A model generated the notes under the pieces. The model was not told the origin of the DNA and made no database searches. It worked only from the letters and a program-made list of their open reading frames with translations. From the NCBI RefSeq assembly GCF_017815135.1, contig NZ_JAGJCF010000023.1, positions 1-64,000 on the forward strand: a DNA stretch of 64,000 bases. Direction: 5' to 3'. Shown here one piece after another: positions 1 through 64,000 of this stretch; the first letter of the stretch is position 1, and the number at the start of each line of letters is the position of its first letter. This DNA is from Jiella mangrovi (GTDB taxonomy: Bacteria; Pseudomonadota; Alphaproteobacteria; Rhizobiales; Rhizobiaceae). Position numbers and translations under genes: made by a program.

Positions 1-117
1 TTCTTTCAAGCCGTCGCCGAAAGATCGGGATCGAAGAAAGTCGGCATCATCGCCGTCGCCAGAAAGCTTCTCACTGTTCTCAACGCCATGCAGAGAGACA
101 GAAAGGCGTTCGAATGA
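1..117 (+). CDS. IS110/IS1111-family transposase, C-terminal fragment (cut by window edge)
   Basis: An open frame runs from base 1 to TGA at 115-117 and encodes 38 residues. The segment KKVGIIAVARKLLTVLNAM matches the conserved C-terminal helix of IS110/IS1111-family transposases (family form: KKVALIAVARKLLTILNAM). These enzymes carry a DEDD RuvC-like domain and a C-terminal serine-containing domain, and bring about element excision and insertion. Only the last part is visible, so completeness of the element cannot be judged. It sits just beyond the 3' end of the conserved murU-like gene, where rhizobial genomes often carry addB, which suggests that mobile DNA entered here. The family call rests on one short motif. 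Confidence 0.7.
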   Translation, partial: FFQAVAERSGSKKVGIIAVARKLLTVLNAMQRDRKAFE

Positions 118-365
118 ACACAGTTGCTAGAGCATCGTGGCTACAGCCCGATTCCGTTGACAAAAATGAACTTTTTCCGGTGCCGGACTGGATGCTCGGG
201 ACGGGGCCCGAGCAGGACGAAGCGGCAATGTTTCCGGCTATTTCTGGTACAACATGTCGAATCGACGGAGGTCGTCGGGAAATTCGCTGGTGACTTATCG
301 ATCTCGTTGAAACGGTCCCGACGTTGACTACAGTTCATCTTTCGCGCCTGGCGCCGTCGGCCCTC
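118..365. other. Non-coding stretch downstream of the transposase, possible IS end
   Basis: No convincing gene is present; the short open frames here are compositional. A perfect hairpin with arms GCTCGGG and CCCGAGC lies at 194-213 with a 6-base loop, with a smaller CCGG-tg-CCGG just before it. In IS1111-type elements the region 3' of the transposase carries the guide (bridge/seek) RNA and the right end, so this interval may contain them, but I could not define an element boundary or terminal repeat. Confidence 0.3.
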
Positions 366-1127
366 TCAAGCCGCCGCGCTGGCGCTGGCGACGAAGGCGG
401 CCTCGGCGAGGGGAATGGCCGACGGAGTGCCGACGGTGATCCACACGCCGTCGAGCCGGACACCGGAGAGGCGCTCGGCCTCGATCGCCTGGTCGAAGAT
501 CCGGTTCAGCGAGAACTTCTCAGGCTTCATCCCCTCGAAGAGCTCCGGCTTCATGATCGCGCCGCCGGCATAGATGAAAGGCGAGACGACCCGCTCGGGC
601 ACGCGGCTGAGGCGGCCGGAGGGGTCCATCACGAAGTCGCCATTGCCGTCATATCCGGTGGACTGGCGCATTTCGGCGATCAGCAGCGAGACGTCCATCC
701 TCGCCGGCTCCCAGAGTTCGGCGAGGAGATCGAGATTGTCGCGATAGCCGTCGATCCAGAAGGTGTCGGCATTCAGCACGTAAAATGGATCGGTGCCGAG
801 TTCGGGCAGCGCCTTGACGATGCCGCCGCCGGAATCGAGCAGCAGGTCGGTTTCGTCGGAGACGACGATCTCCATGTCCTTGCGCTTCCTCAGATGGGCG
901 CGCATCAGGTCGGCCATGTAGTGGACGTTGACAACCACGCGCTCGACGCCGTTTCGGGCGAGGGCATCGAGGCCGTAGTCGATCAGCGCCCGGCCGCGGA
1001 TCTCGATCAGTGGTTTGGGCATGGTTGAGGTGATCGGGCGCATGCGCTTGCCGAGACCGGCGGCGAGGATCATCGCGGTCTTGGGCTTGAAGGAGGCGTC
1101 TTTGCTGCGAAGGGTCATTGGGTTCAT
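366..1127 (-). CDS. murU: Nucleotidyltransferase, MurU-like (N-acetylmuramate-1-phosphate uridylyltransferase)
   Basis: The product is 253 residues. It has the sugar-phosphate nucleotidyltransferase N-terminus: LAAGLGKRMRPITSTMPKPL at about 21-40, followed by an NAD metal-binding triad in LNADTFW. In Pseudomonas, MurU converts MurNAc-1-phosphate to UDP-MurNAc in a cell-wall recycling bypass, working after the kinase AmgK. Here it lies directly downstream of a TsaE-AmgK fusion, which supports that role. The start is the ATG at 1125-1127, because it overlaps the upstream TGA (TGATG) and so is translationally coupled; an ATG 51 bases upstream is less likely. A general mannose-1-phosphate guanylyltransferase-type activity cannot be excluded. 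Confidence 0.8.
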   Translation of the reverse strand: MNPMTLRSKDASFKPKTAMILAAGLGKRMRPITSTMPKPLIEIRGRALIDYGLDALARNGVERVVVNVHYMADLMRAHLRKRKDMEIVVSDETDLLLDSGGGIVKALPELGTDPFYVLNADTFWIDGYRDNLDLLAELWEPARMDVSLLIAEMRQSTGYDGNGDFVMDPSGRLSRVPERVVSPFIYAGGAIMKPELFEGMKPEKFSLNRIFDQAIEAERLSGVRLDGVWITVGTPSAIPLAEAAFVASASAAA

Positions 1128-2722
1128 CAGTCGTTCGAGCGGTGCCGCTTGGGATCGTCTGCGTCGAGAATGCCCCACTCGCCATAAATGTGGCGAAGGG
1201 CCGACAGCGACGGATGACCGAGCGTTCGGGCGAGATAGCCCTTAATCCGCGGTATGTGACGGAGATATTGCGGCTTGCCGTCTCTTTTAAGAAGGCGAAC
1301 GAAGATCCCGAGGATTTTCGAAGCACGCTGGGCCGCCATAATAGCATAGTCGCGCTCGAAAGCGAAGCCGTCGAAGCCCGGATCTTCCTTGCGCCGCCTT
1401 TCGAGATAAGCCGCCGTCAGGGCCGCTTCGAGTTCGGCCGGGACGTCGACGCGCGCGTCCTGGGCGAGAGAGGCGACGTCATAGGCCGACGGGCCGATCA
1501 TCGCGTCCTGGAAATCGATCAGGCCGATCTTGAGAATGCCCTCGGCATCCGGCCGGTAGATCACGTTGGGAGAATGGTAGTCGCGAAGGACGAGGCTCGT
1601 CTCGCCGTCTTTCAGTTCGTCGAGGATGGCAGCCCAGCATTCGCCGAAGAGTTCCCGTTCGTCTTCCGTTGCCGGACGGCCCGTGTGATCGGGCAGATAC
1701 CAGTCGATGAGGAGCTCGACCTCGGCCAGCATGGCGCGGCGGTCGTAATGCGGCAGGCGGTGGACGGGGCCGTTCGCGATCGCGAGTTCGGAGGGCCAGG
1801 CGACACCGTGAAGGTCCGCCAGAAAGAGCGCGGCCTCGTGGTAGCGCACGGGGATCGGCCGGCGGTCTTCGTCGATGATCTGGCCGGCTCCGAGATGTTC
1901 GATCAGGAGCAGGCCCTGGTCGAGTTCGGCGTGGTGGATCGCCGGGGCGGCGAAGCCAGCCGTTCTCAGCGCCGTCGCCACCGCCACGAAAGGGGTGACG
2001 TCTTCGGCGAGATGTACGATCTGGCTGTAGGGAAGGCCGTCCTTGATCGGCGGGCCGTCCGGCTGGCGAGGCGCGTCCATCAAGACAAGGGTTTCGTCGC
2101 CGCTTGCAACGGTCTCGTAGCGCCGGCTGGAGGCGTCGCCGAAGAAGCGCTGGCGTGGTGCTTCGGCAAGACCTGCGACGGAAAGGAAATCGCGGATCGC
2201 CAATGTCCGCTCGAGGCGGGCAGCGGCGCGTTCCCCGGCTCCGATCGTTGCCTGCCGGCCACCTTCGGGATCGACGGCGAGATCGATAGTGATGGTCGCG
2301 GCCCGGAGGGCGTCAGGCGCCCGGTCCGGCCATTCGACGAGGACGATGCCGGCCTCGGCGGCTTCGGCGAAGCCGAGTTCGTCGAGCTCGTCGCCGGAGG
2401 CAAGCCGGTAAAGATCGAAATGGGCAACCGGCGGCTCGGTCTCGTAGGGCTGGACCAGCGTATAGGTGGGCGAGGGGACTTCGAGGTCCCCGTTGCCTGC
2501 AAGCGCCCGGATCACCGCCCGTGCCAGCGTCGACTTGCCGGCGCCGAGATCGCCCGACAGCGCGACGACGTCGCCGGCAGCAAGGACCATCGCGAGGTCG
2601 GCACCGAGCATCCGCGTGGCGGCGTCATCGGCAAGGTGCAGGCGATGCAAGACGGGAAGCGAGGCCTGAAGCGTTTGCGGCCCTTTACCGGGCAAATCGC
2701 TGGCGCGGCCGGGCGCCGTCAT
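1127..2722 (-). CDS. tsaE: Bifunctional TsaE (tRNA t6A ATPase) / AmgK-like sugar kinase fusion
   Basis: The protein has 531 residues and two domains. Residues about 25-165 are TsaE: Walker A GDLGAGKST at 57-65, and SPTYTLVQ and HFDLYRL motifs typical of the ATPase needed for tRNA N6-threonylcarbamoyladenosine formation. Residues about 185-531 are an aminoglycoside-phosphotransferase-fold kinase with RDYHSPN (catalytic Asp381, Asn386) and the metal Asp403 in LIDFQD. This matches AmgK, the anomeric MurNAc/GlcNAc kinase. The fusion is known in rhizobia. ATGA overlap with divL upstream and TGATG with murU downstream indicate coupled translation. It is not an antibiotic-resistance enzyme on this evidence. 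Confidence 0.88.
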   Translation of the reverse strand: MTAPGRASDLPGKGPQTLQASLPVLHRLHLADDAATRMLGADLAMVLAAGDVVALSGDLGAGKSTLARAVIRALAGNGDLEVPSPTYTLVQPYETEPPVAHFDLYRLASGDELDELGFAEAAEAGIVLVEWPDRAPDALRAATITIDLAVDPEGGRQATIGAGERAAARLERTLAIRDFLSVAGLAEAPRQRFFGDASSRRYETVASGDETLVLMDAPRQPDGPPIKDGLPYSQIVHLAEDVTPFVAVATALRTAGFAAPAIHHAELDQGLLLIEHLGAGQIIDEDRRPIPVRYHEAALFLADLHGVAWPSELAIANGPVHRLPHYDRRAMLAEVELLIDWYLPDHTGRPATEDERELFGECWAAILDELKDGETSLVLRDYHSPNVIYRPDAEGILKIGLIDFQDAMIGPSAYDVASLAQDARVDVPAELEAALTAAYLERRRKEDPGFDGFAFERDYAIMAAQRASKILGIFVRLLKRDGKPQYLRHIPRIKGYLARTLGHPSLSALRHIYGEWGILDADDPKRHRSND

Positions 2723-5343
2723 TCCGCGGCGTCCCGGAACTTGCCCTGTCGGCCGGCTTCCTCGTCCGGGGGAAAGGTGCCGAGCGGGAAGTGGCAGGTG
2801 AAGCTGGTGCCTTTACCGGGCGCCGAGCGAACCTCGACCTGGCCTTGGTGGAGTTCGACGAAGCTCTTGACGATCGACAGGCCGAGCCCGGCGCCGGACT
2901 GGCGGCCTCCGCTCGGATTGGCCTCGAAGCGCTCGAAGATCTTCTCGACCTGGTTCGTCGCGATGCCTGGCCCGCGGTCGGACACCTCGAAGGACAGCAT
3001 GCCCTGATGGCGCCAGGCGCGCACCGCGACGGCCGAGCCCGCCGGAGCGAAATTCGCGGCATTGGAAAGGAGATTGAAGAGGATCTGGGTGAGCCGGTGT
3101 CCATCGGCGAAAAAGCGCGTTCCGGCATCGGCAAGGTCGATTTCAAGCGAGATGTCGGCGGCTTCGAAGCGATCGCGGACACCATCGACCGCCTGCTCGA
3201 CCGTTCGCTCGATGTCCACCTCGGACAGGTCGAGCTCCATGATGCCAGCATCCACGGTGGCGAGATCGAGAATGTCGTTGACGATGGTGAGGAGGGTCGA
3301 GGTCGAGGAGGAGATGTAGTCGAGATACTCGCTCTGGCGCTCCGTCAGGGGCCCGGTTTCCGGCGAGCGCAGGAGGGCCGAGAAGCCGATGATATTGGTC
3401 AAAGGCGAGCGCAGCTCGTAGTTCACGTGCTGGACGAAATCGGTCTTGATGCGGTTCGCCTGCTCCAGTGCGTCGTTTCTTTCGCGCAGGACCAGCTCGG
3501 CGGCGCGCGCCTCGGAAATATTGGCATAGGTCAGCATCGTCAGCCCGTTCGGCAGCGGCACGATCGCATAGTTGAACGTGCGGCCGTCGGACAGGCTCAT
3601 TTCGCCGCGCAGCGTTTCGCGACCGTGCTCGTCGAAGGCGGTCACCTGCTCGCAGAAGAGCTGCCAGCCCTCGGGCATGCCTGGCTCGCGGTTGCCGTTG
3701 ACGCCGATCGTCCGCTCGACCTTGGCCGTGGCCAGATCGGCAAGTGCGTGGATGCGCGGCGAGGCGAGCAGCTTTTCGGGATCGATCCCCCACATCTCGG
3801 CAAAAGCGGGATTGGAAAGACGCATCCGCCCGTCGCTGCCGAACACCGCGACCGCTTCGCTGAGATAGTCGATCGTCTCGCGCTGCAGGCGGACCGTCGC
3901 CTTGACCTGGCTTTCGAGTTCCAGCTTCTCGGTGATGTCCTCGAAGACCCAGGTCGCGCCGCCGCGCGGCTGGGGCGTCGCGATGACGCGAAGCGTGCGG
4001 CCGTCGGCGAGATGCCACATCGCCTCGGTCGGCTCGGCGGCCCGATAGGCGGCAAGGTCCTGCTCCCGCATTTCCGAGCGTGCGAGCTTTTCGATCGGCA
4101 GGATGCCACGGGTGCGCAGATGATCGAGCAGCGCGATGTGGTCCGGCCCGGTCTCGAGATAGGCATTGGTCAGATCGAACAGCCGCTGGAAGGCGGTGTT
4201 GTAATAGGCGAGCTGCGTCTTCTCGTCGAAGCGCGCGACGGCCGTGGCGAGCTGGTCGAGCGTGTCGGACTGGCTGGCGATCGTCTGGTGCAGCTCCATG
4301 CGCACCTGCTCGGTTTCCGACACGTCGATCGCAAGACCCGCAGAGCCGAGCGGCCCGACCGTCTCCACCACGTTGAAGTTGCGGCGGTCCGCCTCGACAA
4401 CGGTCGAAAGCTTGGCTTCGAATGTCTGACCCTCGGCAAGGTTCCTGGCGATGCGCAGGCGATCCTGGGCGGAGAGAAATTCGAGCTGCCGCTCCAGCGC
4501 GACGTCGACCGAAGGTGCATCGACGGCTGTCGCATAGGCCGCATTGACCCAGTTCAGCCGGCTGTTGCGGTCGCGCAGCCAGATTGCGAGCGGCGCCTTG
4601 TCGAAGAGTTGCTGCAGCGTTTCGACGGTGCTCAGGGCCCGCGAATGCGAGGTGGAGAGATCGTTGAGCTCTTTGCGCAGCCCCTCGAGGACATTGAATC
4701 GGACCATCGCCAGTCCGCCCGAGGTGCGTCCGGATGCCTCGATGACGCATTCTGCGTCGATGTCGATCGCGACACGGAACGGCTTGGCATGCTCGAGCAG
4801 TTCGCCGATGGCTTGTTCGAGGACCGCAACGCAATCGGCCGGCATCCAGTCGGCGAAGACCAGGAACCGCTCGGGATCGGAGGGCACCTTGCGCGTCGTG
4901 TGAATCTGGCCGATCACCTCCGGCTTGTCGGCTCCGGCGAAGACGAGGATGCGTTCGTCGCCGGCGACGAGCAGGGCGGTTCTCGCATCCGCCTCGATCC
5001 GCGCCTGGTGAAGCTCGTTTCGCAGGGCGTCGCTCTCGGCAGCAAGAGCGGTCCTCTGGCGAACGATGAAGGTCGCTGCCAGCATCGCCGCGCCGACGAT
5101 GAAGGCGAAAGCGGCGAGGTAGACGATGTCGCTTTCCGACAGGATGCCGCCGAGATCGAAGGCGTCGCCCGGTGTCGCCGCTGCGGCGGGCGCCGCATGC
5201 AGGAGAATGGCGAAAGTGAGAAGGGCCGGTGCCGCCCCTCGTCCGGTCACGGTATCGACGAGACGCGTCGATCCGGCTGTGCGTTCGGAATCCATGCGCA
5301 ACCCGGTGGCGCCCCCGCGCCCGGGTCGGATGTCTTTCGACAT
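2719..5343 (-). CDS. divL: DivL-type cell-cycle sensor kinase with tyrosine in place of the phospho-acceptor histidine
   Basis: The product is 874 residues from ATG 5341-5343, which has a GAGG about 10 bases upstream; a TTG at 5386-5388 is possible but weaker. A hydrophobic segment near residues 35-60 and a membrane helix (YLAAFAFIVGAAMLAATFIV) precede several PAS-like domains, then a HisKA/HATPase_c core. The H-box reads HVNYELRSPLT, so Tyr642 sits where other kinases have the phosphorylated His. This is the hallmark of Caulobacter DivL, which binds DivK and CckA to control CtrA activity. ATP-lid motifs remain: NLLSNA, DRGPG and GAGLGL. The ahcY-divL-tsaE order agrees with rhizobial genomes. 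Confidence 0.88.
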   Translation of the reverse strand: MSKDIRPGRGGATGLRMDSERTAGSTRLVDTVTGRGAAPALLTFAILLHAAPAAAATPGDAFDLGGILSESDIVYLAAFAFIVGAAMLAATFIVRQRTALAAESDALRNELHQARIEADARTALLVAGDERILVFAGADKPEVIGQIHTTRKVPSDPERFLVFADWMPADCVAVLEQAIGELLEHAKPFRVAIDIDAECVIEASGRTSGGLAMVRFNVLEGLRKELNDLSTSHSRALSTVETLQQLFDKAPLAIWLRDRNSRLNWVNAAYATAVDAPSVDVALERQLEFLSAQDRLRIARNLAEGQTFEAKLSTVVEADRRNFNVVETVGPLGSAGLAIDVSETEQVRMELHQTIASQSDTLDQLATAVARFDEKTQLAYYNTAFQRLFDLTNAYLETGPDHIALLDHLRTRGILPIEKLARSEMREQDLAAYRAAEPTEAMWHLADGRTLRVIATPQPRGGATWVFEDITEKLELESQVKATVRLQRETIDYLSEAVAVFGSDGRMRLSNPAFAEMWGIDPEKLLASPRIHALADLATAKVERTIGVNGNREPGMPEGWQLFCEQVTAFDEHGRETLRGEMSLSDGRTFNYAIVPLPNGLTMLTYANISEARAAELVLRERNDALEQANRIKTDFVQHVNYELRSPLTNIIGFSALLRSPETGPLTERQSEYLDYISSSTSTLLTIVNDILDLATVDAGIMELDLSEVDIERTVEQAVDGVRDRFEAADISLEIDLADAGTRFFADGHRLTQILFNLLSNAANFAPAGSAVAVRAWRHQGMLSFEVSDRGPGIATNQVEKIFERFEANPSGGRQSGAGLGLSIVKSFVELHQGQVEVRSAPGKGTSFTCHFPLGTFPPDEEAGRQGKFRDAAE

Positions 5344-5501
5344 GTGAGCCTGCCCTCGTTTTGCCGTTGCTGTCGAGACTGAACTCAACGCATCTCGATC
5401 AGGCTTTCAGGTCCGCATCTCAAAGCCATGATTCGACCATATTAGCGGCTGGCGACTCGGGCGCAATCCTCAATATTTAACTAAGATTGAAAGAAATCAG
5501 C

Positions 5502-5525
5502 CCGGCGAGACTTGCGCCTCGCCGG
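5502..5525 (-). terminator. Hairpin after ahcY
   Basis: A perfect 8-bp stem (CCGGCGAG / CTCGCCGG) with an 8-base loop lies 34 bases past the ahcY stop. On the minus strand it is followed by GCTGATTTCTTTC, an imperfect T-rich tract. It probably ends or attenuates ahcY transcription before divL. Confidence 0.5.
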
Positions 5526-5558
5526 ACCTTCTGAATCGCTGATTGGCTGTGGTGCAAA

Positions 5559-6959
5559 TCAGTAGCGGTAATGCTCTGGCTTGTAAGGGCCTTGCGGCGT
5601 GACGCCGATATAGGCGGCCTGTTCTTCGGACAGTTCCGAAAGCCTTGCGCCGAGCTTGCCGAGGTGAAGGCGTGCGACCTTTTCGTCCAGATGCTTGGGC
5701 AGGACGTAGACCTGGTTCTCGTACTGATCGCCCTTGGTGAAGAGCTCGATCTGCGCCAGGGTCTGGTTGGTGAAGGAGGCCGACATCACGAAGCTCGGAT
5801 GGCCGGTGGCGTTGCCGAGATTGAGGAGGCGACCCTCCGACAGGAGCAGCATGCGGTTCCCCTTGGGGAACTCGATCATGTCGACCTGGGGCTTGATGTT
5901 GGTCCATTTCAGGTTCTTCAGGGCGTCGACCTGAATCTCGTTGTCGAAGTGGCCGATATTGCCGACGATCGCCATGTCCTTCATCTCGCGCATATGCTCG
6001 ATGCGGATGACGTCCTTGTTGCCGGTGGTGGTGATGAAGATGTCGGCCGAGGCGACGACGTCCTCTAGCTGCACCACCTCGAAGCCGTCCATCGCCGCCT
6101 GCAGCGCGCAGATCGGATCGACTTCCGTCACCTTCACGCGGGCGCCCGCACCCTGGAGCGATGCGGCCGAGCCCTTGCCGACGTCGCCATAGCCGCAGAC
6201 GACGGCGACCTTGCCGGCCATCATCACGTCGGTGCCGCGGCGGATGCCGTCGACCAGCGATTCCTTGCAGCCGTATTTGTTGTCGAACTTCGACTTGGTG
6301 ACGCTGTCGTTGACGTTGATTGCCGGGAAGGGCAGGAGGCCCTTCTTCTGCAGCTGGTAGAGACGGTTGACGCCGGTGGTGGTCTCTTCGGTGACGCCCT
6401 TGATGGCGTCGCGCTGTCTGGTGAAGAAGCCCGGGGTCTCGGCCATGCGCTTCTTGATCTGCGCGAAGAGGATCGTCTCTTCCTCGCTGCCCGGATTGGA
6501 CAGGACGTCCTCGCCGGCCTCGGCGCGCGCACCGGTGAGGATGTACATCGTGGCGTCGCCGCCGTCGTCGAGGATCATGTTCGACGGCTGACCGTCCGGC
6601 CACTGGAAGATCTTGTCGGTGTAGGACCAGTATTCCTCGAGCGTCTCGCCCTTGATGGCGAAGACCGGGATGCCGGCAGCCGCGATGGCGGCGGCGGCGT
6701 GGTCCTGGGTGGAAAAGATGTTGCAGGAGGCCCAGCGAACCTCGGCGCCGAGCGCCACCAGCGTCTCGATCAGAACGGCCGTCTGGATCGTCATGTGCAG
6801 CGAGCCGGTGATCCGCGCGCCCTTCAGCGGCTTGTCGGCGCCGAACTCCTCGCGGCAGGCCATCAGCCCCGGCATTTCGGTCTCGGCGATGTCCAGTTCC
6901 TTGCGGCCGTAGTCGGCGAGCGCGATGTCCTTGACGATGTAGTCGGTCTGTTCGCTCAT
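5559..6959 (-). CDS. ahcY: Adenosylhomocysteinase (S-adenosyl-L-homocysteine hydrolase)
   Basis: A 466-residue cytoplasmic NAD-dependent enzyme that splits S-adenosylhomocysteine to homocysteine and adenosine and so relieves product inhibition of methyltransferases. Signatures seen: [16 protein letters not shown] near residue 52, the [16 protein letters not shown]-binding loop, the long bacterial insertion with EEETILF, and the C-terminal KPEHYRY tail. The start ATG at 6957-6959 follows AAGGGAG at a suitable distance; the upstream open frame is not needed. A near-perfect palindrome 100 bp upstream may be its operator. Full length, no anomalies. Confidence 0.97.
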
Positions 6960-7061
6960 GGTTCGGGAACTCCCTTGAGAATGCGGTTGGTCGAAGCGGG
7001 GCGCGCGGCGCCCCCGAATGCTTGCGCTCGCTGTAGCAGTGCCCGGGACATGCCACAAGAG

Positions 7062-7083
7062 GATATAAACATTTGTTTATGTC
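7062..7083. promoter_or_regulatory. Palindromic operator candidate upstream of ahcY
   Basis: ATAAACA-TT-TGTTTAT at 7065-7080 is a perfect 7-bp inverted repeat. It extends to GA...TC at 7062-7083 with one mismatched pair. It is AT-rich inside GC-rich DNA and lies about 105 bp upstream of the ahcY start and 200 bp upstream of the divergent gene. A dimeric helix-turn-helix repressor is the natural reading; ArsR-type regulators of SAM/SAH metabolism use AT-rich palindromes of this form (inference). Confidence 0.5.
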
Positions 7084-7280
7084 TTGATCGGCATTTTCCG
7101 CATTGGGAATCCTCCGCGCTCCGGTCTAGTATCCCCGCGGTTCTGAGGGCCGATGCCGGCATCCGAATCCAGCCTCTGGAAGAAGAAGGCTGGGGGTTGC
7201 GGTCGGCACTGGAGTGAACTGCTTGCGTTGCGTATCCGGCATGTTTCGCGTCCGTGCCGGCCGGAGTTGGGAGGATGACG

Positions 7281-9248
7281 ATGACGCCAAGATTCGTCGC
7301 GACTTTCGCGGCGACCGCGATCTCGGTCGCAATGGCCACCGGATCTGCAGGCGCCCAGACGGCTGAAAGCCCTGCGCCCGTCGTTGTCGCGGAGAATGCG
7401 GGCGGGTTGGCCGACCTGGTTCTTCCCTACACGCCATATCTGTTCGACTTCGCCGTCACATCCCTTCGCAGCATCGCCGAGATCACCTATTCGGACCGCC
7501 GCTACGATCCGATCACGCGCTCGCTAGTCGTGACGGGCCTTGCCGTCGATCGCGGCGACGTGCATTTCCGGATCGGCCAGATGCGCATCGCATCCGATCA
7601 GATGATCCTGGACGGCATGGCGATCGACACCCGGCAGCTACCGCTCGATCCAACCGTGCGGCAGGTGCTCGACAAGCTCGGCCGGGAGACGGTCACCGGC
7701 CATCTGACCGTCGATCTCGCCCTCGATGCACCGCGGGCCGACTATGTGCTGCAGGCGACGGCGCGGTTCGACGGGATCGGCGCCTTCGATCTCGATGCCG
7801 ATCTGCGCGGCTTTCACATTCTCGCGCCGCTCTCCGAACTCGAGACCACGGACAGGCCGGCGAGTAACCAGCCGGAAATTCGCGGGACCCTCGCCTCGGC
7901 CGATATCGCCTTTTCGGACATGGGGCTGACGGAGGCGCTCTACGATGTCCTGGGACGCGAGCAGGGGCTGAATGCCCAGGCGGCGAAAAGCGCTGCCATG
8001 ATGATTTCCGGTGCGGCGCTCGCCGGCATGTTCGACAATTTGCCCGGAGGCCCGACGCCGGAACTGCAGCGGAAGGCGCGCGACTGGTCGGCCGCGCTGC
8101 AGGCGTTTCTCAAGGCGCCGGGCCGGCTGTCGGTCGCGTTGCGGCCGCAGCAGCCATTCGAGCTTTCACGGCTCACCGATGGCGCCATCGATGCCAAAGA
8201 CATCGCCGATCTCGATCCGACCGTCGTCAACGGCTCCGTGGTCAAGCAGGCGCTGCTTTCGCCGACGCAGCTTTCGCTCCCCGCCGACGCGCCGCTTGCG
8301 AGGAAGCTCGCTCTGGCCGATACGCTGCTTAATGGCCGCGGCATACCGCAGGACATCGGCCGGGCTCTCGATCTGATGATGCCGGCGGCCATGGACGGCA
8401 ACCGGGCGGCCGTGGCGCTGCTGGCCCATGCGATCGCCATCGACCCCTATGTCAGCATTGCCCAGGAAAAGCTCGTCCCGACCTATGTCTCGCTCGATCT
8501 GGCACTGGCGGACGGGTTGCCGTTCTCTGCCGAGAGCCTGGCAGCCATCGGTCGTCGGCTCAGCCCGTCGGAAATCGTCGGGGCCGAGGACGAGGCCGTC
8601 GCGACCTGGCGGCAGACACCCGTCGGACAGCGCCAGCGCGCCGCCGAGATCGAGGCGTTTCGCACCCGCGACTGGAATACGATCCGGCGCCTTGCCTACG
8701 CCTATTACGAGGGCTCCGAAATGCCCCGCAACATCATGCGCGCCTATGGCTGGTCGGCGATCGCGGCCGCCGGCGGCGATCGGGCCGCCGCCAAGCTGCG
8801 CGACGAGCTGACCCGGGCTGCCGGCAGCGGCAAGCTGGTTCTGCCGCTCGACCGGGCACGCAAGGCAACCGACGATCTCTGGGCGCTGATCCTCGGCGAC
8901 GATATGTCCGCGCCGACGACTGCCGGTGAGGGCGCCAGCGAAGGCGCCGGCAACACTCCCGCCACCGGCGAAAGCCGTTCGCCTGACGCGGCGGACGAGG
9001 GTGCGAGTGCGCCAGCGCCAGCTGGCGCGCCCAGCGATGCGGGGCCTGCCTCCGAGGGATCTTTCCAGGACGGCGACCCCGCAACTGGCGAGCCCGCAAC
9101 TGGCGGCAGGAGCGGCGCAATCCCCGCGCCGCGGTCGCCGCAGACAAAGGAGACCCGTTCGCAGGAAGATGCGGTCGAGCCGGTGGAGGGCGGTGAGGGC
9201 GCCCATGGAAAGGCCTTTGCCTATTCTCTCCCCTTGCCGGCAAACTGA
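7281..9248 (+). CDS. Secreted Sel1-repeat-like hypothetical protein
   Basis: The product is about 655 residues with an N-terminal signal peptide (hydrophobic to about residue 25, likely cleavage after GSAGA). The middle resembles a periplasmic beta-rich domain. Residues about 340-390 (LLNGRGIPQDIGRALDLMMPAAMDG) and 465-500 (AYYEGSEMPRNIMRAYGWSAIAA) are Sel1/TPR-like alpha-helical repeats. The last 100 residues are Ala/Gly/Pro/Glu-rich and low in complexity, possibly a flexible or cell-wall-spanning tail. The start is ATG 7281, preceded by GGAGG at 6 bases; ATG 7275 has poorer spacing. The function is unknown; a scaffold or envelope-binding role is only inferred from the repeats. Confidence 0.75.
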   Translation: MTPRFVATFAATAISVAMATGSAGAQTAESPAPVVVAENAGGLADLVLPYTPYLFDFAVTSLRSIAEITYSDRRYDPITRSLVVTGLAVDRGDVHFRIGQMRIASDQMILDGMAIDTRQLPLDPTVRQVLDKLGRETVTGHLTVDLALDAPRADYVLQATARFDGIGAFDLDADLRGFHILAPLSELETTDRPASNQPEIRGTLASADIAFSDMGLTEALYDVLGREQGLNAQAAKSAAMMISGAALAGMFDNLPGGPTPELQRKARDWSAALQAFLKAPGRLSVALRPQQPFELSRLTDGAIDAKDIADLDPTVVNGSVVKQALLSPTQLSLPADAPLARKLALADTLLNGRGIPQDIGRALDLMMPAAMDGNRAAVALLAHAIAIDPYVSIAQEKLVPTYVSLDLALADGLPFSAESLAAIGRRLSPSEIVGAEDEAVATWRQTPVGQRQRAAEIEAFRTRDWNTIRRLAYAYYEGSEMPRNIMRAYGWSAIAAAGGDRAAAKLRDELTRAAGSGKLVLPLDRARKATDDLWALILGDDMSAPTTAGEGASEGAGNTPATGESRSPDAADEGASAPAPAGAPSDAGPASEGSFQDGDPATGEPATGGRSGAIPAPRSPQTKETRSQEDAVEPVEGGEGAHGKAFAYSLPLPAN

Positions 9249-9399
9249 TCGGCGAGTCATCAAAGACAATCGCCCCCCAAAGGGAAGTTTTCGTGCTGCC
9301 GCGCTCGATTTGGGATGGCGGGAGGAGGCGTTCACCGGTGGGCGGGCTGATGACGGAACGTCGAACCGGGCTGTATTGTAACAGAGACGCTTCACGTTC

Positions 9400-9428
9400 T
9401 TGACGCTTTTGGGGCTGGCGTCTATACG
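9400..9428 (+). promoter_or_regulatory. Sigma-70-type promoter for rplU-rpmA
   Basis: TTGACG (9400-9405) and TATACG (9423-9428) are separated by exactly 17 bases, about 120 bp before the rplU start. This is the best -35/-10 pair in the gap and implies a leader of roughly 110 nt. The rest of 9249-9547 shows no gene. Confidence 0.65.
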
Positions 9429-9547
9429 ATCGGCATTCCGTGGGGCAGGTGTTTTCTTACCCCATTCGCCTATTCCGCAACCGACTGAACAAGAAGACGG
9501 CCCGTCTCCCTCGCGGAACGAGAGCTGGTCTGACGAACGGAGAAAAA

Positions 9548-10180
9548 ATGTTCGCAGTCATCAAGACCGGCGGCAAGCAGTACCGCGTTGCCGCAGAAGA
9601 CAAATTCACCGTCGAGCGCATCCCCGGCGAGGCCGGTGATCTCGTCACGCTCAACGAGGTGCTGATGGTCGGCTCCTCGATCGGCGCGCCCTTCGTCGAA
9701 GGCGCCAGCGTCTCCGTCGAGATCGTCGAGCAGACCCGTGGCAAGAAGGTCATCTCCTTCAAGAAGCGCCGCCGGCAGAACTCCAAGCGCACCCGTGGCC
9801 ATCGCCAGGACCTGACGATGATCCGCGTTGCCGAGATCCTCACCGACGGCAAGAAGCCCTCCGGCAAGCCGGCAAAGGCCGCTGCGAAGGCCGAGAAGGC
9901 GGAGACCAAGCCGGCCGAGGCCGATGCGTCGGCTGACGTGACCGAGGTCGTCGTGACGCCGATGTTCACGGCGCCTGAAGGCGCCAAGGACAAGCTGACG
10001 ACGATCAAGGGTGTCGGCCCGGTCGCGGAGAAGCAGCTGAACGAGCAGGGCATCATGACCTACGCTCAGATCGCGGCCTTCACCGACGCCGATATCGAGC
10101 GTATCGACGCCGAGATGCCTTTCAGCGCGGCGCAGATCACCGACTGGCGTGAGCAGGCCAAGGCGCTCGCCGCCAAGTAA
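9548..10180 (+). CDS. rplU: Large ribosomal subunit protein bL21 with C-terminal helix-hairpin-helix extension
   Basis: The product is 210 residues, about twice the usual length for bL21. Residues 1-100 are a normal L21 ([14 protein letters not shown] start, [15 protein letters not shown] rRNA-binding patch). A Lys/Ala/Glu-rich linker covers about 103-145. Residues about 148-210 form a helix-hairpin-helix-like domain ([11 protein letters not shown] at 154-164) resembling COG3743-type domains. Rhizobial L21 proteins often carry such a tail. The start is ATG 9548, immediately after GGAGAAAAA. The gene is co-transcribed with rpmA, 77 bp downstream. The function of the tail is not established; DNA or RNA binding is inferred. 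Confidence 0.95.
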
Positions 10181-10257
10181 GGCGCGGGCAGTCACCAACG
10201 GTATTGACGGGACCTCTTCGGATGGTCCGCTGCCCACAAGGGCAAGGAGATTGAACG

Positions 10258-10527
10258 ATGGCACATAAGAAAGCTGGCGGTTCCTCGCGCAACGGTCGCG
10301 ATTCGGAGTCCAAACGCCTCGGCGTGAAGAAATTCGGCGGCGAAGCCGTTATCGCGGGCAACATTCTCGTGCGCCAGCGCGGCACGCGCTGGCATCCGGG
10401 CGCCAATGTGGGCCTCGGCCGCGATCACACCCTTTTCGCCAAGGCCGAGGGAACGGTCGAGTTCCAGAAGAAGGCCAATGGCCGCACCTTCATTGCAGTA
10501 ATGCCGAAAGCAGAAGCCGCCGAATGA
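10258..10527 (+). CDS. rpmA: Large ribosomal subunit protein bL27
   Basis: An 89-residue bL27 with the typical N-terminus [16 protein letters not shown], which reaches toward the peptidyl-transferase centre, and the [14 protein letters not shown] core. AAGGAGA lies about 6 bases before the ATG. It follows rplU in the usual order and is full length. Confidence 0.97.
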
Positions 10528-10538
10528 CCGGAGCTTCC

Positions 10539-10568
10539 AAGCGCCGGCGTTCCAACGACCCGGCGCTT
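10539..10568. repeat. 9-bp inverted repeat downstream of rpmA
   Basis: AAGCGCCGG (10539-10547) and CCGGCGCTT (10560-10568) pair perfectly around a 12-base loop, just after the rpmA stop. There is no T-run, so it could be an RNA-stabilising hairpin rather than a terminator; a proper terminator follows. Confidence 0.45.
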
Positions 10569-10603
10569 GAGAGGCCCGAAGGCATCGCCTGACGGATCGA
10601 GCG

Positions 10604-10634
10604 AAAGGGGAGATGGATCGCCGTCTCCCCTTTT
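10604..10634 (+). terminator. Rho-independent terminator of rplU-rpmA
   Basis: AAAGGGGAGA (10604-10613) pairs with TCTCCCCTTTT (10624-10634) around a 10-base loop, the classic GC stem with flanking A and T tracts. It lies about 24 bp before the next gene and separates the ribosomal operon from it. Confidence 0.75.
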
Positions 10635-10657
10635 CGCTTGAACGGAAGGACGACGCG

Positions 10658-11244
10658 ATGACCGAAGAGATGACGGAAAGGCCTGGGCAGAGGGCGCTTT
10701 CGCCCAGGGCCTTCGTCACCCCGAGGCTGCGGCTGAGACCGCCGGTGCTGGACGATGCCGAGGCCATCGCCGCGCTGCTCGACGACTACGACGTCGTCAA
10801 GATGCTCTCCCGGGCGCCGTGGCCCTACACGATCGAGGATGCCGAGGATTTCATCCACGATCGCGGGGGCGAAGCGGTGTTTGCGATCTGCCTGAAGACG
10901 AGCGGCGACATCGTCGGCATCTGCGGCATTCATGGTAATGGAATGCATCGTGCCGGAAGCGGCGAACTCGGCTACTGGATCGGACGTCCGTTCTGGGGCA
11001 ATGGCTACGCGACCGAAGCGGCCCATGCGGCGATCGATTACGGCTTCACTGCCCTTTGCCTCGACGAGATCACCGCTCACTGCCGGGTCATCAACGAAGC
11101 GTCTCGTAGGGTCATCTGGAAGTGCGGCTTTCGCTTCACGGGCTCTGGCATGATCGACACCGATGCGGCGGGCCGGGTCGCTTCCGAGAATTTCAGCCTC
11201 GATCGCAGCTGCTGGCAGTCGCTGAAATCCTGGGGAGCGTCGCG

Positions 11245-11248
<4 letters not shown>
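10658..11248 (+). CDS. GNAT family N-acetyltransferase (RimJ/RimL-like)
   Basis: The product is 196 residues. TPRLRLRPPVLDDAEAIAALL opens the GNAT fold, and GELGYWIGRPFWGNGYATEA is the acetyl-CoA pyrophosphate loop region of the RimL-like branch, which acetylates N-termini or small amines. The start is the ATG 10658 with GGAAGGA upstream, not the frame-opening ATG at 10613, which lies inside the terminator hairpin. The next gene overlaps by ATGA. GNAT enzymes often occupy this spot between rpmA and obgE in rhizobia. The substrate is unknown. Confidence 0.8.
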
Positions 11249-13069
<1,821 letters not shown>

Positions 13070-13070
<1 letters not shown>

Positions 13071-14275
13071 TGGTCAATCTGCTCGAAGGCCATCGCCGGA
13101 TCGTCGTCAAGATCGGCTCGTCGCTGCTGGTCGATCGCGATCGCGGCATGAAGCGGACCTGGCTCGAATCCCTTGGCGAGGACATTGCAAGGCTCACGGG
13201 CCAGGGTCAGCAGATCCTGGTGGTTTCCTCCGGCGCCATCGCCATGGGGCGCAAGCTCCTGAAGATGCCGCGCGGGCCGCTGAGACTCGAAGAAAACCAG
13301 GCCGCCGCGGCCGTCGGCCAGATTGCCCTGTCGCGGACCTATTCCGAGATCCTGGGCCGGCACGGGCTCGAGACCGGCCAGATCCTCCTCACCATCGGGG
13401 ACACAGAGGAGCGCCGCCGCTATCTCAATGCCCGCGCCACGCTGGCGACGCTTCTCGACATGGGCGCCGTGCCGGTGATCAACGAGAACGACACGGTGGC
13501 GACGAGCGAAATCCGCTATGGCGACAACGACCGGCTGGCGGCACGGGTCGCCACCATGATTGACGCCGACCTCCTCGTCCTTCTCTCCGACATCGACGGG
13601 CTCTACACCGCGCCCCCTGCCGAAGATCCGACGGCGACGCATATTCCGGTGGTCGAGAGCATCACGCCCGAGATCGAGGCGATGGCGGGTGCGGCCGGAT
13701 CGGAGCTTTCGCGCGGAGGCATGAAGACCAAGGTCGATGCCGGCAAGATCGCGACGGGTTCGGGAACGGCGATGATCATCACCGCCGGACAGCGGCTTTA
13801 TCCGCTCTCGGCCATCGAACGCGGCGAGCGGGCGACGCTGTTCCTGCCGTCCGGCACGCCGCGCAGCGCCAGAAAGCGCTGGATCGCCGGCCATCTGCAG
13901 ATGCACGGGACGCTCGTCGTCGACGAGGGCGCGGTTGCCGCGCTGATCTCCGGCAAGAGCCTGCTGTCGGCCGGCGTCGTATCGGTACATGGCATGTTCT
14001 CGCGCGGCGATTCCGTGCTGATCACCCGGCAGGACGGCTCGCCGGTCGCGCGCGGGATCGTCGCCTATGATGCCGGCGACGCCAGGAAGATCCTGGGCCT
14101 TCGCAGCTCCGCCGTCAGCGCGGCGCTTGGCTACGAGGCGCGGGCGGCGATGATCCATCGCGACGATCTGGTGCTCGACCATGTCGTCGAGACCGCCGGC
14201 GCGGAGACCGCCGGCCATCTGCCCGGCGATGGCGTAAGCGACAGACGTGACCCCGACATGGTCTCGGCGAAATGA
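13070..14275 (+). CDS. proB: Glutamate 5-kinase
   Basis: A 401-residue enzyme for the first step of proline synthesis, ATP-dependent phosphorylation of glutamate. The amino-acid kinase domain ([10 protein letters not shown] at the start, [32 protein letters not shown]) covers about 1-265 and a C-terminal PUA domain about 285-380. The start is ATG 13070, overlapping the obgE stop by one base; the GTG three bases earlier is possible. It works with proA, 12 bp downstream. Confidence 0.96.
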
Positions 14276-14287
14276 GGGAGACGGAAC

Positions 14288-15574
14288 GTGCTCGACAGGA
14301 TTGATACGGCGCAAGACGAGATCGCAAGGCTGATGCAGGACCTTGGCGAGCGGGCGCGCGCTGCCTCCCGCCAGCTCGCAATCACGCCGGCGGCCGCCAA
14401 GAACGCGGCACTCATCGCCATGGCCGATGCGCTGAACGCTGCAATTCCCGCGATCCTTGAAGCCAATGGCGCAGATGTCTCGCGGGCGCAGGAGAACGGG
14501 ACGAGCGCAGCTCTCATCGACCGGCTGACCCTCAATCCGGCACGCATCGTCGCCATGTCCGAAGGGCTTCGCACGATCGCCGAACTCGCCGATCCCGTCG
14601 GCGAGACGATCGCCGCCTGGGAGCGACCGAACGGCCTGCAGATCGAGCGGGTGCGGACGCCGCTCGGCGTCGTCGGGGTCATCTATGAGAGCCGTCCGAA
14701 CGTCACGGCCGATGCGGGCGCCCTCTGCCTCAAGGCGGGGAACGCGGTGATCCTGCGCGGTGGGTCCGATTCTGCGCATTCCTCGCGGGCGATCCATGCC
14801 GCTCTCGTGGCGGGGCTGAAGGCGGCGGGGCTTCCCGAGGATGGGATCCAGATCGTGCCGACGACGGACCGGGCGGCGGTCGGCGAGATGCTGAAAGGCC
14901 TTTCCGGCAATCTCGACGTCATCGTGCCGCGCGGCGGGCGCTCGCTTGTGGCGCGCGTTCAGGACGAGGCGCGCGTCCCGGTTTTCGCCCATCTCGAGGG
15001 GCTTTGCCACGTCTATGTCGATCGTTCGGCCGATCTCGCAATGGCGGTCGAGCTCGTCGTCAATTCCAAGATGCGGCGCACCGGCATCTGCGGCGCAGCC
15101 GAGACGCTTCTGGTCGATCGCCGCGCCGCCTCGACCCATCTCGTCCCGATCCTCGAGGCGCTGGCGGCCAGGGGATGCGAGATTCGGGCGACTAAGGAGG
15201 TCCGCGCGCTCTATCCTTCGGCTGAAGCGGCCGATGATGCGGACTTTTCCACCGAATATCTCGACGCGATCATTTCCGTCGCACTCGTCGATGGTGTCGA
15301 CGATGCGATCCATCACATCGAGACCTATTCCTCCCACCACACCGAGGCCATCATCGCCGAGGATGCGGCGGCCGTCGAAACCTTCATGAACGGCATCGAT
15401 TCGGCGATCCTCCTGCACAACGCCTCGACCCAGTTTGCCGATGGCGGCGAATTCGGCATGGGCGCGGAGATCGGCATCGCCACGGGCAAGATGCATGCGC
15501 GCGGGCCGGTGGGCGTCGAGCAGCTGACGAGCTTCAACTACCGCGTCCGCGGCAGCGGACAGACGCGGCCTTGA
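14288..15574 (+). CDS. proA: Glutamate-5-semialdehyde dehydrogenase (gamma-glutamyl phosphate reductase)
   Basis: A 428-residue NADPH-dependent enzyme that reduces gamma-glutamyl phosphate in proline synthesis. It shows [29 protein letters not shown] and the catalytic Cys268 in [11 protein letters not shown]. It starts with GTG at 14288, preceded by GAGGGAG. It is an operon partner of proB; the stop overlaps the TTG start proposed for nadD. Confidence 0.96.
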
Positions 15575-16248
15575 CGAGCCTTGGGAAAACCGATGCGGGC
15601 GATGCCTGCCTGAGCTCTCGTTGGGACGGAGCGAGACAGGCAGCTCTCCTGTCGATCCCGCCCGGCAACCGGCAGATGACCGTCGGTCTCTTCGGCGGCT
15701 CGTTCAATCCGCCGCATGACGGGCACCGGCTGGTCGCCGAGACCGCATTGCGCCGCCTCGGCCTCACCCGGATCTGGTGGATCGTCACGCCCGGCAATCC
15801 GCTGAAGGACCATGGTGCGCTTCGGCCGCTGGACGAACGGATCGCCATGGTCCGCCAGATGGCGTCGCCGGCGCGCTCGGACGTCACCGCCTTCGAGGCG
15901 CGCTACAACGTCCGCTACACCGCCGACACGCTGGCCCTCGTCAAGCTGCGGCGGCCGGATCTGAAGATCGTCTGGGTGATGGGGGCCGACAGCATGGCCA
16001 CGTTCCATCGCTGGCAGGAATGGCGCTGGATCGCCGACAACGTGCCGATCGCGATCGTCGATCGGCCGCATAGCACCTTCCCGGCACTCGCCTCGCCCTT
16101 TGCCCGCCGCTATGCCTTCGCGCGGGTCGCACAGGAAGACGCAAGGGTCCTGCCTTACCGTCAGGCGCCGGCCTGGACGTTCCTGTTCGGACCGCGCAAC
16201 GGCACATCTTCGACGGGTCTTCGAGAGGCGGTTCACGTTCCGTCTTGA
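15571..16248 (+). CDS. nadD: Nicotinate-nucleotide adenylyltransferase
   Basis: NadD converts nicotinate mononucleotide and ATP to deamido-NAD. The motifs [14 protein letters not shown] near residue 38, [17 protein letters not shown] and the terminal SST (GTSSTGLRE) are all seen. The only near-cognate start before ATG 15676 is TTG 15571, which overlaps the proA stop in a TTGA arrangement and gives 225 residues. Rhizobial NadD proteins have an N-terminal extension before VGLFGG, so the TTG is plausible; ATG 15676 would give 190 residues and leave almost no leader. Confidence 0.93.
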
Positions 16249-16331
16249 AACGGACATGGTAGACCGCCTACATTTAAGCCACCGGTATCATTGCGAGCCG
16301 GGCAGTCGACCCAAGGAAAGGGAAAACGACA

Positions 16332-16748
16332 CTGAGACAAGCGGCACAAGCGAAGGGAGTCTTCGAGACTTCACCTTCTGAAGCGCCCGCGACCGACGTT
16401 TCGGCCGGCGGGACCGCCATCGACCTCGTCATGCAGAGTCTGGACGACTCCAAGGGCGAGGAAATCGTCTCCATCGATCTCAGGGGCAAGTCGGCGCTCG
16501 CCGACTACATGGTCGTCGTCTCCGGACGCTCGAATCGCCATGTCACTGCCATTGCCGACCATCTTCTGCGACTGCTCAAGGAGCAGGGTCTCGGCAACGC
16601 CAAGGTCGAGGGTCTCCAGAACGGCGACTGGGTGCTGATCGATTCGGGCGATATCATCGTCCATATCTTCCGCCCGGAAATCCGCAGCTTCTACAATATC
16701 GAGAAGATGTGGACCGTCGGCGACGCCGGAGACGCGACGGTCCATTGA
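16332..16748 (+). CDS. rsfS: Ribosome silencing factor RsfS
   Basis: RsfS binds uL14 and blocks subunit joining during starvation. KSALADYMVVVSGRSNRHVTAIADHL and GDIIVHIF are diagnostic. The first in-frame ATG (16431) falls inside the conserved first helix: AIDLVMQSLDDSKGEEI aligns with ALQDFVIDKIDDLKGQDI of E. coli, so about 15 residues would be missing. In-frame codons upstream contain no ATG, GTG or TTG back to a stop at 16275. A CTG at 16332, eight bases after GGGA in an AAGGAAAGGGAAAAC purine tract, is the best start and gives 138 residues. Start uncertain, gene certain. Confidence 0.9.
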   Translation: MRQAAQAKGVFETSPSEAPATDVSAGGTAIDLVMQSLDDSKGEEIVSIDLRGKSALADYMVVVSGRSNRHVTAIADHLLRLLKEQGLGNAKVEGLQNGDWVLIDSGDIIVHIFRPEIRSFYNIEKMWTVGDAGDATVH

Positions 16749-16800
16749 TCGACGCGGCAGCTGGGCGTTCAAGGACCGGCCCCTCCCTCGGAGGCGCCGG

Positions 16801-17283
16801 ATGAAGCTGACGATTGCCGTCGTCGGGCGGATGAAGAAAGGCCCGGATCAGGCTCTGGTCGAGCGCTATCTCGACCGGCTGTCGAAGTCTGGCGGTCAGG
16901 TGGCCTTCGATCTCCGCGGCGTGCGGGAGACGGTCGAGTCGCGTCTGCAGACCGTGGCCGCACGGCGCAAGGACGAAGCCGCCAGGCTGGCGGGGAGTGT
17001 CGGCGCCGATTGTGTTCGCATCGTCTTCGACGAGCGGGGCGAAAATCTTTCTTCCGAACAGTTCGCTGCCTTTCTCGGACGGCTGCGCGACGAAGGTCGG
17101 GCCGAGGCCGGATTCTTTCTCGGTGGGCCGGACGGCCATGACCCGGACTTTCTTGCAAGCGCGGAGAAGGCCGTGTCGTTCGGCCGGATGACCTTTCCCC
17201 ACCAGATCGCCCGGCTGATGCTGGCCGAGCAGCTCTACCGCGCGGTGACGATCCTCTCCGGACATCCGTATCACCGGGCCTGA
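16801..17283 (+). CDS. rlmH: 23S rRNA (pseudouridine1915-N3)-methyltransferase
   Basis: A 160-residue SPOUT methyltransferase that modifies pseudouridine 1915 in helix 69 of 23S rRNA. It shows the trefoil-knot motifs GGPDGHDPDFL and SFGRMTFPHQIARLMLAEQLYRA and the usual ending GHPYHRA. RBS GGAGGCGCC precedes the ATG. Placement after rsfS is standard. Confidence 0.96.
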   Translation: MKLTIAVVGRMKKGPDQALVERYLDRLSKSGGQVAFDLRGVRETVESRLQTVAARRKDEAARLAGSVGADCVRIVFDERGENLSSEQFAAFLGRLRDEGRAEAGFFLGGPDGHDPDFLASAEKAVSFGRMTFPHQIARLMLAEQLYRAVTILSGHPYHRA

Positions 17284-17577
17284 GGGCGTTTCTCACCCAT
17301 CGCGTCCAGCCTGTGTGCCCGAGCGGCATGGGGGCGACGCTCGCGCCGGCTTTCAGCATTGCCATGACGACACGATCTTGCGGCATTTTCGCTGTGTCGC
17401 GATGCGATCACAGAGTTGGTCGTGCAAATCGTGCTATCGAAGGGTGTTCGATCGAACGGGCTTTCGGTCGAGGCACCAGCGATTGGCGGCAAAGGGGCGC
17501 CTCGTGGCGGACCATGGTTGATCGATTGTTAACGGCCCGACTCTATCGTCGAAGGATCGAGGACAGGACGAAGCGGC

Positions 17578-19374
17578 GTGACGGCAGGATCGAGAACCGG
17601 CAGAGGTGCTAAAAGCCTCTCTGTACGCGGAAGGGGCATACGCCTTGCCGCGGCGCCTGCCGGTGTGGTGCTTCTCGCCGTCCTTATGGCGGCGGGCTCG
17701 CCCGCGGCAACACCGCTCGAGGCCGAGATCGACGAAACGACCGTCGCCGCGATCCCCGCCGCAGACCCATCGACCCCAGGCGCCGAGAACCCTGATTCGT
17801 CTTCCGCAAACGCCATCGAGGCCCGGCGGAAGAAAACGGCAGCCGAACTCGCTGCTCTCGCTTCGCGCATCAAGCTCTCGACCGCGACCATCCGCTCGCT
17901 CGATGATGAAATCGCCGCGATTGCCGCCGATCGCGACAAGCTTCAGGCGGCGCTGAAGAAGGCGAGCGATGCGCAGCGCAAGATCAGCGCCGATCTCGAT
18001 GCGACGGAAGGCCGGCTTGCCGCCCTCGCGGGGAAAGAGGACACGATCCGCGCTTCGCTGATCGCCCGCCGCGACGTCCTGGCAGAGGTTCTCGCGGCGC
18101 TCGAACGCATGGGCTCGAAGCCGCCGCCGGCGCTGCTCGTGCGCCCGCGCGACGCACTCGGCGCCGTTCGCAGCGCGATCCTGCTTGGCGCCGTCGTTCC
18201 GACCATGCGCAAGGAGACCGAGACGTTGGTCGCCGACCTCGACAGGCTGGCATCCGTCAAGGCGTCGATCGTTGCCGAAAAGGACCGCTATGCCGGCCAG
18301 ATCAAGCAGCATCGCGAGGAGCAGGAGCGACTGTCCCGCCTGTTTGAGGAAAAGCGCCGGATCGAGGCGGACAGCCGCGAAAAGCGCGAGGCCGAGACGG
18401 CCCGAGCCGCCGAGCTGGCGCGCAAGGCCGATGACCTGAAGGATCTGATCTCGTCGCTGCAGGCCGAGGCGGACGCAGCGCGGGCCCGCGAGGTCGCGGC
18501 GCGCGAGGCCGAGGAGCGCCGCATCGCCGAGGCAGAGGCGCGCGAGGCAAAGGCCAATCGCGACGCTGCCGCCGCCGGCGAGAAGCTCGCTCTCGCCCGG
18601 AGCCGCGAAAGCGCGCAGAAAGCCGCGCGCGTCGTCGCCTCGACGGACGGGCCCGCCGAAGCGAACACGTCAGCCGTCGGCGAGCCGCCTGCGGGCGCGC
18701 CCGAAACGGAGATGGCCTCGCGGGATGCCGGATCGACATCTGCCCGCGAGCCCGCGGCATCGTCTGGAACCGGGCAGGCCGTGGTGGACGATGCAGCCGG
18801 CGGGGGATCCGAAACGGCTGATAGGGAGACCGAGGTCGCCGCTCTCGAGCCCGGCGCTGGCGAAAAAGCCCCCTATGACATCGCCGCTTTGAGAAACAAC
18901 ACGGCGTTACTGGAGCCATCCGCCGCATTTTCGACACTCAAGGCTCGTTTGTCGAAACCCGTGTTCGGGAGACAGATCATCGGATTCGGACAGACGGACG
19001 ACATCGGCAGACCCTCCACCGGGGTGTCATTCGCCTCGCGGGCGGGCGACGTCGTCATCGCGCCGGCAGACGGCCGCGTTCTGTATGCGGGGCCTTTCCG
19101 ATCCTATGGTGAGCTCTTGATCCTCGACGTCGGCGATGGCTATCATGTCGTCCTGGCCGGGATGGACCGCATTGATGTGACGAGTGGCCAGTTCGTTTCG
19201 TCAGGGGAGCCGGTCGCGCTGATGGGAGCGCGGCGGCTGGCAAGTGTTCAAGTGGCGGAATTCGGCGCCGCCGAGCCCGCTCTCTACGTCGAATTTCGCA
19301 AGGACGGGAAGCCGGTCGATCCGACCCCGTGGTGGACGAAAGAACCCTCTGGAAGGACGAGGAATGATTCGTAA
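17578..19374 (+). CDS. EnvC-like murein hydrolase activator with degenerate LytM domain
   Basis: The product is 598 residues from GTG 17578. A signal/anchor region near residues 20-45 (APAGVVLLAVLMAAG) leads into a long coiled coil (about 80-360) with RKADDLKDLI repeats, a low-complexity linker, then a C-terminal M23/LytM-like domain (about 475-590). The metallopeptidase ligands are missing: the usual HxGID is STGVS and the usual HFE is YVE. Such EnvC-type proteins do not cut murein but activate amidases at division. The rlmH-envC-ctpA-yibQ order is a known rhizobial arrangement. The ctpA ATG lies inside its last codons. Confidence 0.85.
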   Translation: MTAGSRTGRGAKSLSVRGRGIRLAAAPAGVVLLAVLMAAGSPAATPLEAEIDETTVAAIPAADPSTPGAENPDSSSANAIEARRKKTAAELAALASRIKLSTATIRSLDDEIAAIAADRDKLQAALKKASDAQRKISADLDATEGRLAALAGKEDTIRASLIARRDVLAEVLAALERMGSKPPPALLVRPRDALGAVRSAILLGAVVPTMRKETETLVADLDRLASVKASIVAEKDRYAGQIKQHREEQERLSRLFEEKRRIEADSREKREAETARAAELARKADDLKDLISSLQAEADAARAREVAAREAEERRIAEAEAREAKANRDAAAAGEKLALARSRESAQKAARVVASTDGPAEANTSAVGEPPAGAPETEMASRDAGSTSAREPAASSGTGQAVVDDAAGGGSETADRETEVAALEPGAGEKAPYDIAALRNNTALLEPSAAFSTLKARLSKPVFGRQIIGFGQTDDIGRPSTGVSFASRAGDVVIAPADGRVLYAGPFRSYGELLILDVGDGYHVVLAGMDRIDVTSGQFVSSGEPVALMGARRLASVQVAEFGAAEPALYVEFRKDGKPVDPTPWWTKEPSGRTRNDS

Positions 19375-20740
19375 GCTCTCGATACTGTTCGCCGGTGCGC
19401 TGATGGGGGCCACGGCAATGACCGTGGTCAGCCAGAGCCAGGGCGTCGCCAACGCCGCCGGATCCGATACCTATCGGCAGCTTGCGATCTTCGGAGATGT
19501 GTTCGAGCGCGTTCGCGCGCAGTATGTCGACAAGCCCGACGATCAGAAACTGATCGAAACGGCCATCAACGGCATGCTCACCTCGCTCGACCCGCATTCG
19601 AGCTACATGAACGCCAAGGAAGCCGCAGAGATGCGGACCGAGACCCGCGGCCAGTTCGGCGGGCTCGGCATCGAAGTCACGATGCAGGACGAACTCGTCA
19701 AGGTCGTCTCGCCCTTCGACGGTACCCCGGCCGACAAGGCGGGCGTTCTGGCCGGTGACCTGATCGCCGAGATCAATGGCGAGCAGGTCCGCGGCCTTAC
19801 CCTGGGCGAAGCCGTCGACAAGATGAAGGGCGACATCGGCACCAACGTCACGCTGACGATCATCCGCGAAGGCGCGAAGAAGCCGGTTCGGCTGACGCTG
19901 ACCCGCGCCGAGATCAAGGTGCCCTCGGTCCGCCATTCCGTCGAGGGTGACGTCGGCTACATCAAGCTGCTGAAGTTCAACGAGCAGACCACCGTCGGCC
20001 TCGAGGATGCCATCGCGGACATCAAGGAAAAGGTCGGCGACGACAAGCTGAAGGGCTATGTCCTCGATCTGCGCCGCAATCCGGGCGGACTTCTCGACGA
20101 GGCGGTTTCGGTTTCGGACGCCTTCCTCAACAGCGGCGAGATCGTCTCGACGCGCGGTCGCAACGCCGACGAAACCAGGCGCTACAACGCCCGCTCGGGC
20201 GACGACATCGACGGCAAGCCGCTGGTGGTCCTCGTCAATGGCGGCTCGGCCTCGGCCTCGGAGATTGTCGCGGGCGCCCTGCAGGATCAGCGCCGCGCGA
20301 CCATCGTGGGCACGCGCTCCTTCGGCAAGGGATCGGTCCAGACCATCATCCCGCTCGGCCAGAACGGTGCGCTCAGGCTGACGACGGCGCTCTACTACAC
20401 GCCGTCCGGCAGCTCGATCCAGGGCCGGGGCATCAATCCCGACATCACCGTCGAGCAGCCGCTCCCCAAGGAGATCCGCGATCAGATGGGCCTCGACGGC
20501 GAGGACGAGCTGGTCCGCGGCGAGTCTTCTCTGCGCGGGCACATCACCGGCAAGGAAGAGACCGACGAGGGTTCCGGCTCGCTCGATTACGTTCCGCCGG
20601 AAAAGAAGGACGATCTGCAGCTGCAGTATGCGATCGATCTTCTCGACGGCAAGAAGACCAACGCGATGTTCCCGCCGAAGCGCGAGGCGAACGCCAAGCC
20701 GGCGACGGACGCCGACGCAAGCAACAGCGCCAAGAACTGA
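19364..20740 (+). CDS. ctpA: Carboxyl-terminal processing protease (S41 family)
   Basis: The product is 458 residues: signal peptide (residues 1-32), PDZ domain about 98-165 (GLGIEV, AGVLAGDLIAEING) and the S41 peptidase domain. The catalytic dyad is Ser297 in GGSASASEI and Lys322 in SFGKGSVQ. It degrades or trims periplasmic proteins with exposed C-termini and affects cell-envelope integrity. ATG 19364 follows AGGACGAGGA and overlaps the end of the envC-like gene by 11 bases. It ends with an Asn/Lys-rich tail followed by a terminator. Confidence 0.95.
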   Translation: MIRKLSILFAGALMGATAMTVVSQSQGVANAAGSDTYRQLAIFGDVFERVRAQYVDKPDDQKLIETAINGMLTSLDPHSSYMNAKEAAEMRTETRGQFGGLGIEVTMQDELVKVVSPFDGTPADKAGVLAGDLIAEINGEQVRGLTLGEAVDKMKGDIGTNVTLTIIREGAKKPVRLTLTRAEIKVPSVRHSVEGDVGYIKLLKFNEQTTVGLEDAIADIKEKVGDDKLKGYVLDLRRNPGGLLDEAVSVSDAFLNSGEIVSTRGRNADETRRYNARSGDDIDGKPLVVLVNGGSASASEIVAGALQDQRRATIVGTRSFGKGSVQTIIPLGQNGALRLTTALYYTPSGSSIQGRGINPDITVEQPLPKEIRDQMGLDGEDELVRGESSLRGHITGKEETDEGSGSLDYVPPEKKDDLQLQYAIDLLDGKKTNAMFPPKREANAKPATDADASNSAKN

Positions 20741-20784
20741 CCCGGGCGGGCACTGGGTCGCCCGTCCCATGAATCTACGATGAG

Positions 20785-20814
20785 AACCCGGTCGCACAAG
20801 CGGCCGGGTTTTTT
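20785..20814 (+). terminator. Rho-independent terminator after ctpA
   Basis: AACCCGG (20785-20791) pairs with CCGGGTT (20804-20810) around a 12-base loop and runs into six Ts. It lies 45 bp after the ctpA stop and separates it from the YibQ-type gene. Confidence 0.8.
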
Positions 20815-20878
20815 CGTTTTCGCCGTCTGTTTCGAAACGGCGAGCCTCGCGAAAGATTGACAGACTACTCGTTCTGTC

Positions 20879-22033
20879 ATGTCCATCGAAGGCGAACTCT
20901 ATCGGCCCCTGGGGCTCAATCGACCGGCACGGCGAAGATTGCCGCGGCTGCCGGCTGCGTCTTCCCTGGTTCTGACGGCCGTTTCGGCAGTGCTCCTGTG
21001 GGGCTCTGCCGAAACGGCCCTTCATTCCGACACTTCACGCCGCTTCATCGATGTCCTCGCGCGAACCGATGGCATCGCCGAGCCCGCACGGAAAATGGCC
21101 ACCAAGGCCCCGGTCGTCGCAGCGCCACTGGCGCAACGATCGGCCGGTCCGACCATCATCGGCCCCGATTCCGCGACCGGAGTCGTGACGTTTCGCGTCG
21201 AGGAACCCCACGATTACCGGCAGTCTCCGGCCGTCGCCTATCTTCCTGACACGGATCTGATCGAGGACAGCCCCTATGGGCCGTTGCCGGTGCGCGCGGC
21301 CGACGGGCGGCGCCCCTTCGATGTCTATCGCGGCGCTTCCAGCGGCCAGCCTTCGACGCGCATCGCGATCGTCGTCGGCGGTCTCGGCATCAGTCAGACG
21401 GGCAGCATGGACGCGGTCGAGCAACTGCCAGCCGGCGTGACGCTCGGATTTTCACCGGCCGGCAACAGTCTGGATCGCTGGATGCAGGCGGCGAGGCGCG
21501 CCGGCCACGAACTGTTGATCCAGGTGCCGCTCGAGCCGTTCGGCTATCCGGCGGTCAATCCCGGCGAGACCACTCTGACGGTGAAGGATGCGGCGGCGGG
21601 CGACTTCGCCTCGCTCTTTGCCTCCCTCGGCAAGATCACCAACTATGTCGGCGTAATGAACTACATGGGCGCGCGGTTCACGGGCGACCAATCCGCCATG
21701 GCGCCCTTCATTGCCGAACTCGGGCGCCGCGGTCTGATGTATCTCGACGACGGATCGTCGATGCGCTCGCTCGGCAAGGATACGGCCATCGCCGATGGCG
21801 TGCCGTCGGCGGCGGCCAACATTGTTCTCGACGAAACTCGCGATCCGGCCGCTATCCGTCGCCAGCTCGACATGCTGGAGAAGGTCGCACGGGCGCAAGG
21901 CTCGGCGATCGGCGTCGCGTCGGCCTTCGACCAGTCGATCGCCACGATCGCGGCCTGGATCGCGCCGGCGCAAAAGCGCGGCATCGAAATCGTGCCGGTC
22001 TCCGCGCTCGCCTATGATCCCGAAGTGCGCTGA
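20879..22033 (+). CDS. Divergent polysaccharide deacetylase (YibQ/DUF610 family)
   Basis: The product is 384 residues with an N-terminal membrane anchor (about 25-45, SSLVLTAVSAVLLWGSAE). RIAIVVGGLGISQTGSMDAVEQLPAGVTLGFSP, ELLIQVPLEPFGYP and NYMGARFT are the family signatures. The fold is a NodB-like barrel, but the usual catalytic triad is altered (GGLGIS replaces TFDDGP), and the activity is unknown. It follows ctpA as in other rhizobia. The expected next gene, rppH (a NUDIX RNA pyrophosphohydrolase), is absent and the aromatic catabolism cluster begins instead. Confidence 0.85.
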   Translation: MSIEGELYRPLGLNRPARRRLPRLPAASSLVLTAVSAVLLWGSAETALHSDTSRRFIDVLARTDGIAEPARKMATKAPVVAAPLAQRSAGPTIIGPDSATGVVTFRVEEPHDYRQSPAVAYLPDTDLIEDSPYGPLPVRAADGRRPFDVYRGASSGQPSTRIAIVVGGLGISQTGSMDAVEQLPAGVTLGFSPAGNSLDRWMQAARRAGHELLIQVPLEPFGYPAVNPGETTLTVKDAAAGDFASLFASLGKITNYVGVMNYMGARFTGDQSAMAPFIAELGRRGLMYLDDGSSMRSLGKDTAIADGVPSAAANIVLDETRDPAAIRRQLDMLEKVARAQGSAIGVASAFDQSIATIAAWIAPAQKRGIEIVPVSALAYDPEVR

Positions 22034-22139
22034 CGAACGGCAGATCGCAGCCCGATCGGTCCGAAGGCGATTGAAGACTGGTCAGCCACGCGATCGCTGC
22101 CGAACGTCGCAAAGCCGACAGCGCGTTTTCGCGACGCGG

Positions 22140-23384
<1,245 letters not shown>

Positions 23385-23415
23385 TCACATGCTGCGCGGA
23401 CCCAGCCGCCGATCC

Positions 23416-24041
23416 TCAGATGTCGAAGAAGATCGTTTCCTTCTCGCCCTGCAGGAAGATGTCGTGGCGATAGGTCGGCATGCCGCCTTCCATCGTCCGC
23501 GGCGCGATCAGCGTTGCGACACGGGCGCGGTGCTCGATGCGCGAGAGGATCGGATCGGCGTCGTTGGCCGCCTCTTCGTCGCCGAAGTAAAGCCGCGTGT
23601 GGAGGCCGATATTGATGCCGCGAGCAACGATCCAGAGGGTGATGTGCGGCGCCTGGGGACGACCGTCCTTGAACGGCACCTTGCCCGGCTTGATCGTCTC
23701 GAAGACGAACTCGCCCGTCGTCATGTCGCCCGCCGAACGGCCGAAGCCGGCAAAGCCTGGATCGGCCGTGCCGCGCTTTTCCTGGGGCGAGGGATAAAGG
23801 CCGGCCGCATCGGCCTGCCAGACTTCCACCAGCGCGTCCTTCAGCGCGGCGCCGACGCCGTCGAAGACACGTCCGACGACGCGGATGCGCTCGCCCTTGG
23901 TCTCGGGTTTGAGCATCGTCTTGCCGAGATCTTCGGGAAAGACGTTCTCGACGCCGCTGAAATTCGGCGTGCAGCCGATGTGAACGTAGGGGCCGGCGGT
24001 TTGCGAAGGGCTTTCCTTCAGCCGGTTCAAGGGCTGGACCA

Positions 24042-24042
<1 letters not shown>
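23416..24042 (-). CDS. pcaG: Protocatechuate 3,4-dioxygenase alpha subunit
   Basis: A 208-residue alpha subunit of the intradiol ring-cleaving dioxygenase (SQTAGPYVHIG, LVEVWQADAAGLYPSP, ITLWIVARGINIGLHTRLYFGDE). It forms heterodimers with PcaH and does not itself hold the iron. The start overlaps the pcaH stop (TGATG), so the pair is made in step. Confidence 0.95.
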
Positions 24043-25166
<1,124 letters not shown>

Positions 25167-25191
25167 TCACTCCTCGCTCCCTGACGGCGGC

Positions 25192-25220
25192 AATATGAAA
25201 GTGCCGAAAAGTCATGTAAA
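25192..25220 (-). promoter_or_regulatory. Promoter candidate for pcaC-H-G-pobA
   Basis: On the minus strand TTTACA (25215-25220) and CATATT (25192-25197) are 17 bases apart and end about 26 bp before pcaC. The 91-bp gap to pcaQ should also carry the PcaQ site. I do not see a clear match to the ATAACC-N4-GGTTAA type described for rhizobia; the nearest is TTAAC...GTTA around 25238-25257. Confidence 0.45.
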
Positions 25221-25256
25221 GTGAATAAGAAGCGCAATTAACATGAGCGGTCAGTT

Positions 25257-26180
25257 ATGGAAATCGATCGCCGGATTAAAATTCGCCACCTCAGAACCTT
25301 CGTCGAAGTCGCACGGTGCGCGAGTGTCGGCAGGGCGGCGGAGCTGATGCATGTGTCGCAGCCGGCGGTCTCGAAGACGCTGGCGGAGCTGGAGGCGGTG
25401 CTCGGCGCCCGGCTGATGGAGCGTAGCCGCAGCGGCGTATCGCTGACACCCGTCGGCCAGATGTTTCATGCCTATGCGAACTCGAGCCTTGCGGCGCTTC
25501 GGCAGGGCATCGAGGGGGTCTCCGAGACGCTCGCGGCGGGCGGTCTCAGACTGTCGATCGGGGCACTCCCATCGGTTGCCGCGCGCATCGTCCCGGAGGC
25601 CGCGGTCGAGATGGGCCGGGTGGCGCCGGAAGTCGGTCTCGCAATCGTAACTGGACCGAATGGTTATCTTCTATCAGAGCTGGCGGCTGGCGCTCTCGAT
25701 CTGGTGATTGGCCGGCTCGGCAATCCGGAAATGATGGCCGATCTCAGCTTTTCCCAGCTCTATTCCGAACGGATCTCTCTCGTCGTGCGGCCTGGCCACC
25801 CGCTTGTCGGCCGAGCGGACGTTTCGGCCATCGCCGACTATCCGATCGTCTTTCCCAATCGCAACGCGGCGATCCGCGTGATGGCGGAGCAGTTCTTCAT
25901 CGCCCAGGGCATCCGGCGCGCGGGCCACCGGATCGAGACCGTCGCCGAAACCTTCGGCCGCGCCTATGTGCGCAAGACGGATGCCGTCTGGGTCATCTCG
26001 TCCGGTGTGGTGGCGCTCGACGTGGCGGAGGGCATGCTGGTCGAGCTGCCGATACCGACGCGCGAAACCCTCGGACCCGTGGGGCTGACCATGCGGGGGG
26101 AGGGCGATCCTTCGCCGGCGCTGCGCATGTTCATGGAAGCGGTTCGCCGGACCGTGACGAAGCTCGATCCTGCAAGCTGA
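25257..26180 (+). CDS. pcaQ: LysR-type activator of the pca genes (PcaQ)
   Basis: The product is 307 residues: winged HTH at about 10-65 (VGRAAELMHVSQPAVSKTLAELEAVLG) and a LysR substrate domain. PcaQ in rhizobia activates the pca operon in response to carboxymuconolactone or ketoadipate enol-lactone. Divergence from pcaC at 91 bp, and the sequence GRAYVRKTDAVWVISSGVVALDVAEG typical of the PcaQ/GbpR branch, support the name. It ends convergently with ribB. Confidence 0.88.
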   Translation: MEIDRRIKIRHLRTFVEVARCASVGRAAELMHVSQPAVSKTLAELEAVLGARLMERSRSGVSLTPVGQMFHAYANSSLAALRQGIEGVSETLAAGGLRLSIGALPSVAARIVPEAAVEMGRVAPEVGLAIVTGPNGYLLSELAAGALDLVIGRLGNPEMMADLSFSQLYSERISLVVRPGHPLVGRADVSAIADYPIVFPNRNAAIRVMAEQFFIAQGIRRAGHRIETVAETFGRAYVRKTDAVWVISSGVVALDVAEGMLVELPIPTRETLGPVGLTMRGEGDPSPALRMFMEAVRRTVTKLDPAS

Positions 26181-26275
26181 CCGTTGGCCGCTTTTGCGAC
26201 GGCCGCTACCGAGCCTGCGTATACGGCCTTGAATCCGCGCTCACCGCTTAGGGCCAATGGCGCAGGGCAGTTTCG

Positions 26276-27409
26276 TCATTCGCTGAGCAGGATCGTGTCG
26301 CAGACCTCGATGCCGAAGCCGGTCAGGCCGACATAGGATCGCTCGTGAGTGGCAAGGACCGCGATCGACGACGCGCCAAGATCGCGCAGGATCTGCGCGC
26401 CGACGCCGACCTCGCGCCAGCGCTGACGGCGAAGCCGCGCGCTCAGGTGTCGCTCGCCGTCCGTGACGGGCCCTTCGTCCGCATCGGGCCTCACCTCGAA
26501 CTCGTCGATCTGCGGCGAGCGCAGCAGCATGACGATCCCCTGGCCGGCGGCCTTGATCTTGTCGACCGTGACATCGACCCAGTTCCGCCCGCCGCCGACA
26601 CGGGACATGAGGTCGACAATGGGCTGTTCGCGGTGAATGCGGGTCGGCACGTTGCTGCGCCCGCGAACGTCGCCATGGACGAAGGCGAAGTGCTGGGTCT
26701 CATCGAACGGGGTCTCATAGACCCGGATCCGGCCCGGCAGACCGGCGAAATTGAATTCCTCCTCCCGCACGCAGGTCACGAAGGATTCGCGGCGCACGCG
26801 ATAGGAGATAAGATCCTCGATCGAGATGATCTTCAGCCCGTGTTCGCGGGCGAAGGGAACGAGCTCTGGCAGGCGCTTGACCGTGCCGTCGTCATTGACG
26901 ATCTCGGCGAGGACGCCGCCGGGCTCGAGGCCGGCGAGGCGGGCGAGATCGGTGCCGGCCTCGGTGTGGCCGGAGCGGATGAGGACGCCGCCCTCGCGGG
27001 CGATCAGCGGGAAGATATGGCCGGGGCGGATGAAGTCGCTCGCCGCGCAATTGGTGTTCATCAGCGCGCGGCAGGTGTTGGCGCGCTCCTCGGCGGCGAT
27101 GCCCGTCGTCATGCCGACCTTGTAATCGACCGAGATGGTGAAGGCGGTGCGCATGGGATCGAGATTGTTGGCGACCATCGGCGGCAGGTTCAGCGCCTCG
27201 GCGCGTTCGCCGGTCATCGGCACGCAGATGATGCCGCTGGTGTGGCGGATCATGAACGCCATCTTTTCCGGCGTCGCCTTGGAGGCGGCCATGATCAGAT
27301 CGCCCTCGTTCTCGCGGTCGGTATCATCGACGACTACGACGAGTTCACCCTCTGCGATCGCGGCGATCGCATCTTCGATGGAATCGAGCGTGAGATCCGG
27401 GTCGGTCAT
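26276..27409 (-). CDS. ribB: 3,4-Dihydroxy-2-butanone-4-phosphate synthase with degenerate GTP cyclohydrolase II domain
   Basis: The product is 377 residues. Residues 1-205 are a complete RibB (DDTDRENEGDLIMAA, RHTSGIICVPM, GHIFPLIAREGGVLIRSGHTEA) that makes the four-carbon unit of riboflavin. Residues about 210-377 follow the RibA fold, but where RibA has the zinc loop with three Cys (RCDCG region) the protein reads DLMSRVGGGRNWVDV, so GTP cyclohydrolase activity is unlikely. Such RibB-X proteins are known in proteobacteria. The start is ATG 27407-27409. No FMN riboswitch is visible in the 119-bp gap upstream. Confidence 0.93.
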   Translation of the reverse strand: MTDPDLTLDSIEDAIAAIAEGELVVVVDDTDRENEGDLIMAASKATPEKMAFMIRHTSGIICVPMTGERAEALNLPPMVANNLDPMRTAFTISVDYKVGMTTGIAAEERANTCRALMNTNCAASDFIRPGHIFPLIAREGGVLIRSGHTEAGTDLARLAGLEPGGVLAEIVNDDGTVKRLPELVPFAREHGLKIISIEDLISYRVRRESFVTCVREEEFNFAGLPGRIRVYETPFDETQHFAFVHGDVRGRSNVPTRIHREQPIVDLMSRVGGGRNWVDVTVDKIKAAGQGIVMLLRSPQIDEFEVRPDADEGPVTDGERHLSARLRRQRWREVGVGAQILRDLGASSIAVLATHERSYVGLTGFGIEVCDTILLSE

Positions 27410-27528
27410 TGTCGGTCCTGTCGATGATGATCTGCGGGTGCCGGATCGAAGCCCGGCCGCAAGAGGGAGAGATGACGCGCTTTTACGTCGCAAGGCCGGC
27501 AATGATCAATAAGCCGGCCCCCGCGTCC

Positions 27529-27987
27529 TTATCCCCGGCCGCGATAGGTCGGCACGCCCTGATCCGGCAGATAGACATTCTGAGGTGCCGGCCCCGTCTG
27601 CCAGAACACGTCGATCGGGATGCCGCCGCGCGGATACCAGTAGCCGCCGATGCGCAGCCAGAGCGGCTTGGTCGCCTCGACGACGCGTCGGGCGATCATC
27701 ACGGTGCAGTCCTCGTGGAAGGCGCCGTGATTGCGGAAGCTCGTGAGAAACAGTTTCAGCGACTTCGATTCGACCAGCCGCGCGTCCGGCGCGTAGTCGA
27801 TGACGATGTGGGCAAAATCCGGCTGGCCGGTCACCGGACAGAGCGAGGTGAATTCCGGGCAGGTGAAGCGGACGATCGCCGGCGGTCCGTCGCCGCGGGT
27901 GTAGGGGACGGTCTCGAGGACGGCTTCTTCGGGGGAGGTCGGCGTGCGGGTGGCCTGGCCGAGCTGCGAGAGTTCCGTGTGGGACAT
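27529..27987 (-). CDS. queF: NADPH-dependent 7-cyano-7-deazaguanine reductase
   Basis: A 152-residue unimodular QueF that reduces preQ0 to preQ1 in queuosine synthesis. [18 protein letters not shown] holds the catalytic Cys50 and Asp57, and [21 protein letters not shown] is the substrate-binding segment. It is divergent from the LysR gene and upstream of ribB on the same strand. Confidence 0.95.
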
Positions 27988-28039
27988 CGTGGATCGCTCC
28001 GGATTTTCAAACGTCGTGTCTGCGAGCAGGCTCTAAGCG

Positions 28040-28062
28040 ACTTGCCGATCGCATTGGCAAGT
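28040..28062. promoter_or_regulatory. Inverted repeat in the queF / LysR divergent gap
   Basis: ACTTGCC (28040-28046) and GGCAAGT (28056-28062) form a perfect 7-bp inverted repeat with a 9-base spacer, midway between queF and the LysR-type gene. It could be an autoregulatory site of the regulator; this rests on position only. Confidence 0.35.
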
Positions 28063-28166
28063 GGTCCGATGGGGCCGGGTGGAGCATCAGCCGTATCATG
28101 TCTGTCGATCTCGGCCTCAGCTGGCGCTGTGGCGGCGGGCCTGGTCGCGGAAGAAAGACAGTGCAG

Positions 28167-29051
28167 ATGATCGACAAGCTGGAATATCTGATCGCGCTCG
28201 CCGCCGAGCGGCATTTCGGCCGGGCAGCGGATCGGCTCGGCATCACCCAGCCGACGCTGTCGGCCGGCATCCGCCAGCTCGAAGGGCGGCTCGGCACGAC
28301 GCTGGTAAATCGCGGTTCGCGCTATCGCGGGCTGACGGAAGAGGGCGAGCGGGCGCTCGCCTGGGCGCGCCGGATCACCGACGACGTGCGCACGATGCGC
28401 GAAGAGGTTCAGACCGCCAAGCGCGGCCTATCGGGAAATCTGCGGATCGGTGCAGTCCCCACCAGCCTTGCGATCGTCTCCCGCCTGACTGCCCCCTTTC
28501 ACCGCAAGCACGACGACGTGACCTTCGACGTGACGTCACAGACCGCGACGGAAATCATCGCCGCCATCGGCAATTTCGAGATCGATATCGGCCTGACCTA
28601 TATCGACGATGAAAGGCTGCAGAAGCTCGACACCCACGTGCTCTACGAAGAGCGCTATTGCCTCGTCACCCGGCAGGGCAGCGAGTTCGCCGACCGCGAA
28701 GAGGTCCTGTGGGAAGAGGTCGCGACGCTGCAGCTCGGCCTTCTCAGCCCGACCATGCACAATCGTCAGATTCTCAATCGCCATCTGGGCGCGGGCGGCC
28801 GGCATTTTCGCACGGTCATGGAATCGAATTCGATGATCGCGCTTTTGTCGCAAACCCGCCTCGCGGGCATCGCCACGGTCATGCCCCATCGTTCGGCGGC
28901 GGTTCTGGGCCTTGCCGATCCGCTCGTCGCGATCCCGATCACCGGGCCGGACATCGGCTATCGCATCGGTCTCGTGACCGCCAGGCGCGAGCTGCGTCCG
29001 CCGATCGTCGCCGCGTTTTGGGCAGAGACCCGGTTGATCGGGGAGGTTTGA
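28167..29051 (+). CDS. LysR-type regulator next to the formate dehydrogenase operon
   Basis: The product is 294 residues from ATG 28167. The N-terminal wHTH (ERHFGRAADRLGITQPTLSAGIRQLEGRLG) and the LysR effector domain are intact. It lies 188 bp before fdsG in the same orientation. LysR regulators called FdsR control soluble formate dehydrogenase operons in other bacteria, so a similar role is inferred. An ATAG-N7-CTAT palindrome between the two genes is a fitting target. Its ligand is unknown. Confidence 0.8.
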   Translation: MIDKLEYLIALAAERHFGRAADRLGITQPTLSAGIRQLEGRLGTTLVNRGSRYRGLTEEGERALAWARRITDDVRTMREEVQTAKRGLSGNLRIGAVPTSLAIVSRLTAPFHRKHDDVTFDVTSQTATEIIAAIGNFEIDIGLTYIDDERLQKLDTHVLYEERYCLVTRQGSEFADREEVLWEEVATLQLGLLSPTMHNRQILNRHLGAGGRHFRTVMESNSMIALLSQTRLAGIATVMPHRSAAVLGLADPLVAIPITGPDIGYRIGLVTARRELRPPIVAAFWAETRLIGEV

Positions 29052-29134
29052 CCGGCGATCGGGCAAGGGTCGATCTCTGTCTGTATCGGGCGAGGGACGC
29101 GCTTTTCCAACCCGGCAAAAACCCGAAGTCGGTT

Positions 29135-29153
29135 TGATAGAAAATATCTATCA
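29135..29153. promoter_or_regulatory. LysR-type operator candidate upstream of fdsG
   Basis: TGATAGA (29135-29141) and TCTATCA (29147-29153) form a perfect inverted repeat around AAATA. It contains ATAG-N7-CTAT and the T-N11-A core of LysR sites. It lies about 87 bp before the fdsG start and is AT-rich in a GC-rich region. Confidence 0.5.
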
Positions 29154-29239
29154 GCGCACGGTGATTGCAGATTGATTTTCAGCCAATCGAGGTGTTCCGT
29201 GCTTGGAACAATTCAAAACCAGGGCCGGGAGGCAAGCGC

Positions 29240-29713
29240 TTGGTTTATCAGGCGAGATATGACGAGGCCGAGGTCGCTGAGATCATTGCGGAAAAGCGCG
29301 GGCTGGAAGGTCCGATGCTACCGATCCTGCATGACGTCCAGGAGCGCTTCGGTCACGTGCCGGAGGCCGCCGTGCGGCGGATCGCGGCCGAGCTGAACCT
29401 CACGCGTGCCGAGGTCCATGGTGTCGTCACCTTCTACCACGATTTCCGCAAAGAGCCGGCCGGCCGCCACGTCCTGAAGGTCTGCCGGGCGGAAGCGTGT
29501 CAGGCGGCGGGCTCCGATGCCGTTGCCGGTGCGCTCGAAAAGGCCCTCGGCATCGGCTTTGGCGAGACGACCGCAGACGGCCAGGTAACGCTCGAAGCCG
29601 TCTATTGTCTCGGGCTGTGCGCGACAGCGCCTTCGGCGATGCTGGGCGCGCGGATCATCGGCCGGCTCACCGAGGCGAAGGTCGGAGCGCTCGTCGAGGA
29701 GGCACGGCTTTGA
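29240..29713 (+). CDS. fdsG: NAD-dependent formate dehydrogenase gamma subunit (NuoE-like)
   Basis: A 157-residue thioredoxin-like [2Fe-2S] protein. The ligands are Cys82 and Cys87 (CRAEAC) and Cys123 and Cys127 (CLGLC). It passes electrons between the FdsA clusters and FdsB/NAD. The start is TTG 29240, seven bases after GGGAGG; a longer TTG start at 29165 has no such site. The stop overlaps the fdsB TTG start. Confidence 0.9.
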   Translation: MVYQARYDEAEVAEIIAEKRGLEGPMLPILHDVQERFGHVPEAAVRRIAAELNLTRAEVHGVVTFYHDFRKEPAGRHVLKVCRAEACQAAGSDAVAGALEKALGIGFGETTADGQVTLEAVYCLGLCATAPSAMLGARIIGRLTEAKVGALVEEARL

Positions 29714-31263
29714 GCAAGCTCTTCATCCCGCTCGATTCCTTCGCCGTCGCTTGCGGCGCCGACACGATCGCGGAAGAATTTCAGCAACTGAAGACCAATC
29801 GCGGCCTCTCCTTCGACATCGTGCGGAACGGCTCGCGGGGCATGGCCTGGCTCGAACCGATGATCGAAGTCGAGACGCCGAACGGGCGCATCGCCTACGG
29901 GCCGATCGAACCCGGCGAGGCCGAGGCGCTGGTCGATGCCGGCATCCTGTCGGGTGCCGGGCACCCCAAGCATATCGGCAAGGTCGAGGAGCACCCGTTC
30001 TTTCGCGCCCAGACCCGCCACACCTTCAAGCGCTGCGGCATCACGGATCCGCTGTCGCTGGAAGACTACAAGGCCCATGGCGGCCTGAAGGGGCTGGAGC
30101 GGGCGATCGGCATCGGCGCCGCCGCGATCGTCGGCGAAGTCACCGAATCCGGCCTGCGCGGGCGCGGCGGGGCAGGCTTTCCGACCGGCATCAAGTGGAA
30201 GACCGTTGCCGAGGCCACGGGCGCGCGCAAATACATCGTCGCCAATGCCGACGAGGGTGATTCAGGCACCTTCGCCGACCGGATGATCATGGAGGGCGAT
30301 CCCTACTGCCTGATCGAGGGCATGGCGATCGCGGGCGTCGCGACGGGCGCGACCAAGGGCTACATCTATCTCAGATCCGAATATCCCGTCGCAATCGACG
30401 TCATGCGCGAGGCGATCCGCCGGGCGCAGGAGGGCGGCGTTCTCGGCGCTTCGGTGCTGGGGTCGAGCCACGTCTTCGACATCGAGGTGCGGGTCGGGGC
30501 GGGCGCCTATGTCTGCGGCGAGGAGACGTCGCTGCTCGACAGCCTGGAAGGCAAGCGCGGGCAGGTGCGCTTCAAGCCGCCGCTTCCGGCGATCCAGGGC
30601 CTGTTCGGCATGCCGACGGTCATCAACAACGTCATCACGCTGGCTTCGACGCCGGAGATCCTGGCGGCGGGCGCCGACGGCTACAAGGAGATGGGCATGG
30701 GCCGCTCGCGGGGCACCATCCCGATCCAGCTCGGCGGCAACGTCAAGCATGGCGGTCTCTTCGAAGCGCCCTTCGGGATGACGCTCGGCGAGATCGTCAA
30801 CGAGATCGGTGGCGGTACGGCCTCCGGACGACCGGTGCGGGCTGCGCAGGTCGGCGGACCACTCGGCGCATACTTTCCGGTATCGCTGTTCGACACGCCC
30901 TTCGACTACGAGGCTTTCGCGGCGAAGGACGGGCTGATCGGCCATGCCGGCATCGTCGTCTTCGACGATACCGTCGATATGATGGCCCAGGCCCGCTTCG
31001 CCTTCGAGTTCTGTGCCATCGAAAGCTGCGGCAAGTGCACGCCCTGCCGGGTGGGCGCGGTGCGCGGCTACGAGACGGTCAAGAAGATCATCGACGGCGA
31101 GCGGCCGGCGGAGAACCTCGCTTTGGTCGAGGATCTCTGCAACACGATGAAGTTCGGATCGCTCTGTGCGCTGGGCGGCTTCACGCCTTACCCGGTCATG
31201 AGTGCGATCCGGCATTTTCCGGAGGATTTTCACGGGGAGCCGATGCGGGTCGCGGCGGAGTAG
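29710..31263 (+). CDS. fdsB: NAD-dependent formate dehydrogenase beta subunit (NuoF-like)
   Basis: A 517-residue flavoprotein that reduces NAD with electrons from FdsA/FdsG. It shows GRGGAGFPTGIKW for NADH/FMN, EYP and GAYVCGEETSLLDSLEGKRGQ, and the [4Fe-4S] site ESCGKCTPC (Cys440, 443, 446) with a distal Cys in SLCALGGF. The first 80 residues are a cysteine-free thioredoxin-like domain. The start is TTG 29710, overlapping the fdsG stop, with GAGGAGG upstream. A toxin-antitoxin pair follows before fdsA. Confidence 0.94.
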   Translation: MSKLFIPLDSFAVACGADTIAEEFQQLKTNRGLSFDIVRNGSRGMAWLEPMIEVETPNGRIAYGPIEPGEAEALVDAGILSGAGHPKHIGKVEEHPFFRAQTRHTFKRCGITDPLSLEDYKAHGGLKGLERAIGIGAAAIVGEVTESGLRGRGGAGFPTGIKWKTVAEATGARKYIVANADEGDSGTFADRMIMEGDPYCLIEGMAIAGVATGATKGYIYLRSEYPVAIDVMREAIRRAQEGGVLGASVLGSSHVFDIEVRVGAGAYVCGEETSLLDSLEGKRGQVRFKPPLPAIQGLFGMPTVINNVITLASTPEILAAGADGYKEMGMGRSRGTIPIQLGGNVKHGGLFEAPFGMTLGEIVNEIGGGTASGRPVRAAQVGGPLGAYFPVSLFDTPFDYEAFAAKDGLIGHAGIVVFDDTVDMMAQARFAFEFCAIESCGKCTPCRVGAVRGYETVKKIIDGERPAENLALVEDLCNTMKFGSLCALGGFTPYPVMSAIRHFPEDFHGEPMRVAAE

Positions 31264-31273
31264 TGGCGATCGA

Positions 31274-31567
31274 ATGACGCCGATTTTCGACGACATCGAG
31301 TGGGACGAGGGCAATCGTGACAAGTGCGGAAAGCACGGCGTGCCCATTGCCGATACTGAATACGCCTTGCGGGCGACGCCGATGATCTTCGAAGATCTGA
31401 CCCACTCGACCCAGGAGCGTCGATATCGAGCGATCGGGCGAAGCGTGTCGGGCCGACCTATATTCGTTGTCTTCACGCTTCGCCGGCGCGGCGACACGTC
31501 TTACGCCCGGCCGATCAGCGCCCGGTACATGCATTCGAAGGAGGTACGGACTTATGAGCGAGACTAA
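31274..31567 (+). CDS. BrnT-family (DUF497) toxin
   Basis: A 97-residue protein with the DUF497/BrnT pattern: IEWDEGNRDKCGKHGV near the start, then RYRAIGRSVSGRPIFVVFTLR, and a Ser-Ala-Arg motif close to the C-terminus (ISARYMHSKEVRTYE). BrnT toxins are RelE-fold ribonucleases that stop translation until bound by their antitoxin. The gene starts 10 bp after fdsB with no strong RBS, and overlaps the next gene by 14 bases. Finding it between fdsB and fdsA is unusual. Confidence 0.82.
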   Translation: MTPIFDDIEWDEGNRDKCGKHGVPIADTEYALRATPMIFEDLTHSTQERRYRAIGRSVSGRPIFVVFTLRRRGDTSYARPISARYMHSKEVRTYERD

Positions 31568-31817
31568 GCTCAAGCAGATACCGCACTTTGCGACCGATGA
31601 GGAAGCCGAACGCTTCGTCGATGAGGCGGATCTGTCGGAGTACGACCTTTCGGGTTTCAAGCCCATGCAGATCAGCCGTCGCGGCGACGACAGCCTCTAC
31701 AGCATCAGGATGCCCAGCCAGCTGCTCTACCGGGTGGACGACAGGGCTCGTGAGAAGAACGTTTCGATCGACGAGTACATAATGGACCTCGTCAGGAAAG
31801 ATCTCGGCGTCGCCTGA
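31554..31817 (+). CDS. BrnA/CopG-type antitoxin
   Basis: An 87-residue protein. The C-terminal half (YSIRMPSQLLYRVDDRAREKNVSIDEYIMDLVRKDL) is a ribbon-helix-helix DNA-binding region. The acidic N-terminal half (ATDEEAERFVDEADLSEYDLSGF) should wrap the toxin. AAGGAGGT sits just before ATG 31554, a far stronger RBS than that of the toxin, as expected if the antitoxin must be in excess. The BrnTA pair is normally autorepressed; here it may also receive fds transcription. Confidence 0.78.
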   Translation: MSETKLKQIPHFATDEEAERFVDEADLSEYDLSGFKPMQISRRGDDSLYSIRMPSQLLYRVDDRAREKNVSIDEYIMDLVRKDLGVA

Positions 31818-31896
31818 AGGCGCCGCCCTCAAACAGTCTCACCGTCGATTCGCCGATCCCGAATGATCGGTTCGAATTGGTGTCAGGGAGGAAACC

Positions 31897-34758
31897 ATGA
31901 GCCTCATTCGCGAAATCGACTACGGCACACCGGCTTCGAAGGCCGAAAAGACCGTGACGCTCACCATCGACGGCGTTGAAGTGACGGTGCCGGAGGGCAC
32001 GTCGCTGATGCGCGCGGCGATGGATGCGGGCGTTCAGGTTCCGAAGCTTTGCGCCACCGACATGATGGACGCATTCGGCTCCTGCCGGCTCTGCGTCGTC
32101 GAGGTGGAGGGGCGCAATGGCACGCCGGCCTCCTGCACGACGCCGGTCGCGGCGGGCATGAAGGTCTCCACCCAGACCGAGCGGCTGAAGGCGATCCGCA
32201 AGGGGGTGATGGAACTCTACATCTCCGACCATCCGCTGGACTGCCTGACCTGCGCGGCCAACGGCGACTGCGAGCTGCAGGACATGGCCGGCGCCGTCGG
32301 CCTTCGCGAGGTGCGCTACGGCTATGACGGCGAGAACCATCTCGGCAAGGAGAAGGACGTTTCGAACCCTTACTTTCAGTTCGATCCGTCGAAATGCATC
32401 GTCTGCTCGCGCTGCGTCAGGGCCTGTAACGAGGTTCAGGGGACCTTTGCCCTGACAGTCGAGGGCCGGGGCTTCGATTCCATCATCTCCGCCGGCACGA
32501 GCTTCGACGACTTCTTCTCCTCCGACTGCGTCTCCTGCGGCGCCTGCGTCCAGGCCTGCCCGACGGCGACGCTGGAGGAAAAGTCGGTCATCGAGATCGG
32601 CACGCCGGAGCACTCCGTCGTCACCACCTGCGCCTATTGCGGCGTCGGCTGCTCCTTCAAGGCGGAGATGCGCGGCGAGGAGCTGGTGCGCATGGTGCCC
32701 TACAAGGACGGCAAGGCCAATCGCGGCCATAGCTGCGTCAAGGGCCGCTTCGCGCTCGGCTATGCGACCCACAAGGATCGGATCCTGGGTCCGATGATCC
32801 GCGATCACTACACGCAGCCCTGGAAGGAGGTCTCCTGGGAGGAGGCGCTGTCCTTTACGGCGGCGAAGATCAACGACATCCAGGCGAAATACGGCAAGGG
32901 TGCCATGGGCGGCATCTCGTCGTCGCGCTGCACCAATGAAGAGGTCTATCTCGTCCAGAAGCTGGTGCGGGCGGGCTTCGGCAACAACAACATCGACACC
33001 TGCGCCCGCGTCTGCCATTCGCCGACGGGCTATGGCCTGAACTCCACCTTCGGCACCTCGGCGGGGACGCAGGACTTCGACTCGGTCGAGGATACCGACG
33101 TGATCCTCGTCATCGGCGCCAATCCGACCGACGGCCATCCGGTCTTCGCCTCGCGGATGAAGAAGCGTCTGCGCGGCAAGCCGGGTGAGCCCGGCGCCAA
33201 GCTGATCGTCATTGATCCGCGCCGCATCGACCTCGTCAAGACGCCGCATGTGAAGGCGGACCACCATCTGGCGCTGACGCCCGGCACCAACGTCGCGATG
33301 CTGACCGCGCTCGCCCATGTCATCGTCACCGAGGGGCTCGTCAACGAGAGCTTCGTGCGCGAGCGCTGCGAATGGGACGAGTTCCAGGAATGGGCGGCCT
33401 TCGTCGCCGAGGACCGGCATTCGCCCGAAGCCGTCGAAGCGATCACCGGCGTCCCGGCCGAGGACGTGCGCAAGGCCGCAAGGCTCTATGCCACCGGCGG
33501 CAACGGCGCGATCTATTACGGCCTCGGCGTCACCGAGCACAGCCAGGGCTCGACCTCGGTCATCGCCATCGCCAACCTTGCCATGGCCACCGGCAATATC
33601 GGCCGGCGGGGCGTCGGCGTGAATCCGCTGCGCGGCCAGAACAACGTGCAAGGGTCCTGCGACATGGGCTCGTTTCCGCACGAGCTGCCGGGCTACCGCC
33701 ACATCTCGACGGACGCCGTGCGCGAGACCTTCGAGGAGCTGTGGGGCGTCACCATCGACAAGGAGCCGGGCCTTCGCATCCCCAACATGTTCGACGCGGC
33801 GGTCGAGGGCACCTTCAAGGGGCTCTACTGCCAGGGCGAGGACATCCTGCAGTCCGATCCCGACACCAAGCACGTCTCGGCCGGCCTTGCCGCGCTGGAA
33901 CTCCTCATCGTCCACGACCTCTTCCTGAACGAGACGGCGAACTACGCCAACGTCTTCCTGCCGGGTTCGACCTTCCTGGAAAAGAACGGCACCTTCACCA
34001 ATGCAGAGCGCCGCATCAACCGCGTGCGCAAGGTCATGGCGCCGAAGAACGGCTATGAGGACTGGCAGGTCACGCAGATGCTGGCCCAGGCCATCGGCAT
34101 GGACATGAACTACTCCCATCCGTCGGAGATCATGGCGGAGATTTCGGCGACGACGCCATCCTTCGCCAATGTCACCTACGATCTTCTCGAGGAGAAGGGC
34201 TCGGTGCAGTGGCCCTGCAACGAGGCGCATCCCGAAGGCTCGCCGATCATGCATGTGGACACGTTCATGCGCGGCAAGGGCAAGTTCATCATGACGGAAT
34301 ATGTCGCGACGGACGAGCGGACGGGACCGCGCTTCCCGCTGCTGCTCACCACCGGCCGGATCCTCTCCCAGTACAATGTCGGCGCCCAGACGCGGCGGAC
34401 GGGCAACGTCGTCTGGCATGACGAGGACCTTCTCGAGATCCATCCGCACGACGCCGAACAGCGCGGCGTGCGCGACGGCGACTGGGTGAAGCTGCAGAGC
34501 CGGGCGGGCGAGACCTCGATCAAGGCGAAGATCACCGACCGGGTCGCGCCGGGCGTCGTCTACACGACCTTCCACCATCCGATGACCCAGGCCAACGTGA
34601 TCACCACCGACTTCTCCGACTGGGCGACGAACTGCCCGGAATACAAGGTGACGGCGGTGCAGATTTCGCCGTCAAACGGGCCGACCGAATGGCAGGACGA
34701 CTACCGCGAGCTGGCGATGGAAAGCCGTCGCATCGCGCCGGCCGAGGCGGCGGAGTAG
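31897..34758 (+). CDS. fdsA: NAD-dependent formate dehydrogenase alpha subunit (molybdo-bis-PGD)
   Basis: A 953-residue catalytic subunit. Residues 1-235 carry NuoG-like iron-sulfur ligands: Cys52/63/66/80, the Cys cluster at 116-125, and two ferredoxin-type sets (CIVCSRCVRAC at 167-177, CVSCGACVQAC at 211-221). CAYCGVGC at 245-252 starts the Mo-bisPGD domain. The catalytic Cys373-His374 pair is in DTCARVCHSPT. It oxidises formate to CO2. Cysteine is used, not selenocysteine. RBS GGGAGG precedes ATG 31897. Full length. Confidence 0.96.
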   Translation: MSLIREIDYGTPASKAEKTVTLTIDGVEVTVPEGTSLMRAAMDAGVQVPKLCATDMMDAFGSCRLCVVEVEGRNGTPASCTTPVAAGMKVSTQTERLKAIRKGVMELYISDHPLDCLTCAANGDCELQDMAGAVGLREVRYGYDGENHLGKEKDVSNPYFQFDPSKCIVCSRCVRACNEVQGTFALTVEGRGFDSIISAGTSFDDFFSSDCVSCGACVQACPTATLEEKSVIEIGTPEHSVVTTCAYCGVGCSFKAEMRGEELVRMVPYKDGKANRGHSCVKGRFALGYATHKDRILGPMIRDHYTQPWKEVSWEEALSFTAAKINDIQAKYGKGAMGGISSSRCTNEEVYLVQKLVRAGFGNNNIDTCARVCHSPTGYGLNSTFGTSAGTQDFDSVEDTDVILVIGANPTDGHPVFASRMKKRLRGKPGEPGAKLIVIDPRRIDLVKTPHVKADHHLALTPGTNVAMLTALAHVIVTEGLVNESFVRERCEWDEFQEWAAFVAEDRHSPEAVEAITGVPAEDVRKAARLYATGGNGAIYYGLGVTEHSQGSTSVIAIANLAMATGNIGRRGVGVNPLRGQNNVQGSCDMGSFPHELPGYRHISTDAVRETFEELWGVTIDKEPGLRIPNMFDAAVEGTFKGLYCQGEDILQSDPDTKHVSAGLAALELLIVHDLFLNETANYANVFLPGSTFLEKNGTFTNAERRINRVRKVMAPKNGYEDWQVTQMLAQAIGMDMNYSHPSEIMAEISATTPSFANVTYDLLEEKGSVQWPCNEAHPEGSPIMHVDTFMRGKGKFIMTEYVATDERTGPRFPLLLTTGRILSQYNVGAQTRRTGNVVWHDEDLLEIHPHDAEQRGVRDGDWVKLQSRAGETSIKAKITDRVAPGVVYTTFHHPMTQANVITTDFSDWATNCPEYKVTAVQISPSNGPTEWQDDYRELAMESRRIAPAEAAE

Positions 34759-34802
34759 CTGGGATCGACGTCGTCAAGCGGGCGATAAGCGGATGCGCAG
34801 GC

Positions 34803-34976
34803 ACACCCCTCTGTCCTGCCGGACATCTCCCCCACAAGGGGGGAGATCGGGCGCGTCTATGCAGGCTCCATACCGGCTTGCGTCACGGCACTGTCCAGCG
34901 ATGATTTGGAGCGCGGCAGCCGAGGCCGCGTCGATCTCCCCCCTTGTGGGGGAGATGCCGGCAGGCAGAGGGGGGT
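34803..34976. repeat. Rhizobial palindromic intergenic element (RIME-like), about 174 bp
   Basis: The two ends (34803-34849 and 34932-34976) are inverted copies of about 45 bp, differing by a few indels. Each contains the smaller palindrome ATCTCCCCC-ACA-AGGGGGGAGAT-type core. Elements of this design, with TGCCGGCATCTCCCCC ends, are dispersed in rhizobial intergenic regions. It lies in the 282-bp gap between fdsA and fdhD and would fold into a very stable cruciform or RNA hairpin, possibly limiting read-through. There is no gene in the gap. Confidence 0.8.
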
Positions 34977-35040
34977 ATAGCCGCCGCCCGCGTTCTTTCA
35001 GGAGGCCTCCAGCCCGGCCGGTCGGAAAGTCCGTCTGCCC

Positions 35041-35940
35041 ATGACCCCGACCGATCAGACCGCATCGACAAACGCCGAGACGATCGTCTTCCGGGGCGGG
35101 ACCTTTCACCAGGGCACCCGCGCCGTCCCGGCTGAAATCGCCGTGGCGATCTCGATCGGCGGCTCGACCCATGCGGTGATGATGGCGACGCCCGCAGATC
35201 TCGAGGACATGGCGATCGGCCTCGTCCTCAACGAGCGGATCGTCGATCGGCTGGACGAGATCGAGCATCTGGAGATCGTCGAGACCGAGGTCGGCATCGA
35301 CTGCCAGATCCGGCTGGTCGAAGCGCGGGCGAAGACCTATGTCGCCCGCCGCCGGCAGATGACGGGGCCGGTCGGCTGCGGCTTGTGCGGCGTCGAATCG
35401 CTTGAGCTGGCGGCTCCCGTTCTTCCAACGGTCGAGACGGGCGCGGCCAGGTCGATCCGGCCTGAGGCAATTGCGGCCGCCGTCGCTGCCATGGCGCGGG
35501 AGCAGGATCTCAGCCGGCTGACGCGGGCCGTCCATGCGGCGGCCTTTCATCGCGCGGACACCGAGCCGGGCAGGGGCCCCGTCGTGACGCGTGAGGACGT
35601 CGGCCGGCACAATGCGCTGGACAAGGTCGCGGGGCATCTCGGCCGGGTTGGGATCGATCCGAAAGACGGGTTTCTCACCATCACCAGCCGCGTCTCTGTC
35701 GAGCTGATCCAGAAGGCGGCGCGGATGGGATGCGGGCTGATTGCCGCGGTTTCCGCCCCGACGGCGCTGGCGATCGGCGAGGCAAAGGCGGCCGGGATCA
35801 CCCTCGTTGCGGTCGTGCGCGGCGCGGAATTCGAGGTGTTTTCGCATCCCGAGAGAATCGTGGGCGCGGCCGGTCTGGCGCCGACTGTCGATGACAATGA
35901 ACAGCAGCTGATTGAGGGGAGAGCCGCCCGTGGAACGTGA
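35041..35940 (+). CDS. fdhD: Formate dehydrogenase sulfurtransferase FdhD (FdsC)
   Basis: A 299-residue accessory protein that transfers sulfur from a cysteine desulfurase to the Mo-bisPGD cofactor before its insertion in FdsA. GPVGCGLCGVES holds the conserved Cys113 and Cys116, and TREDVGRHNALDK and SAPTALAI are family marks. ATG 35041 lies 64 bp past the palindromic repeat. The fdsD start lies within its last codons. Confidence 0.94.
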   Translation: MTPTDQTASTNAETIVFRGGTFHQGTRAVPAEIAVAISIGGSTHAVMMATPADLEDMAIGLVLNERIVDRLDEIEHLEIVETEVGIDCQIRLVEARAKTYVARRRQMTGPVGCGLCGVESLELAAPVLPTVETGAARSIRPEAIAAAVAAMAREQDLSRLTRAVHAAAFHRADTEPGRGPVVTREDVGRHNALDKVAGHLGRVGIDPKDGFLTITSRVSVELIQKAARMGCGLIAAVSAPTALAIGEAKAAGITLVAVVRGAEFEVFSHPERIVGAAGLAPTVDDNEQQLIEGRAARGT

Positions 35941-36196
35941 CAAGCTCGTCTATATGGCGAACCAGATCGCCAAATTCTTCGAATCCGCGAAGGAAGGCGC
36001 GCGCTCGAAGGGCGTCGCCGACCACATCAACAAGTTCTGGGAGCCGCGCATGCGCAGCCAGCTGTTCGAGCGGGTGGACGGCGGCAGGACCGAAGGCATG
36101 CACGAACTGGTGCTCGAGGCGATGGATTCCATCCGGCGCCCGGAGGCGCCGACGGGGAGCGGCGCTCCCAACCAGAACGATCCGTCTCTCGCCTGA
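35930..36196 (+). CDS. fdsD: Formate dehydrogenase delta subunit
   Basis: An 88-residue small subunit (DKLVYMANQIAKFFESA, then HINKFWEPRMRSQLF). FdsD-family proteins are needed for full activity or cofactor assembly of soluble formate dehydrogenases. GTG 35930 with GAGGGGAG upstream is preferred to TTG 35912. It overlaps fdhD by 11 bases and is the last gene of the operon. Confidence 0.92.
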   Translation: MERDKLVYMANQIAKFFESAKEGARSKGVADHINKFWEPRMRSQLFERVDGGRTEGMHELVLEAMDSIRRPEAPTGSGAPNQNDPSLA

Positions 36197-36328
36197 AGGC
36201 CTTCGCCGCCAAACCTCAGCCCTTGTTCGCGGTCCGCCTTCGATGGGCGGGCGCTCGAGCGCGCAACTGATGATTAACCTTAACGGCTTATCAAAGACCG
36301 GATCCGTAATAGTCCCCGGTCGGCCCCC

Positions 36329-37180
36329 ATGTGCTCCCCGCGAGTTCTTCTTTCCGCCATCCTCGCAACATCGCTTCTGGCAGGTTGTGCCGGAAACGAG
36401 CGCTACTCGATGCGCCTTTCGCCGACGCCGGTGGTGATCAGCGAGACCGCGGCCCTTGGCTACACGCCGGCCGACAACGGCACTGCGTTCCCGTTCTTCG
36501 AATCCTTCCATCCGGCCGTGGGCTCCACGCTTTCGGGCCGGACGATCGCCGTCGCGCGATATTCCGACATCGCGCTGGAGCCGAAGGAGGTGGTGCTCAC
36601 CTTTGATGACGGCCCGATGCCGGGCAAGACCCACAAGATCCTGAAAGCCCTCGGCGACTATGGCGTCAGCGCGACGTTCCTGATGGTCGGGCAGATGGCC
36701 AAGGCCTATCCCCAGATCGCCCGCGACGTCGCCGAGGCCGGCCATACGATCGGCACCCACACCTATCGCCATCCCAACCTCAGGACGATGAGCGATGCGG
36801 CTGCGATGGCCGAGATCCGCAAGGGCGAAATCAGCGTCGCGGAGGCGTTGGCGCCGATCGGCCTGAAGCCGGCGCCCTTCTTTTGCTTCCCCTATCTCGC
36901 CGATACCGCAACGCTGAGACATCGCCTTGCCGGCGAGGGTATCGTCACGATCGATGTCGACATCGATTCCAAGGACTACTTTCGCGATGGACCTGCGGCG
37001 GTTCGCGACCGCACTTTGCGGGCCCTTGAAAAGCACGGGCGCGGCATCATCCTGATGCACGACATCCAGAACAGGACGGCGGCCATGCTGCCTGGCTTCC
37101 TCGCCGAACTCGAAAAGCGCGGCTACAAGGTGGTGCGCCTCGTCCCGGCCGATCAGGCACCACAGGTGGCAGGGCTTTGA
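36329..37180 (+). CDS. Polysaccharide deacetylase lipoprotein (NodB domain)
   Basis: The product is 283 residues. The lipobox LLAGC (Cys20) indicates an outer- or inner-membrane lipoprotein. The NodB domain has TFDDGP (Asp93, Asp94), HTYRH (His144, His148), FFCFPY and ILMHD, a full set of metal and catalytic residues, so an active carbohydrate esterase (CE4) is likely. The substrate could be peptidoglycan or an exopolysaccharide. The 132-bp gap before it shows no other gene. It is convergent with the phosphoesterase. Confidence 0.88.
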   Translation: MCSPRVLLSAILATSLLAGCAGNERYSMRLSPTPVVISETAALGYTPADNGTAFPFFESFHPAVGSTLSGRTIAVARYSDIALEPKEVVLTFDDGPMPGKTHKILKALGDYGVSATFLMVGQMAKAYPQIARDVAEAGHTIGTHTYRHPNLRTMSDAAAMAEIRKGEISVAEALAPIGLKPAPFFCFPYLADTATLRHRLAGEGIVTIDVDIDSKDYFRDGPAAVRDRTLRALEKHGRGIILMHDIQNRTAAMLPGFLAELEKRGYKVVRLVPADQAPQVAGL

Positions 37181-37274
37181 GCGCTTAAGGGTCCTCGACG
37201 TCGCGGCTCTCCCGCAAAGCGACAGGCCTTCTGCCATGACCACGTCAGCGGGGTCGGAACACCGGCTGAACGGC

Positions 37275-38225
37275 TCAGACGGCCTCCTTGGCGTCCTGGC
37301 GGGGAGCCGCGTCGATCGCGCGGCCATCGGACAGAAGCTCTCTTTCGCGCACCCAGCCGATGCCGCTTTCGCGCTCGCGCATGCCGCGCTCGCGCTGGAT
37401 CAGCGACCAGCTGCCCGGCTCGCCGGTGATCTCGAACAGGTTGTAGCGCGAGGCCGGCGTGTTGCCGCCCGGACCCTGGCTCGCCGAGGGAACGCCGACG
37501 ACGGGGATCTTGCCCTCCGGGCCGTCGAGCCAGTAGAGCGTGTCGAGATGGGTATGACCGTGGAGCACGAGCTCTGCCCCGACCTCGCGCATCACCTTGG
37601 AGAAGAACTGCTTGCCGATCAGGCGCTTGTGCCACGAGGTCGAGCCCGAGATCGGGGGGTGGTGGATCATCACGATACGGAAATGGCCGGTTTCCTTCGC
37701 CCGTTCCAGAAGGCCGGCGAGAGCCAGCGCCTGACGCCGCTTGAACGTGCCGGTCGCAAAAAACGGCGCCGTCGCCTCTGCCGTCGAGACGCCGAGGATG
37801 GCGACCGGGCCACGGCAGCGCATATAGGGAAACGAACTGCCGACCGCCGAAAGCGCATTGTCCCCGACCATATATTCGTTCCACTCCTTGTAGGAGCGTT
37901 TCAGAGCGCCGGGGACATAGGCGTCGTGATTGCCGGGCACGACCGAAACGTCATGCGGGGTGCCGAGATCTTCCAGCCACAGACGGGCCGCGATCGATTC
38001 CTTCTTGGTGCCCAGATTGACCAGATCTCCGGTGACGGCGACATGGTCAGGCGCTTCGTCCTTGATGTCCTGGACGAGATTGGACAGCGTATCGCCGAAC
38101 ATTGCCCGGCGTCGGTTGCGGTGCCAGTTGACGTAACCGGTGATGCGTTTGGAGGCGAGCTCGCGGAAGGAGAGTTCCGGCAGCGGTCCGAGATGGATGT
38201 CGGAGAGATGGGCAAGTCGGAACAT
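37275..38225 (-). CDS. Calcineurin-type metallophosphoesterase
   Basis: The product is 316 residues from ATG 38223-38225. All metallophosphatase motifs are present: AHLSDIHLG near the start, TGDLVNLG, VPGNHDAY, IHHPP and LHGHTH. No signal peptide, so it is cytoplasmic. The Asp-rich C-terminus is unremarkable. Possible substrates include cyclic nucleotides, phosphodiesters or UDP-sugars; the sequence does not decide. Confidence 0.85.
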   Translation of the reverse strand: MFRLAHLSDIHLGPLPELSFRELASKRITGYVNWHRNRRRAMFGDTLSNLVQDIKDEAPDHVAVTGDLVNLGTKKESIAARLWLEDLGTPHDVSVVPGNHDAYVPGALKRSYKEWNEYMVGDNALSAVGSSFPYMRCRGPVAILGVSTAEATAPFFATGTFKRRQALALAGLLERAKETGHFRIVMIHHPPISGSTSWHKRLIGKQFFSKVMREVGAELVLHGHTHLDTLYWLDGPEGKIPVVGVPSASQGPGGNTPASRYNLFEITGEPGSWSLIQRERGMRERESGIGWVRERELLSDGRAIDAAPRQDAKEAV

Positions 38226-38374
38226 TCGTTTCCTCGATCTGAATTCGGCATTTTTTCCGGCAGCATCGATGGCCACCGGGCGAGCCTTGTGTTTTGTCGC
38301 AGGCGTCGGCGATGATCGGCTTCGCGGCCCCGTTCGTTGAATCAATTGTAGACACGACGAGAGAGAACGGAACC

Positions 38375-38836
38375 GTGCGGTTTCAGAAATTACTGATTAC
38401 GGCGATGCACGGCGCTCATCTTCTGGCGCGGCCGATGACCCTTGGTGTGCGCGCGGCGGTCTTCGATGCCGACGAACGCATCTTTCTGGTGCGCCATACC
38501 TATGTGTCCGGCTGGTATCTTCCCGGCGGCGGCGTCGATCCGGGCGAGACGGCGGCTGAGGCAATCTGCCGCGAGCTGCTGGAGGAGGGGAACGTCGAGC
38601 TCGACGAGCCGCCGACGCTGGTTTCCGTCTATTTCAATCGCGCGGCCTCCAATCGCGATCACGTTCTCCTTTACCGTAGCGGCGGCTTCCGGCGAAGCGC
38701 GCTCAAGATGCCCGACAGGGAGATCGCCGAGACCGGGTTCTTCGATCTCGACGATCTCCCCGAGGGGACGACGGAGGCGACGCGGCGCCGGCTCGACGAA
38801 CTTGCCGGCCGGCAACCGATCGATCCCTATTGGTGA
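38375..38836 (+). CDS. NUDIX hydrolase
   Basis: The product is about 153 residues. RAAVFDADERIFLVRHTYVSGWYLPGGGVDPGE leads into the Nudix box GGVDPGE-x7-RELLEEGN, where the last Gly of the consensus is Asn. The family hydrolyses nucleoside diphosphates linked to other groups; the substrate is unknown. I use GTG 38375; ATG 38405 is an alternative and the open frame extends upstream. It is divergent from the phosphoesterase and overlaps the convergent hydrolase gene by 10 bp. Confidence 0.83.
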   Translation: MRFQKLLITAMHGAHLLARPMTLGVRAAVFDADERIFLVRHTYVSGWYLPGGGVDPGETAAEAICRELLEEGNVELDEPPTLVSVYFNRAASNRDHVLLYRSGGFRRSALKMPDREIAETGFFDLDDLPEGTTEATRRRLDELAGRQPIDPYW

Positions 38837-39927
38837 GCGTCCTTCGCTTCGCCGGGAGCTGAAGTCAGGCCGAGGAACCTTGCGATCGCATCGACTGCCT
38901 TGGCATGGATCGCCGCGCGATCGGAGCCGGCGGGGTCGGTGCAGATCGGATCCTCCTGTGCTTCCTCCAAGAGCTGTAGCGCGCCCGGCTTGCAAAGACC
39001 GAGGAAGGTGAAGTGACCAGCGGGGCGGATCATCTCGTGGGTGGCGTCGGGGAGACGGGCGACGAGATTGGAGCCCGCGGCTGAAACGTCGACGCCTGGA
39101 AAAGGGGCCGGGGCGCCGAGGTTGATCAGCTGGATCGGCAGTTTCATTGCCCGGATGCTCTTGTCGGACAGTGAGCCGGTGAGGTCCGGATCTATCGCGA
39201 CGATTGCCGAGACGCGGGGATCGCGAACGTCAGCCTCCATCTCCTGCGGAAGGTGGTCGAAATCGACGCTGCCTCTGCGGTAGAAGACGCAGTCCTCCTG
39301 TTGGCTGAAAGTCTGGCAGTAGGTCCGGAACTTCGCGCGTTCGTACTGCCCGCCCGCGAGGTCGAGGACGGTGGTCCCGCCAAGGGAGAAGCCGAGGGCG
39401 CTGATGCGGCTTTGATCGACCAGCGGACCGAAGCTCGGATTGGCAAGAACGGCATCGAGGGCGGCGGACAGATCCTTCGCCCTTTGGTCGATGCGCGGGA
39501 GCCGGCGCGGCGAGGAATCGCCCGACGTCGTGCCGGGATGATTGACGGCGACGACAAGCGCGCCGCGCAGCGCCAGCTGCGAGGACAGCCAGCCCAGCCC
39601 GTCCATGTTGCCGCCGGAACCGTGCGAGAGCAGGATCAACGGATGCTTGCCCTTTGCCGCCGCCGCGCCGAGGAGGGCCGGCGTTCCCTCGAAGACCCCA
39701 TTGTCGCCGACCGGGACGGTAAAGGTTCGGGCCGTCGCGGGATACCAGATCGAGCCTGCGACGAGGACGGCACGGTGATCGACACGAATGTCGAAGCGAT
39801 CGTAACCGGCGATGGGCTCGATGGGCACGGCTTGCGTCGGTGCGGCATCTGCAGGTGCAGTGCCAGCAGGAAGGCTGGCGCAAAGCGCTGCGGCAAGTGT
39901 GGCGAGGCGAATGGGGCGGAAATTCAT
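38827..39927 (-). CDS. Secreted dienelactone hydrolase-like alpha/beta hydrolase
   Basis: The product is 366 residues with a signal peptide (about 1-28, cleavage near ADAAP). LILLSHGSGGNMDGLGWLSSQL is the oxyanion-hole strand, ALGFSLGGTT holds the nucleophile Ser (GFSLGG), and RPAGHFTF carries the likely catalytic His. It resembles the platelet-activating-factor acetylhydrolase/dienelactone hydrolase group. It is divergent from the membrane AraC regulator, which may control it. The substrate is unknown. Confidence 0.82.
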   Translation of the reverse strand: MNFRPIRLATLAAALCASLPAGTAPADAAPTQAVPIEPIAGYDRFDIRVDHRAVLVAGSIWYPATARTFTVPVGDNGVFEGTPALLGAAAAKGKHPLILLSHGSGGNMDGLGWLSSQLALRGALVVAVNHPGTTSGDSSPRRLPRIDQRAKDLSAALDAVLANPSFGPLVDQSRISALGFSLGGTTVLDLAGGQYERAKFRTYCQTFSQQEDCVFYRRGSVDFDHLPQEMEADVRDPRVSAIVAIDPDLTGSLSDKSIRAMKLPIQLINLGAPAPFPGVDVSAAGSNLVARLPDATHEMIRPAGHFTFLGLCKPGALQLLEEAQEDPICTDPAGSDRAAIHAKAVDAIARFLGLTSAPGEAKDAHQ

Positions 39928-40076
39928 GTCGGCTGTCCCTTGAACGGTGATCGAAGGCCGGATGGCCGCCGTCATCGATGCCCGTGGAAGCCGAGATTGC
40001 GCGTCCTCGATCCGGTTTGAGGTCGCGCCGAACCCGTTCGAGGCCTATCGATGAACTGACATCACCGGAGCGCCCG

Positions 40077-41159
40077 ATGCTTGCCCTGCCCATCTCGATC
40101 GTCGTTTCTCTCGCTCTTGCCTATCTTCTGGCGCGTCTGCTCCTTGCGAACAGGATCTCGACGCCGCTCGCGATCCTGCTTGCCGCCTGCATCGTCCAGG
40201 GCGTGGTCAACGCTCTGGGCCAGTATTATCAGCTGCCAGGCTGTCGCTATCTCCAGCCCATCACGGCCGTGACGATCCCCCCGATCGCCTTTCTGGCGCT
40301 TCGGTCGGCGCAAGGGCTCGGCCGAGCGGGCGCCGAACGGTTTCTGCACCTTCTGGCCCCGGCCTTCACCGGCTTCTGCGTCTGGACCGCCCGTGAGGTC
40401 ATCGACGTCGCGGTCGTGGCGATCTTCGCCGGCTATGGTGGCGCGATGCTGATGGCTTTGCGCGAGGGAGCCGACGCTCTGCCCGAAGCGCGGCTCGATG
40501 CCGGCGACTGGCCGCCGCTGGTCTGGCGGGCGATCGCGGTCATGCTGCTCTTGTCGGCGTTGAGCGACATGGCGATCGCCCTTGCCGTCCTCGCTGGCGG
40601 CGCATGGCTGAAGGCCTGGATCGTGAGTTTCGGAACGAGCGCGACGCTCCTTTGGATCGGCATTCTCGCATCGTCGCGCAGCCTCCATCCACCGGCGGAG
40701 GAGCCGGAGGAAGCAGCTGCGCCGGAAGGCGACACCGCAAGGCCGGACGCACCCGAGGCGGAAAGCGCGGCAGAACGCGAACGCGATGCCGCGATCTTGG
40801 CCGACACCGCCCAGCTTCTCGCCGGACAGAGGCTCTACCGCGACAGTGAGCTGACGCTCGCCCGCATTGCGCGCCGGTTGGGCCTGCCGGCCAAGCGGGT
40901 ATCGGAGGCTATCAACCGCCGCACCGGCGAGAATGTCTCACGCTATGTGAACGGTTTTCGGGTCGCCGCCGCCTGCGAGGCTCTGGAAGCTGGGCGCTCG
41001 GTAACCGAGGCGATGCTGGACAGCGGCTTTGTCACCAAGTCGAATTTCAACCGCGAGTTCCGCCGGGTGACCGGGCGGGCACCGACGGAGTGGGCGGCGG
41101 CAACCGGAGCGCTCGAGCGACAGGACTTTCACTCGCTGCCGCAGCCGTCACGGCTGTAA
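40077..41159 (+). CDS. AraC-family regulator with N-terminal membrane domain
   Basis: The product is 360 residues from ATG 40077. Residues 1-205 contain six or seven hydrophobic helices (ISIVVSLALAYLLARLLL, then others up to WIVSFGTSATLLWIGILA). A charged linker follows, then an AraC HTH (about 245-340: TLARIARRLGLPAKRVSEAINRRTGENVSRYVNGFRVAAACEAL). A membrane-tethered regulator would sense an envelope or lipophilic signal. Divergence from the secreted hydrolase suggests it regulates that gene. Confidence 0.85.
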   Translation: MLALPISIVVSLALAYLLARLLLANRISTPLAILLAACIVQGVVNALGQYYQLPGCRYLQPITAVTIPPIAFLALRSAQGLGRAGAERFLHLLAPAFTGFCVWTAREVIDVAVVAIFAGYGGAMLMALREGADALPEARLDAGDWPPLVWRAIAVMLLLSALSDMAIALAVLAGGAWLKAWIVSFGTSATLLWIGILASSRSLHPPAEEPEEAAAPEGDTARPDAPEAESAAERERDAAILADTAQLLAGQRLYRDSELTLARIARRLGLPAKRVSEAINRRTGENVSRYVNGFRVAAACEALEAGRSVTEAMLDSGFVTKSNFNREFRRVTGRAPTEWAAATGALERQDFHSLPQPSRL

Positions 41160-41196
41160 GCCGCGCCGGATGCGGGATGAGACGAGCGTCCGGCGA

Positions 41197-42189
41197 TCAG
41201 GCCGACGTCGGAACGTCGTCGCGGCCGTGGGGCTCGCCGAGGTCGAGTTCGGGGCCGAGCGGAACGATGCCGGTCGGATTGATCGTCTTGTGGCTCGAGT
41301 AATAGTGGCCCTTGATGTGTTCGAAATTCACCGTCTCGGCGACCCCCGGCCACTGGTAAAGCTCGCGCATGTAGGCGTCGATGGCCGGATAGTCGGCAAT
41401 GCGGCGCAGATTGCACTTGAAGTGGCCGTGATAGACCGCGTCGAAGCGGATGAGCGTCGTGAAAAGCCGCCAGTCGGCCTCGGTCGGCGCCTTCGACGGC
41501 ACCAGATAGCGCTGGCGTGAAAGGCGCTCTTCCAGAACGGCGAGGGTCTCGAAGAGCGGATGAAACGCCTTTTCGTAGGCGTCCTGCTTCGTCGCGAAGC
41601 CGCATTTATAGACGCCGTTATTGACCGTCTCGTAGACACGATCGTTGATCTCGTCGATTTCGGCGAGATGCTCCTGCGGCGTGATGTCGACGGCGTTGTC
41701 GGCAAAGTCGGAAAAGCCGGTATTGAGGATCCGGATCAGCTCGGCCGACTCGTTGTTGACGATCGTGCCTTCCTTCTTGTCCCACAGCGCCGGCACGGTG
41801 ACGCGGCCGGTGTAGTCCGGAGCGGCTTCGAGATAAACTTCGTAGAGCCGGTCCTTTCCCAGAACGCTGTCGGGGATGGCGCCGGGGCGATCAGAAAACA
41901 CCCAGCCTTCCTCGCCCATATGGAAATCGACGATCGAAAGCGAGATGACGTCTTCGAGCTTCTTCAGCTTGCGAACGATGAGCGTGCGGTGAGCCCAGGG
42001 GCAGGCGAGCGAAACATAGAGGTGATAGCGGCCGGCTTCGGCGGGAAAGCCCCGCTGGCCGTCGGGGCCGTCCGATCCATCGGGCGTCACCCAGTCACGA
42101 AACGTCGTCTTCGTTCTCTCGAACTTGCCGCCCGTCTTGTCGGTATCGTACCACTTGTCCTGCCACTTGCCGTCGACGAGAAGTCCCAT
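41197..42189 (-). CDS. Glutathionyl-hydroquinone reductase (glutathione S-transferase family)
   Basis: A 330-residue Xi-class GST. LYVSLACPWAHRTLIVRKLK contains the catalytic Cys of the CPWAHR motif, and FVPALWDKKEGTIVNNESAE-like glutathione-site motifs are present. These enzymes remove glutathione from glutathionyl-hydroquinones (E. coli YqjG/EcmB type). The start is ATG 42187-42189 with GGAGGCG upstream; the frame extends further but lacks support. Confidence 0.93.
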   Translation of the reverse strand: MGLLVDGKWQDKWYDTDKTGGKFERTKTTFRDWVTPDGSDGPDGQRGFPAEAGRYHLYVSLACPWAHRTLIVRKLKKLEDVISLSIVDFHMGEEGWVFSDRPGAIPDSVLGKDRLYEVYLEAAPDYTGRVTVPALWDKKEGTIVNNESAELIRILNTGFSDFADNAVDITPQEHLAEIDEINDRVYETVNNGVYKCGFATKQDAYEKAFHPLFETLAVLEERLSRQRYLVPSKAPTEADWRLFTTLIRFDAVYHGHFKCNLRRIADYPAIDAYMRELYQWPGVAETVNFEHIKGHYYSSHKTINPTGIVPLGPELDLGEPHGRDDVPTSA

Positions 42190-42545
42190 GGCAATCGCCT
42201 CCTGAAGATTTCGATTTTGTCCGCTGGCCCGGCGGTCGGTCGGCCTTTGCCCGCGGGCTAGGATGTCGTGGGTATCTAACCAGACGCAATGGCCGGTGTT
42301 CCAGATTGGGGAGCGACACAGCGTCAATGGACGAAGCCGGCGGTGCCGACAGACGGTGGACCATGCGGCTGGAAGGTGCTAACGGCACCGTCGGACTGGA
42401 ATCGGGATAGCTTCAATGACCATCGAGCGACGACGAAAGAGGCTCTGCGCTGGACAGCGCTGACCATCCGTCGTTGGCGGCCTGTCGGGATTTGTCCGGC
42501 AGGCGGGCGGCGAGACCGCTCGATCATCTTTTCCCGGACAATTCC
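42190..42545. other. Intergenic region, 356 bp, no gene seen
   Basis: This lies between the divergently transcribed hydroquinone reductase and GNAT genes. Open frames here look compositional. A weak hairpin pairs CCTGTCGG with CCGGCAGG around 42480-42502. I see no tRNA, repeat or clear promoter. Confidence 0.5.
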
Positions 42546-43049
42546 ATGTTTTCCCTGAGTGACGTCAGGCTGACGCCTGAGCTTTTCGACCATCACGCCG
42601 CGATCGAGGCGATCTGCGACGAGGCCTTCGGGCCGGGCCGCTTCACCCGCGCTGCCGAGCGGGTGCGCGAGATGACGGCGCACGACCCGGCGCTGTCCTT
42701 CGTCGCCGAATATCAGGGGGAGGTGATCGGTTCGGTTCGGCTGACGCCGATCATGGTGGGTGACACGCCGACACTGCTGCTGGGGCCGCTGGCGGTGCGG
42801 CCGACGTGCAAGAACCGGGGCTTTGGCAAGGCCCTGATGCGGCGTGCGGCGGAAGCGGCGCGGGAGAAGGGCGAGGGTTCGATCGTCCTGATCGGAGACC
42901 CGCCTTACTATCAGCCGCTCGGCTATCGTCCTTTGCCGCCGGGCTCCATCCTCATGCCCGGCCCGGTCGATCCGCGCCGGGTCCTCGGGCTCGAGCTCGC
43001 CGAAGGCGCTCTGGACGGTCTCGTCGGCGAGGTTCGGCGAAGAGAGTGA
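42546..43049 (+). CDS. GNAT family N-acetyltransferase (YhbS-like)
   Basis: The product is 167 residues from ATG 42546. LLLGPLAVRPTCKNRGFGKALMRRAAEAAREKG is the acetyl-CoA site of the YhbS branch, and VLIGDPPYYQPLGYRP is the typical family motif after it. The substrate is unknown. No strong RBS is seen. The gene ends 9 bp from the convergent moxR-operon end. Confidence 0.85.
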   Translation: MFSLSDVRLTPELFDHHAAIEAICDEAFGPGRFTRAAERVREMTAHDPALSFVAEYQGEVIGSVRLTPIMVGDTPTLLLGPLAVRPTCKNRGFGKALMRRAAEAAREKGEGSIVLIGDPPYYQPLGYRPLPPGSILMPGPVDPRRVLGLELAEGALDGLVGEVRRRE

Positions 43050-43058
43050 CGGCGAGGC

Positions 43059-45143
43059 TCACCGCCCCTCGCGATACCAGGTGGCCGACAGCGCCAGCAA
43101 CAGGACGGCAAGGCCCAGAAAGCCACCGAAAAGCGGGGTGCGATCGACGCCGCGCAGGATCGTCTCGTCGGTGGTCTTCAGACCGATCCAGTCGCGGCCG
43201 TTGCCATCCGCCCGGCCGCTGATCGGGACGATGCGCGGAACGGATACGTCACTGCTTCCCGACGTGCCGATCCGCCTGACGCTGCCGCGGGTGGCGTCGG
43301 CGATCGGCTGCAGCTTGTCGGTCGTCGAGATCGCCTCGCGATACTCGCGCGGATTGACCGGGCCGACCGTTCCAAGGGCGCGCAGATCGCCATTGGCGGC
43401 TTGGAACAGACCCATCTCGTCGGTTTTGAGAACACCCTCCCAGATGCCGGGACTGATATTGCGCAAGGGCAGGGTCTCGGCCTTGCCGGAGGGCGTGATG
43501 ACCGTCGCTGGACCCGGATCGTCGCCGATCGTCTGGCGAGTGACGACGAGGTCGGAGCCCCGCGCTTCCGCGTCGAGCGCCTCTTCTTCGAGCTCCGGCT
43601 CCTTCATCAGCCAGTGCGCCACACGGCGGAACAGCGCCACATGCGGCCCGCCGCCCTCGAAGCCGCGCGACCACAGCCATTCCTGGTCGGACAACAGCAG
43701 CGCGATCCGCCCCTCGCCGACACGATCGAGAACGAGGAGCGGCTTTCCGTCGGGCCCGGTCATCACCGTTTCGCCCTTGGGATCGGTGACATCGATCGAT
43801 CGGAACCAGGGGCTCCAGCCGGGCGGCTCGGTGTTGGAGCCGGGCAGGTTGCGCGTGACGGGGTGTTTCTTTCCCAGATCCGAGACCTGGGGATAATAGG
43901 CCTTCTCCTCGATCTGGCCGGTCGGCAGAGCCGGCAGGATCCACTGCAGGGGTGTCTGTGCGATCGACTCGTTGCCGGAATATTCCGGCCCCGCCGCGAT
44001 CAGCATGGCGCCGCCATTTTCGACATACTGGGCGATGTAGTCGAAATAGAGCGAAGGCAGGACGCCGCGCTCTTGATAGCGGTCGAAGATGATCAGGTCG
44101 AAATCCTTGATCTTCTCGACGAACAGCTCGCGGGTCGGAAAGGCGATGAGCGACAATTCGTCGATCGGCGTGCCATCCTGCTTCTCGGGCGGACGCAGGA
44201 TGGTGAAATGCACGAGATCGACGATGGCGTCGGATTTCAGCAAGTTGCGCCAGGTTCTTTCGCCGGCATGCGGCTCGCCCGAGACGAGAAGAACGCGCAG
44301 ATTCTCGCGGATACCGTCGACGACGGCGATTGCCTTGTTGTTGACGCCGGTGATTTCGCGGTCGTCTCTGGCAACGCTCAATTCGATGATGTTCTTGCCG
44401 GCCCGCGGCAGGCTGAAACTGATCGATTCATCCTCACCCGGCGTCGCCTGCTGGCGGGTGACGAGGTCGCCGTTGAGGAAAACCTGAACCGGCACCGGCG
44501 TCGTGCCGGCATTGGCGCCGTCCTCGATCACCCGGTAGGTGAGCCTCTGGTCTTCGTCGACGAGGCCAAAACGCGGACTGTTGGTGATCTCGATCCGTCG
44601 ATCGAACTCGCCGTCATGGCCGGTGACGAGCCCGTGGAGCGGCGCATCGAAGCCGAGCTTGGCGGCGGCGTCCGGAATGTCGTGGACCTCCCCGTCCGTG
44701 AGCATGATCGCGCCGGCCACTCGACCGGGCGCGACGTCCTTCAGGGAATCCGACAGGGCGCCGAACAAGGCGGTCGTCGCATCGCTCGACGGCGTGCCGG
44801 CGGATTTCGCCTCGACGGTCCGGACCTCGAATTCCGGGAAGCGGGCGAGGCTGGCTTTCAGCGCGGCTTCCGCCTTGTCGGTCTGGGCCGTGCGCTCGCC
44901 GATCGACTGGCTCTGGCTGCGGTCGACGACGAGCGAGACGACGCTCTTCATCGGGTCGCGCTCTTCGCGCAGCATCACCGGATTGGCGAGCGCCAGGATC
45001 AGGGCCGCGATCGCCAGGATGCGCACGAGGGCACCGGGCGTTCTGGCAACGAGAAGCACCAGCGCGAGAACTGCCGCGGGAACGGCAAGAACGGCAAGGA
45101 CGACCCAGGAGAAGAACGGATCGAAGGCGATGGACCAGGTCAT
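43059..45143 (-). CDS. Membrane protein with vWA and glutamine-amidotransferase-like domains
   Basis: The product is 694 residues. Two or three N-terminal membrane helices and one at the C-terminus flank a periplasmic or cytoplasmic body. VVDRSQSQS keeps the MIDAS motif DxSxS of von Willebrand A domains, with LTDGEVHD as a second element. Around residues 350-430 a class I glutamine amidotransferase-like fold (LIIFDRYQERGVLPSLYFDYIAQYVENGGAMLIAAGPEY) lacks the catalytic Cys. It is the last gene of the moxR operon (ATGA overlap) and resembles Bat-type proteins. Function unknown. Confidence 0.8.
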   Translation of the reverse strand: MTWSIAFDPFFSWVVLAVLAVPAAVLALVLLVARTPGALVRILAIAALILALANPVMLREERDPMKSVVSLVVDRSQSQSIGERTAQTDKAEAALKASLARFPEFEVRTVEAKSAGTPSSDATTALFGALSDSLKDVAPGRVAGAIMLTDGEVHDIPDAAAKLGFDAPLHGLVTGHDGEFDRRIEITNSPRFGLVDEDQRLTYRVIEDGANAGTTPVPVQVFLNGDLVTRQQATPGEDESISFSLPRAGKNIIELSVARDDREITGVNNKAIAVVDGIRENLRVLLVSGEPHAGERTWRNLLKSDAIVDLVHFTILRPPEKQDGTPIDELSLIAFPTRELFVEKIKDFDLIIFDRYQERGVLPSLYFDYIAQYVENGGAMLIAAGPEYSGNESIAQTPLQWILPALPTGQIEEKAYYPQVSDLGKKHPVTRNLPGSNTEPPGWSPWFRSIDVTDPKGETVMTGPDGKPLLVLDRVGEGRIALLLSDQEWLWSRGFEGGGPHVALFRRVAHWLMKEPELEEEALDAEARGSDLVVTRQTIGDDPGPATVITPSGKAETLPLRNISPGIWEGVLKTDEMGLFQAANGDLRALGTVGPVNPREYREAISTTDKLQPIADATRGSVRRIGTSGSSDVSVPRIVPISGRADGNGRDWIGLKTTDETILRGVDRTPLFGGFLGLAVLLLALSATWYREGR

Positions 45144-47995
45144 TGGCCAAGCCTTTCCAGAAGGGCGGGAACGTGGACCTGATCGGCCTTGTAGTTGCCG
45201 GTGAGGACGTACATCACGATGTTGACCCCCGCGCGATAGGCGTATTCCCGCTGGTAGGGGTCGGAGGAATCGGTCGGATAGAGGAACAGGCCCTTGTCAT
45301 CGACCGCCCAGGCGCCCGCGAAATCGTTCGACGTGATCATGATCGAGGAGACGCCGTCGCCGCCTCTGGCCGGGCGGGCGGTGCCGCTCGCGTCGGGCAC
45401 CATGGATTCGACCCACAGCGGCGAATCCGAGTGAAGGCCGGGAAACGACGAAAGAATGTAGAAGGCCTTGGTCAGGACATGGTCCGAGGGAACCGGCTCC
45501 AGCGGGGGAATGTCGAGATCGCCGAGAATGTCACGAAGTCGGCGCTGGCCGGGTGAAACCGTTCCCGAAAGCGATGAAAGCGCGTCGTCATTGACGTCGA
45601 AGAGCACAGTCCCGCCCTGCTTCATATAGGCGTCGATACGGCTGATGGCATCGGGCGTCGGCATCGGATCGCCGGCGTCGATCGGCCAGTAGAGCAGGGG
45701 ATAGAAGGACAACTCGTCGGTGGCGATATCGACACCCATCGGCTTGCCTGGCTCGAGCGCGGTCTTGGCGGCGATATATTGCGACAGGCCGCGAAGACCG
45801 TTGAGCGAACGTTCGTCGAGTGCATCGTCGCCGGTTTCGACATAGGCCAGATGGGTCTCGGCCGTCGCCTCGATCGCCTTCTGGACGTCGAACTGTGGGG
45901 ACTGCTCGATCGTCTGGGCGCGCGCCGCCGCCGCCTGGAGAAAGGCAAAGGCCGCGGCGGTGCCGATCAGGGCGAGGAAGACGATCGACACGGCCGTCCC
46001 CGCCGGGCGGCCGGACAGGCGCCCCTTGAAGCGGGCGAGGCCGCCATTCAGCCAGAGCATGGCGAAGGCATCGAGCGCGAAAAGCACAAGGGCGGCGGCG
46101 AAGAGCCAGGGCCTGAGGTCGGTGCTGTCCTCGTTCGCATAGGGACGCTGATCGGCGGCGGCGCCAAAATCGAGAGCCGGCAACGCCGCGAGCCGCGCCG
46201 AGGGGCTGAAAAGATTGTGCGCGACATAGCCGTCTTCGCTGCCGTAAAGGCCCGGCGGGTTCTTCAGATCGACGGGCGCCGGCTGATCGGCGGCGAGGAC
46301 CAGTGGCTGGGCCTCCGGGCCGGGTGAGACGAGCCGGCCGGTGCCGTCGAGCAGGCGGTAGGGCGGCAGGCTCTCGGCTGCCGACTGCCCGTCGCGGGCG
46401 CCACCATTGGCGCGTGAGAGGCTGACGATGCGGCGCAGCATGGAGACGAAGGCACCCGAGATCGGCAGGTTGGACCAGGTCGCCTCGGCGGTGACGTGGA
46501 ACAGGACGATGGTGCCGGCCCCCTGGCTTCGGGCGGTGACGAGGGGTGTGCCGTCGGCAAGGCTTGCCCAGGTGTGATCGGCGAGATCGGCCGAGGGCTC
46601 GGCCAGGATCTGCCGCGACACCGTCACGTCCTCCGGCACGGCAATGCCGGCAAAGGGAGAGGTCTCGCTCATGGGCGCGAGCTTTTGCGGCTCCGACCAG
46701 GACATCGCCCCGCCGAGCTGGCGCTCGCCGGCTCGAAGGCGCACCGGCACCAGCGGGTCTTCGCCGGTGGTCGCGGCAAGGCGGGGGCCGGCGAAGCGGA
46801 CGAGATAGCCGCCATTTTCGACGAATTTTTCAAGGCCCGTGCGCGCCTCTTCCGGCAGGACGCCGATATCGGCGAGGATGACGACCGAGGGCTTGCGCTC
46901 GAGAAGCTCCGGGATCGCCTTGGCGAGATCGGCGGTCGAGGGGCGAACGAGGTCGGCAAAGGGGCCGAGGGCGCGGGAGATGTAATAAAGCGGCGACAGG
47001 AGCGGCTGCGCTGCATCCGCCGATTCGCCGGACACGAGGGCGACGCGCCGGCGCCGGAAGGAATCGTCGAGGAGCCGGACAGCGCCGGCGGTCGACGCGC
47101 CCTCGACTTCGATCCGGGCAATGTCGTTTCGCATCTCCACCGGCACCTGGAAGCGCGCCTCCCCGGTGCCATCGCTGCCGGAAAAGTCGATCGGCGCCGA
47201 GCCGATCTCTCGCGATTGCGCGTCTCTGGCGACGAGGTTGAATGCGCCGCCCGCAAGGCCGGCCGGCCGGACGGCCGAGACGACCAGAGCCTCGGTCGAA
47301 TTGTCGGCATTGGTGATGCCGACGACATTGTCGAGCGAGGGCTCGTAGACGATCGTCTGGGTCGGGGTCAGCGCGGCGAGGGTGCTTGCGGCTTCCGCCG
47401 CGTCCGTGCTGTCGAGCCCGTCCGAGAGGAAGACGAGCGAACCGGGCCGCTCGCCTTCGAGCGCCGTCGCGATCCGGCGCGCGGCTGCGAGGCGGTTGGT
47501 CGGAACCGGACGCGGCTGGCTCGCGGCAAGCCGTTCCAGCGCGCCGGCGGCCTCGACGGGGGAGGCGTCGTCATCGGCGCCTTCGGCCGAAAACGCCATT
47601 ACCACCGGCCGGCCCGCATCGCCCGCCTGGCGGATGATCTCCTCCGCCGAGCGGCGCCGCTGATCGTAGTCGGCGCCCGATGCCCAGCCATTGTCGACGA
47701 GAATGGCCAAGGGGCCGGAGCCGGAGATGAGCGTGGTGCTCGGATTGAGGGTCGGTGCCGCCAGAGCGAGGATGACGAGCGTCGCCAGAAGAAGCCGCAG
47801 CAGCGTCAGCCACCAGGGACTCTTCGACGGTGTTTCCTCGCTTTTCAGCACCCGTTGCAGGATCCGCAGCGGCGGAAACGCCTCGACCTGCGGGCGCGGC
47901 GGCGTCAGCTTCAGGAGCCACCAGATGACCGGCAGCGCCAGAAGGCCTGCGAGAACGAAGGGAGCCCCAAAGCTCAGCGCAAGTCCACCGATCAC
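45140..47995 (-). CDS. DUF4159 / BatA-type membrane protein
   Basis: The product is 951 residues. The start is GTG 47993-47995, which overlaps the DUF58 stop (GTGA). The N-terminal BatA segment has two helices (FGAPFVLAGLLALPVIWWLL and WWLTLLRLLLATLVILALAA). A vWA-like domain with a degenerate MIDAS (ILVDNGWAS) follows, then more helices near 670-740 and a C-terminal DUF4159 domain (about 750-945: FYPLLYWPIDAGDP, LFDVNDDALS, REYAYRAGVNIVMYVLTGNYKADQVHVPALLERL). Family members accompany MoxR and DUF58 in aerotolerance-like operons of unknown molecular role. Confidence 0.85.
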   Translation of the reverse strand: MIGGLALSFGAPFVLAGLLALPVIWWLLKLTPPRPQVEAFPPLRILQRVLKSEETPSKSPWWLTLLRLLLATLVILALAAPTLNPSTTLISGSGPLAILVDNGWASGADYDQRRRSAEEIIRQAGDAGRPVVMAFSAEGADDDASPVEAAGALERLAASQPRPVPTNRLAAARRIATALEGERPGSLVFLSDGLDSTDAAEAASTLAALTPTQTIVYEPSLDNVVGITNADNSTEALVVSAVRPAGLAGGAFNLVARDAQSREIGSAPIDFSGSDGTGEARFQVPVEMRNDIARIEVEGASTAGAVRLLDDSFRRRRVALVSGESADAAQPLLSPLYYISRALGPFADLVRPSTADLAKAIPELLERKPSVVILADIGVLPEEARTGLEKFVENGGYLVRFAGPRLAATTGEDPLVPVRLRAGERQLGGAMSWSEPQKLAPMSETSPFAGIAVPEDVTVSRQILAEPSADLADHTWASLADGTPLVTARSQGAGTIVLFHVTAEATWSNLPISGAFVSMLRRIVSLSRANGGARDGQSAAESLPPYRLLDGTGRLVSPGPEAQPLVLAADQPAPVDLKNPPGLYGSEDGYVAHNLFSPSARLAALPALDFGAAADQRPYANEDSTDLRPWLFAAALVLFALDAFAMLWLNGGLARFKGRLSGRPAGTAVSIVFLALIGTAAAFAFLQAAAARAQTIEQSPQFDVQKAIEATAETHLAYVETGDDALDERSLNGLRGLSQYIAAKTALEPGKPMGVDIATDELSFYPLLYWPIDAGDPMPTPDAISRIDAYMKQGGTVLFDVNDDALSSLSGTVSPGQRRLRDILGDLDIPPLEPVPSDHVLTKAFYILSSFPGLHSDSPLWVESMVPDASGTARPARGGDGVSSIMITSNDFAGAWAVDDKGLFLYPTDSSDPYQREYAYRAGVNIVMYVLTGNYKADQVHVPALLERLGQ

Positions 47996-48903
47996 GAGCG
48001 TTGCCCCGCAGACTGCGGAACGCCGGACAGGCGCGTATGCAGCGCGACCAGAGCCTCCGATGCGAGCCGGTCCGTGCGATGGAAGATGAAGCTCCAGCCC
48101 AGGCGGCGGCAATGTTCCGAGAGGATCTCACGCCGCGCCGTGTAGAGCTCGGTATACTCCTGCTTCAAGGTTTCGGCGCGCCCGGCGGTCAGGCGGCCGC
48201 CGCCCTCCGGATCGCGAAATTCGGTGCGTCCGGCATAGGGAAAGGTCTCCTCGGCCGGATCGGCGACCATGACGAGATGGCCGCGAATGCCGCGCCGGCC
48301 GACCTTGTCGACATAGGCGAGGATGTCGTCGAGCGGGTCGAGGCAGTCGCTGACCATGACGATCTCCGAGAAACGGCGCAGTCTGTCGTCCGGCGGAAAG
48401 CGTGTGTCCGGGCGTTCGTTGAGCAGGGCCGCGGCCACCCTTTCGGCCGCGTTGCGCGCGGAGACCGGCTCGACGACGCCGGGATAGCCGATCCGCTCGC
48501 CGGAGCGCGACAGAAGCTCGGCCAGTGCAAGAACGAGAACGAGGGCCCGGGACTCCTTGGAGACCTGAGCCGCGCCCGACTGGTAGCGCATCGACGGCGA
48601 CGGATCGGCCCAGAGCCAGACCGTGTGGGCGGCTTCCCACTCGCGGTCGCGCAGATAGACGTGATCGTCGCGGGCCGAGCGCCGCCAGTCGATCCGCGAG
48701 ACCTGCTCGCCATCGACGAAGGGCCTGAACTGCCAGAAGTTCTCGCCGATGCCGCGGCGCCTGCGACCGTGCCAGCCGGCGATCACCGTCGAGACGATAC
48801 GCCGGGCCTCGACGAGGAGATCGGGGAGCAGGACCGCGCGCTGCCGGGCGCGAACCAGCGCGTCGGAGGAATTGGTGAGGTCGACGGTGGAGCCGATCGG
48901 CAT
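47992..48903 (-). CDS. DUF58 domain protein
   Basis: The product is 303 residues from ATG 48901-48903 with GGAG upstream. FWQFRPFVDGEQVSRIDWRRSARDDHVYLRDREWE is the defining DUF58 motif. The following part (LVLVLALAELLSRSGERIGY, MVSDCLDPLDDILAYVDK) resembles a vWA-like domain. DUF58 proteins are encoded beside MoxR ATPases, which may remodel them. No signal peptide. Confidence 0.9.
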   Translation of the reverse strand: MPIGSTVDLTNSSDALVRARQRAVLLPDLLVEARRIVSTVIAGWHGRRRRGIGENFWQFRPFVDGEQVSRIDWRRSARDDHVYLRDREWEAAHTVWLWADPSPSMRYQSGAAQVSKESRALVLVLALAELLSRSGERIGYPGVVEPVSARNAAERVAAALLNERPDTRFPPDDRLRRFSEIVMVSDCLDPLDDILAYVDKVGRRGIRGHLVMVADPAEETFPYAGRTEFRDPEGGGRLTAGRAETLKQEYTELYTARREILSEHCRRLGWSFIFHRTDRLASEALVALHTRLSGVPQSAGQRS

Positions 48904-48919
48904 CAAGCCCGCTCCTGAA

Positions 48920-49927
48920 TCATGCGACGTCGCGCTTGAGCGTAGCAATCACGTCGCGCACGCTCATGCCCTCGGCCCTGGCGGCGAAGTTGAGCGCCAT
49001 GCGGTGCTGGAGGATCGGCTCGGCCAGTGCCAGGACGTCGTCGATGGACGGGGCGAACCGGCCTTCGTAAAGAGCGCGCGCACGTACGCAGGTCATCAGC
49101 GACTGAGACGCACGGGGGCCCGGACCCCAGGCGATGTGGTCGTCCGCCTCCTTGTGTCCGCCGCCGGGACGGGCTGAGCGCACGAGGGACAGGATCGCCT
49201 CGACGACGCTTTCGGGCACCGGCATGCGTCTCACCAGCCCCTGGATCTCGCGCAGGCGATCGGCCGTGAGCACCGGATCGGCGCGGTCTTCGCCGCCGCC
49301 GGTTTCGAGCAGGATGCGGCGCTCGGAGGCGAGATCGGGATAGTGAACGTCCACCTGCATCAGGAAGCGGTCGAGCTGCGCCTCCGGCAGGGGGTAGGTG
49401 CCTTCCTGTTCCAGCGGATTCTGGGTGGCGAGCACATGGAACGGCGCCGGCAGGTCATAGCGCTCGCCGGCCACGGTGACGTGATATTCCTGCATCGCCT
49501 GGAGAAGCGCCGACTGCGTGCGCGGCGAGGCACGGTTGATCTCGTCGGCCATCAGAAGCTGGGCGAAGACCGGGCCCTTCACATAGCGGAAGGAGCGGCG
49601 GCCGGTCTCGTCCTGATCCATCACCTCGGTGCCGATGATGTCGGAGGGCATCAGATCGGGCGTGAACTGGATGCGCCGCGCATCGAGCCCCATGGCGATG
49701 CCGAGCGTATCGACGAGCTTGGTCTTGGCAAGGCCCGGCACGCCGACGAGAAGCGCATGGCCGCCGGCGAGGATGGCGATCACCGTCTGCTCGACGACGC
49801 TCTCCTGGCCGAAGATGACCTTGCCGATGGATGCCTTCACCCGTGCGATGTCGGCAAGGGCTGCCTCCGCGAGCGAGACGATGGCCTCTTCGCTCAAGGT
49901 CGATTCCTGCGGCGTGAGTATCGTCAT
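48920..49927 (-). CDS. MoxR-family AAA+ ATPase
   Basis: The product is 335 residues: Walker A GVPGLAKTK, Walker B LLMADEINRASPRTQSALLQAMQE, sensor 1 LATQNPLEQEGTYPLPEAQLDRFL and a sensor 2 region. MoxR ATPases act as chaperones that insert cofactors or activate vWA proteins. First gene of a four-gene unit with DUF58, DUF4159 and a vWA membrane protein. The start is ATG 49925-49927 with GGAG nine bases upstream. Divergent from the DUF1285 gene over 165 bp. Confidence 0.93.
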   Translation of the reverse strand: MTILTPQESTLSEEAIVSLAEAALADIARVKASIGKVIFGQESVVEQTVIAILAGGHALLVGVPGLAKTKLVDTLGIAMGLDARRIQFTPDLMPSDIIGTEVMDQDETGRRSFRYVKGPVFAQLLMADEINRASPRTQSALLQAMQEYHVTVAGERYDLPAPFHVLATQNPLEQEGTYPLPEAQLDRFLMQVDVHYPDLASERRILLETGGGEDRADPVLTADRLREIQGLVRRMPVPESVVEAILSLVRSARPGGGHKEADDHIAWGPGPRASQSLMTCVRARALYEGRFAPSIDDVLALAEPILQHRMALNFAARAEGMSVRDVIATLKRDVA

Positions 49928-50092
49928 ATCGGGTATCTCCAATGCCGGAACCGGATTTTGCCGCCGCCTGCCGACTCACGGGCCCCGAAAGCAGCGTACG
50001 GGATCGAACGGTCTGATCAATCAATACGATCGGGTTTCCCGGTGGCAAGCGCCGAATGTCCAACTATTTCGTGAGGACGAAGGCAGGCGAAA

Positions 50093-50710
50093 ATGAGACC
50101 GGCCACAATCCCGGCAGCTATCGCCGGCAAAACGGAAACCATGATCGATCAACCATCCAAACAGACGGTGAGCCTCGAAGCGCTGGTGTCGCGGGCCGAA
50201 CGGGCCGGCCGCGGAGCGCCGCCCGTCGAGCGCTGGAACCCGGATTTCTGCGGCGAGATCGACATGGTGATCAGGGCCGACGGAACCTGGTTCTACAACG
50301 GAACGCCGATTCGCCGGGAGGCGCTGAAGCGGCTGTTCTCGTCGGTGCTGCGCAAGGACGATGACGGCCGGACCTATCTGGTCACGCCCGTCGAAAAGCT
50401 CGCCATCACCGTCGAGGACGCGCCTTTCGTCGCGGTGGAGATGAGCCGCGAGGCGACCGACACCGGGCAGACACTGACCTTTCGCACCGACACCGGCGAC
50501 GTCGTCAGCGCGGGGCCGGACCATCCGATCCGCTTCGCGAGCGACCCAGACGGCGCGTTTCGCCCCTATCTCCTCGTTCGCGGACGGCTGGAAGCTGCGC
50601 TCACGCGCTCGCTGGCCTTCGATCTGGCCGAATTGCTGGAAGAAGACGAGGCGGGGTTCTTCCTCGTTTCGAATGGAGCGCGCTTTGCCGTGCCCGAAGG
50701 TGCCGCGTGA
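50093..50710 (+). CDS. DUF1285 domain protein
   Basis: The product is 205 residues from ATG 50093, with an AGGCGAAAA tract before it; ATG 50141 is an alternative giving 189 residues. CGEIDMVIRADGTWFYNGTPIRREALKRLFSSVLRKDDDGRTYLVTPVEKLAITVEDAPFVAV is the DUF1285 core. The function is unknown. It is coupled to the NUDIX gene by a GTGA overlap and forms a DUF1285-NUDIX-cca unit seen in many rhizobia. Confidence 0.9.
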   Translation: MRPATIPAAIAGKTETMIDQPSKQTVSLEALVSRAERAGRGAPPVERWNPDFCGEIDMVIRADGTWFYNGTPIRREALKRLFSSVLRKDDDGRTYLVTPVEKLAITVEDAPFVAVEMSREATDTGQTLTFRTDTGDVVSAGPDHPIRFASDPDGAFRPYLLVRGRLEAALTRSLAFDLAELLEEDEAGFFLVSNGARFAVPEGAA

Positions 50711-51366
50711 GCGATATCGACGCGTCAATGCTGACGGCGGACGATCTTCGCAGGAGGATGCTGGCGGTGCGCGAGCGGCGCGGCGACGGGGCGTTGTCCG
50801 CTCCGGAGGCGGCCGGCGAATATGGCGACCATCGGCTGAACCCCGATCTTCTGGCCGAGATGAAGCAGGCGGAGACCCGTGAGGCCGCCGTGCTCGTGCC
50901 GGTGGTCGATCGCGCGGACGCCGCGACGGTCATTCTGACGACGCGCACGAGGTCGCTGCGCAAGCATTCCGGCCAGATCGCCTTTCCCGGCGGCGCGGTC
51001 GACGAGGACGATCGCTCGCCCGAAGACGCGGCGATGCGCGAGGCCTTCGAGGAGGTGGCGCTTGATCCGGGCTTCGTCGAGCCGATCGGCCGCCTGCCGC
51101 GCTATCTGACGACCACGGGGTTTCGCATCACGCCGGTCGTCGCCATCGTGCGACCCGGTTTCCAGCTGAAAGCCAATCCCGGCGAGGTCGAGGACGTCTT
51201 CGAAGTGCCGCTCGGCTTTCTCATGGATGCGGCCAATCACCGCCAGGAGAGCCGGGAATTCCGTGGCCTTCAGCGCCATTACTACACGATGCCCTATGGC
51301 GAGCGCTTCATCTGGGGCGTGACCGCGGGCATTCTTCGAACACTTTACGAACGGTATTACGCATGA
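50707..51366 (+). CDS. CoA pyrophosphatase-like NUDIX hydrolase
   Basis: The product is 219 residues from GTG 50707, overlapping the upstream stop. RTRSLRKHSGQIAFPGGAVDEDD is the CoA-hydrolase signature (LRxHxGQxxFPGG), and AAMREAFEEVALDP completes a Nudix box whose final Gly is Ala. NUDT7-like enzymes split CoA to 3',5'-ADP and phosphopantetheine. The stop overlaps the cca start. Confidence 0.9.
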   Translation: MSDIDASMLTADDLRRRMLAVRERRGDGALSAPEAAGEYGDHRLNPDLLAEMKQAETREAAVLVPVVDRADAATVILTTRTRSLRKHSGQIAFPGGAVDEDDRSPEDAAMREAFEEVALDPGFVEPIGRLPRYLTTTGFRITPVVAIVRPGFQLKANPGEVEDVFEVPLGFLMDAANHRQESREFRGLQRHYYTMPYGERFIWGVTAGILRTLYERYYA

Positions 51367-52619
51367 CCAGGATTTCCGCCGACTGGCTGAAGAACGAAAC
51401 GCTGCAGGCGCTGCTCGCCGCGCTTTCGGATGGGGGCGAGGAGGCGCGGGTCGTCGGTGGGGCGGTGCGCAACACGCTGATGGATCGCCCCGTCACCGAC
51501 ATCGACATCGCCACGACGACGCTGCCCGAAGAGACCATCCGACGGGCCGAGGCGATCGGGCTGAAGGCCGTGCCGACCGGGATCGAGCACGGAACCATCA
51601 CCGTCGTCGCCGACGGCCGGCCCTACGAGGTGACGACGCTGCGCCGCGACATCGAGACCGACGGGCGGCACGCGGTCGTGACCTTCGGCCGGGACTGGCA
51701 GGCCGATGCCGAGCGGCGGGACTTCACGATCAACGCCCTTTACGCCGATGCGAAGGGTGACGTCCTCGATCTCGTCGGCGGGGTGGCCGACATCGAGCGC
51801 GGCAATCTGCGCTTCATCGGCGACGCCGAGCAGCGGATCCTCGAGGACCGGCTGCGGATCCTGCGCTTCTTCCGGTTCTTCGCCTGGTATGGAACCGGGC
51901 GGCCGGAGGCGGACGGTCTGCGAGCCGTCACGCGACTGCGCGACGGATTGACCGAGCTGTCCGCCGAGCGTGTCTGGAACGAGATGCGCAAGCTGCTCGC
52001 AGCCCCTGATCCCTCGCGCGCGCTCTTGTGGATGCGTCAGACCCGGGCGCTGACGGTCGTCCTGCCCGAAAGCGAGAAATGGGGGATAGACGAGATCCAC
52101 GGGCTGGTCGCGGCCGAGCAGGCGAGGGGCTGGATGCCGGATGCAATGCTGCGTCTGATGGCGATCGTTCCACCCGATCCCGCCCGTCTGAGCGAGCTTT
52201 CCAGGCGCCTGAAGCTCGCCAATCAGGAACGCGACCGACTGCTCGGTTTTGCCAACGAGCCGCCGCCGCCCGAAGAGGAAACCGAGCGAACCCTCAGAGC
52301 CCGGCTTTACTTCGGCAACCGCCAGGCAAGCGAGGACGTCTTGCGGCTGGCGCTTGCCAAGGCGCAGGCGAAGGTCGGGCAGGATCTGGCGGCGCTCGAC
52401 CGGGTGGCGAAGCTCTCGGCGCGGCTCGAGATCACCGAAACGTTTGTCCCGCCGCGGTTTCCGATCAGTGGCGACGGTCTCAAACAGCGGGGGCATGCCG
52501 CAGGACCGCATCTCGGCCAGGAAATCGACAGGCTGAAACGAATCTGGGCGGAAAGCGGGTTTTCGCTGACGGCCGACGAGCTTCTCGCAAAGAGCAGCAC
52601 CGCGGAAGACCGGAATTAG
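51363..52619 (+). CDS. cca: CCA tRNA nucleotidyltransferase / poly(A) polymerase-type enzyme
   Basis: The product is 418 residues. VVGGAVRNTLMDRPVTDIDIAT holds the polymerase-beta-fold signature with the two catalytic Asp, RRDFTINALYAD is motif B, and DRLRILRFFRFFAWYG the RNA-binding neck. It adds or repairs the 3' CCA of tRNA. ATG 51363 overlaps the NUDIX stop. Full length for the class II alphaproteobacterial form. Confidence 0.93.
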   Translation: MTRISADWLKNETLQALLAALSDGGEEARVVGGAVRNTLMDRPVTDIDIATTTLPEETIRRAEAIGLKAVPTGIEHGTITVVADGRPYEVTTLRRDIETDGRHAVVTFGRDWQADAERRDFTINALYADAKGDVLDLVGGVADIERGNLRFIGDAEQRILEDRLRILRFFRFFAWYGTGRPEADGLRAVTRLRDGLTELSAERVWNEMRKLLAAPDPSRALLWMRQTRALTVVLPESEKWGIDEIHGLVAAEQARGWMPDAMLRLMAIVPPDPARLSELSRRLKLANQERDRLLGFANEPPPPEEETERTLRARLYFGNRQASEDVLRLALAKAQAKVGQDLAALDRVAKLSARLEITETFVPPRFPISGDGLKQRGHAAGPHLGQEIDRLKRIWAESGFSLTADELLAKSSTAEDRN

Positions 52620-52686
52620 ACGCGACTTGCGAGATGTCGTCGGCGCCTGGGGCACCGACATCTCATCGTTTCAGCAGACCCGATAC

Positions 52687-52717
52687 AAAAACGGCGGCAC
52701 CTCGATGATGCCGCCGC
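52687..52717 (-). terminator. Terminator of the DUF1059 gene
   Basis: On the minus strand CGGCGGCA pairs with TGCCGCCG (arms at 52709-52716 and 52692-52699) around a 9-base loop and runs into TTTTT. It lies 25 bp past the DUF1059 stop and may also mark the end of the convergent cca transcript. Confidence 0.75.
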
Positions 52718-52741
52718 TCGATCAGCCGTGGATGCGGGTGA

Positions 52742-52936
52742 TCAGGCCGCGCGGTCGGCCGTTTCCGGCCGCTCGATCATCTTTTCGCGCATCGAATCCA
52801 GCATCGAGGGGGTAACCCGCTCGATGCCGAGCGCGTTGGCCTGGGCGACGGCGCGGCGAATGACGCCGGCCGGGCTGTCGGCACGGATCACGCGCTCACA
52901 TCCGGGAAATACGGTGCTGCAATCAAGTTCGTACAT
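52742..52936 (-). CDS. DUF1059 small protein
   Basis: A 64-residue protein. MYELDCSTVFPGCERVIRADSPAGVI fits DUF1059, a family of small, possibly metal-binding proteins (two Cys at 6 and 13). GGGAGGAG precedes the ATG at an ideal distance. A strongly AT-rich upstream stretch (52960-53035) and a private terminator suggest an independently regulated monocistronic gene. Role unknown. Confidence 0.82.
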   Translation of the reverse strand: MYELDCSTVFPGCERVIRADSPAGVIRRAVAQANALGIERVTPSMLDSMREKMIERPETADRAA

Positions 52937-53040
52937 GGTGCTCCTCCCAGTTTGTTACTTTCATTAATATGGGGGGAGAACGCGGCAAAATATATAGCGG
53001 TTCAATTTTTGTGTGAAAATTTTTCAATCGAATCAATAAG

Positions 53041-53949
53041 TCACGGCCATTTAACTATCGGCGGCATGGATGAAAGGATCGACTGGACGTTGCCTCCGGT
53101 CTTGAGTCCGAACAGCGTGCCGCGATCGTAGAGCAGGTTATATTCGACGTAGCGCCCGCGCCGGATCAGCTGTTCTTCCCGATCTTCCTCGGTGAAAGGC
53201 AAGGGCGCGTTCTGCCGGACGATGTGGGGGTAGACGACCAGGAATGCCTTGCCGACATCCCGGGTGAAGGCGAAGTCCTCATCCCAGCCGCCGGCATCGT
53301 CGGCCGAGTGCAGCCAATCGTAGAAGATGCCGCCGACGCCGCGCGATTCCTGGCGGTGGGGCAGATAGAAATATTCGTCGCACCATTCCTTGAGCTTTTG
53401 ATAGTCGGCGACGCGGCGATGCCGATCGCAGACGAATTTCAGGGCCCGGTGGAAGGCGACGGTATCGGCATCGTCCTCCTTGCGGCGACGATCGAGGGTC
53501 GGGGTGAGATCCGCACCGCCGCCGAACCACTGGCGCGTCGTGACGACCATGCGGGTGTTCATGTGCACGGCGGGAACGTTCGGATTGCGCAGATGGGCGA
53601 TCAGCGAAATCCCGGACGCCCAGAATTCGGGATCGTCCTCGGCGCCGGGGATCTGCTTGCGAAACTCGGGCGAGAATTCGCCGTGAACCGTCGAAACGTG
53701 CACGCCGACCTTCTCGAACAGACGCCCATGCATCATCGACATGACGCCGCCGCCGCCATCGCCGTCGCGAGACCATTCGGTCCGCTCGAAACGGCCGGGC
53801 TGGTCCGAGAACTCGTGGCCGAACTCGTCTTCCAGCTTCTCGAAGGCGTCGCAGATGCGGTCCCGCAGCGCTTCGAACCACGCCCGCGCCATCGCCTTCT
53901 TGTGTTCGATGTCCTCGGGCAGTCCAGTCGGCAGATCAGGTCGTTCCAT
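53041..53949 (-). CDS. hemF: Oxygen-dependent coproporphyrinogen III oxidase
   Basis: A 302-residue enzyme of haem synthesis that decarboxylates coproporphyrinogen III to protoporphyrinogen IX using O2. [57 protein letters not shown], and [24 protein letters not shown] are diagnostic. The start is ATG 53947-53949; an upstream ATG (53985) lacks an RBS. Full length. Confidence 0.96.
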
Positions 53950-54160
53950 CTTCGGCTCTATCTGTTCTCCCCGGACAGGCGACATCGCGGTGGCCGGGGC
54001 TGACGCTTTCGGAACAAAGGCTGGCCGCGACCGCGCCCGGCAATCACGCCGGTGCTCTGCAGCGCAACACCCATACCCGATCCGTCCGATTCGTTATTTC
54101 GCCGGATTCACACTATCTTGCGCGGAGATCGAGACAAACCCGCTTTTGACCGGAGTCCCC

Positions 54161-54427
54161 ATGTCCTCGCTTCGAAGGCCACCGCTCGACGGGTTGAAGC
54201 GGCAGCTGCGCCGAAACCGCGATGATAAGCCGCAAGGCTCCGGTCGCGGCAGCGACAGTTTCGTGCGCGAGACCTACACGCTGGAGCGCGGCGAGGCGCG
54301 CTCAAAGGCGCGCGAATGGTTTGAACGATACCCGAAGGCGGCCTACTGGACGCAGGTGGAGAGCTGGCGCCAGCTGCCGGGCGACCGGATCGAGTTTACG
54401 ATGCGCCGACTGCCGAGCGCCGATTGA
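54161..54427 (+). CDS. Small conserved hypothetical protein
   Basis: An 88-residue basic protein (about 20% Arg/Lys). The N-terminus RRPPLDGLKRQLRRNRDDK is disordered-looking, while ETYTLERGEARSKAREWFERYPKAAYWTQVESWRQL looks helical and conserved-like. CGGAG lies 5 bases before the ATG. It is divergent from hemF. I do not recognise the family; similar short proteins are annotated as hypothetical in rhizobia. Confidence 0.65.
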   Translation: MSSLRRPPLDGLKRQLRRNRDDKPQGSGRGSDSFVRETYTLERGEARSKAREWFERYPKAAYWTQVESWRQLPGDRIEFTMRRLPSAD

Positions 54428-54770
54428 GGGGCGTCACGCCGCAGCGCCCGATCGTATCGGCGCGGCACTGGAACCCCGCGCGTTGCGAAGGCGGGGCGAT
54501 GCAGACATCATTCGGAATTCGAGACGTGACGTGCACCGCATGACCGGCATCGGCCGGCCTTTCCAGATTCAGTGTCCAGATTCAGTCGCGTGACCGTCAG
54601 GCCGAGTCTTACCGGGCGCTTGTGTTCGACGGCTCGATCGCAAAGGGTGAAAGCGCAGCCATTCGAGACAGAGGCACCGTCTTCTTCCATGGCGAGTGCG
54701 TCCCCGCGATTTCAACAGGCGGCACGACGCGTGCCTCGCCCCGGTCGCCGAACACGGAACCGCGAGGCCG
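54428..54770. other. Intergenic region, 343 bp, no gene seen
   Basis: This lies between the small hypothetical gene and the end of the sugar operon. It contains a short direct repeat, CCAGATTCAGT, at 54563-54573 and 54576-54586. No terminator with a clear T-run was found for either neighbour, and no RNA gene is recognisable. Confidence 0.5.
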
Positions 54771-55811
54771 TCAGGCGTAGGCGGCGGCGAAGGCGCCTTC
54801 ACGTCGGAAGGATGCACGATCCTGCTCGGGAAAGCGCCAGGGCTTTGCCCGCTCGAGGGTCAGCTCGGTCAGGCGCGCCAGACGCTGCTTGCCGTCGGCC
54901 TTCAGCATCGACAAAACCTTCGCCTCGTCCGGGAAGGCGGACTGGATCGCATCGAGCCAGATCGTCCGGCCGGCGAGGAAGCCCTGAGCGCCTGCAGCAT
55001 AAGCATAGGTCAGGACGCGACCGAACTGATCCGGTGTCACGCCGCCCGACAGGAGCACCCAGGGAATGCCGGCTGTCCGGCAGATCGAGCCGACGGTTTC
55101 GAACTCGGCGGCAGCGGCCTTGGATTCGGGTGTGTCGGAGTAGTCCGGCAGCTGTGAGCCGGGCAGGGGCGTCTCGAGCTTGTAGAGATCGACGCCGTAT
55201 TCCGGCTTGGCGAACTCCCGAACGCTTTCGATGACGAGTTCGGCGCGCTTGTCCGGCGATTCCACGTAATCGGTGGTGTGATCGGCGCTATCGGGAAACG
55301 GATAGACGAGGAGCTCGAGGACGAAGGGAATGTCGTGGCGGCGACACTCGGCCCCGACGGTGCGGACATAGTCCTTCTGATGTTCGAGCACTTCAGGGGA
55401 GGCGTCGGGCCGATACCAGGCGAGCACCTTGACCGCGTCGCCGCCGATGCGGCGGATCTTCTCGACCGTCCAGTTGTCGATCGAGCGCGAGAAGCGGCCG
55501 CCGGGTGTATCGACGAAGCGATGTTCCTCCAGCGTCACGATCAGCCCCGTGCGGGCCGGCAGGATGTCGAGGGCTGCCGGCACGGCGAAATTGGGATCGA
55601 GCAGCATCGAGCTGGCATCTGCGGCGAGCGCCTGCACCAGCATCCGTTTTGCGGCCAGCATGTCGGCAAAGGACACCTCGTCCTGCGCAATCCCCTTGGC
55701 CTTGGCGATCGCTGCGATCAGCGGCGGTCGCTGATCGAGCGCGACCATGGTGAAATGGCCGTCGTCATCGGCAAGGCGGGTCAGGCCGCGCAGTTTTCCG
55801 ATCGTCGTCAT
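54771..55811 (-). CDS. Class I aldolase of the LacD/YihT family
   Basis: The product is 346 residues. MVALDQRPPL, LLDPNFAVPAAL, FVLELLVYPF, DLYKLETPLPG (Schiff-base Lys211) and FLAGRTIW (phosphate- or acid-group-binding Arg282) match the COG3684 family, which includes tagatose-1,6-bisphosphate aldolase LacD and sulfofructose-1-phosphate aldolase YihT. It should cleave a ketose 1-phosphate to DHAP and an aldehyde. The length is nearer LacD. ATG 55809-55811 overlaps the kinase stop (ATGA). Last gene of the operon; its substrate follows from the kinase. Confidence 0.85.
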   Translation of the reverse strand: MTTIGKLRGLTRLADDDGHFTMVALDQRPPLIAAIAKAKGIAQDEVSFADMLAAKRMLVQALAADASSMLLDPNFAVPAALDILPARTGLIVTLEEHRFVDTPGGRFSRSIDNWTVEKIRRIGGDAVKVLAWYRPDASPEVLEHQKDYVRTVGAECRRHDIPFVLELLVYPFPDSADHTTDYVESPDKRAELVIESVREFAKPEYGVDLYKLETPLPGSQLPDYSDTPESKAAAAEFETVGSICRTAGIPWVLLSGGVTPDQFGRVLTYAYAAGAQGFLAGRTIWLDAIQSAFPDEAKVLSMLKADGKQRLARLTELTLERAKPWRFPEQDRASFRREGAFAAAYA

Positions 55812-56743
55812 GAGTGGGTTCTCCAGAATGACAGGCTTGCTTGAAGGGTGGGAATTCCGCTGCGACCGTCGGGGCGCGTGCATTTGAGGGCCGCGACGGC
55901 GGAGGCGAAGGTCATGGCCTCGGCCGTCGGCGCCTGCCGCGCGATCGCGTAGGCATAAGCGCCGTGGAAAACGTCGCCCGCGCCGGTGGTATCGACCGCC
56001 TCGATCGCAAAGGCGCTGGCGTGGCGGATGTCTCCGCCTTCGATTGAGATGGCGCCGGCCTCGCCGAGGGTGACGGCCGTGACCGCGCAACCGTGGCGCT
56101 CGGCGACCTCGCGCAGGCCGGCTTCGTCGGCACGGCCCGCATAGGCCGCAAGCGCCGGCTCGGAAAAGATCGCGTGGTCGGTGAGAGGCAAGAGCGCGTC
56201 GAAGACGTCGTCCGTCGCGACGTCGCCATCGAGAATGGTTGGTATGTTGAGGTCGCGGCAGGCTGCAAAGGCCGCGTGCGCGCCCTCCGGCCAGCGCGGA
56301 TCGCAAAGCACCGCGCCGAGACCGGCAAATGCGGAAGAAGGCAGCCAGTCGGCCTCCACCGGTAGCGCGGCACCGCGAAAATTCGCGATCTGCCGCTCGC
56401 CATTTCTGCCGACGAAGATGCCGGAGATCGAGGATCGCGCGTCCTCGAACAGCTTGAAATGCGTGACATCGACGCCTTCCGCCGAAAGCTCGGCGCGCAT
56501 CATTTCGCCTTCGCGGTCCGCGCCGGCTCGTCCGATGAAGGACGCGGCGCCGCCGAGACGGGCGACGGTGACCGCCGCCGTCGCGGCCATGCCGCCGCCC
56601 TTCACCGCGAAGTCACCGGCGCGAACCTTCGCGCTCCCACGGCCGGGCAGCTCGTCGACGACAAAGATGTAGTCGAGAGCCGACAGCCCGAGACAGGCGA
56701 CGCGGGCTTGCCCATGCGCCCATGTGGGAGCGTCACCGATCAT
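55808..56743 (-). CDS. PfkB-family sugar kinase resembling sulfofructose kinase YihV
   Basis: A 311-residue ribokinase-fold enzyme. KGGGMAATAAVTVARLGG is the sugar-binding start, and EAVDTTGAGDVFHGA carries the anion hole and catalytic Asp257. Against my memory of E. coli YihV the match is strong in VLCDPRWPEGAHAAF, ILDGDV, DHAIFSEPALA and FASAVAALKCTRPDGRSGIP. Asn121 and Arg150 align with YihV Asn109 and Arg138, which I recall as sulfonate contacts. Related kinases for ordinary ketoses share part of this pattern. ATGA overlaps on both sides. Confidence 0.85.
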   Translation of the reverse strand: MIGDAPTWAHGQARVACLGLSALDYIFVVDELPGRGSAKVRAGDFAVKGGGMAATAAVTVARLGGAASFIGRAGADREGEMMRAELSAEGVDVTHFKLFEDARSSISGIFVGRNGERQIANFRGAALPVEADWLPSSAFAGLGAVLCDPRWPEGAHAAFAACRDLNIPTILDGDVATDDVFDALLPLTDHAIFSEPALAAYAGRADEAGLREVAERHGCAVTAVTLGEAGAISIEGGDIRHASAFAIEAVDTTGAGDVFHGAYAYAIARQAPTAEAMTFASAVAALKCTRPDGRSGIPTLQASLSFWRTHS

Positions 56744-58200
56744 AGGCCGGCGACGCAGACATATTTCGTCTCGAGATACTCCTCGATCCCGTATTTCGAT
56801 CCTTCGCGGCCGAGACCGGACTGCTTGAAGCCGCCAAACGGCGCCATCTCGTTGGCGATCAGCCCCGAATTGACGCCGACGATGCCACTCTCCAGAGCTT
56901 CGGCGACCCGGAAGGTGCGGGCGAGATCCTTCGTGTAGAAATAAGCCGCGAGCCCGAATTCGGTATCGTTGGCCATTTCGATCACGTCGCTTTCGCTGGA
57001 GAAGGCGATGACCGGCGCGAGCGGCGCGAAGGTCTCCTCATGGGCGAGCTTCATCGTCTGCTTCACGTTGGAAATCACCGTCGGCTCGAAGAAGGTCCCG
57101 CCGAGCGCGTGGCGCTTGCCGCCGGTGACGAGCTCGGCGCCGTTGTCGAGAGCATCCTTCAGATGCTCCTCCATCTTGGCGACGGCGGCGTCGTCGATCA
57201 GCGGACCCTGGGTGACACCGTCCTCTTCGCCGCGTCCGACCTTGAGGCGATCGGCTTCCACCGCGAGCTTCCTGGCGAAATCCGCAGCGATACTCTCATG
57301 GACGTAGATGCGGTTGGCGCAGACGCAGGTCTGGCCGGAATTGCGGAACTTGGCGATCATCGCGCCTGCGACGGCGGCGTCGATATCGGCATCCTCGAAG
57401 ACGATGAACGGCGCGTTGCCGCCGAGCTCCAGCGACAGCCGCTTGATGGTGTCGGCACCCTGGCGCATCAGCCAGCGGCCGACCTCGGTCGAGCCCGTGA
57501 AACTGATCTTGGCGACCTTCGGATTCGTGCAGAACTCCTCGCCGATCATCGACGCCTTGCCGGTGACGACCTGGAAGACGCCGGCGGAGATCCCGGCGCG
57601 TTCGGCCAGAACGCCGAGCGACAGCGCCGAGAGCGGGGTCTGCGAGGCCGGCTTGACGATGATCGTGCAGCCCGCCGCGAGCGCAGGGCCCGCCTTCCGG
57701 GTAATCATGCCATTGGGGAAATTCCACGGCGTGATGGCCGCGCAGACGCCGACCGGCTGCTTCATGACGAGCACCCGGCGGTCGTTGCCGGGCGGCGGGA
57801 CGATGTCGCCATAGACCCGCTTGGCTTCCTCGGCGAACCATTCGAGATAGGCCGCATTGGCGACGATCTCGCCCTTGGCCTCGGCCAGAGGCTTGCCCTG
57901 TTCGGCCGTCAGGATCCTGGCGAGGTCGTCGGCGTTCTCGAGGATCAGCTCGTACCACCGACGGATCAGCGCCGAGCGCTCCTTCGCCGTCTTTGCGGCC
58001 CAGTCCTTCTGTGCGCTTTCGGCGGCGTCGATCGCCTCGCGGAGCGTCTCTTTGCCGAGGCTCGGGACGGTACCGACGAGCGATCCGTCGGCAGGATTGG
58101 TCACGGCGATGCCAGTGTCGCCCCCTGCCTCGATCCAGCGTCCAGCGACGAGGCAGGACTTCGTGAAGAGCGACGAGTCCTTCAGACCTTCGATTGGCAT
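56740..58200 (-). CDS. NAD(P)-dependent aldehyde dehydrogenase, GabD-like
   Basis: The product is 486 residues. ITPWNFPNGMITRKAGPALAAGCTIIVKPASQTP, the general base Glu258 in LELGG, and Cys292 in GQTCVCANRIYV match succinate-semialdehyde dehydrogenase. The same subfamily includes sulfolactaldehyde dehydrogenases of sulfoglycolysis and lactaldehyde dehydrogenases. Here it lies directly upstream of the kinase and aldolase genes, so oxidising the aldehyde made by the aldolase is more likely than a GABA role; no transaminase is nearby. AAGGAACAG precedes ATG 58198-58200. Confidence 0.9.
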   Translation of the reverse strand: MPIEGLKDSSLFTKSCLVAGRWIEAGGDTGIAVTNPADGSLVGTVPSLGKETLREAIDAAESAQKDWAAKTAKERSALIRRWYELILENADDLARILTAEQGKPLAEAKGEIVANAAYLEWFAEEAKRVYGDIVPPPGNDRRVLVMKQPVGVCAAITPWNFPNGMITRKAGPALAAGCTIIVKPASQTPLSALSLGVLAERAGISAGVFQVVTGKASMIGEEFCTNPKVAKISFTGSTEVGRWLMRQGADTIKRLSLELGGNAPFIVFEDADIDAAVAGAMIAKFRNSGQTCVCANRIYVHESIAADFARKLAVEADRLKVGRGEEDGVTQGPLIDDAAVAKMEEHLKDALDNGAELVTGGKRHALGGTFFEPTVISNVKQTMKLAHEETFAPLAPVIAFSSESDVIEMANDTEFGLAAYFYTKDLARTFRVAEALESGIVGVNSGLIANEMAPFGGFKQSGLGREGSKYGIEEYLETKYVCVAGL

Positions 58201-58319
58201 TGTGTCTGTTCCTTTTTGCATTTGTCGGTGAGTCGTCCGGTTCGCAGTCTGAGCGATGTCGCTCTTAAGAAAACGTCCACGATCCATCGCGGACGGGAAA
58301 GACCCGCGCCTCAATGGGG

Positions 58320-59390
58320 TCAGTGGATGATCGCGCCGGAGGCGGTCTCGAAGAGATGCGCCTTGCCGGGCACCGGCGCGAGCGGCACGACGTCGCCGGG
58401 CCGGGGGCGGCGATCCGGCTCGACGCGGGCGATCGCCTTCGTTCCCGCGACCGTGAAGTGGATGAGCGTATCTGAGCCGAGGGGCTCGACCAGCTCGACA
58501 TTCGCCATCAGCGAGGCCTCGTCTTTCGGCACGACCGCAAGATGCTCCGGCCGCACGCCGAGGGTCGCCGAGCCCTTTTCGGGAACGCGGCGTGCAAGGT
58601 CGGCCGTGCCCGGCAGGGTGTGGCCGTCGCTCAAGGCCAGGCGCTCGCCTTCGACGGTGACCGGCATGAAGTTCATCGAGGGCGACCCGATGAAACTCGC
58701 GACGAACTGGTTCGCGGGCGTCTCGTAGACTTCTTCCGGGGTTCCGACCTGCTGGATCACACCGGACTTCATGACGACGATCCGGTCCGCCATGGTCATC
58801 GCCTCGATCTGGTCGTGGGTGACGAAGACCATGGTGGTGCGCAGTGTCTGGGAGAGGGCCTTGATCTCGGTGCGCACCTGCGCCCGCAATTTGGCGTCGA
58901 GATTGGACAGGGGCTCGTCGAACAGGAAGACCTGCGGATCGCGGACGATCGCCCGTCCCATCGCGACACGCTGGCGCTGACCGCCCGAGAGCGCTTTCGG
59001 GCGACGGTCGAGATACGGATCGATGTCGAGGAGTTTCGCCGCCTGCTGGACGCGGGTCGCGATCTCATCGCCCGCCATGCCGCGCATCTCCAGCGCGAAT
59101 GCCATGTTCTGGCGCACCGTCATATGCGGGTAGAGCGCGTAATCCTGAAAGACCATGGCGATGTCGCGCTGCGAGGGGGGAACGGTGTTGACCTTGCGAT
59201 CGCCGATGAAGAGATCGCCGCCATCGATGGTCTCGAGACCGGCGAGGACGCGCAGCAGTGTTGACTTGCCGCAACCGGACGGGCCGACGAGCACGACGAA
59301 TTCATGGTCGGCGATCTGAAGGTCGATGCCGGGAATGACGGTGAGGTCGCCATATTTCTTGACCAGCTTCTGCATGTGGATCGAGGCCAT
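58320..59390 (-). CDS. ABC transporter ATP-binding protein (UgpC/MalK type)
   Basis: A 356-residue ATPase of a CUT1 sugar importer. Walker A GPSGCGKST at 36-44, signature LSGGQRQR from 134, Walker B VFLFDEP at 154-160 and THDQIEAMTMADR. The C-terminal 110 residues are the TOBE/MalK regulatory domain (GVRPEHLAV). The start overlaps the MDR stop by one base. A 119-bp gap to the aldehyde dehydrogenase follows. Confidence 0.93.
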   Translation of the reverse strand: MASIHMQKLVKKYGDLTVIPGIDLQIADHEFVVLVGPSGCGKSTLLRVLAGLETIDGGDLFIGDRKVNTVPPSQRDIAMVFQDYALYPHMTVRQNMAFALEMRGMAGDEIATRVQQAAKLLDIDPYLDRRPKALSGGQRQRVAMGRAIVRDPQVFLFDEPLSNLDAKLRAQVRTEIKALSQTLRTTMVFVTHDQIEAMTMADRIVVMKSGVIQQVGTPEEVYETPANQFVASFIGSPSMNFMPVTVEGERLALSDGHTLPGTADLARRVPEKGSATLGVRPEHLAVVPKDEASLMANVELVEPLGSDTLIHFTVAGTKAIARVEPDRRPRPGDVVPLAPVPGKAHLFETASGAIIH

Positions 59391-60391
59391 CACGGCGCCT
59401 CCCAGAAGGCCAGAACCGGCTTGATGGTCTCTCCGGCGGCAAAGCGGGCGAATTTTTCCGGCAATGCGTCGAGCCCGAACGCCTCGTCGACGAGGCGGCG
59501 ATAGCGCTCCTTGTTGGCGCGCAGGAGTTCGACATTGGGTTCGAAGTCGGATTTGGGGAAATAGAAGGTCCGCAGCATCGCGAAATCCTTTCGTCGGAAG
59601 ACCTTGTCCTCGGTAATCGTCCAGGGCGCCGCATTTTCGCCGACGAGGACGATGACCCCTTTCGGCAGGACGAGTTCGATCGCAAGATTTCGTGCGGCAT
59701 GGGCACCCGAGCACTCGACGATCAGCGAGAAGCGCTTGTCGCGAGAGCCGACGGCAGAAGCGATTGCGCCGAATTCCTCGGCGATCTTGAGCCGCTCCGC
59801 ATTCGGATCGGACACATAAACTTCGTCGTAGCCGAGCGCCTTCAGGGCGAGGACGACGCCAAGGCCGACAGGCCCGGCACCGGTGACGAGGACGCTGCGG
59901 CCGGCCTTGCGCGGCAGGAAGCGTTCGGCTTCACGCACGGCGTGGGCGGAGGTGCCGATCGTGTCGAGGAGGAGGGGGCCGAGATCGTCGTCGATGTCGT
60001 CGGGAACGGGCAAGAGGCAGTTGTCGGGCACGGCGACGAACTCGCAATAGCCGCCGTCCCGGTTCCAGCCGATGAGCGAGGAGACCTCGATGCACATCTG
60101 GGTGTCGCCCGCTTCGCAAGCTTCGCAGTGGCCGCAATGGGTCGGGATGTAGACGGCGCAGCGGCTGCCGTCCAAGGCGTGGCCCGGCTGTTCGACGCGC
60201 CCGAAGATCTCGTGACCGGCGATGAATTCGGCGCCCTTGTGCCAGAGCTTGAAGTCCGAGCCGCAGAGCGCTGTCCTCAGGACGCGAACCAGCGCCTCTC
60301 CGGGCCCGGGCTTCGGCATCTCGACAGAGGTGATGGCGATGACGTCGTCGCCCTTGAAGTCGGCGGCGCGCATGTGGTCGTTGGTCGTCAT
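59390..60391 (-). CDS. Zinc-dependent MDR alcohol/polyol dehydrogenase
   Basis: A 333-residue medium-chain dehydrogenase. Catalytic zinc ligands Cys43, His60 and Glu61 (CGSD, GHEIFG), structural zinc Cys86/89/92/100 (CGHCEACEAGDTQMC), and the Rossmann motif VTGAGPVGLG. It likely oxidises a sugar, polyol or sugar acid taken up by the linked ABC transporter. It starts 6 bp after the permease gene. The substrate is not visible in the sequence. Confidence 0.9.
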   Translation of the reverse strand: MTTNDHMRAADFKGDDVIAITSVEMPKPGPGEALVRVLRTALCGSDFKLWHKGAEFIAGHEIFGRVEQPGHALDGSRCAVYIPTHCGHCEACEAGDTQMCIEVSSLIGWNRDGGYCEFVAVPDNCLLPVPDDIDDDLGPLLLDTIGTSAHAVREAERFLPRKAGRSVLVTGAGPVGLGVVLALKALGYDEVYVSDPNAERLKIAEEFGAIASAVGSRDKRFSLIVECSGAHAARNLAIELVLPKGVIVLVGENAAPWTITEDKVFRRKDFAMLRTFYFPKSDFEPNVELLRANKERYRRLVDEAFGLDALPEKFARFAAGETIKPVLAFWEAP

Positions 60392-60397
60392 CGGGGA

Positions 60398-61231
60398 TCA
60401 GCCTTTCACGGCGCCAAGCGTCAGGCCGGAGATCAGCCAGCGCTGGACGACGAAGGAGAGGGCGAGCGGCGGCAGCGCGATCAGGGTCGCCGCGGCCATC
60501 AGGCCGCCCCAGTTGGTGGAGCCCTCGCCGATGAAGTTGAAGGAAGCCGCGATCAGCGTCTTGGTGTCGGAGTTCGACAGGACGAGCGCGAACAGGAAGT
60601 AGTTCCAGGAAAACACGAAAGCGAGAATCGCGGAGACTGCGAGGCCCGAGACGACGAGCGGCAGCGCGATGCGCCAGAAGATGCGCACCGGATTGCAGCC
60701 GTCCACCTGTGCCGCCTCGAAGACGCTGCGCGGGATGTTGTCGAAGAAGGGAAGCAGGACCCAGATGACGATCGGCATGGTGATCACGGCGTGGGTCAGG
60801 ATCAGCGCGCTGTAGGTGCCGATCATGTCGAACTGCCGGAACATCACGTACCATGGCAGCAGGAAGAGCGTTCCCGGCGCCATGCGGGCGACGAGCGTGA
60901 CGATTGCCGGCCAGGTGATCCGCGTCCAGGAGACGACGAAGGCGGCTGGCGCGCCGAGCAGCATGCCGAGCGCCGTCGAGCCGATCGTCACGATCAGCGA
61001 GTTGATGCCGAACTGCAGGAACGGCGTCGTTTGCGACAGCGAGCGGTAGTTGTCGAGCGTCGGCTGGAAGAAGATCGTCGGTGGATAGGCCGTGACCTCG
61101 TAGCTCTGCTTGAAGGAGGACAGCACCATCCAGGCGACCGGCGCCAGCACCGCGATGCCGGCGGCGACGAGCAGGACGACGTCGAGGACGGCGATCAGCC
61201 GGTCCGAGGGTCGGTTGGCGAGCGATGACAT
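60398..61231 (-). CDS. ABC sugar transporter permease (MalG type)
   Basis: The product is 277 residues with six membrane helices and the EAA loop VFEAAQVDGCNPVRIFWRIALPLVVSGLAV. It is the MalG-like CUT1 permease. The start is ATG 61229-61231, 4 bp after the other permease; an upstream start would overlap that gene. Confidence 0.92.
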   Translation of the reverse strand: MSSLANRPSDRLIAVLDVVLLVAAGIAVLAPVAWMVLSSFKQSYEVTAYPPTIFFQPTLDNYRSLSQTTPFLQFGINSLIVTIGSTALGMLLGAPAAFVVSWTRITWPAIVTLVARMAPGTLFLLPWYVMFRQFDMIGTYSALILTHAVITMPIVIWVLLPFFDNIPRSVFEAAQVDGCNPVRIFWRIALPLVVSGLAVSAILAFVFSWNYFLFALVLSNSDTKTLIAASFNFIGEGSTNWGGLMAAATLIALPPLALSFVVQRWLISGLTLGAVKG

Positions 61232-61235
61232 GGCG

Positions 61236-62096
61236 TTACCAGGCGACGATGTGACGAAGGCGGTTGAGGGCGAGGGTGACACCGAGGACGATGACCGAGA
61301 GCGTCACCATCAGCGCGCTCGCATAGCCGAGCTGGAAGAACTCGAAGCCGGTGCGAAAGCCGTAGATGTTGAGGGTCAGCGAGGCATTGGCGGGTCCGCC
61401 CTGGGTGGTGATGTAGATGAGATCGAAGAACCGCAGGAGATCGACCGAGCGCAGCACCATGGCGGTGACGAGCGTCGGCAGAAGCAGCGGCAGGGTGATG
61501 CGCCACAGCCGTTTCCAGCCCGAGGCGCCGTCGATCTCCGCCGCCTCGTAGACGGAGGGCGGAAGCGACTGCAGACCGCCCAGAACGATCAGCGCGACAT
61601 AGGGGCTCCACTGCCAAGTATCGATCAGCGCCAGCGTCGGCACCACCCATTGCGGCGAGGCGAGCCATTCGGAGGGCGGCAGGCCGAGAGACGTCAGGAT
61701 GTAGTTCGCGGCCCCGAGCGAAGGGTCGAGAATGACCAGCCACATCATCCCGGCGACGACCGGTGGCAGCATGAAGGGCGAAATGAACAGGGAGCGGACG
61801 AAGCCCGGCAGGCGCTTGGCACGGAACATCAGGAGCGCGAGAGCCGTGCCGAAGAACAGCTGCAGGACGAGCGACAGAATGTAAAGATAGAAGGTGATGA
61901 CGACGCCGTTCCAGAAGCTCTCGTCGTTCACCATCCGCGTGTAGTTGCCGGCGCCGATGAACCGCGTCGTGCCGGTCGAGCTGAACGCCTCGAAGCTGAG
62001 ATACAGCGTATAGGCGACCGGAAACGCGATCATCGCAACGGTGAAGAGGACGGCCGGCGCTCCGAGCGCTCCGAGTTGGCCCTTGGACGTCTGCAT
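61236..62096 (-). CDS. ABC sugar transporter permease (MalF type)
   Basis: The product is 286 residues with six membrane helices. The EAA loop is VYEAAEIDGASGWKRLWRITLPLLLPTL, and FDLIYITTQGGPANAS is the typical MalF/UgpA motif. It pairs with the MalG-like protein to form the channel. It starts 6 bp after the SDR gene. Confidence 0.93.
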   Translation of the reverse strand: MQTSKGQLGALGAPAVLFTVAMIAFPVAYTLYLSFEAFSSTGTTRFIGAGNYTRMVNDESFWNGVVITFYLYILSLVLQLFFGTALALLMFRAKRLPGFVRSLFISPFMLPPVVAGMMWLVILDPSLGAANYILTSLGLPPSEWLASPQWVVPTLALIDTWQWSPYVALIVLGGLQSLPPSVYEAAEIDGASGWKRLWRITLPLLLPTLVTAMVLRSVDLLRFFDLIYITTQGGPANASLTLNIYGFRTGFEFFQLGYASALMVTLSVIVLGVTLALNRLRHIVAW

Positions 62097-62102
62097 TTCG
62101 TC

Positions 62103-62828
62103 TTATCCCGCCAGAAAGCCGCCATCGACGGCGTAGACCGCGCCGGTCACGTAGGAAGCGGCGGGCATTGCAAGATAGGCAACCGTTCCCGCGACATCCT
62201 CGGGCTGGCCCCAACGCTTGAAGGCGGTTCGGTCGGCGATCTTCTGATAGTGGCCGAGATCCCTGCGGCCCTCGGCATTGATGTTCGTCTCGATGAAGCC
62301 CGGCGCCACCGCGTTGACGCGAATGCCCTCGGCCGCCCAGGCCAGCGCCAGCGAGCGCGTGAGCATGACGACGCCGCCCTTGGAGGCGCAGTAGCCCGGC
62401 AGTCGGGGCAGGGCCGCAAAAGCATTCATCGATGCGATGTTGACGATCGAGCCCTTTCGCGAGGCAAGGCCTGGCTTGAAGGCAAGGCAGGCCGACATCG
62501 TGCCGACGAGATTGACCTCCAGCACCTGCCGGAAGACGTCGATCGAAAATTCCTCGTCGCGTCTGAGGATGCCGGCGCAGTTGACCAGGAGATCGACCGG
62601 GCCGACGTCCTGCGCATAGGCCTCGACGGCGGCGTTGTCGGTCACGTCGAGCACTGAGAGCTCAGTTTCGGCCGGGGCGTCGCAGGCCCGGATTTCCGCG
62701 TCGCTGATGCCTGTCGCGTGGATCTTCGCCCCGAGGGCGTGAAGTTGTCGCAGGATCGCGAGCCCGATGCCGCCGGCTCCGCCGATGACCACGGCCCGAA
62801 ACCCGGCCGCCAGGGCGAAATTATTCAT
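62103..62828 (-). CDS. Short-chain dehydrogenase/reductase
   Basis: A 241-residue classical SDR: GGAGGIG at 16-22, NCAG at 83-86, catalytic Ser133, Tyr146 and Lys150 (YCASK). It resembles NAD-dependent sugar and sugar-acid dehydrogenases. ATG 62826-62828. It lies between the binding-protein gene and the permeases of a sugar ABC importer, so a first or second redox step on the imported compound is likely. Confidence 0.9.
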   Translation of the reverse strand: MNNFALAAGFRAVVIGGAGGIGLAILRQLHALGAKIHATGISDAEIRACDAPAETELSVLDVTDNAAVEAYAQDVGPVDLLVNCAGILRRDEEFSIDVFRQVLEVNLVGTMSACLAFKPGLASRKGSIVNIASMNAFAALPRLPGYCASKGGVVMLTRSLALAWAAEGIRVNAVAPGFIETNINAEGRRDLGHYQKIADRTAFKRWGQPEDVAGTVAYLAMPAASYVTGAVYAVDGGFLAG

Positions 62829-62890
62829 GACGCAGGATCCCATGCCGCATTTCAAAACGTGTCCGGCCGAACGCCGGATACGCCGGGAGG

Positions 62891-62921
62891 TGCGGTCGCC
62901 AGACGGGAAGCGGCGACCGCA
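62891..62921 (-). promoter_or_regulatory. Stem-loop between binding-protein gene and the rest of the operon
   Basis: TGCGGTCGCC (62891-62900) and GGCGACCGCA (62912-62921) form a perfect 10-bp stem with an 11-base loop, in the 108-bp gap after the binding-protein stop. There is no T-run. Such hairpins usually stabilise the upstream mRNA so that the binding protein is made in excess over the permeases (inference). Confidence 0.55.
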
Positions 62922-62936
62922 ACGTTCGAGCGCGCT

Positions 62937-64000
62937 CTATTGGCGCGCGATCAGCCCATCGAGTGCTTCGTCGGCGGCCTTGCAGGCGGTATCGACATCG
63001 GCCTCGCCGAGCAGGATCTGGTCGACGGCCTGGCCGATATATTCACGCGATTCCGGGTTCTCGACGATCGGGAACCCGACTTCGGACGTGCCGGTCTTGG
63101 CCAGTTCGTCGAGCGTCTTCTGCCACTGCTGGCGGAGCGGCTGCTCCTCGAGCCATGCCTTATATTGCGGGTCTTGCGAGACAGACTGGCGTGGGGGGGC
63201 GATGCCTTCGAGGGCAAGCTCTGCCTGCATTTTCGGGCTCGTCGCCCACTGCAGGAAATACCAGGCCGCGTCTTTGTGGTCGGAGAAGGCCGAGATCGTC
63301 AGCGCCCAGCCGATGGTCGTCGGCACCGATCCGCCATCACCCTTCGGCAACGGCACGATCGCCGTGTCCTTGAGCCTTGCGCCGCCTTCCATCACCGAGG
63401 GGAACTCGTTGGAGGACTGAAAGCTCATCGCCGAGCGGCCGGCACGGTAGAGCGAGGTGAGCTGATAGAAGGAGTAGTTCACGACCCCCGGAGGGCCATA
63501 GTCCTTCAGGAGATTGGCGTAGGCCTGAAGGGCCGCCTTGCCCTCGGGCGAACAGAGGTTCGACTTGCCGTCCTTCATGTATTCCCCGCCCATATTGTGC
63601 AGGAAATTCGAGAAGGTGTAGGGCAAGGCCGGCTTCAGGCCGCGCGAGGCGAAAGGCGTGATCGAGCTGTCGCATTTCTTGATCGTCTGCGCCGCGCTCT
63701 GGATGTCGGCGATGGTCTTCGGCGGCTCGACATTGCACTTCTTGAAGATGTCGGTCCGGTAGTAGAGGACCGGTCCCTCGATGTTGAGCGGCAGGCCTGT
63801 GAGGATGCCGTCGAACCGCGCCGCGTCCACCAGCGCTTTTCCCAGCCCGTCGAAGTCATAGTCGCTCGATACGCTGTCCTTCACGAACGGCGTCAGGTCC
63901 GTGTACCAGCCGGCCGCCGCATACTGCCTGCCCTCGCGGGAGGGCAGCGTCATGAAGACGTCGACCTCGTCGGAGCGGGCGTTGAGGACGGTCAGCAGAC
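62937..64000 (-). CDS. ABC sugar transporter substrate-binding protein (cut by window edge)
   Basis: The last 354 or so residues of a CUT1-type extracellular solute-binding protein. The frame stays open to base 64000, with DEVDVFMTLPSREGRQYAAAGWYTDL near the visible start, so the true N-terminus and signal peptide lie outside. GPVLYYRTDIFKKCNVEPPKT, FLHNMGGEYM and AAWYFLQWATSPKMQ are family marks. It is the first visible gene of the operon and defines its substrate, which cannot be read from sequence. An internal ATG at 63951-63953 is not the start. Confidence 0.93.
   Translation of the reverse strand, partial: LLTVLNARSDEVDVFMTLPSREGRQYAAAGWYTDLTPFVKDSVSSDYDFDGLGKALVDAARFDGILTGLPLNIEGPVLYYRTDIFKKCNVEPPKTIADIQSAAQTIKKCDSSITPFASRGLKPALPYTFSNFLHNMGGEYMKDGKSNLCSPEGKAALQAYANLLKDYGPPGVVNYSFYQLTSLYRAGRSAMSFQSSNEFPSVMEGGARLKDTAIVPLPKGDGGSVPTTIGWALTISAFSDHKDAAWYFLQWATSPKMQAELALEGIAPPRQSVSQDPQYKAWLEEQPLRQQWQKTLDELAKTGTSEVGFPIVENPESREYIGQAVDQILLGEADVDTACKAADEALDGLIARQ

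Follow-up and report, generated by a model that had tools for sequence, protein, structure and literature searches.

A nine-gene operon of Jiella mangrovi predicted to import and break down a C6-sulfonated hexose derivative, encoding two dehydrogenases beside a sulfosugar-type kinase and aldolase

A tightly packed gene cluster at the end of a 64,000-nucleotide stretch of Jiella mangrovi DNA (positions 1 to 64,000 of contig NZ_JAGJCF010000023.1; hereafter the window) probably encodes the import and sulfo-EMP breakdown of a C6-sulfonated hexose derivative, with an MDR- and an SDR-type dehydrogenase that may form the front end of the pathway. Specifically, we consider it very likely that the pathway has a sulfo-ketohexose at its core, with the kinase, aldolase and aldehyde dehydrogenase (ALDH) steps assigned from related proteins. 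The list of open reading frames and the Pfam and NCBIfam profiles revealed nine genes with intact frames on the minus strand, from 54771 to about 64241 (Table 1), bearing out the gene content that a sequence-only reading of this DNA had described as one minus-strand unit (CUT1 importer, SDR, zinc MDR, GabD-like ALDH, YihV-like PfkB kinase and LacD/YihT-type aldolase).

Table 1. Genes of the Jiella operon, with contig positions and the basis of each assignment (type A, related loci defined in the text)
Feature	Position	Strand	Basis
CUT1 solute-binding protein (SBP)	62937..64000 (truncated at the window edge; the gene runs on to about 64241 in the contig)	-	PF01547 116.6 bits, PF13416 107.1 bits
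SDR dehydrogenase	62103..62855	-	PF13561 179.8 bits; GGAGGIG and S..YCASK motifs; homologue in 21/21 type-A loci
ABC permease 1 (PERM1)	61236..62096	-	PF00528 81.2 bits
ABC permease 2 (PERM2)	60398..61231 (ORF open from 61282; ATG at 61231 picked by spacing)	-	PF00528 49 bits
Zinc MDR dehydrogenase	59390..60391	-	PF08240, PF00107; CGSD, GHE, CGHCEACEAGDTQMC motifs
UgpC/MalK-type ABC ATPase	58320..59390	-	NF008653 493.8 bits, cut-off 432
GabD-type ALDH, proposed sulfolactaldehyde dehydrogenase	56740..58200	-	TIGR01780 711 bits, cut-off 646; best PDB match 8c54
YihV-type PfkB kinase, proposed 6-deoxy-6-sulfo-ketohexose 1-kinase	55808..56743	-	45% identity to E. coli YihV; tree
Class I LacD-type aldolase, proposed sulfohexulose-1-phosphate aldolase	54771..55811 (ATG at 55811; analyses ran from 55814, one codon longer)	-	76% identity to PDB 8tnf

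Inspection of ORF ends and start codons revealed overlaps of 4 bases between ALDH and kinase, 4 bases between kinase and aldolase and 1 base between MDR and ATPase, while the remaining gaps measured 6 (SDR-PERM1), 4 (PERM1-PERM2), 6 (PERM2-MDR), 81 (SBP-SDR) and 119 bases (ATPase-ALDH), a spacing that fits one predicted transcript. The SBP gene is complete in the same contig beyond the window (L006). Farther along come a divergently oriented LacI-type gene and a gene of the enolase superfamily (MR/MLE), referred to as MR1. An HpaI-type gene (PF03328; L006:5872-6684) is located near the operon, and an IlvD-type gene is also found beyond it. The GH31 sulfoquinovosidase or isomerase gene that the sequence-only reading had proposed to seek past position 64000 did not appear: the ORFs of at least 120 aa and BLAST against a small reference set revealed no homologue of either up to the contig end at 74536.

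Loci defined by the common gene set of this operon (referred to as type A) numbered 21, comprising the Jiella operon and 20 further loci from several families, with hosts in Aurantimonadaceae, Rhizobiaceae, Sagittula, Variovorax and what is probably the genus Bradyrhizobium; the set omits the unfetched near-copies H2, H3, H7 and H11. With 20 further occurrences, the arrangement of these genes is not due to chance. MDR homologues (64-91% identical) were present in all 20, seven of which had been found with the MDR itself as the query, and the ALDH was absent from 9 of the 21 stretches. Not part of the sequence-only reading was the observation that both dehydrogenases belong to the common set, whereas the related loci yielded no isomerase: none of the 21 fetched stretches revealed a homologue of YihS, of a FucI-type isomerase, of GH31, YihQ, YihR or YihU (sulfolactaldehyde reductase), or a mutarotase, the isomerase queries being YihS and a Deinococcus FucI/SftI-like protein. 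As type A was defined by its genes, the presence of MDR and SDR throughout follows in part from that definition, whereas the absence of an in-cluster isomerase does not. Among nine more distant kinase-aldolase pairs, a FucI/SftI-like isomerase accompanied six and a GabD-type gene three, and one (L056) carried sulfopyruvate decarboxylase subunits scoring above their NCBIfam cut-offs (160.2 versus 147.95 and 231.3 versus 221.5). GH31 proteins from the isomerase-bearing relatives were considered as sulfoquinovosidases and rejected: those of L054 and L022 scored best as alpha-xylosidase, under the cut-off, and those of L054, L057 and L022 were without W304 and Y508 of YihQ, so that they were not used as evidence.

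The best PDB match of the kinase was the sulfofructose kinase 7ag6 (237 bits). In a tree built without row L022, whose very long branch had been included in an earlier tree, 36 YihV-side rows separated from RbsK, FruK, PsuK, LacC and two paralogues from the Jiella genome with a support of 94/98. The grouping with fructose or ribose kinases that the sequence-only reading had named as refuting it was thus not seen; for tagatose kinase, the comparison was confined to its NCBIfam model (55 bits against a cut-off of 420). The operon kinase aligned with K27, N109 and R138 of YihV, columns that we take to be sulfonate-binding residues. All 21 type-A kinases keep these residues, as opposed to only 7 of the 15 other YihV-side kinases. 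By its tree position and its identity to YihV, the gene is predicted to provide the YihV-type PfkB sulfofructose kinase of a sulfo-EMP route.

For the aldolase, the closest structure (8tnf) comes from Paracoccus strain Merri and bears the depositors' title of sulfohexulose-1-phosphate aldolase. In the tree, a comparison proposed in the sequence-only reading, 8tnf sits among the type-A aldolases and YihT forms a separate branch with a YihT-like protein from Cereibacter (100/99). Type A is not a single group in this tree because the Variovorax row falls outside it (3 changes), and with 27% identity to YihT the Jiella aldolase does not qualify as its orthologue. It carries a lysine within a KLETP motif, which from LacD and YihT we presume to be the Schiff-base position, and its predicted activity is that of the class I sulfohexulose-1-phosphate aldolase of a sulfo-EMP route. 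The same protein provides the arguments for a ketose without a sulfonate group as substrate (tagatose, fructose or a 6-deoxyketose), with lactaldehyde or glyceraldehyde as the aldehyde product: NCBIfam places it in the tagatose-1,6-diphosphate aldolase subfamily NF009498 (364.6 bits, cut-off 184), and its nearest folds after 8tnf are tagatose-1,6-bisphosphate aldolases. However, it scored under the cut-off of the lacD equivalog model (135 versus 432), and the kinase stands apart from LacC, FruK and RbsK. Of the tagatose-6-phosphate (Lac) pathway (LacC, LacAB, PTS), no PTS or LacAB Pfam family was found among the nine genes.

The ALDH bears on the same question. We took its best PDB match, 8c54 (760 bits), for the Rhizobium sulfolactaldehyde dehydrogenase RlGabD, since its numbering agrees with the residues listed in PMC10599462. 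The positions equivalent to N163, R171, R289 and C295 in that source, which are catalytic and proposed sulfonate residues, are kept. The arginines are described there as common to human SSADH (PMC10599462) and therefore do not prove the substrate. The protein scored under the lactaldehyde dehydrogenase model NF040648 (411 bits, cut-off 650) and above the cut-off of the SSADH subfamily TIGR01780, which argues against the lactaldehyde-type dehydrogenase of a 6-deoxyketose route; judged by its sequence, it would serve a sulfo-EMP route as the sulfolactaldehyde dehydrogenase. Nine of the 21 type-A loci have SuyAB-like or TauE-type genes nearby. A deoxysugar or tagatose route is disfavoured by kinase tree, ALDH family and neighbours alike, and a non-sulfonated substrate appears highly improbable. 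Of the two routes that the sequence-only reading had offered, the sulfo-EMP core was thus supported (tree, crystal structure 8tnf and neighbours), and the 6-deoxyketose-to-lactate route was disfavoured.

Among these neighbours, SuyA-, SuyB-, SlcC- and ComC-like genes start 3.9 kb downstream of the aldolase gene in Sagittula (L012) and 4.0 kb downstream in G531, and a PF01925 (TauE/SafE) gene follows the operon in 7 of the 21 loci (six rhizobial and one Variovorax). We take the SuyB-like proteins to be SuyB from their UxaA-type family and gene neighbourhood; the only curated model to match them was galactarate dehydratase, under its cut-off (130 versus 731). The ComC-like proteins likewise scored under their model cut-off (151 and 167 versus 500), and for the SlcC-like protein there is no specific model. 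Of 14 whole type-A genomes, 7 also carried SuyB, as did 82 of the 397 genomes sampled across the order, a background that weakens this co-occurrence as strong evidence. SuyB was absent from all six genomes of genus g5 and from all six plasmid records. In Jiella, the SuyAB-, SlcC- and ComC-like genes are located on another, small contig (C26). The idea that C26 directly continues C14 was unsupported, because SuyB lies in the genome yet outside the stretch fetched round the operon in Jiella, A. aggregata and F. manganoxydans.

We propose that the CUT1 transporter would import a C6-sulfonated hexose derivative, which the MDR and SDR would turn by oxidation into a 6-deoxy-6-sulfo-ketohexose. The kinase would then phosphorylate this compound at C1, the class I aldolase would split the product into dihydroxyacetone phosphate and sulfolactaldehyde, and the GabD-type dehydrogenase would convert the latter to sulfolactate, probably mineralised further in Jiella through the genes on C26. 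Since the MDR and SDR would form the sulfo-ketohexose by oxidation, the pathway may start from a sulfo-alditol, or from a sulfosugar that is isomerised via reduction and oxidation steps. The tentative proposal that the two dehydrogenases replace the isomerase builds on both being in the common set while no isomerase was found in the fetched type-A stretches. A fuller reading, which we consider rather unlikely, combines such a sulfo-alditol pathway or oxidoreductive replacement (a 6-deoxy-6-sulfo-hexitol, or a sulfo-aldose by way of it, becoming the sulfo-ketohexose) with the linked MR/MLE enzyme acting on an acid product, perhaps as a lyase or racemase for sulfolactate that cooperates with the neighbouring TauE/SafE-type exporter. 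Xylitol and galactitol catabolism provides the model for the proposed oxidation. To our knowledge, no sulfo-alditol is known as a substrate, and a search of the available papers under six sulfo-alditol names yielded none; if true, the sulfo-alditol reading would mean that sulfonated sugar alcohols occur in nature as a class so far unrecognised. When the nearly full SBP was compared with the PDB, 5iai scored highest (109 bits), followed by the trehalose/maltose protein 1eu8 (76), 4rya, named for sorbitol (75), and SmoF 7nbz (48), so that the sorbitol-named match is weak and slightly exceeded by 1eu8; with the window part of the SBP alone, 4rya ranked last of 18 PDB matches. The SBP structure model (pLDDT 42) was too poor for use.

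That a sulfosugar kinase and aldolase are conserved with no isomerase beside them suggests a different route or a different substrate. Sulfoquinovose is described as ranking with the most abundant sulfur-containing organic compounds (PMC12890257), and labelled sulfoquinovose users lacking a canonical gene cluster have been reported (PMC13372026). The operon might in turn serve ordinary sulfoquinovose sulfo-EMP, with sulfoquinovosidase and isomerase encoded elsewhere in the genome and MDR and SDR as accessories. Contig C40 indeed carries a GH31 protein with 46% identity to YihQ and with the R301, W304 and Y508 columns conserved, and two PF07221 proteins on C1 and C7 are 40% and 42% identical to YihS, so that an isomerase could act in trans. 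However, an SDR, an SMP-30-type lactonase and an ABC importer lie within the C40 cluster itself, which resembles the upper half of a sulfo-ED route, and each YihS-like gene adjoins an SDR gene among neighbours mostly without a match to the sulfosugar reference set. Moreover, MDR and SDR stay with kinase and aldolase in 21 loci across several families, and we consider the ordinary sulfoquinovose route unlikely.

The genes beyond the operon raise a sulfofucolytic or mixed route, in which the SDR would act as sulfosugar 1-dehydrogenase, the MR/MLE protein as sulfo-acid dehydratase and the HpaI-type protein as ED aldolase, leaving kinase and aldolase for a second epimer. MR/MLE, HpaI- and IlvD-type genes also lie beyond the operon in G531, with IlvD- and HpaI-like genes beside that of Variovorax, and the sulfofucose cluster of strain Merri holds kinase and aldolase homologues already discussed in print (PMC12421959). 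In S. mexicanum, a strain of which is named in the same paper (PMC12421959), a cluster contains a GabD-type gene, an HpaI-type gene 48% identical to the Jiella one and an MR gene, inferred to encode an SfcF homologue, that adjoins SuyAB-like, lactonase and HpaI genes. MR1, however, is only 30% identical to this MR, with K-x-K where the latter has K-x-N, and does not qualify as an SfcF-type sulfogalactonate dehydratase; the Shinella SDR shares 39% identity with that of the cluster, and orthology to the sulfofucose ED enzymes was rejected on these grounds. No lactonase gene was recognised at the operon locus either, the one PF08450 (SMP-30) gene being that of C40, and such a route appears decidedly unlikely.

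Rhizobial polyol operons such as smoEFGK-smoS combine a CUT1 importer with polyol-type dehydrogenases that yield a ketose, which is then phosphorylated. Compared with these, the kinase, aldolase and ALDH of the Jiella operon, read as sulfo-EMP with an MDR/SDR front end, are of the sulfosugar kind. A YihV-type kinase and a class I aldolase also occur in the sulfo-EMP systems of E. coli (YihQRSTUV) and Arthrobacter AK01/AK04; the latter further matches the Jiella operon in its ABC importer, GabD-type dehydrogenase and sulfolactate product, and AK04 has a TauE permease as well (PMC8873060). The operon differs from both by having no isomerase within it, an aldolase of the LacD-like branch and two additional dehydrogenases. 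The sulfo-ED pathway of Pseudomonas putida SQ1 and Rhizobium leguminosarum also involves an SDR, an ABC importer, a GabD-type sulfolactaldehyde dehydrogenase and sulfolactate (PMC9594981, PMC8873060, PMC10599462), but splits the carbon skeleton by a keto-deoxy acid aldolase, whereas the Jiella operon has a kinase and a DHAP-type aldolase.

The closest parallel is cluster 2 of strain Merri (Paracoccus wurundjeri (onubensis)), in which MDR, PfkB kinase and PF01791 aldolase follow in the same numerical order (MDP0926266-0926269) and which also holds SuyAB, SlcC and ComC genes (PMC12421959). With these homologues and further alphaproteobacterial relatives, the view that such a system would be unusual in Alphaproteobacteria holds only in part. 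By strain name and family, we infer that 8tnf is MDP0926269, and by gene number and annotation MDP0926266 is likely the counterpart of the operon MDR. Merri was shown to degrade sulfofucose by an ED route with Sfc enzymes; its kinase and aldolase were not significantly induced on sulfofucose, and MDP0926266 was induced, yet did not oxidise sulfolactaldehyde (PMC12421959). Unlike the Jiella operon, Merri is described there as having no GabD/SlaB homologue (PMC12421959). The operon thus offers a GabD-type gene for the step missing in Merri, and suggests a candidate role for the Merri dehydrogenase, which is induced without a known function.

The ORF map of the window placed nine genes on the minus strand, most adjacent ones overlapping or lying at most 6 bases apart (exceptions of 81 and 119 bases), and Pfam and NCBIfam matched every component named in the sequence-only reading: CUT1 importer, SDR, zinc MDR, GabD-like aldehyde dehydrogenase (ALDH), PfkB kinase and LacD-type aldolase. 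The binding-protein gene runs past the window end and is complete in the contig (stretch L006), where a divergent LacI-type gene comes next. Farther on lies a tripartite transporter (TctA by family match, the remaining two subunits by eye), preceded by an IlvD-type dehydratase scoring above the L-arabinonate dehydratase cut-off (897 versus 882) and an HpaI-type aldolase. Because IlvD and HpaI homologues also occur near the operon in a relative's genome, G531 (L079), and in Variovorax (L020), the EMP-type half encoded by the operon may be coupled to an adjacent ED-type half.

Location of the operon, its flanks and related gene clusters (L-numbers are fetched locus stretches)
Feature	Location	Strand	Remark
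CUT1 solute-binding protein, SDR, two permeases, zinc MDR, UgpC-type ATPase, GabD-type aldehyde dehydrogenase, PfkB kinase, DeoC/LacD aldolase	54771 to window end	minus	transcription order; Pfam and NCBIfam
LacI-type gene	beyond binding protein	divergent	
Enolase-superfamily gene MR1, then second LacI-type gene	L006		after divergent LacI-type gene
HpaI-type aldolase (PF03328), IlvD-type dehydratase, tripartite transporter	L006:5872-12038 = contig 67872-74038		beyond operon; contig then ends
MR/MLE gene in type-A loci	L006, L008, L014-L017, L019, L021, L080-L085, G531		L008, end fragment; G531, downstream
MR/MLE gene abutting TauE/SafE exporter gene	L025:8775-10657		Sulfitobacter sp. THAF37 plasmid
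MR/MLE gene abutting TauE/SafE exporter gene	L014:15307-17246		
MR gene apparently split over two frames	L016:13865-15032		
MR gene apparently split over two frames	L085:5219-6374		
Apparently complete sulfosugar cluster	L056:8292-17150		also L058, L060
Importer, YihT-like and YihV-like genes	L065:1-7897		Cereibacter sphaeroides plasmid
GH31 and lactonase cluster	L051:4389-16278		own contig C40

Gene content and order, conservation and family placement are direct results, and the functions of the kinase, aldolase and ALDH were assigned through relatives. Against E. coli YihV the kinase shows 45% identity over 293 residues, and the closest solved structure to it is that of the sulfofructose kinase 7ag6. 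A 42-kinase tree separated 36 YihV-side sequences, including that of the operon, from RbsK, FruK, PsuK, LacC and two paralogues from the same genome with support 94/98, bearing out the proposed affinity to YihV; the tree gave no resolution of the nearest neighbour within that side. All 21 kinases of the gene-content family described below (type A) formed a single group (100/99) and carried K, N and R at YihV columns K27, N109 and R138, residues which we take to hold the sulfonate. Of the 15 remaining YihV-side rows (YihV itself not counted), 7 also had this trio, and none of the three was kept in LacC or the two paralogues. The aldolase, at 27% identity to YihT and 30% to LacD, is 76% identical over 323 aligned residues to PDB 8tnf, named by its depositors 'Crystal structure of sulfohexulose-1-phosphate aldolase from Paracoccus onubensis strain Merri'. 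No published assay of this activity was found in the open-licence literature, and the word 'sulfohexulose' is absent from PMC12421959. Type-A aldolases were not quite one group in the tree, the Variovorax row falling outside. Among structures, the ALDH matched 8c54 best (760 bits, versus 696 for 3ek1 and 673 for 3jz4). We take this entry for the sulfolactaldehyde dehydrogenase of Rhizobium, since its numbering agrees with the residues W162-N163-F164, R171, R289 and C295 given in the accessible text of PMC10599462. All of these are conserved in the operon ALDH; since human succinate semialdehyde dehydrogenase also carries the two arginines (PMC10599462), they support, and do not prove, a sulfolactaldehyde substrate.

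Relatives were drawn from genomes and plasmids, and type A was defined as loci with LacI, binding protein, both permeases, ATPase, MDR, SDR, kinase and aldolase (n=21, own locus included). Because this gene content defines the set, and because the MDR was the query that recovered seven of the loci, part of the constancy of MDR and SDR follows from how the set was built; the ALDH was present in 12. Type A is rare: in the order sample 7 of 397 genomes (own included) have the MDR, and in the family of genome G022 1 of 394. At E 1e-15 and 60% coverage, tblastn with YihS, a Deinococcus FucI/SftI-like isomerase, GH31 (two queries), YihR and YihU yielded no match in any of the 21 stretches (~11-34 kb each), nor did ORF searches at E 1e-8 or 1e-6, with a part of these queries and loci, give such a match in type A. 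The Deinococcus query does recover isomerases elsewhere, from six out of the nine kinase-aldolase pairs that are related but not type A. Known sulfo-EMP systems obtain their sulfo-ketohexose from an isomerase. Given that MDR (zinc motifs intact) and SDR are constant and belong to enzyme types with polyols among the compounds they oxidise, we infer an oxidative front end, in which the two would replace the isomerase step by oxidation of a sulfo-alditol, or of a sulfo-aldose via reduction and re-oxidation. A trans-encoded isomerase possibly serves the operon instead, as two YihS-family proteins and one YihQ-like GH31 are encoded elsewhere in the genome. The binding protein is of little help regarding substrate: 5iai was its best solved relative, followed by a trehalose/maltose protein and a sorbitol-named one, the latter two with nearly the same score, and SmoF lower.

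Genes resembling SuyA, SuyB, SlcC and ComC, presumptive names based on family and neighbourhood, begin 3.9 kb past the aldolase in Sagittula marina (L012) and 4.0 kb past it in G531 (L078/L079), in both behind transporter genes. Curated models for the SuyB-, SlcC- and ComC-like proteins were below cut-off or unspecific, and a Pfam search with the small SuyA-like protein gave no match. Paracoccus versutus has this UxaA-type pair too, in a neighbourhood that includes genes for hydroxyacid and Ldh-type dehydrogenases, for a sulfate exporter and for a sulfite oxidase. The own genome carries such a set on the 5.7 kb contig C26 (L096; SuyB-like 79% and SlcC-like 61% identical to Sagittula, plus SuyA- and ComC-like genes). 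Of 14 whole type-A genomes 7 contain SuyB, which was found in 0/6 genomes of one genus (g5) and 0/6 plasmid records, and its background of 82/397 genomes in the order calls for caution regarding co-occurrence.

In 15/21 type-A loci an MR/MLE gene adjoins the operon or lies inside its region; in four others (L007, L009-L011) the fetched stretch stops at LacI. Six loci of rhizobia have a TauE/SafE-type gene after the MR gene, followed in Neorhizobium and one Rhizobium by sulfatase genes and those of a sulfonate-type ABC transporter; in Variovorax a weaker TauE/SafE homologue (PF01925) adjoins the aldolase. That MR/MLE and TauE/SafE genes abut in two distinct settings (L025 and L014) suggests a role for the MR enzyme in the release or handling of a small sulfonate or of sulfite. 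MR1 retains K-x-K, has acidic residues at three metal-ligand positions and keeps a D/H pair, presumably in their enolase-superfamily roles; among solved structures the putative MR/MLE enzyme 3ddm is closest to it (407 bits). Candidate roles are sulfo-sugar acid dehydratase, sulfolactate racemase and sulfolactate lyase. By sequence comparison, MR1 is of another type than the MR protein in the S. mexicanum cluster.

The nine more distant kinase-aldolase pairs (eight from the class sample) are 34-45% and 45-54% identical to the own pair, and three have a GabD-type gene. Two of their FucI/SftI-like isomerases, when scanned, scored 252 and 261 bits against the SftI model (cut-off 700). The L056 cluster, adjoining apparent TRAP transporter genes, comprises kinase, LacD-type aldolase, SftI-like isomerase, mutarotase-like, and GabD-type and hydroxyacid dehydrogenase genes. 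With both sulfopyruvate decarboxylase subunits above cut-offs, it reads as a route from sulfosugar to sulfopyruvate and beyond, and this supports the function of the kinase-aldolase pair. Separately, L065 carries a CUT1 importer and zinc alcohol dehydrogenase, SSADH, tartrate-dehydrogenase-like, YihT-like (44%) and YihV-like (47%) genes, possibly an alphaproteobacterial sulfo-EMP system with a different aldolase. The C40 cluster holds a YihQ-like GH31 (46%; K and E at YihQ columns 262 and 288; R301, W304 and Y508 kept), an SDR, an SMP-30-type lactonase (PF08450), a second GH31, a CUT1 importer and a divergent TauE-type gene, and in make-up resembles the upper half of a sulfo-ED route.

In the accessible text of PMC12421959, on the sulfofucose degrader Merri, kinase and aldolase homologues had already been noted and a sulfofucolytic EMP route considered; on sulfofucose neither protein was significantly induced, and the MDR was induced and did not oxidise sulfolactaldehyde. 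The available part of a review tabulates sulfo-EMP under Gammaproteobacteria and Actinobacteria and places the sulfo-EMP1 type in Proteobacteria and Actinobacteria (PMC12890257), and one Shinella is associated with sulfo-ED (PMC13372026, as accessible). The accessible open-licence literature yielded no description of the isomerase-less type, its distribution or an in-operon sulfolactaldehyde dehydrogenase; relative to that text these appear new, the kinase and aldolase homologues in Merri being known (PMC12421959). Whereas known sulfo-EMP systems have an isomerase supplying the sulfo-ketohexose, the operon described here has MDR and SDR as its constant genes.
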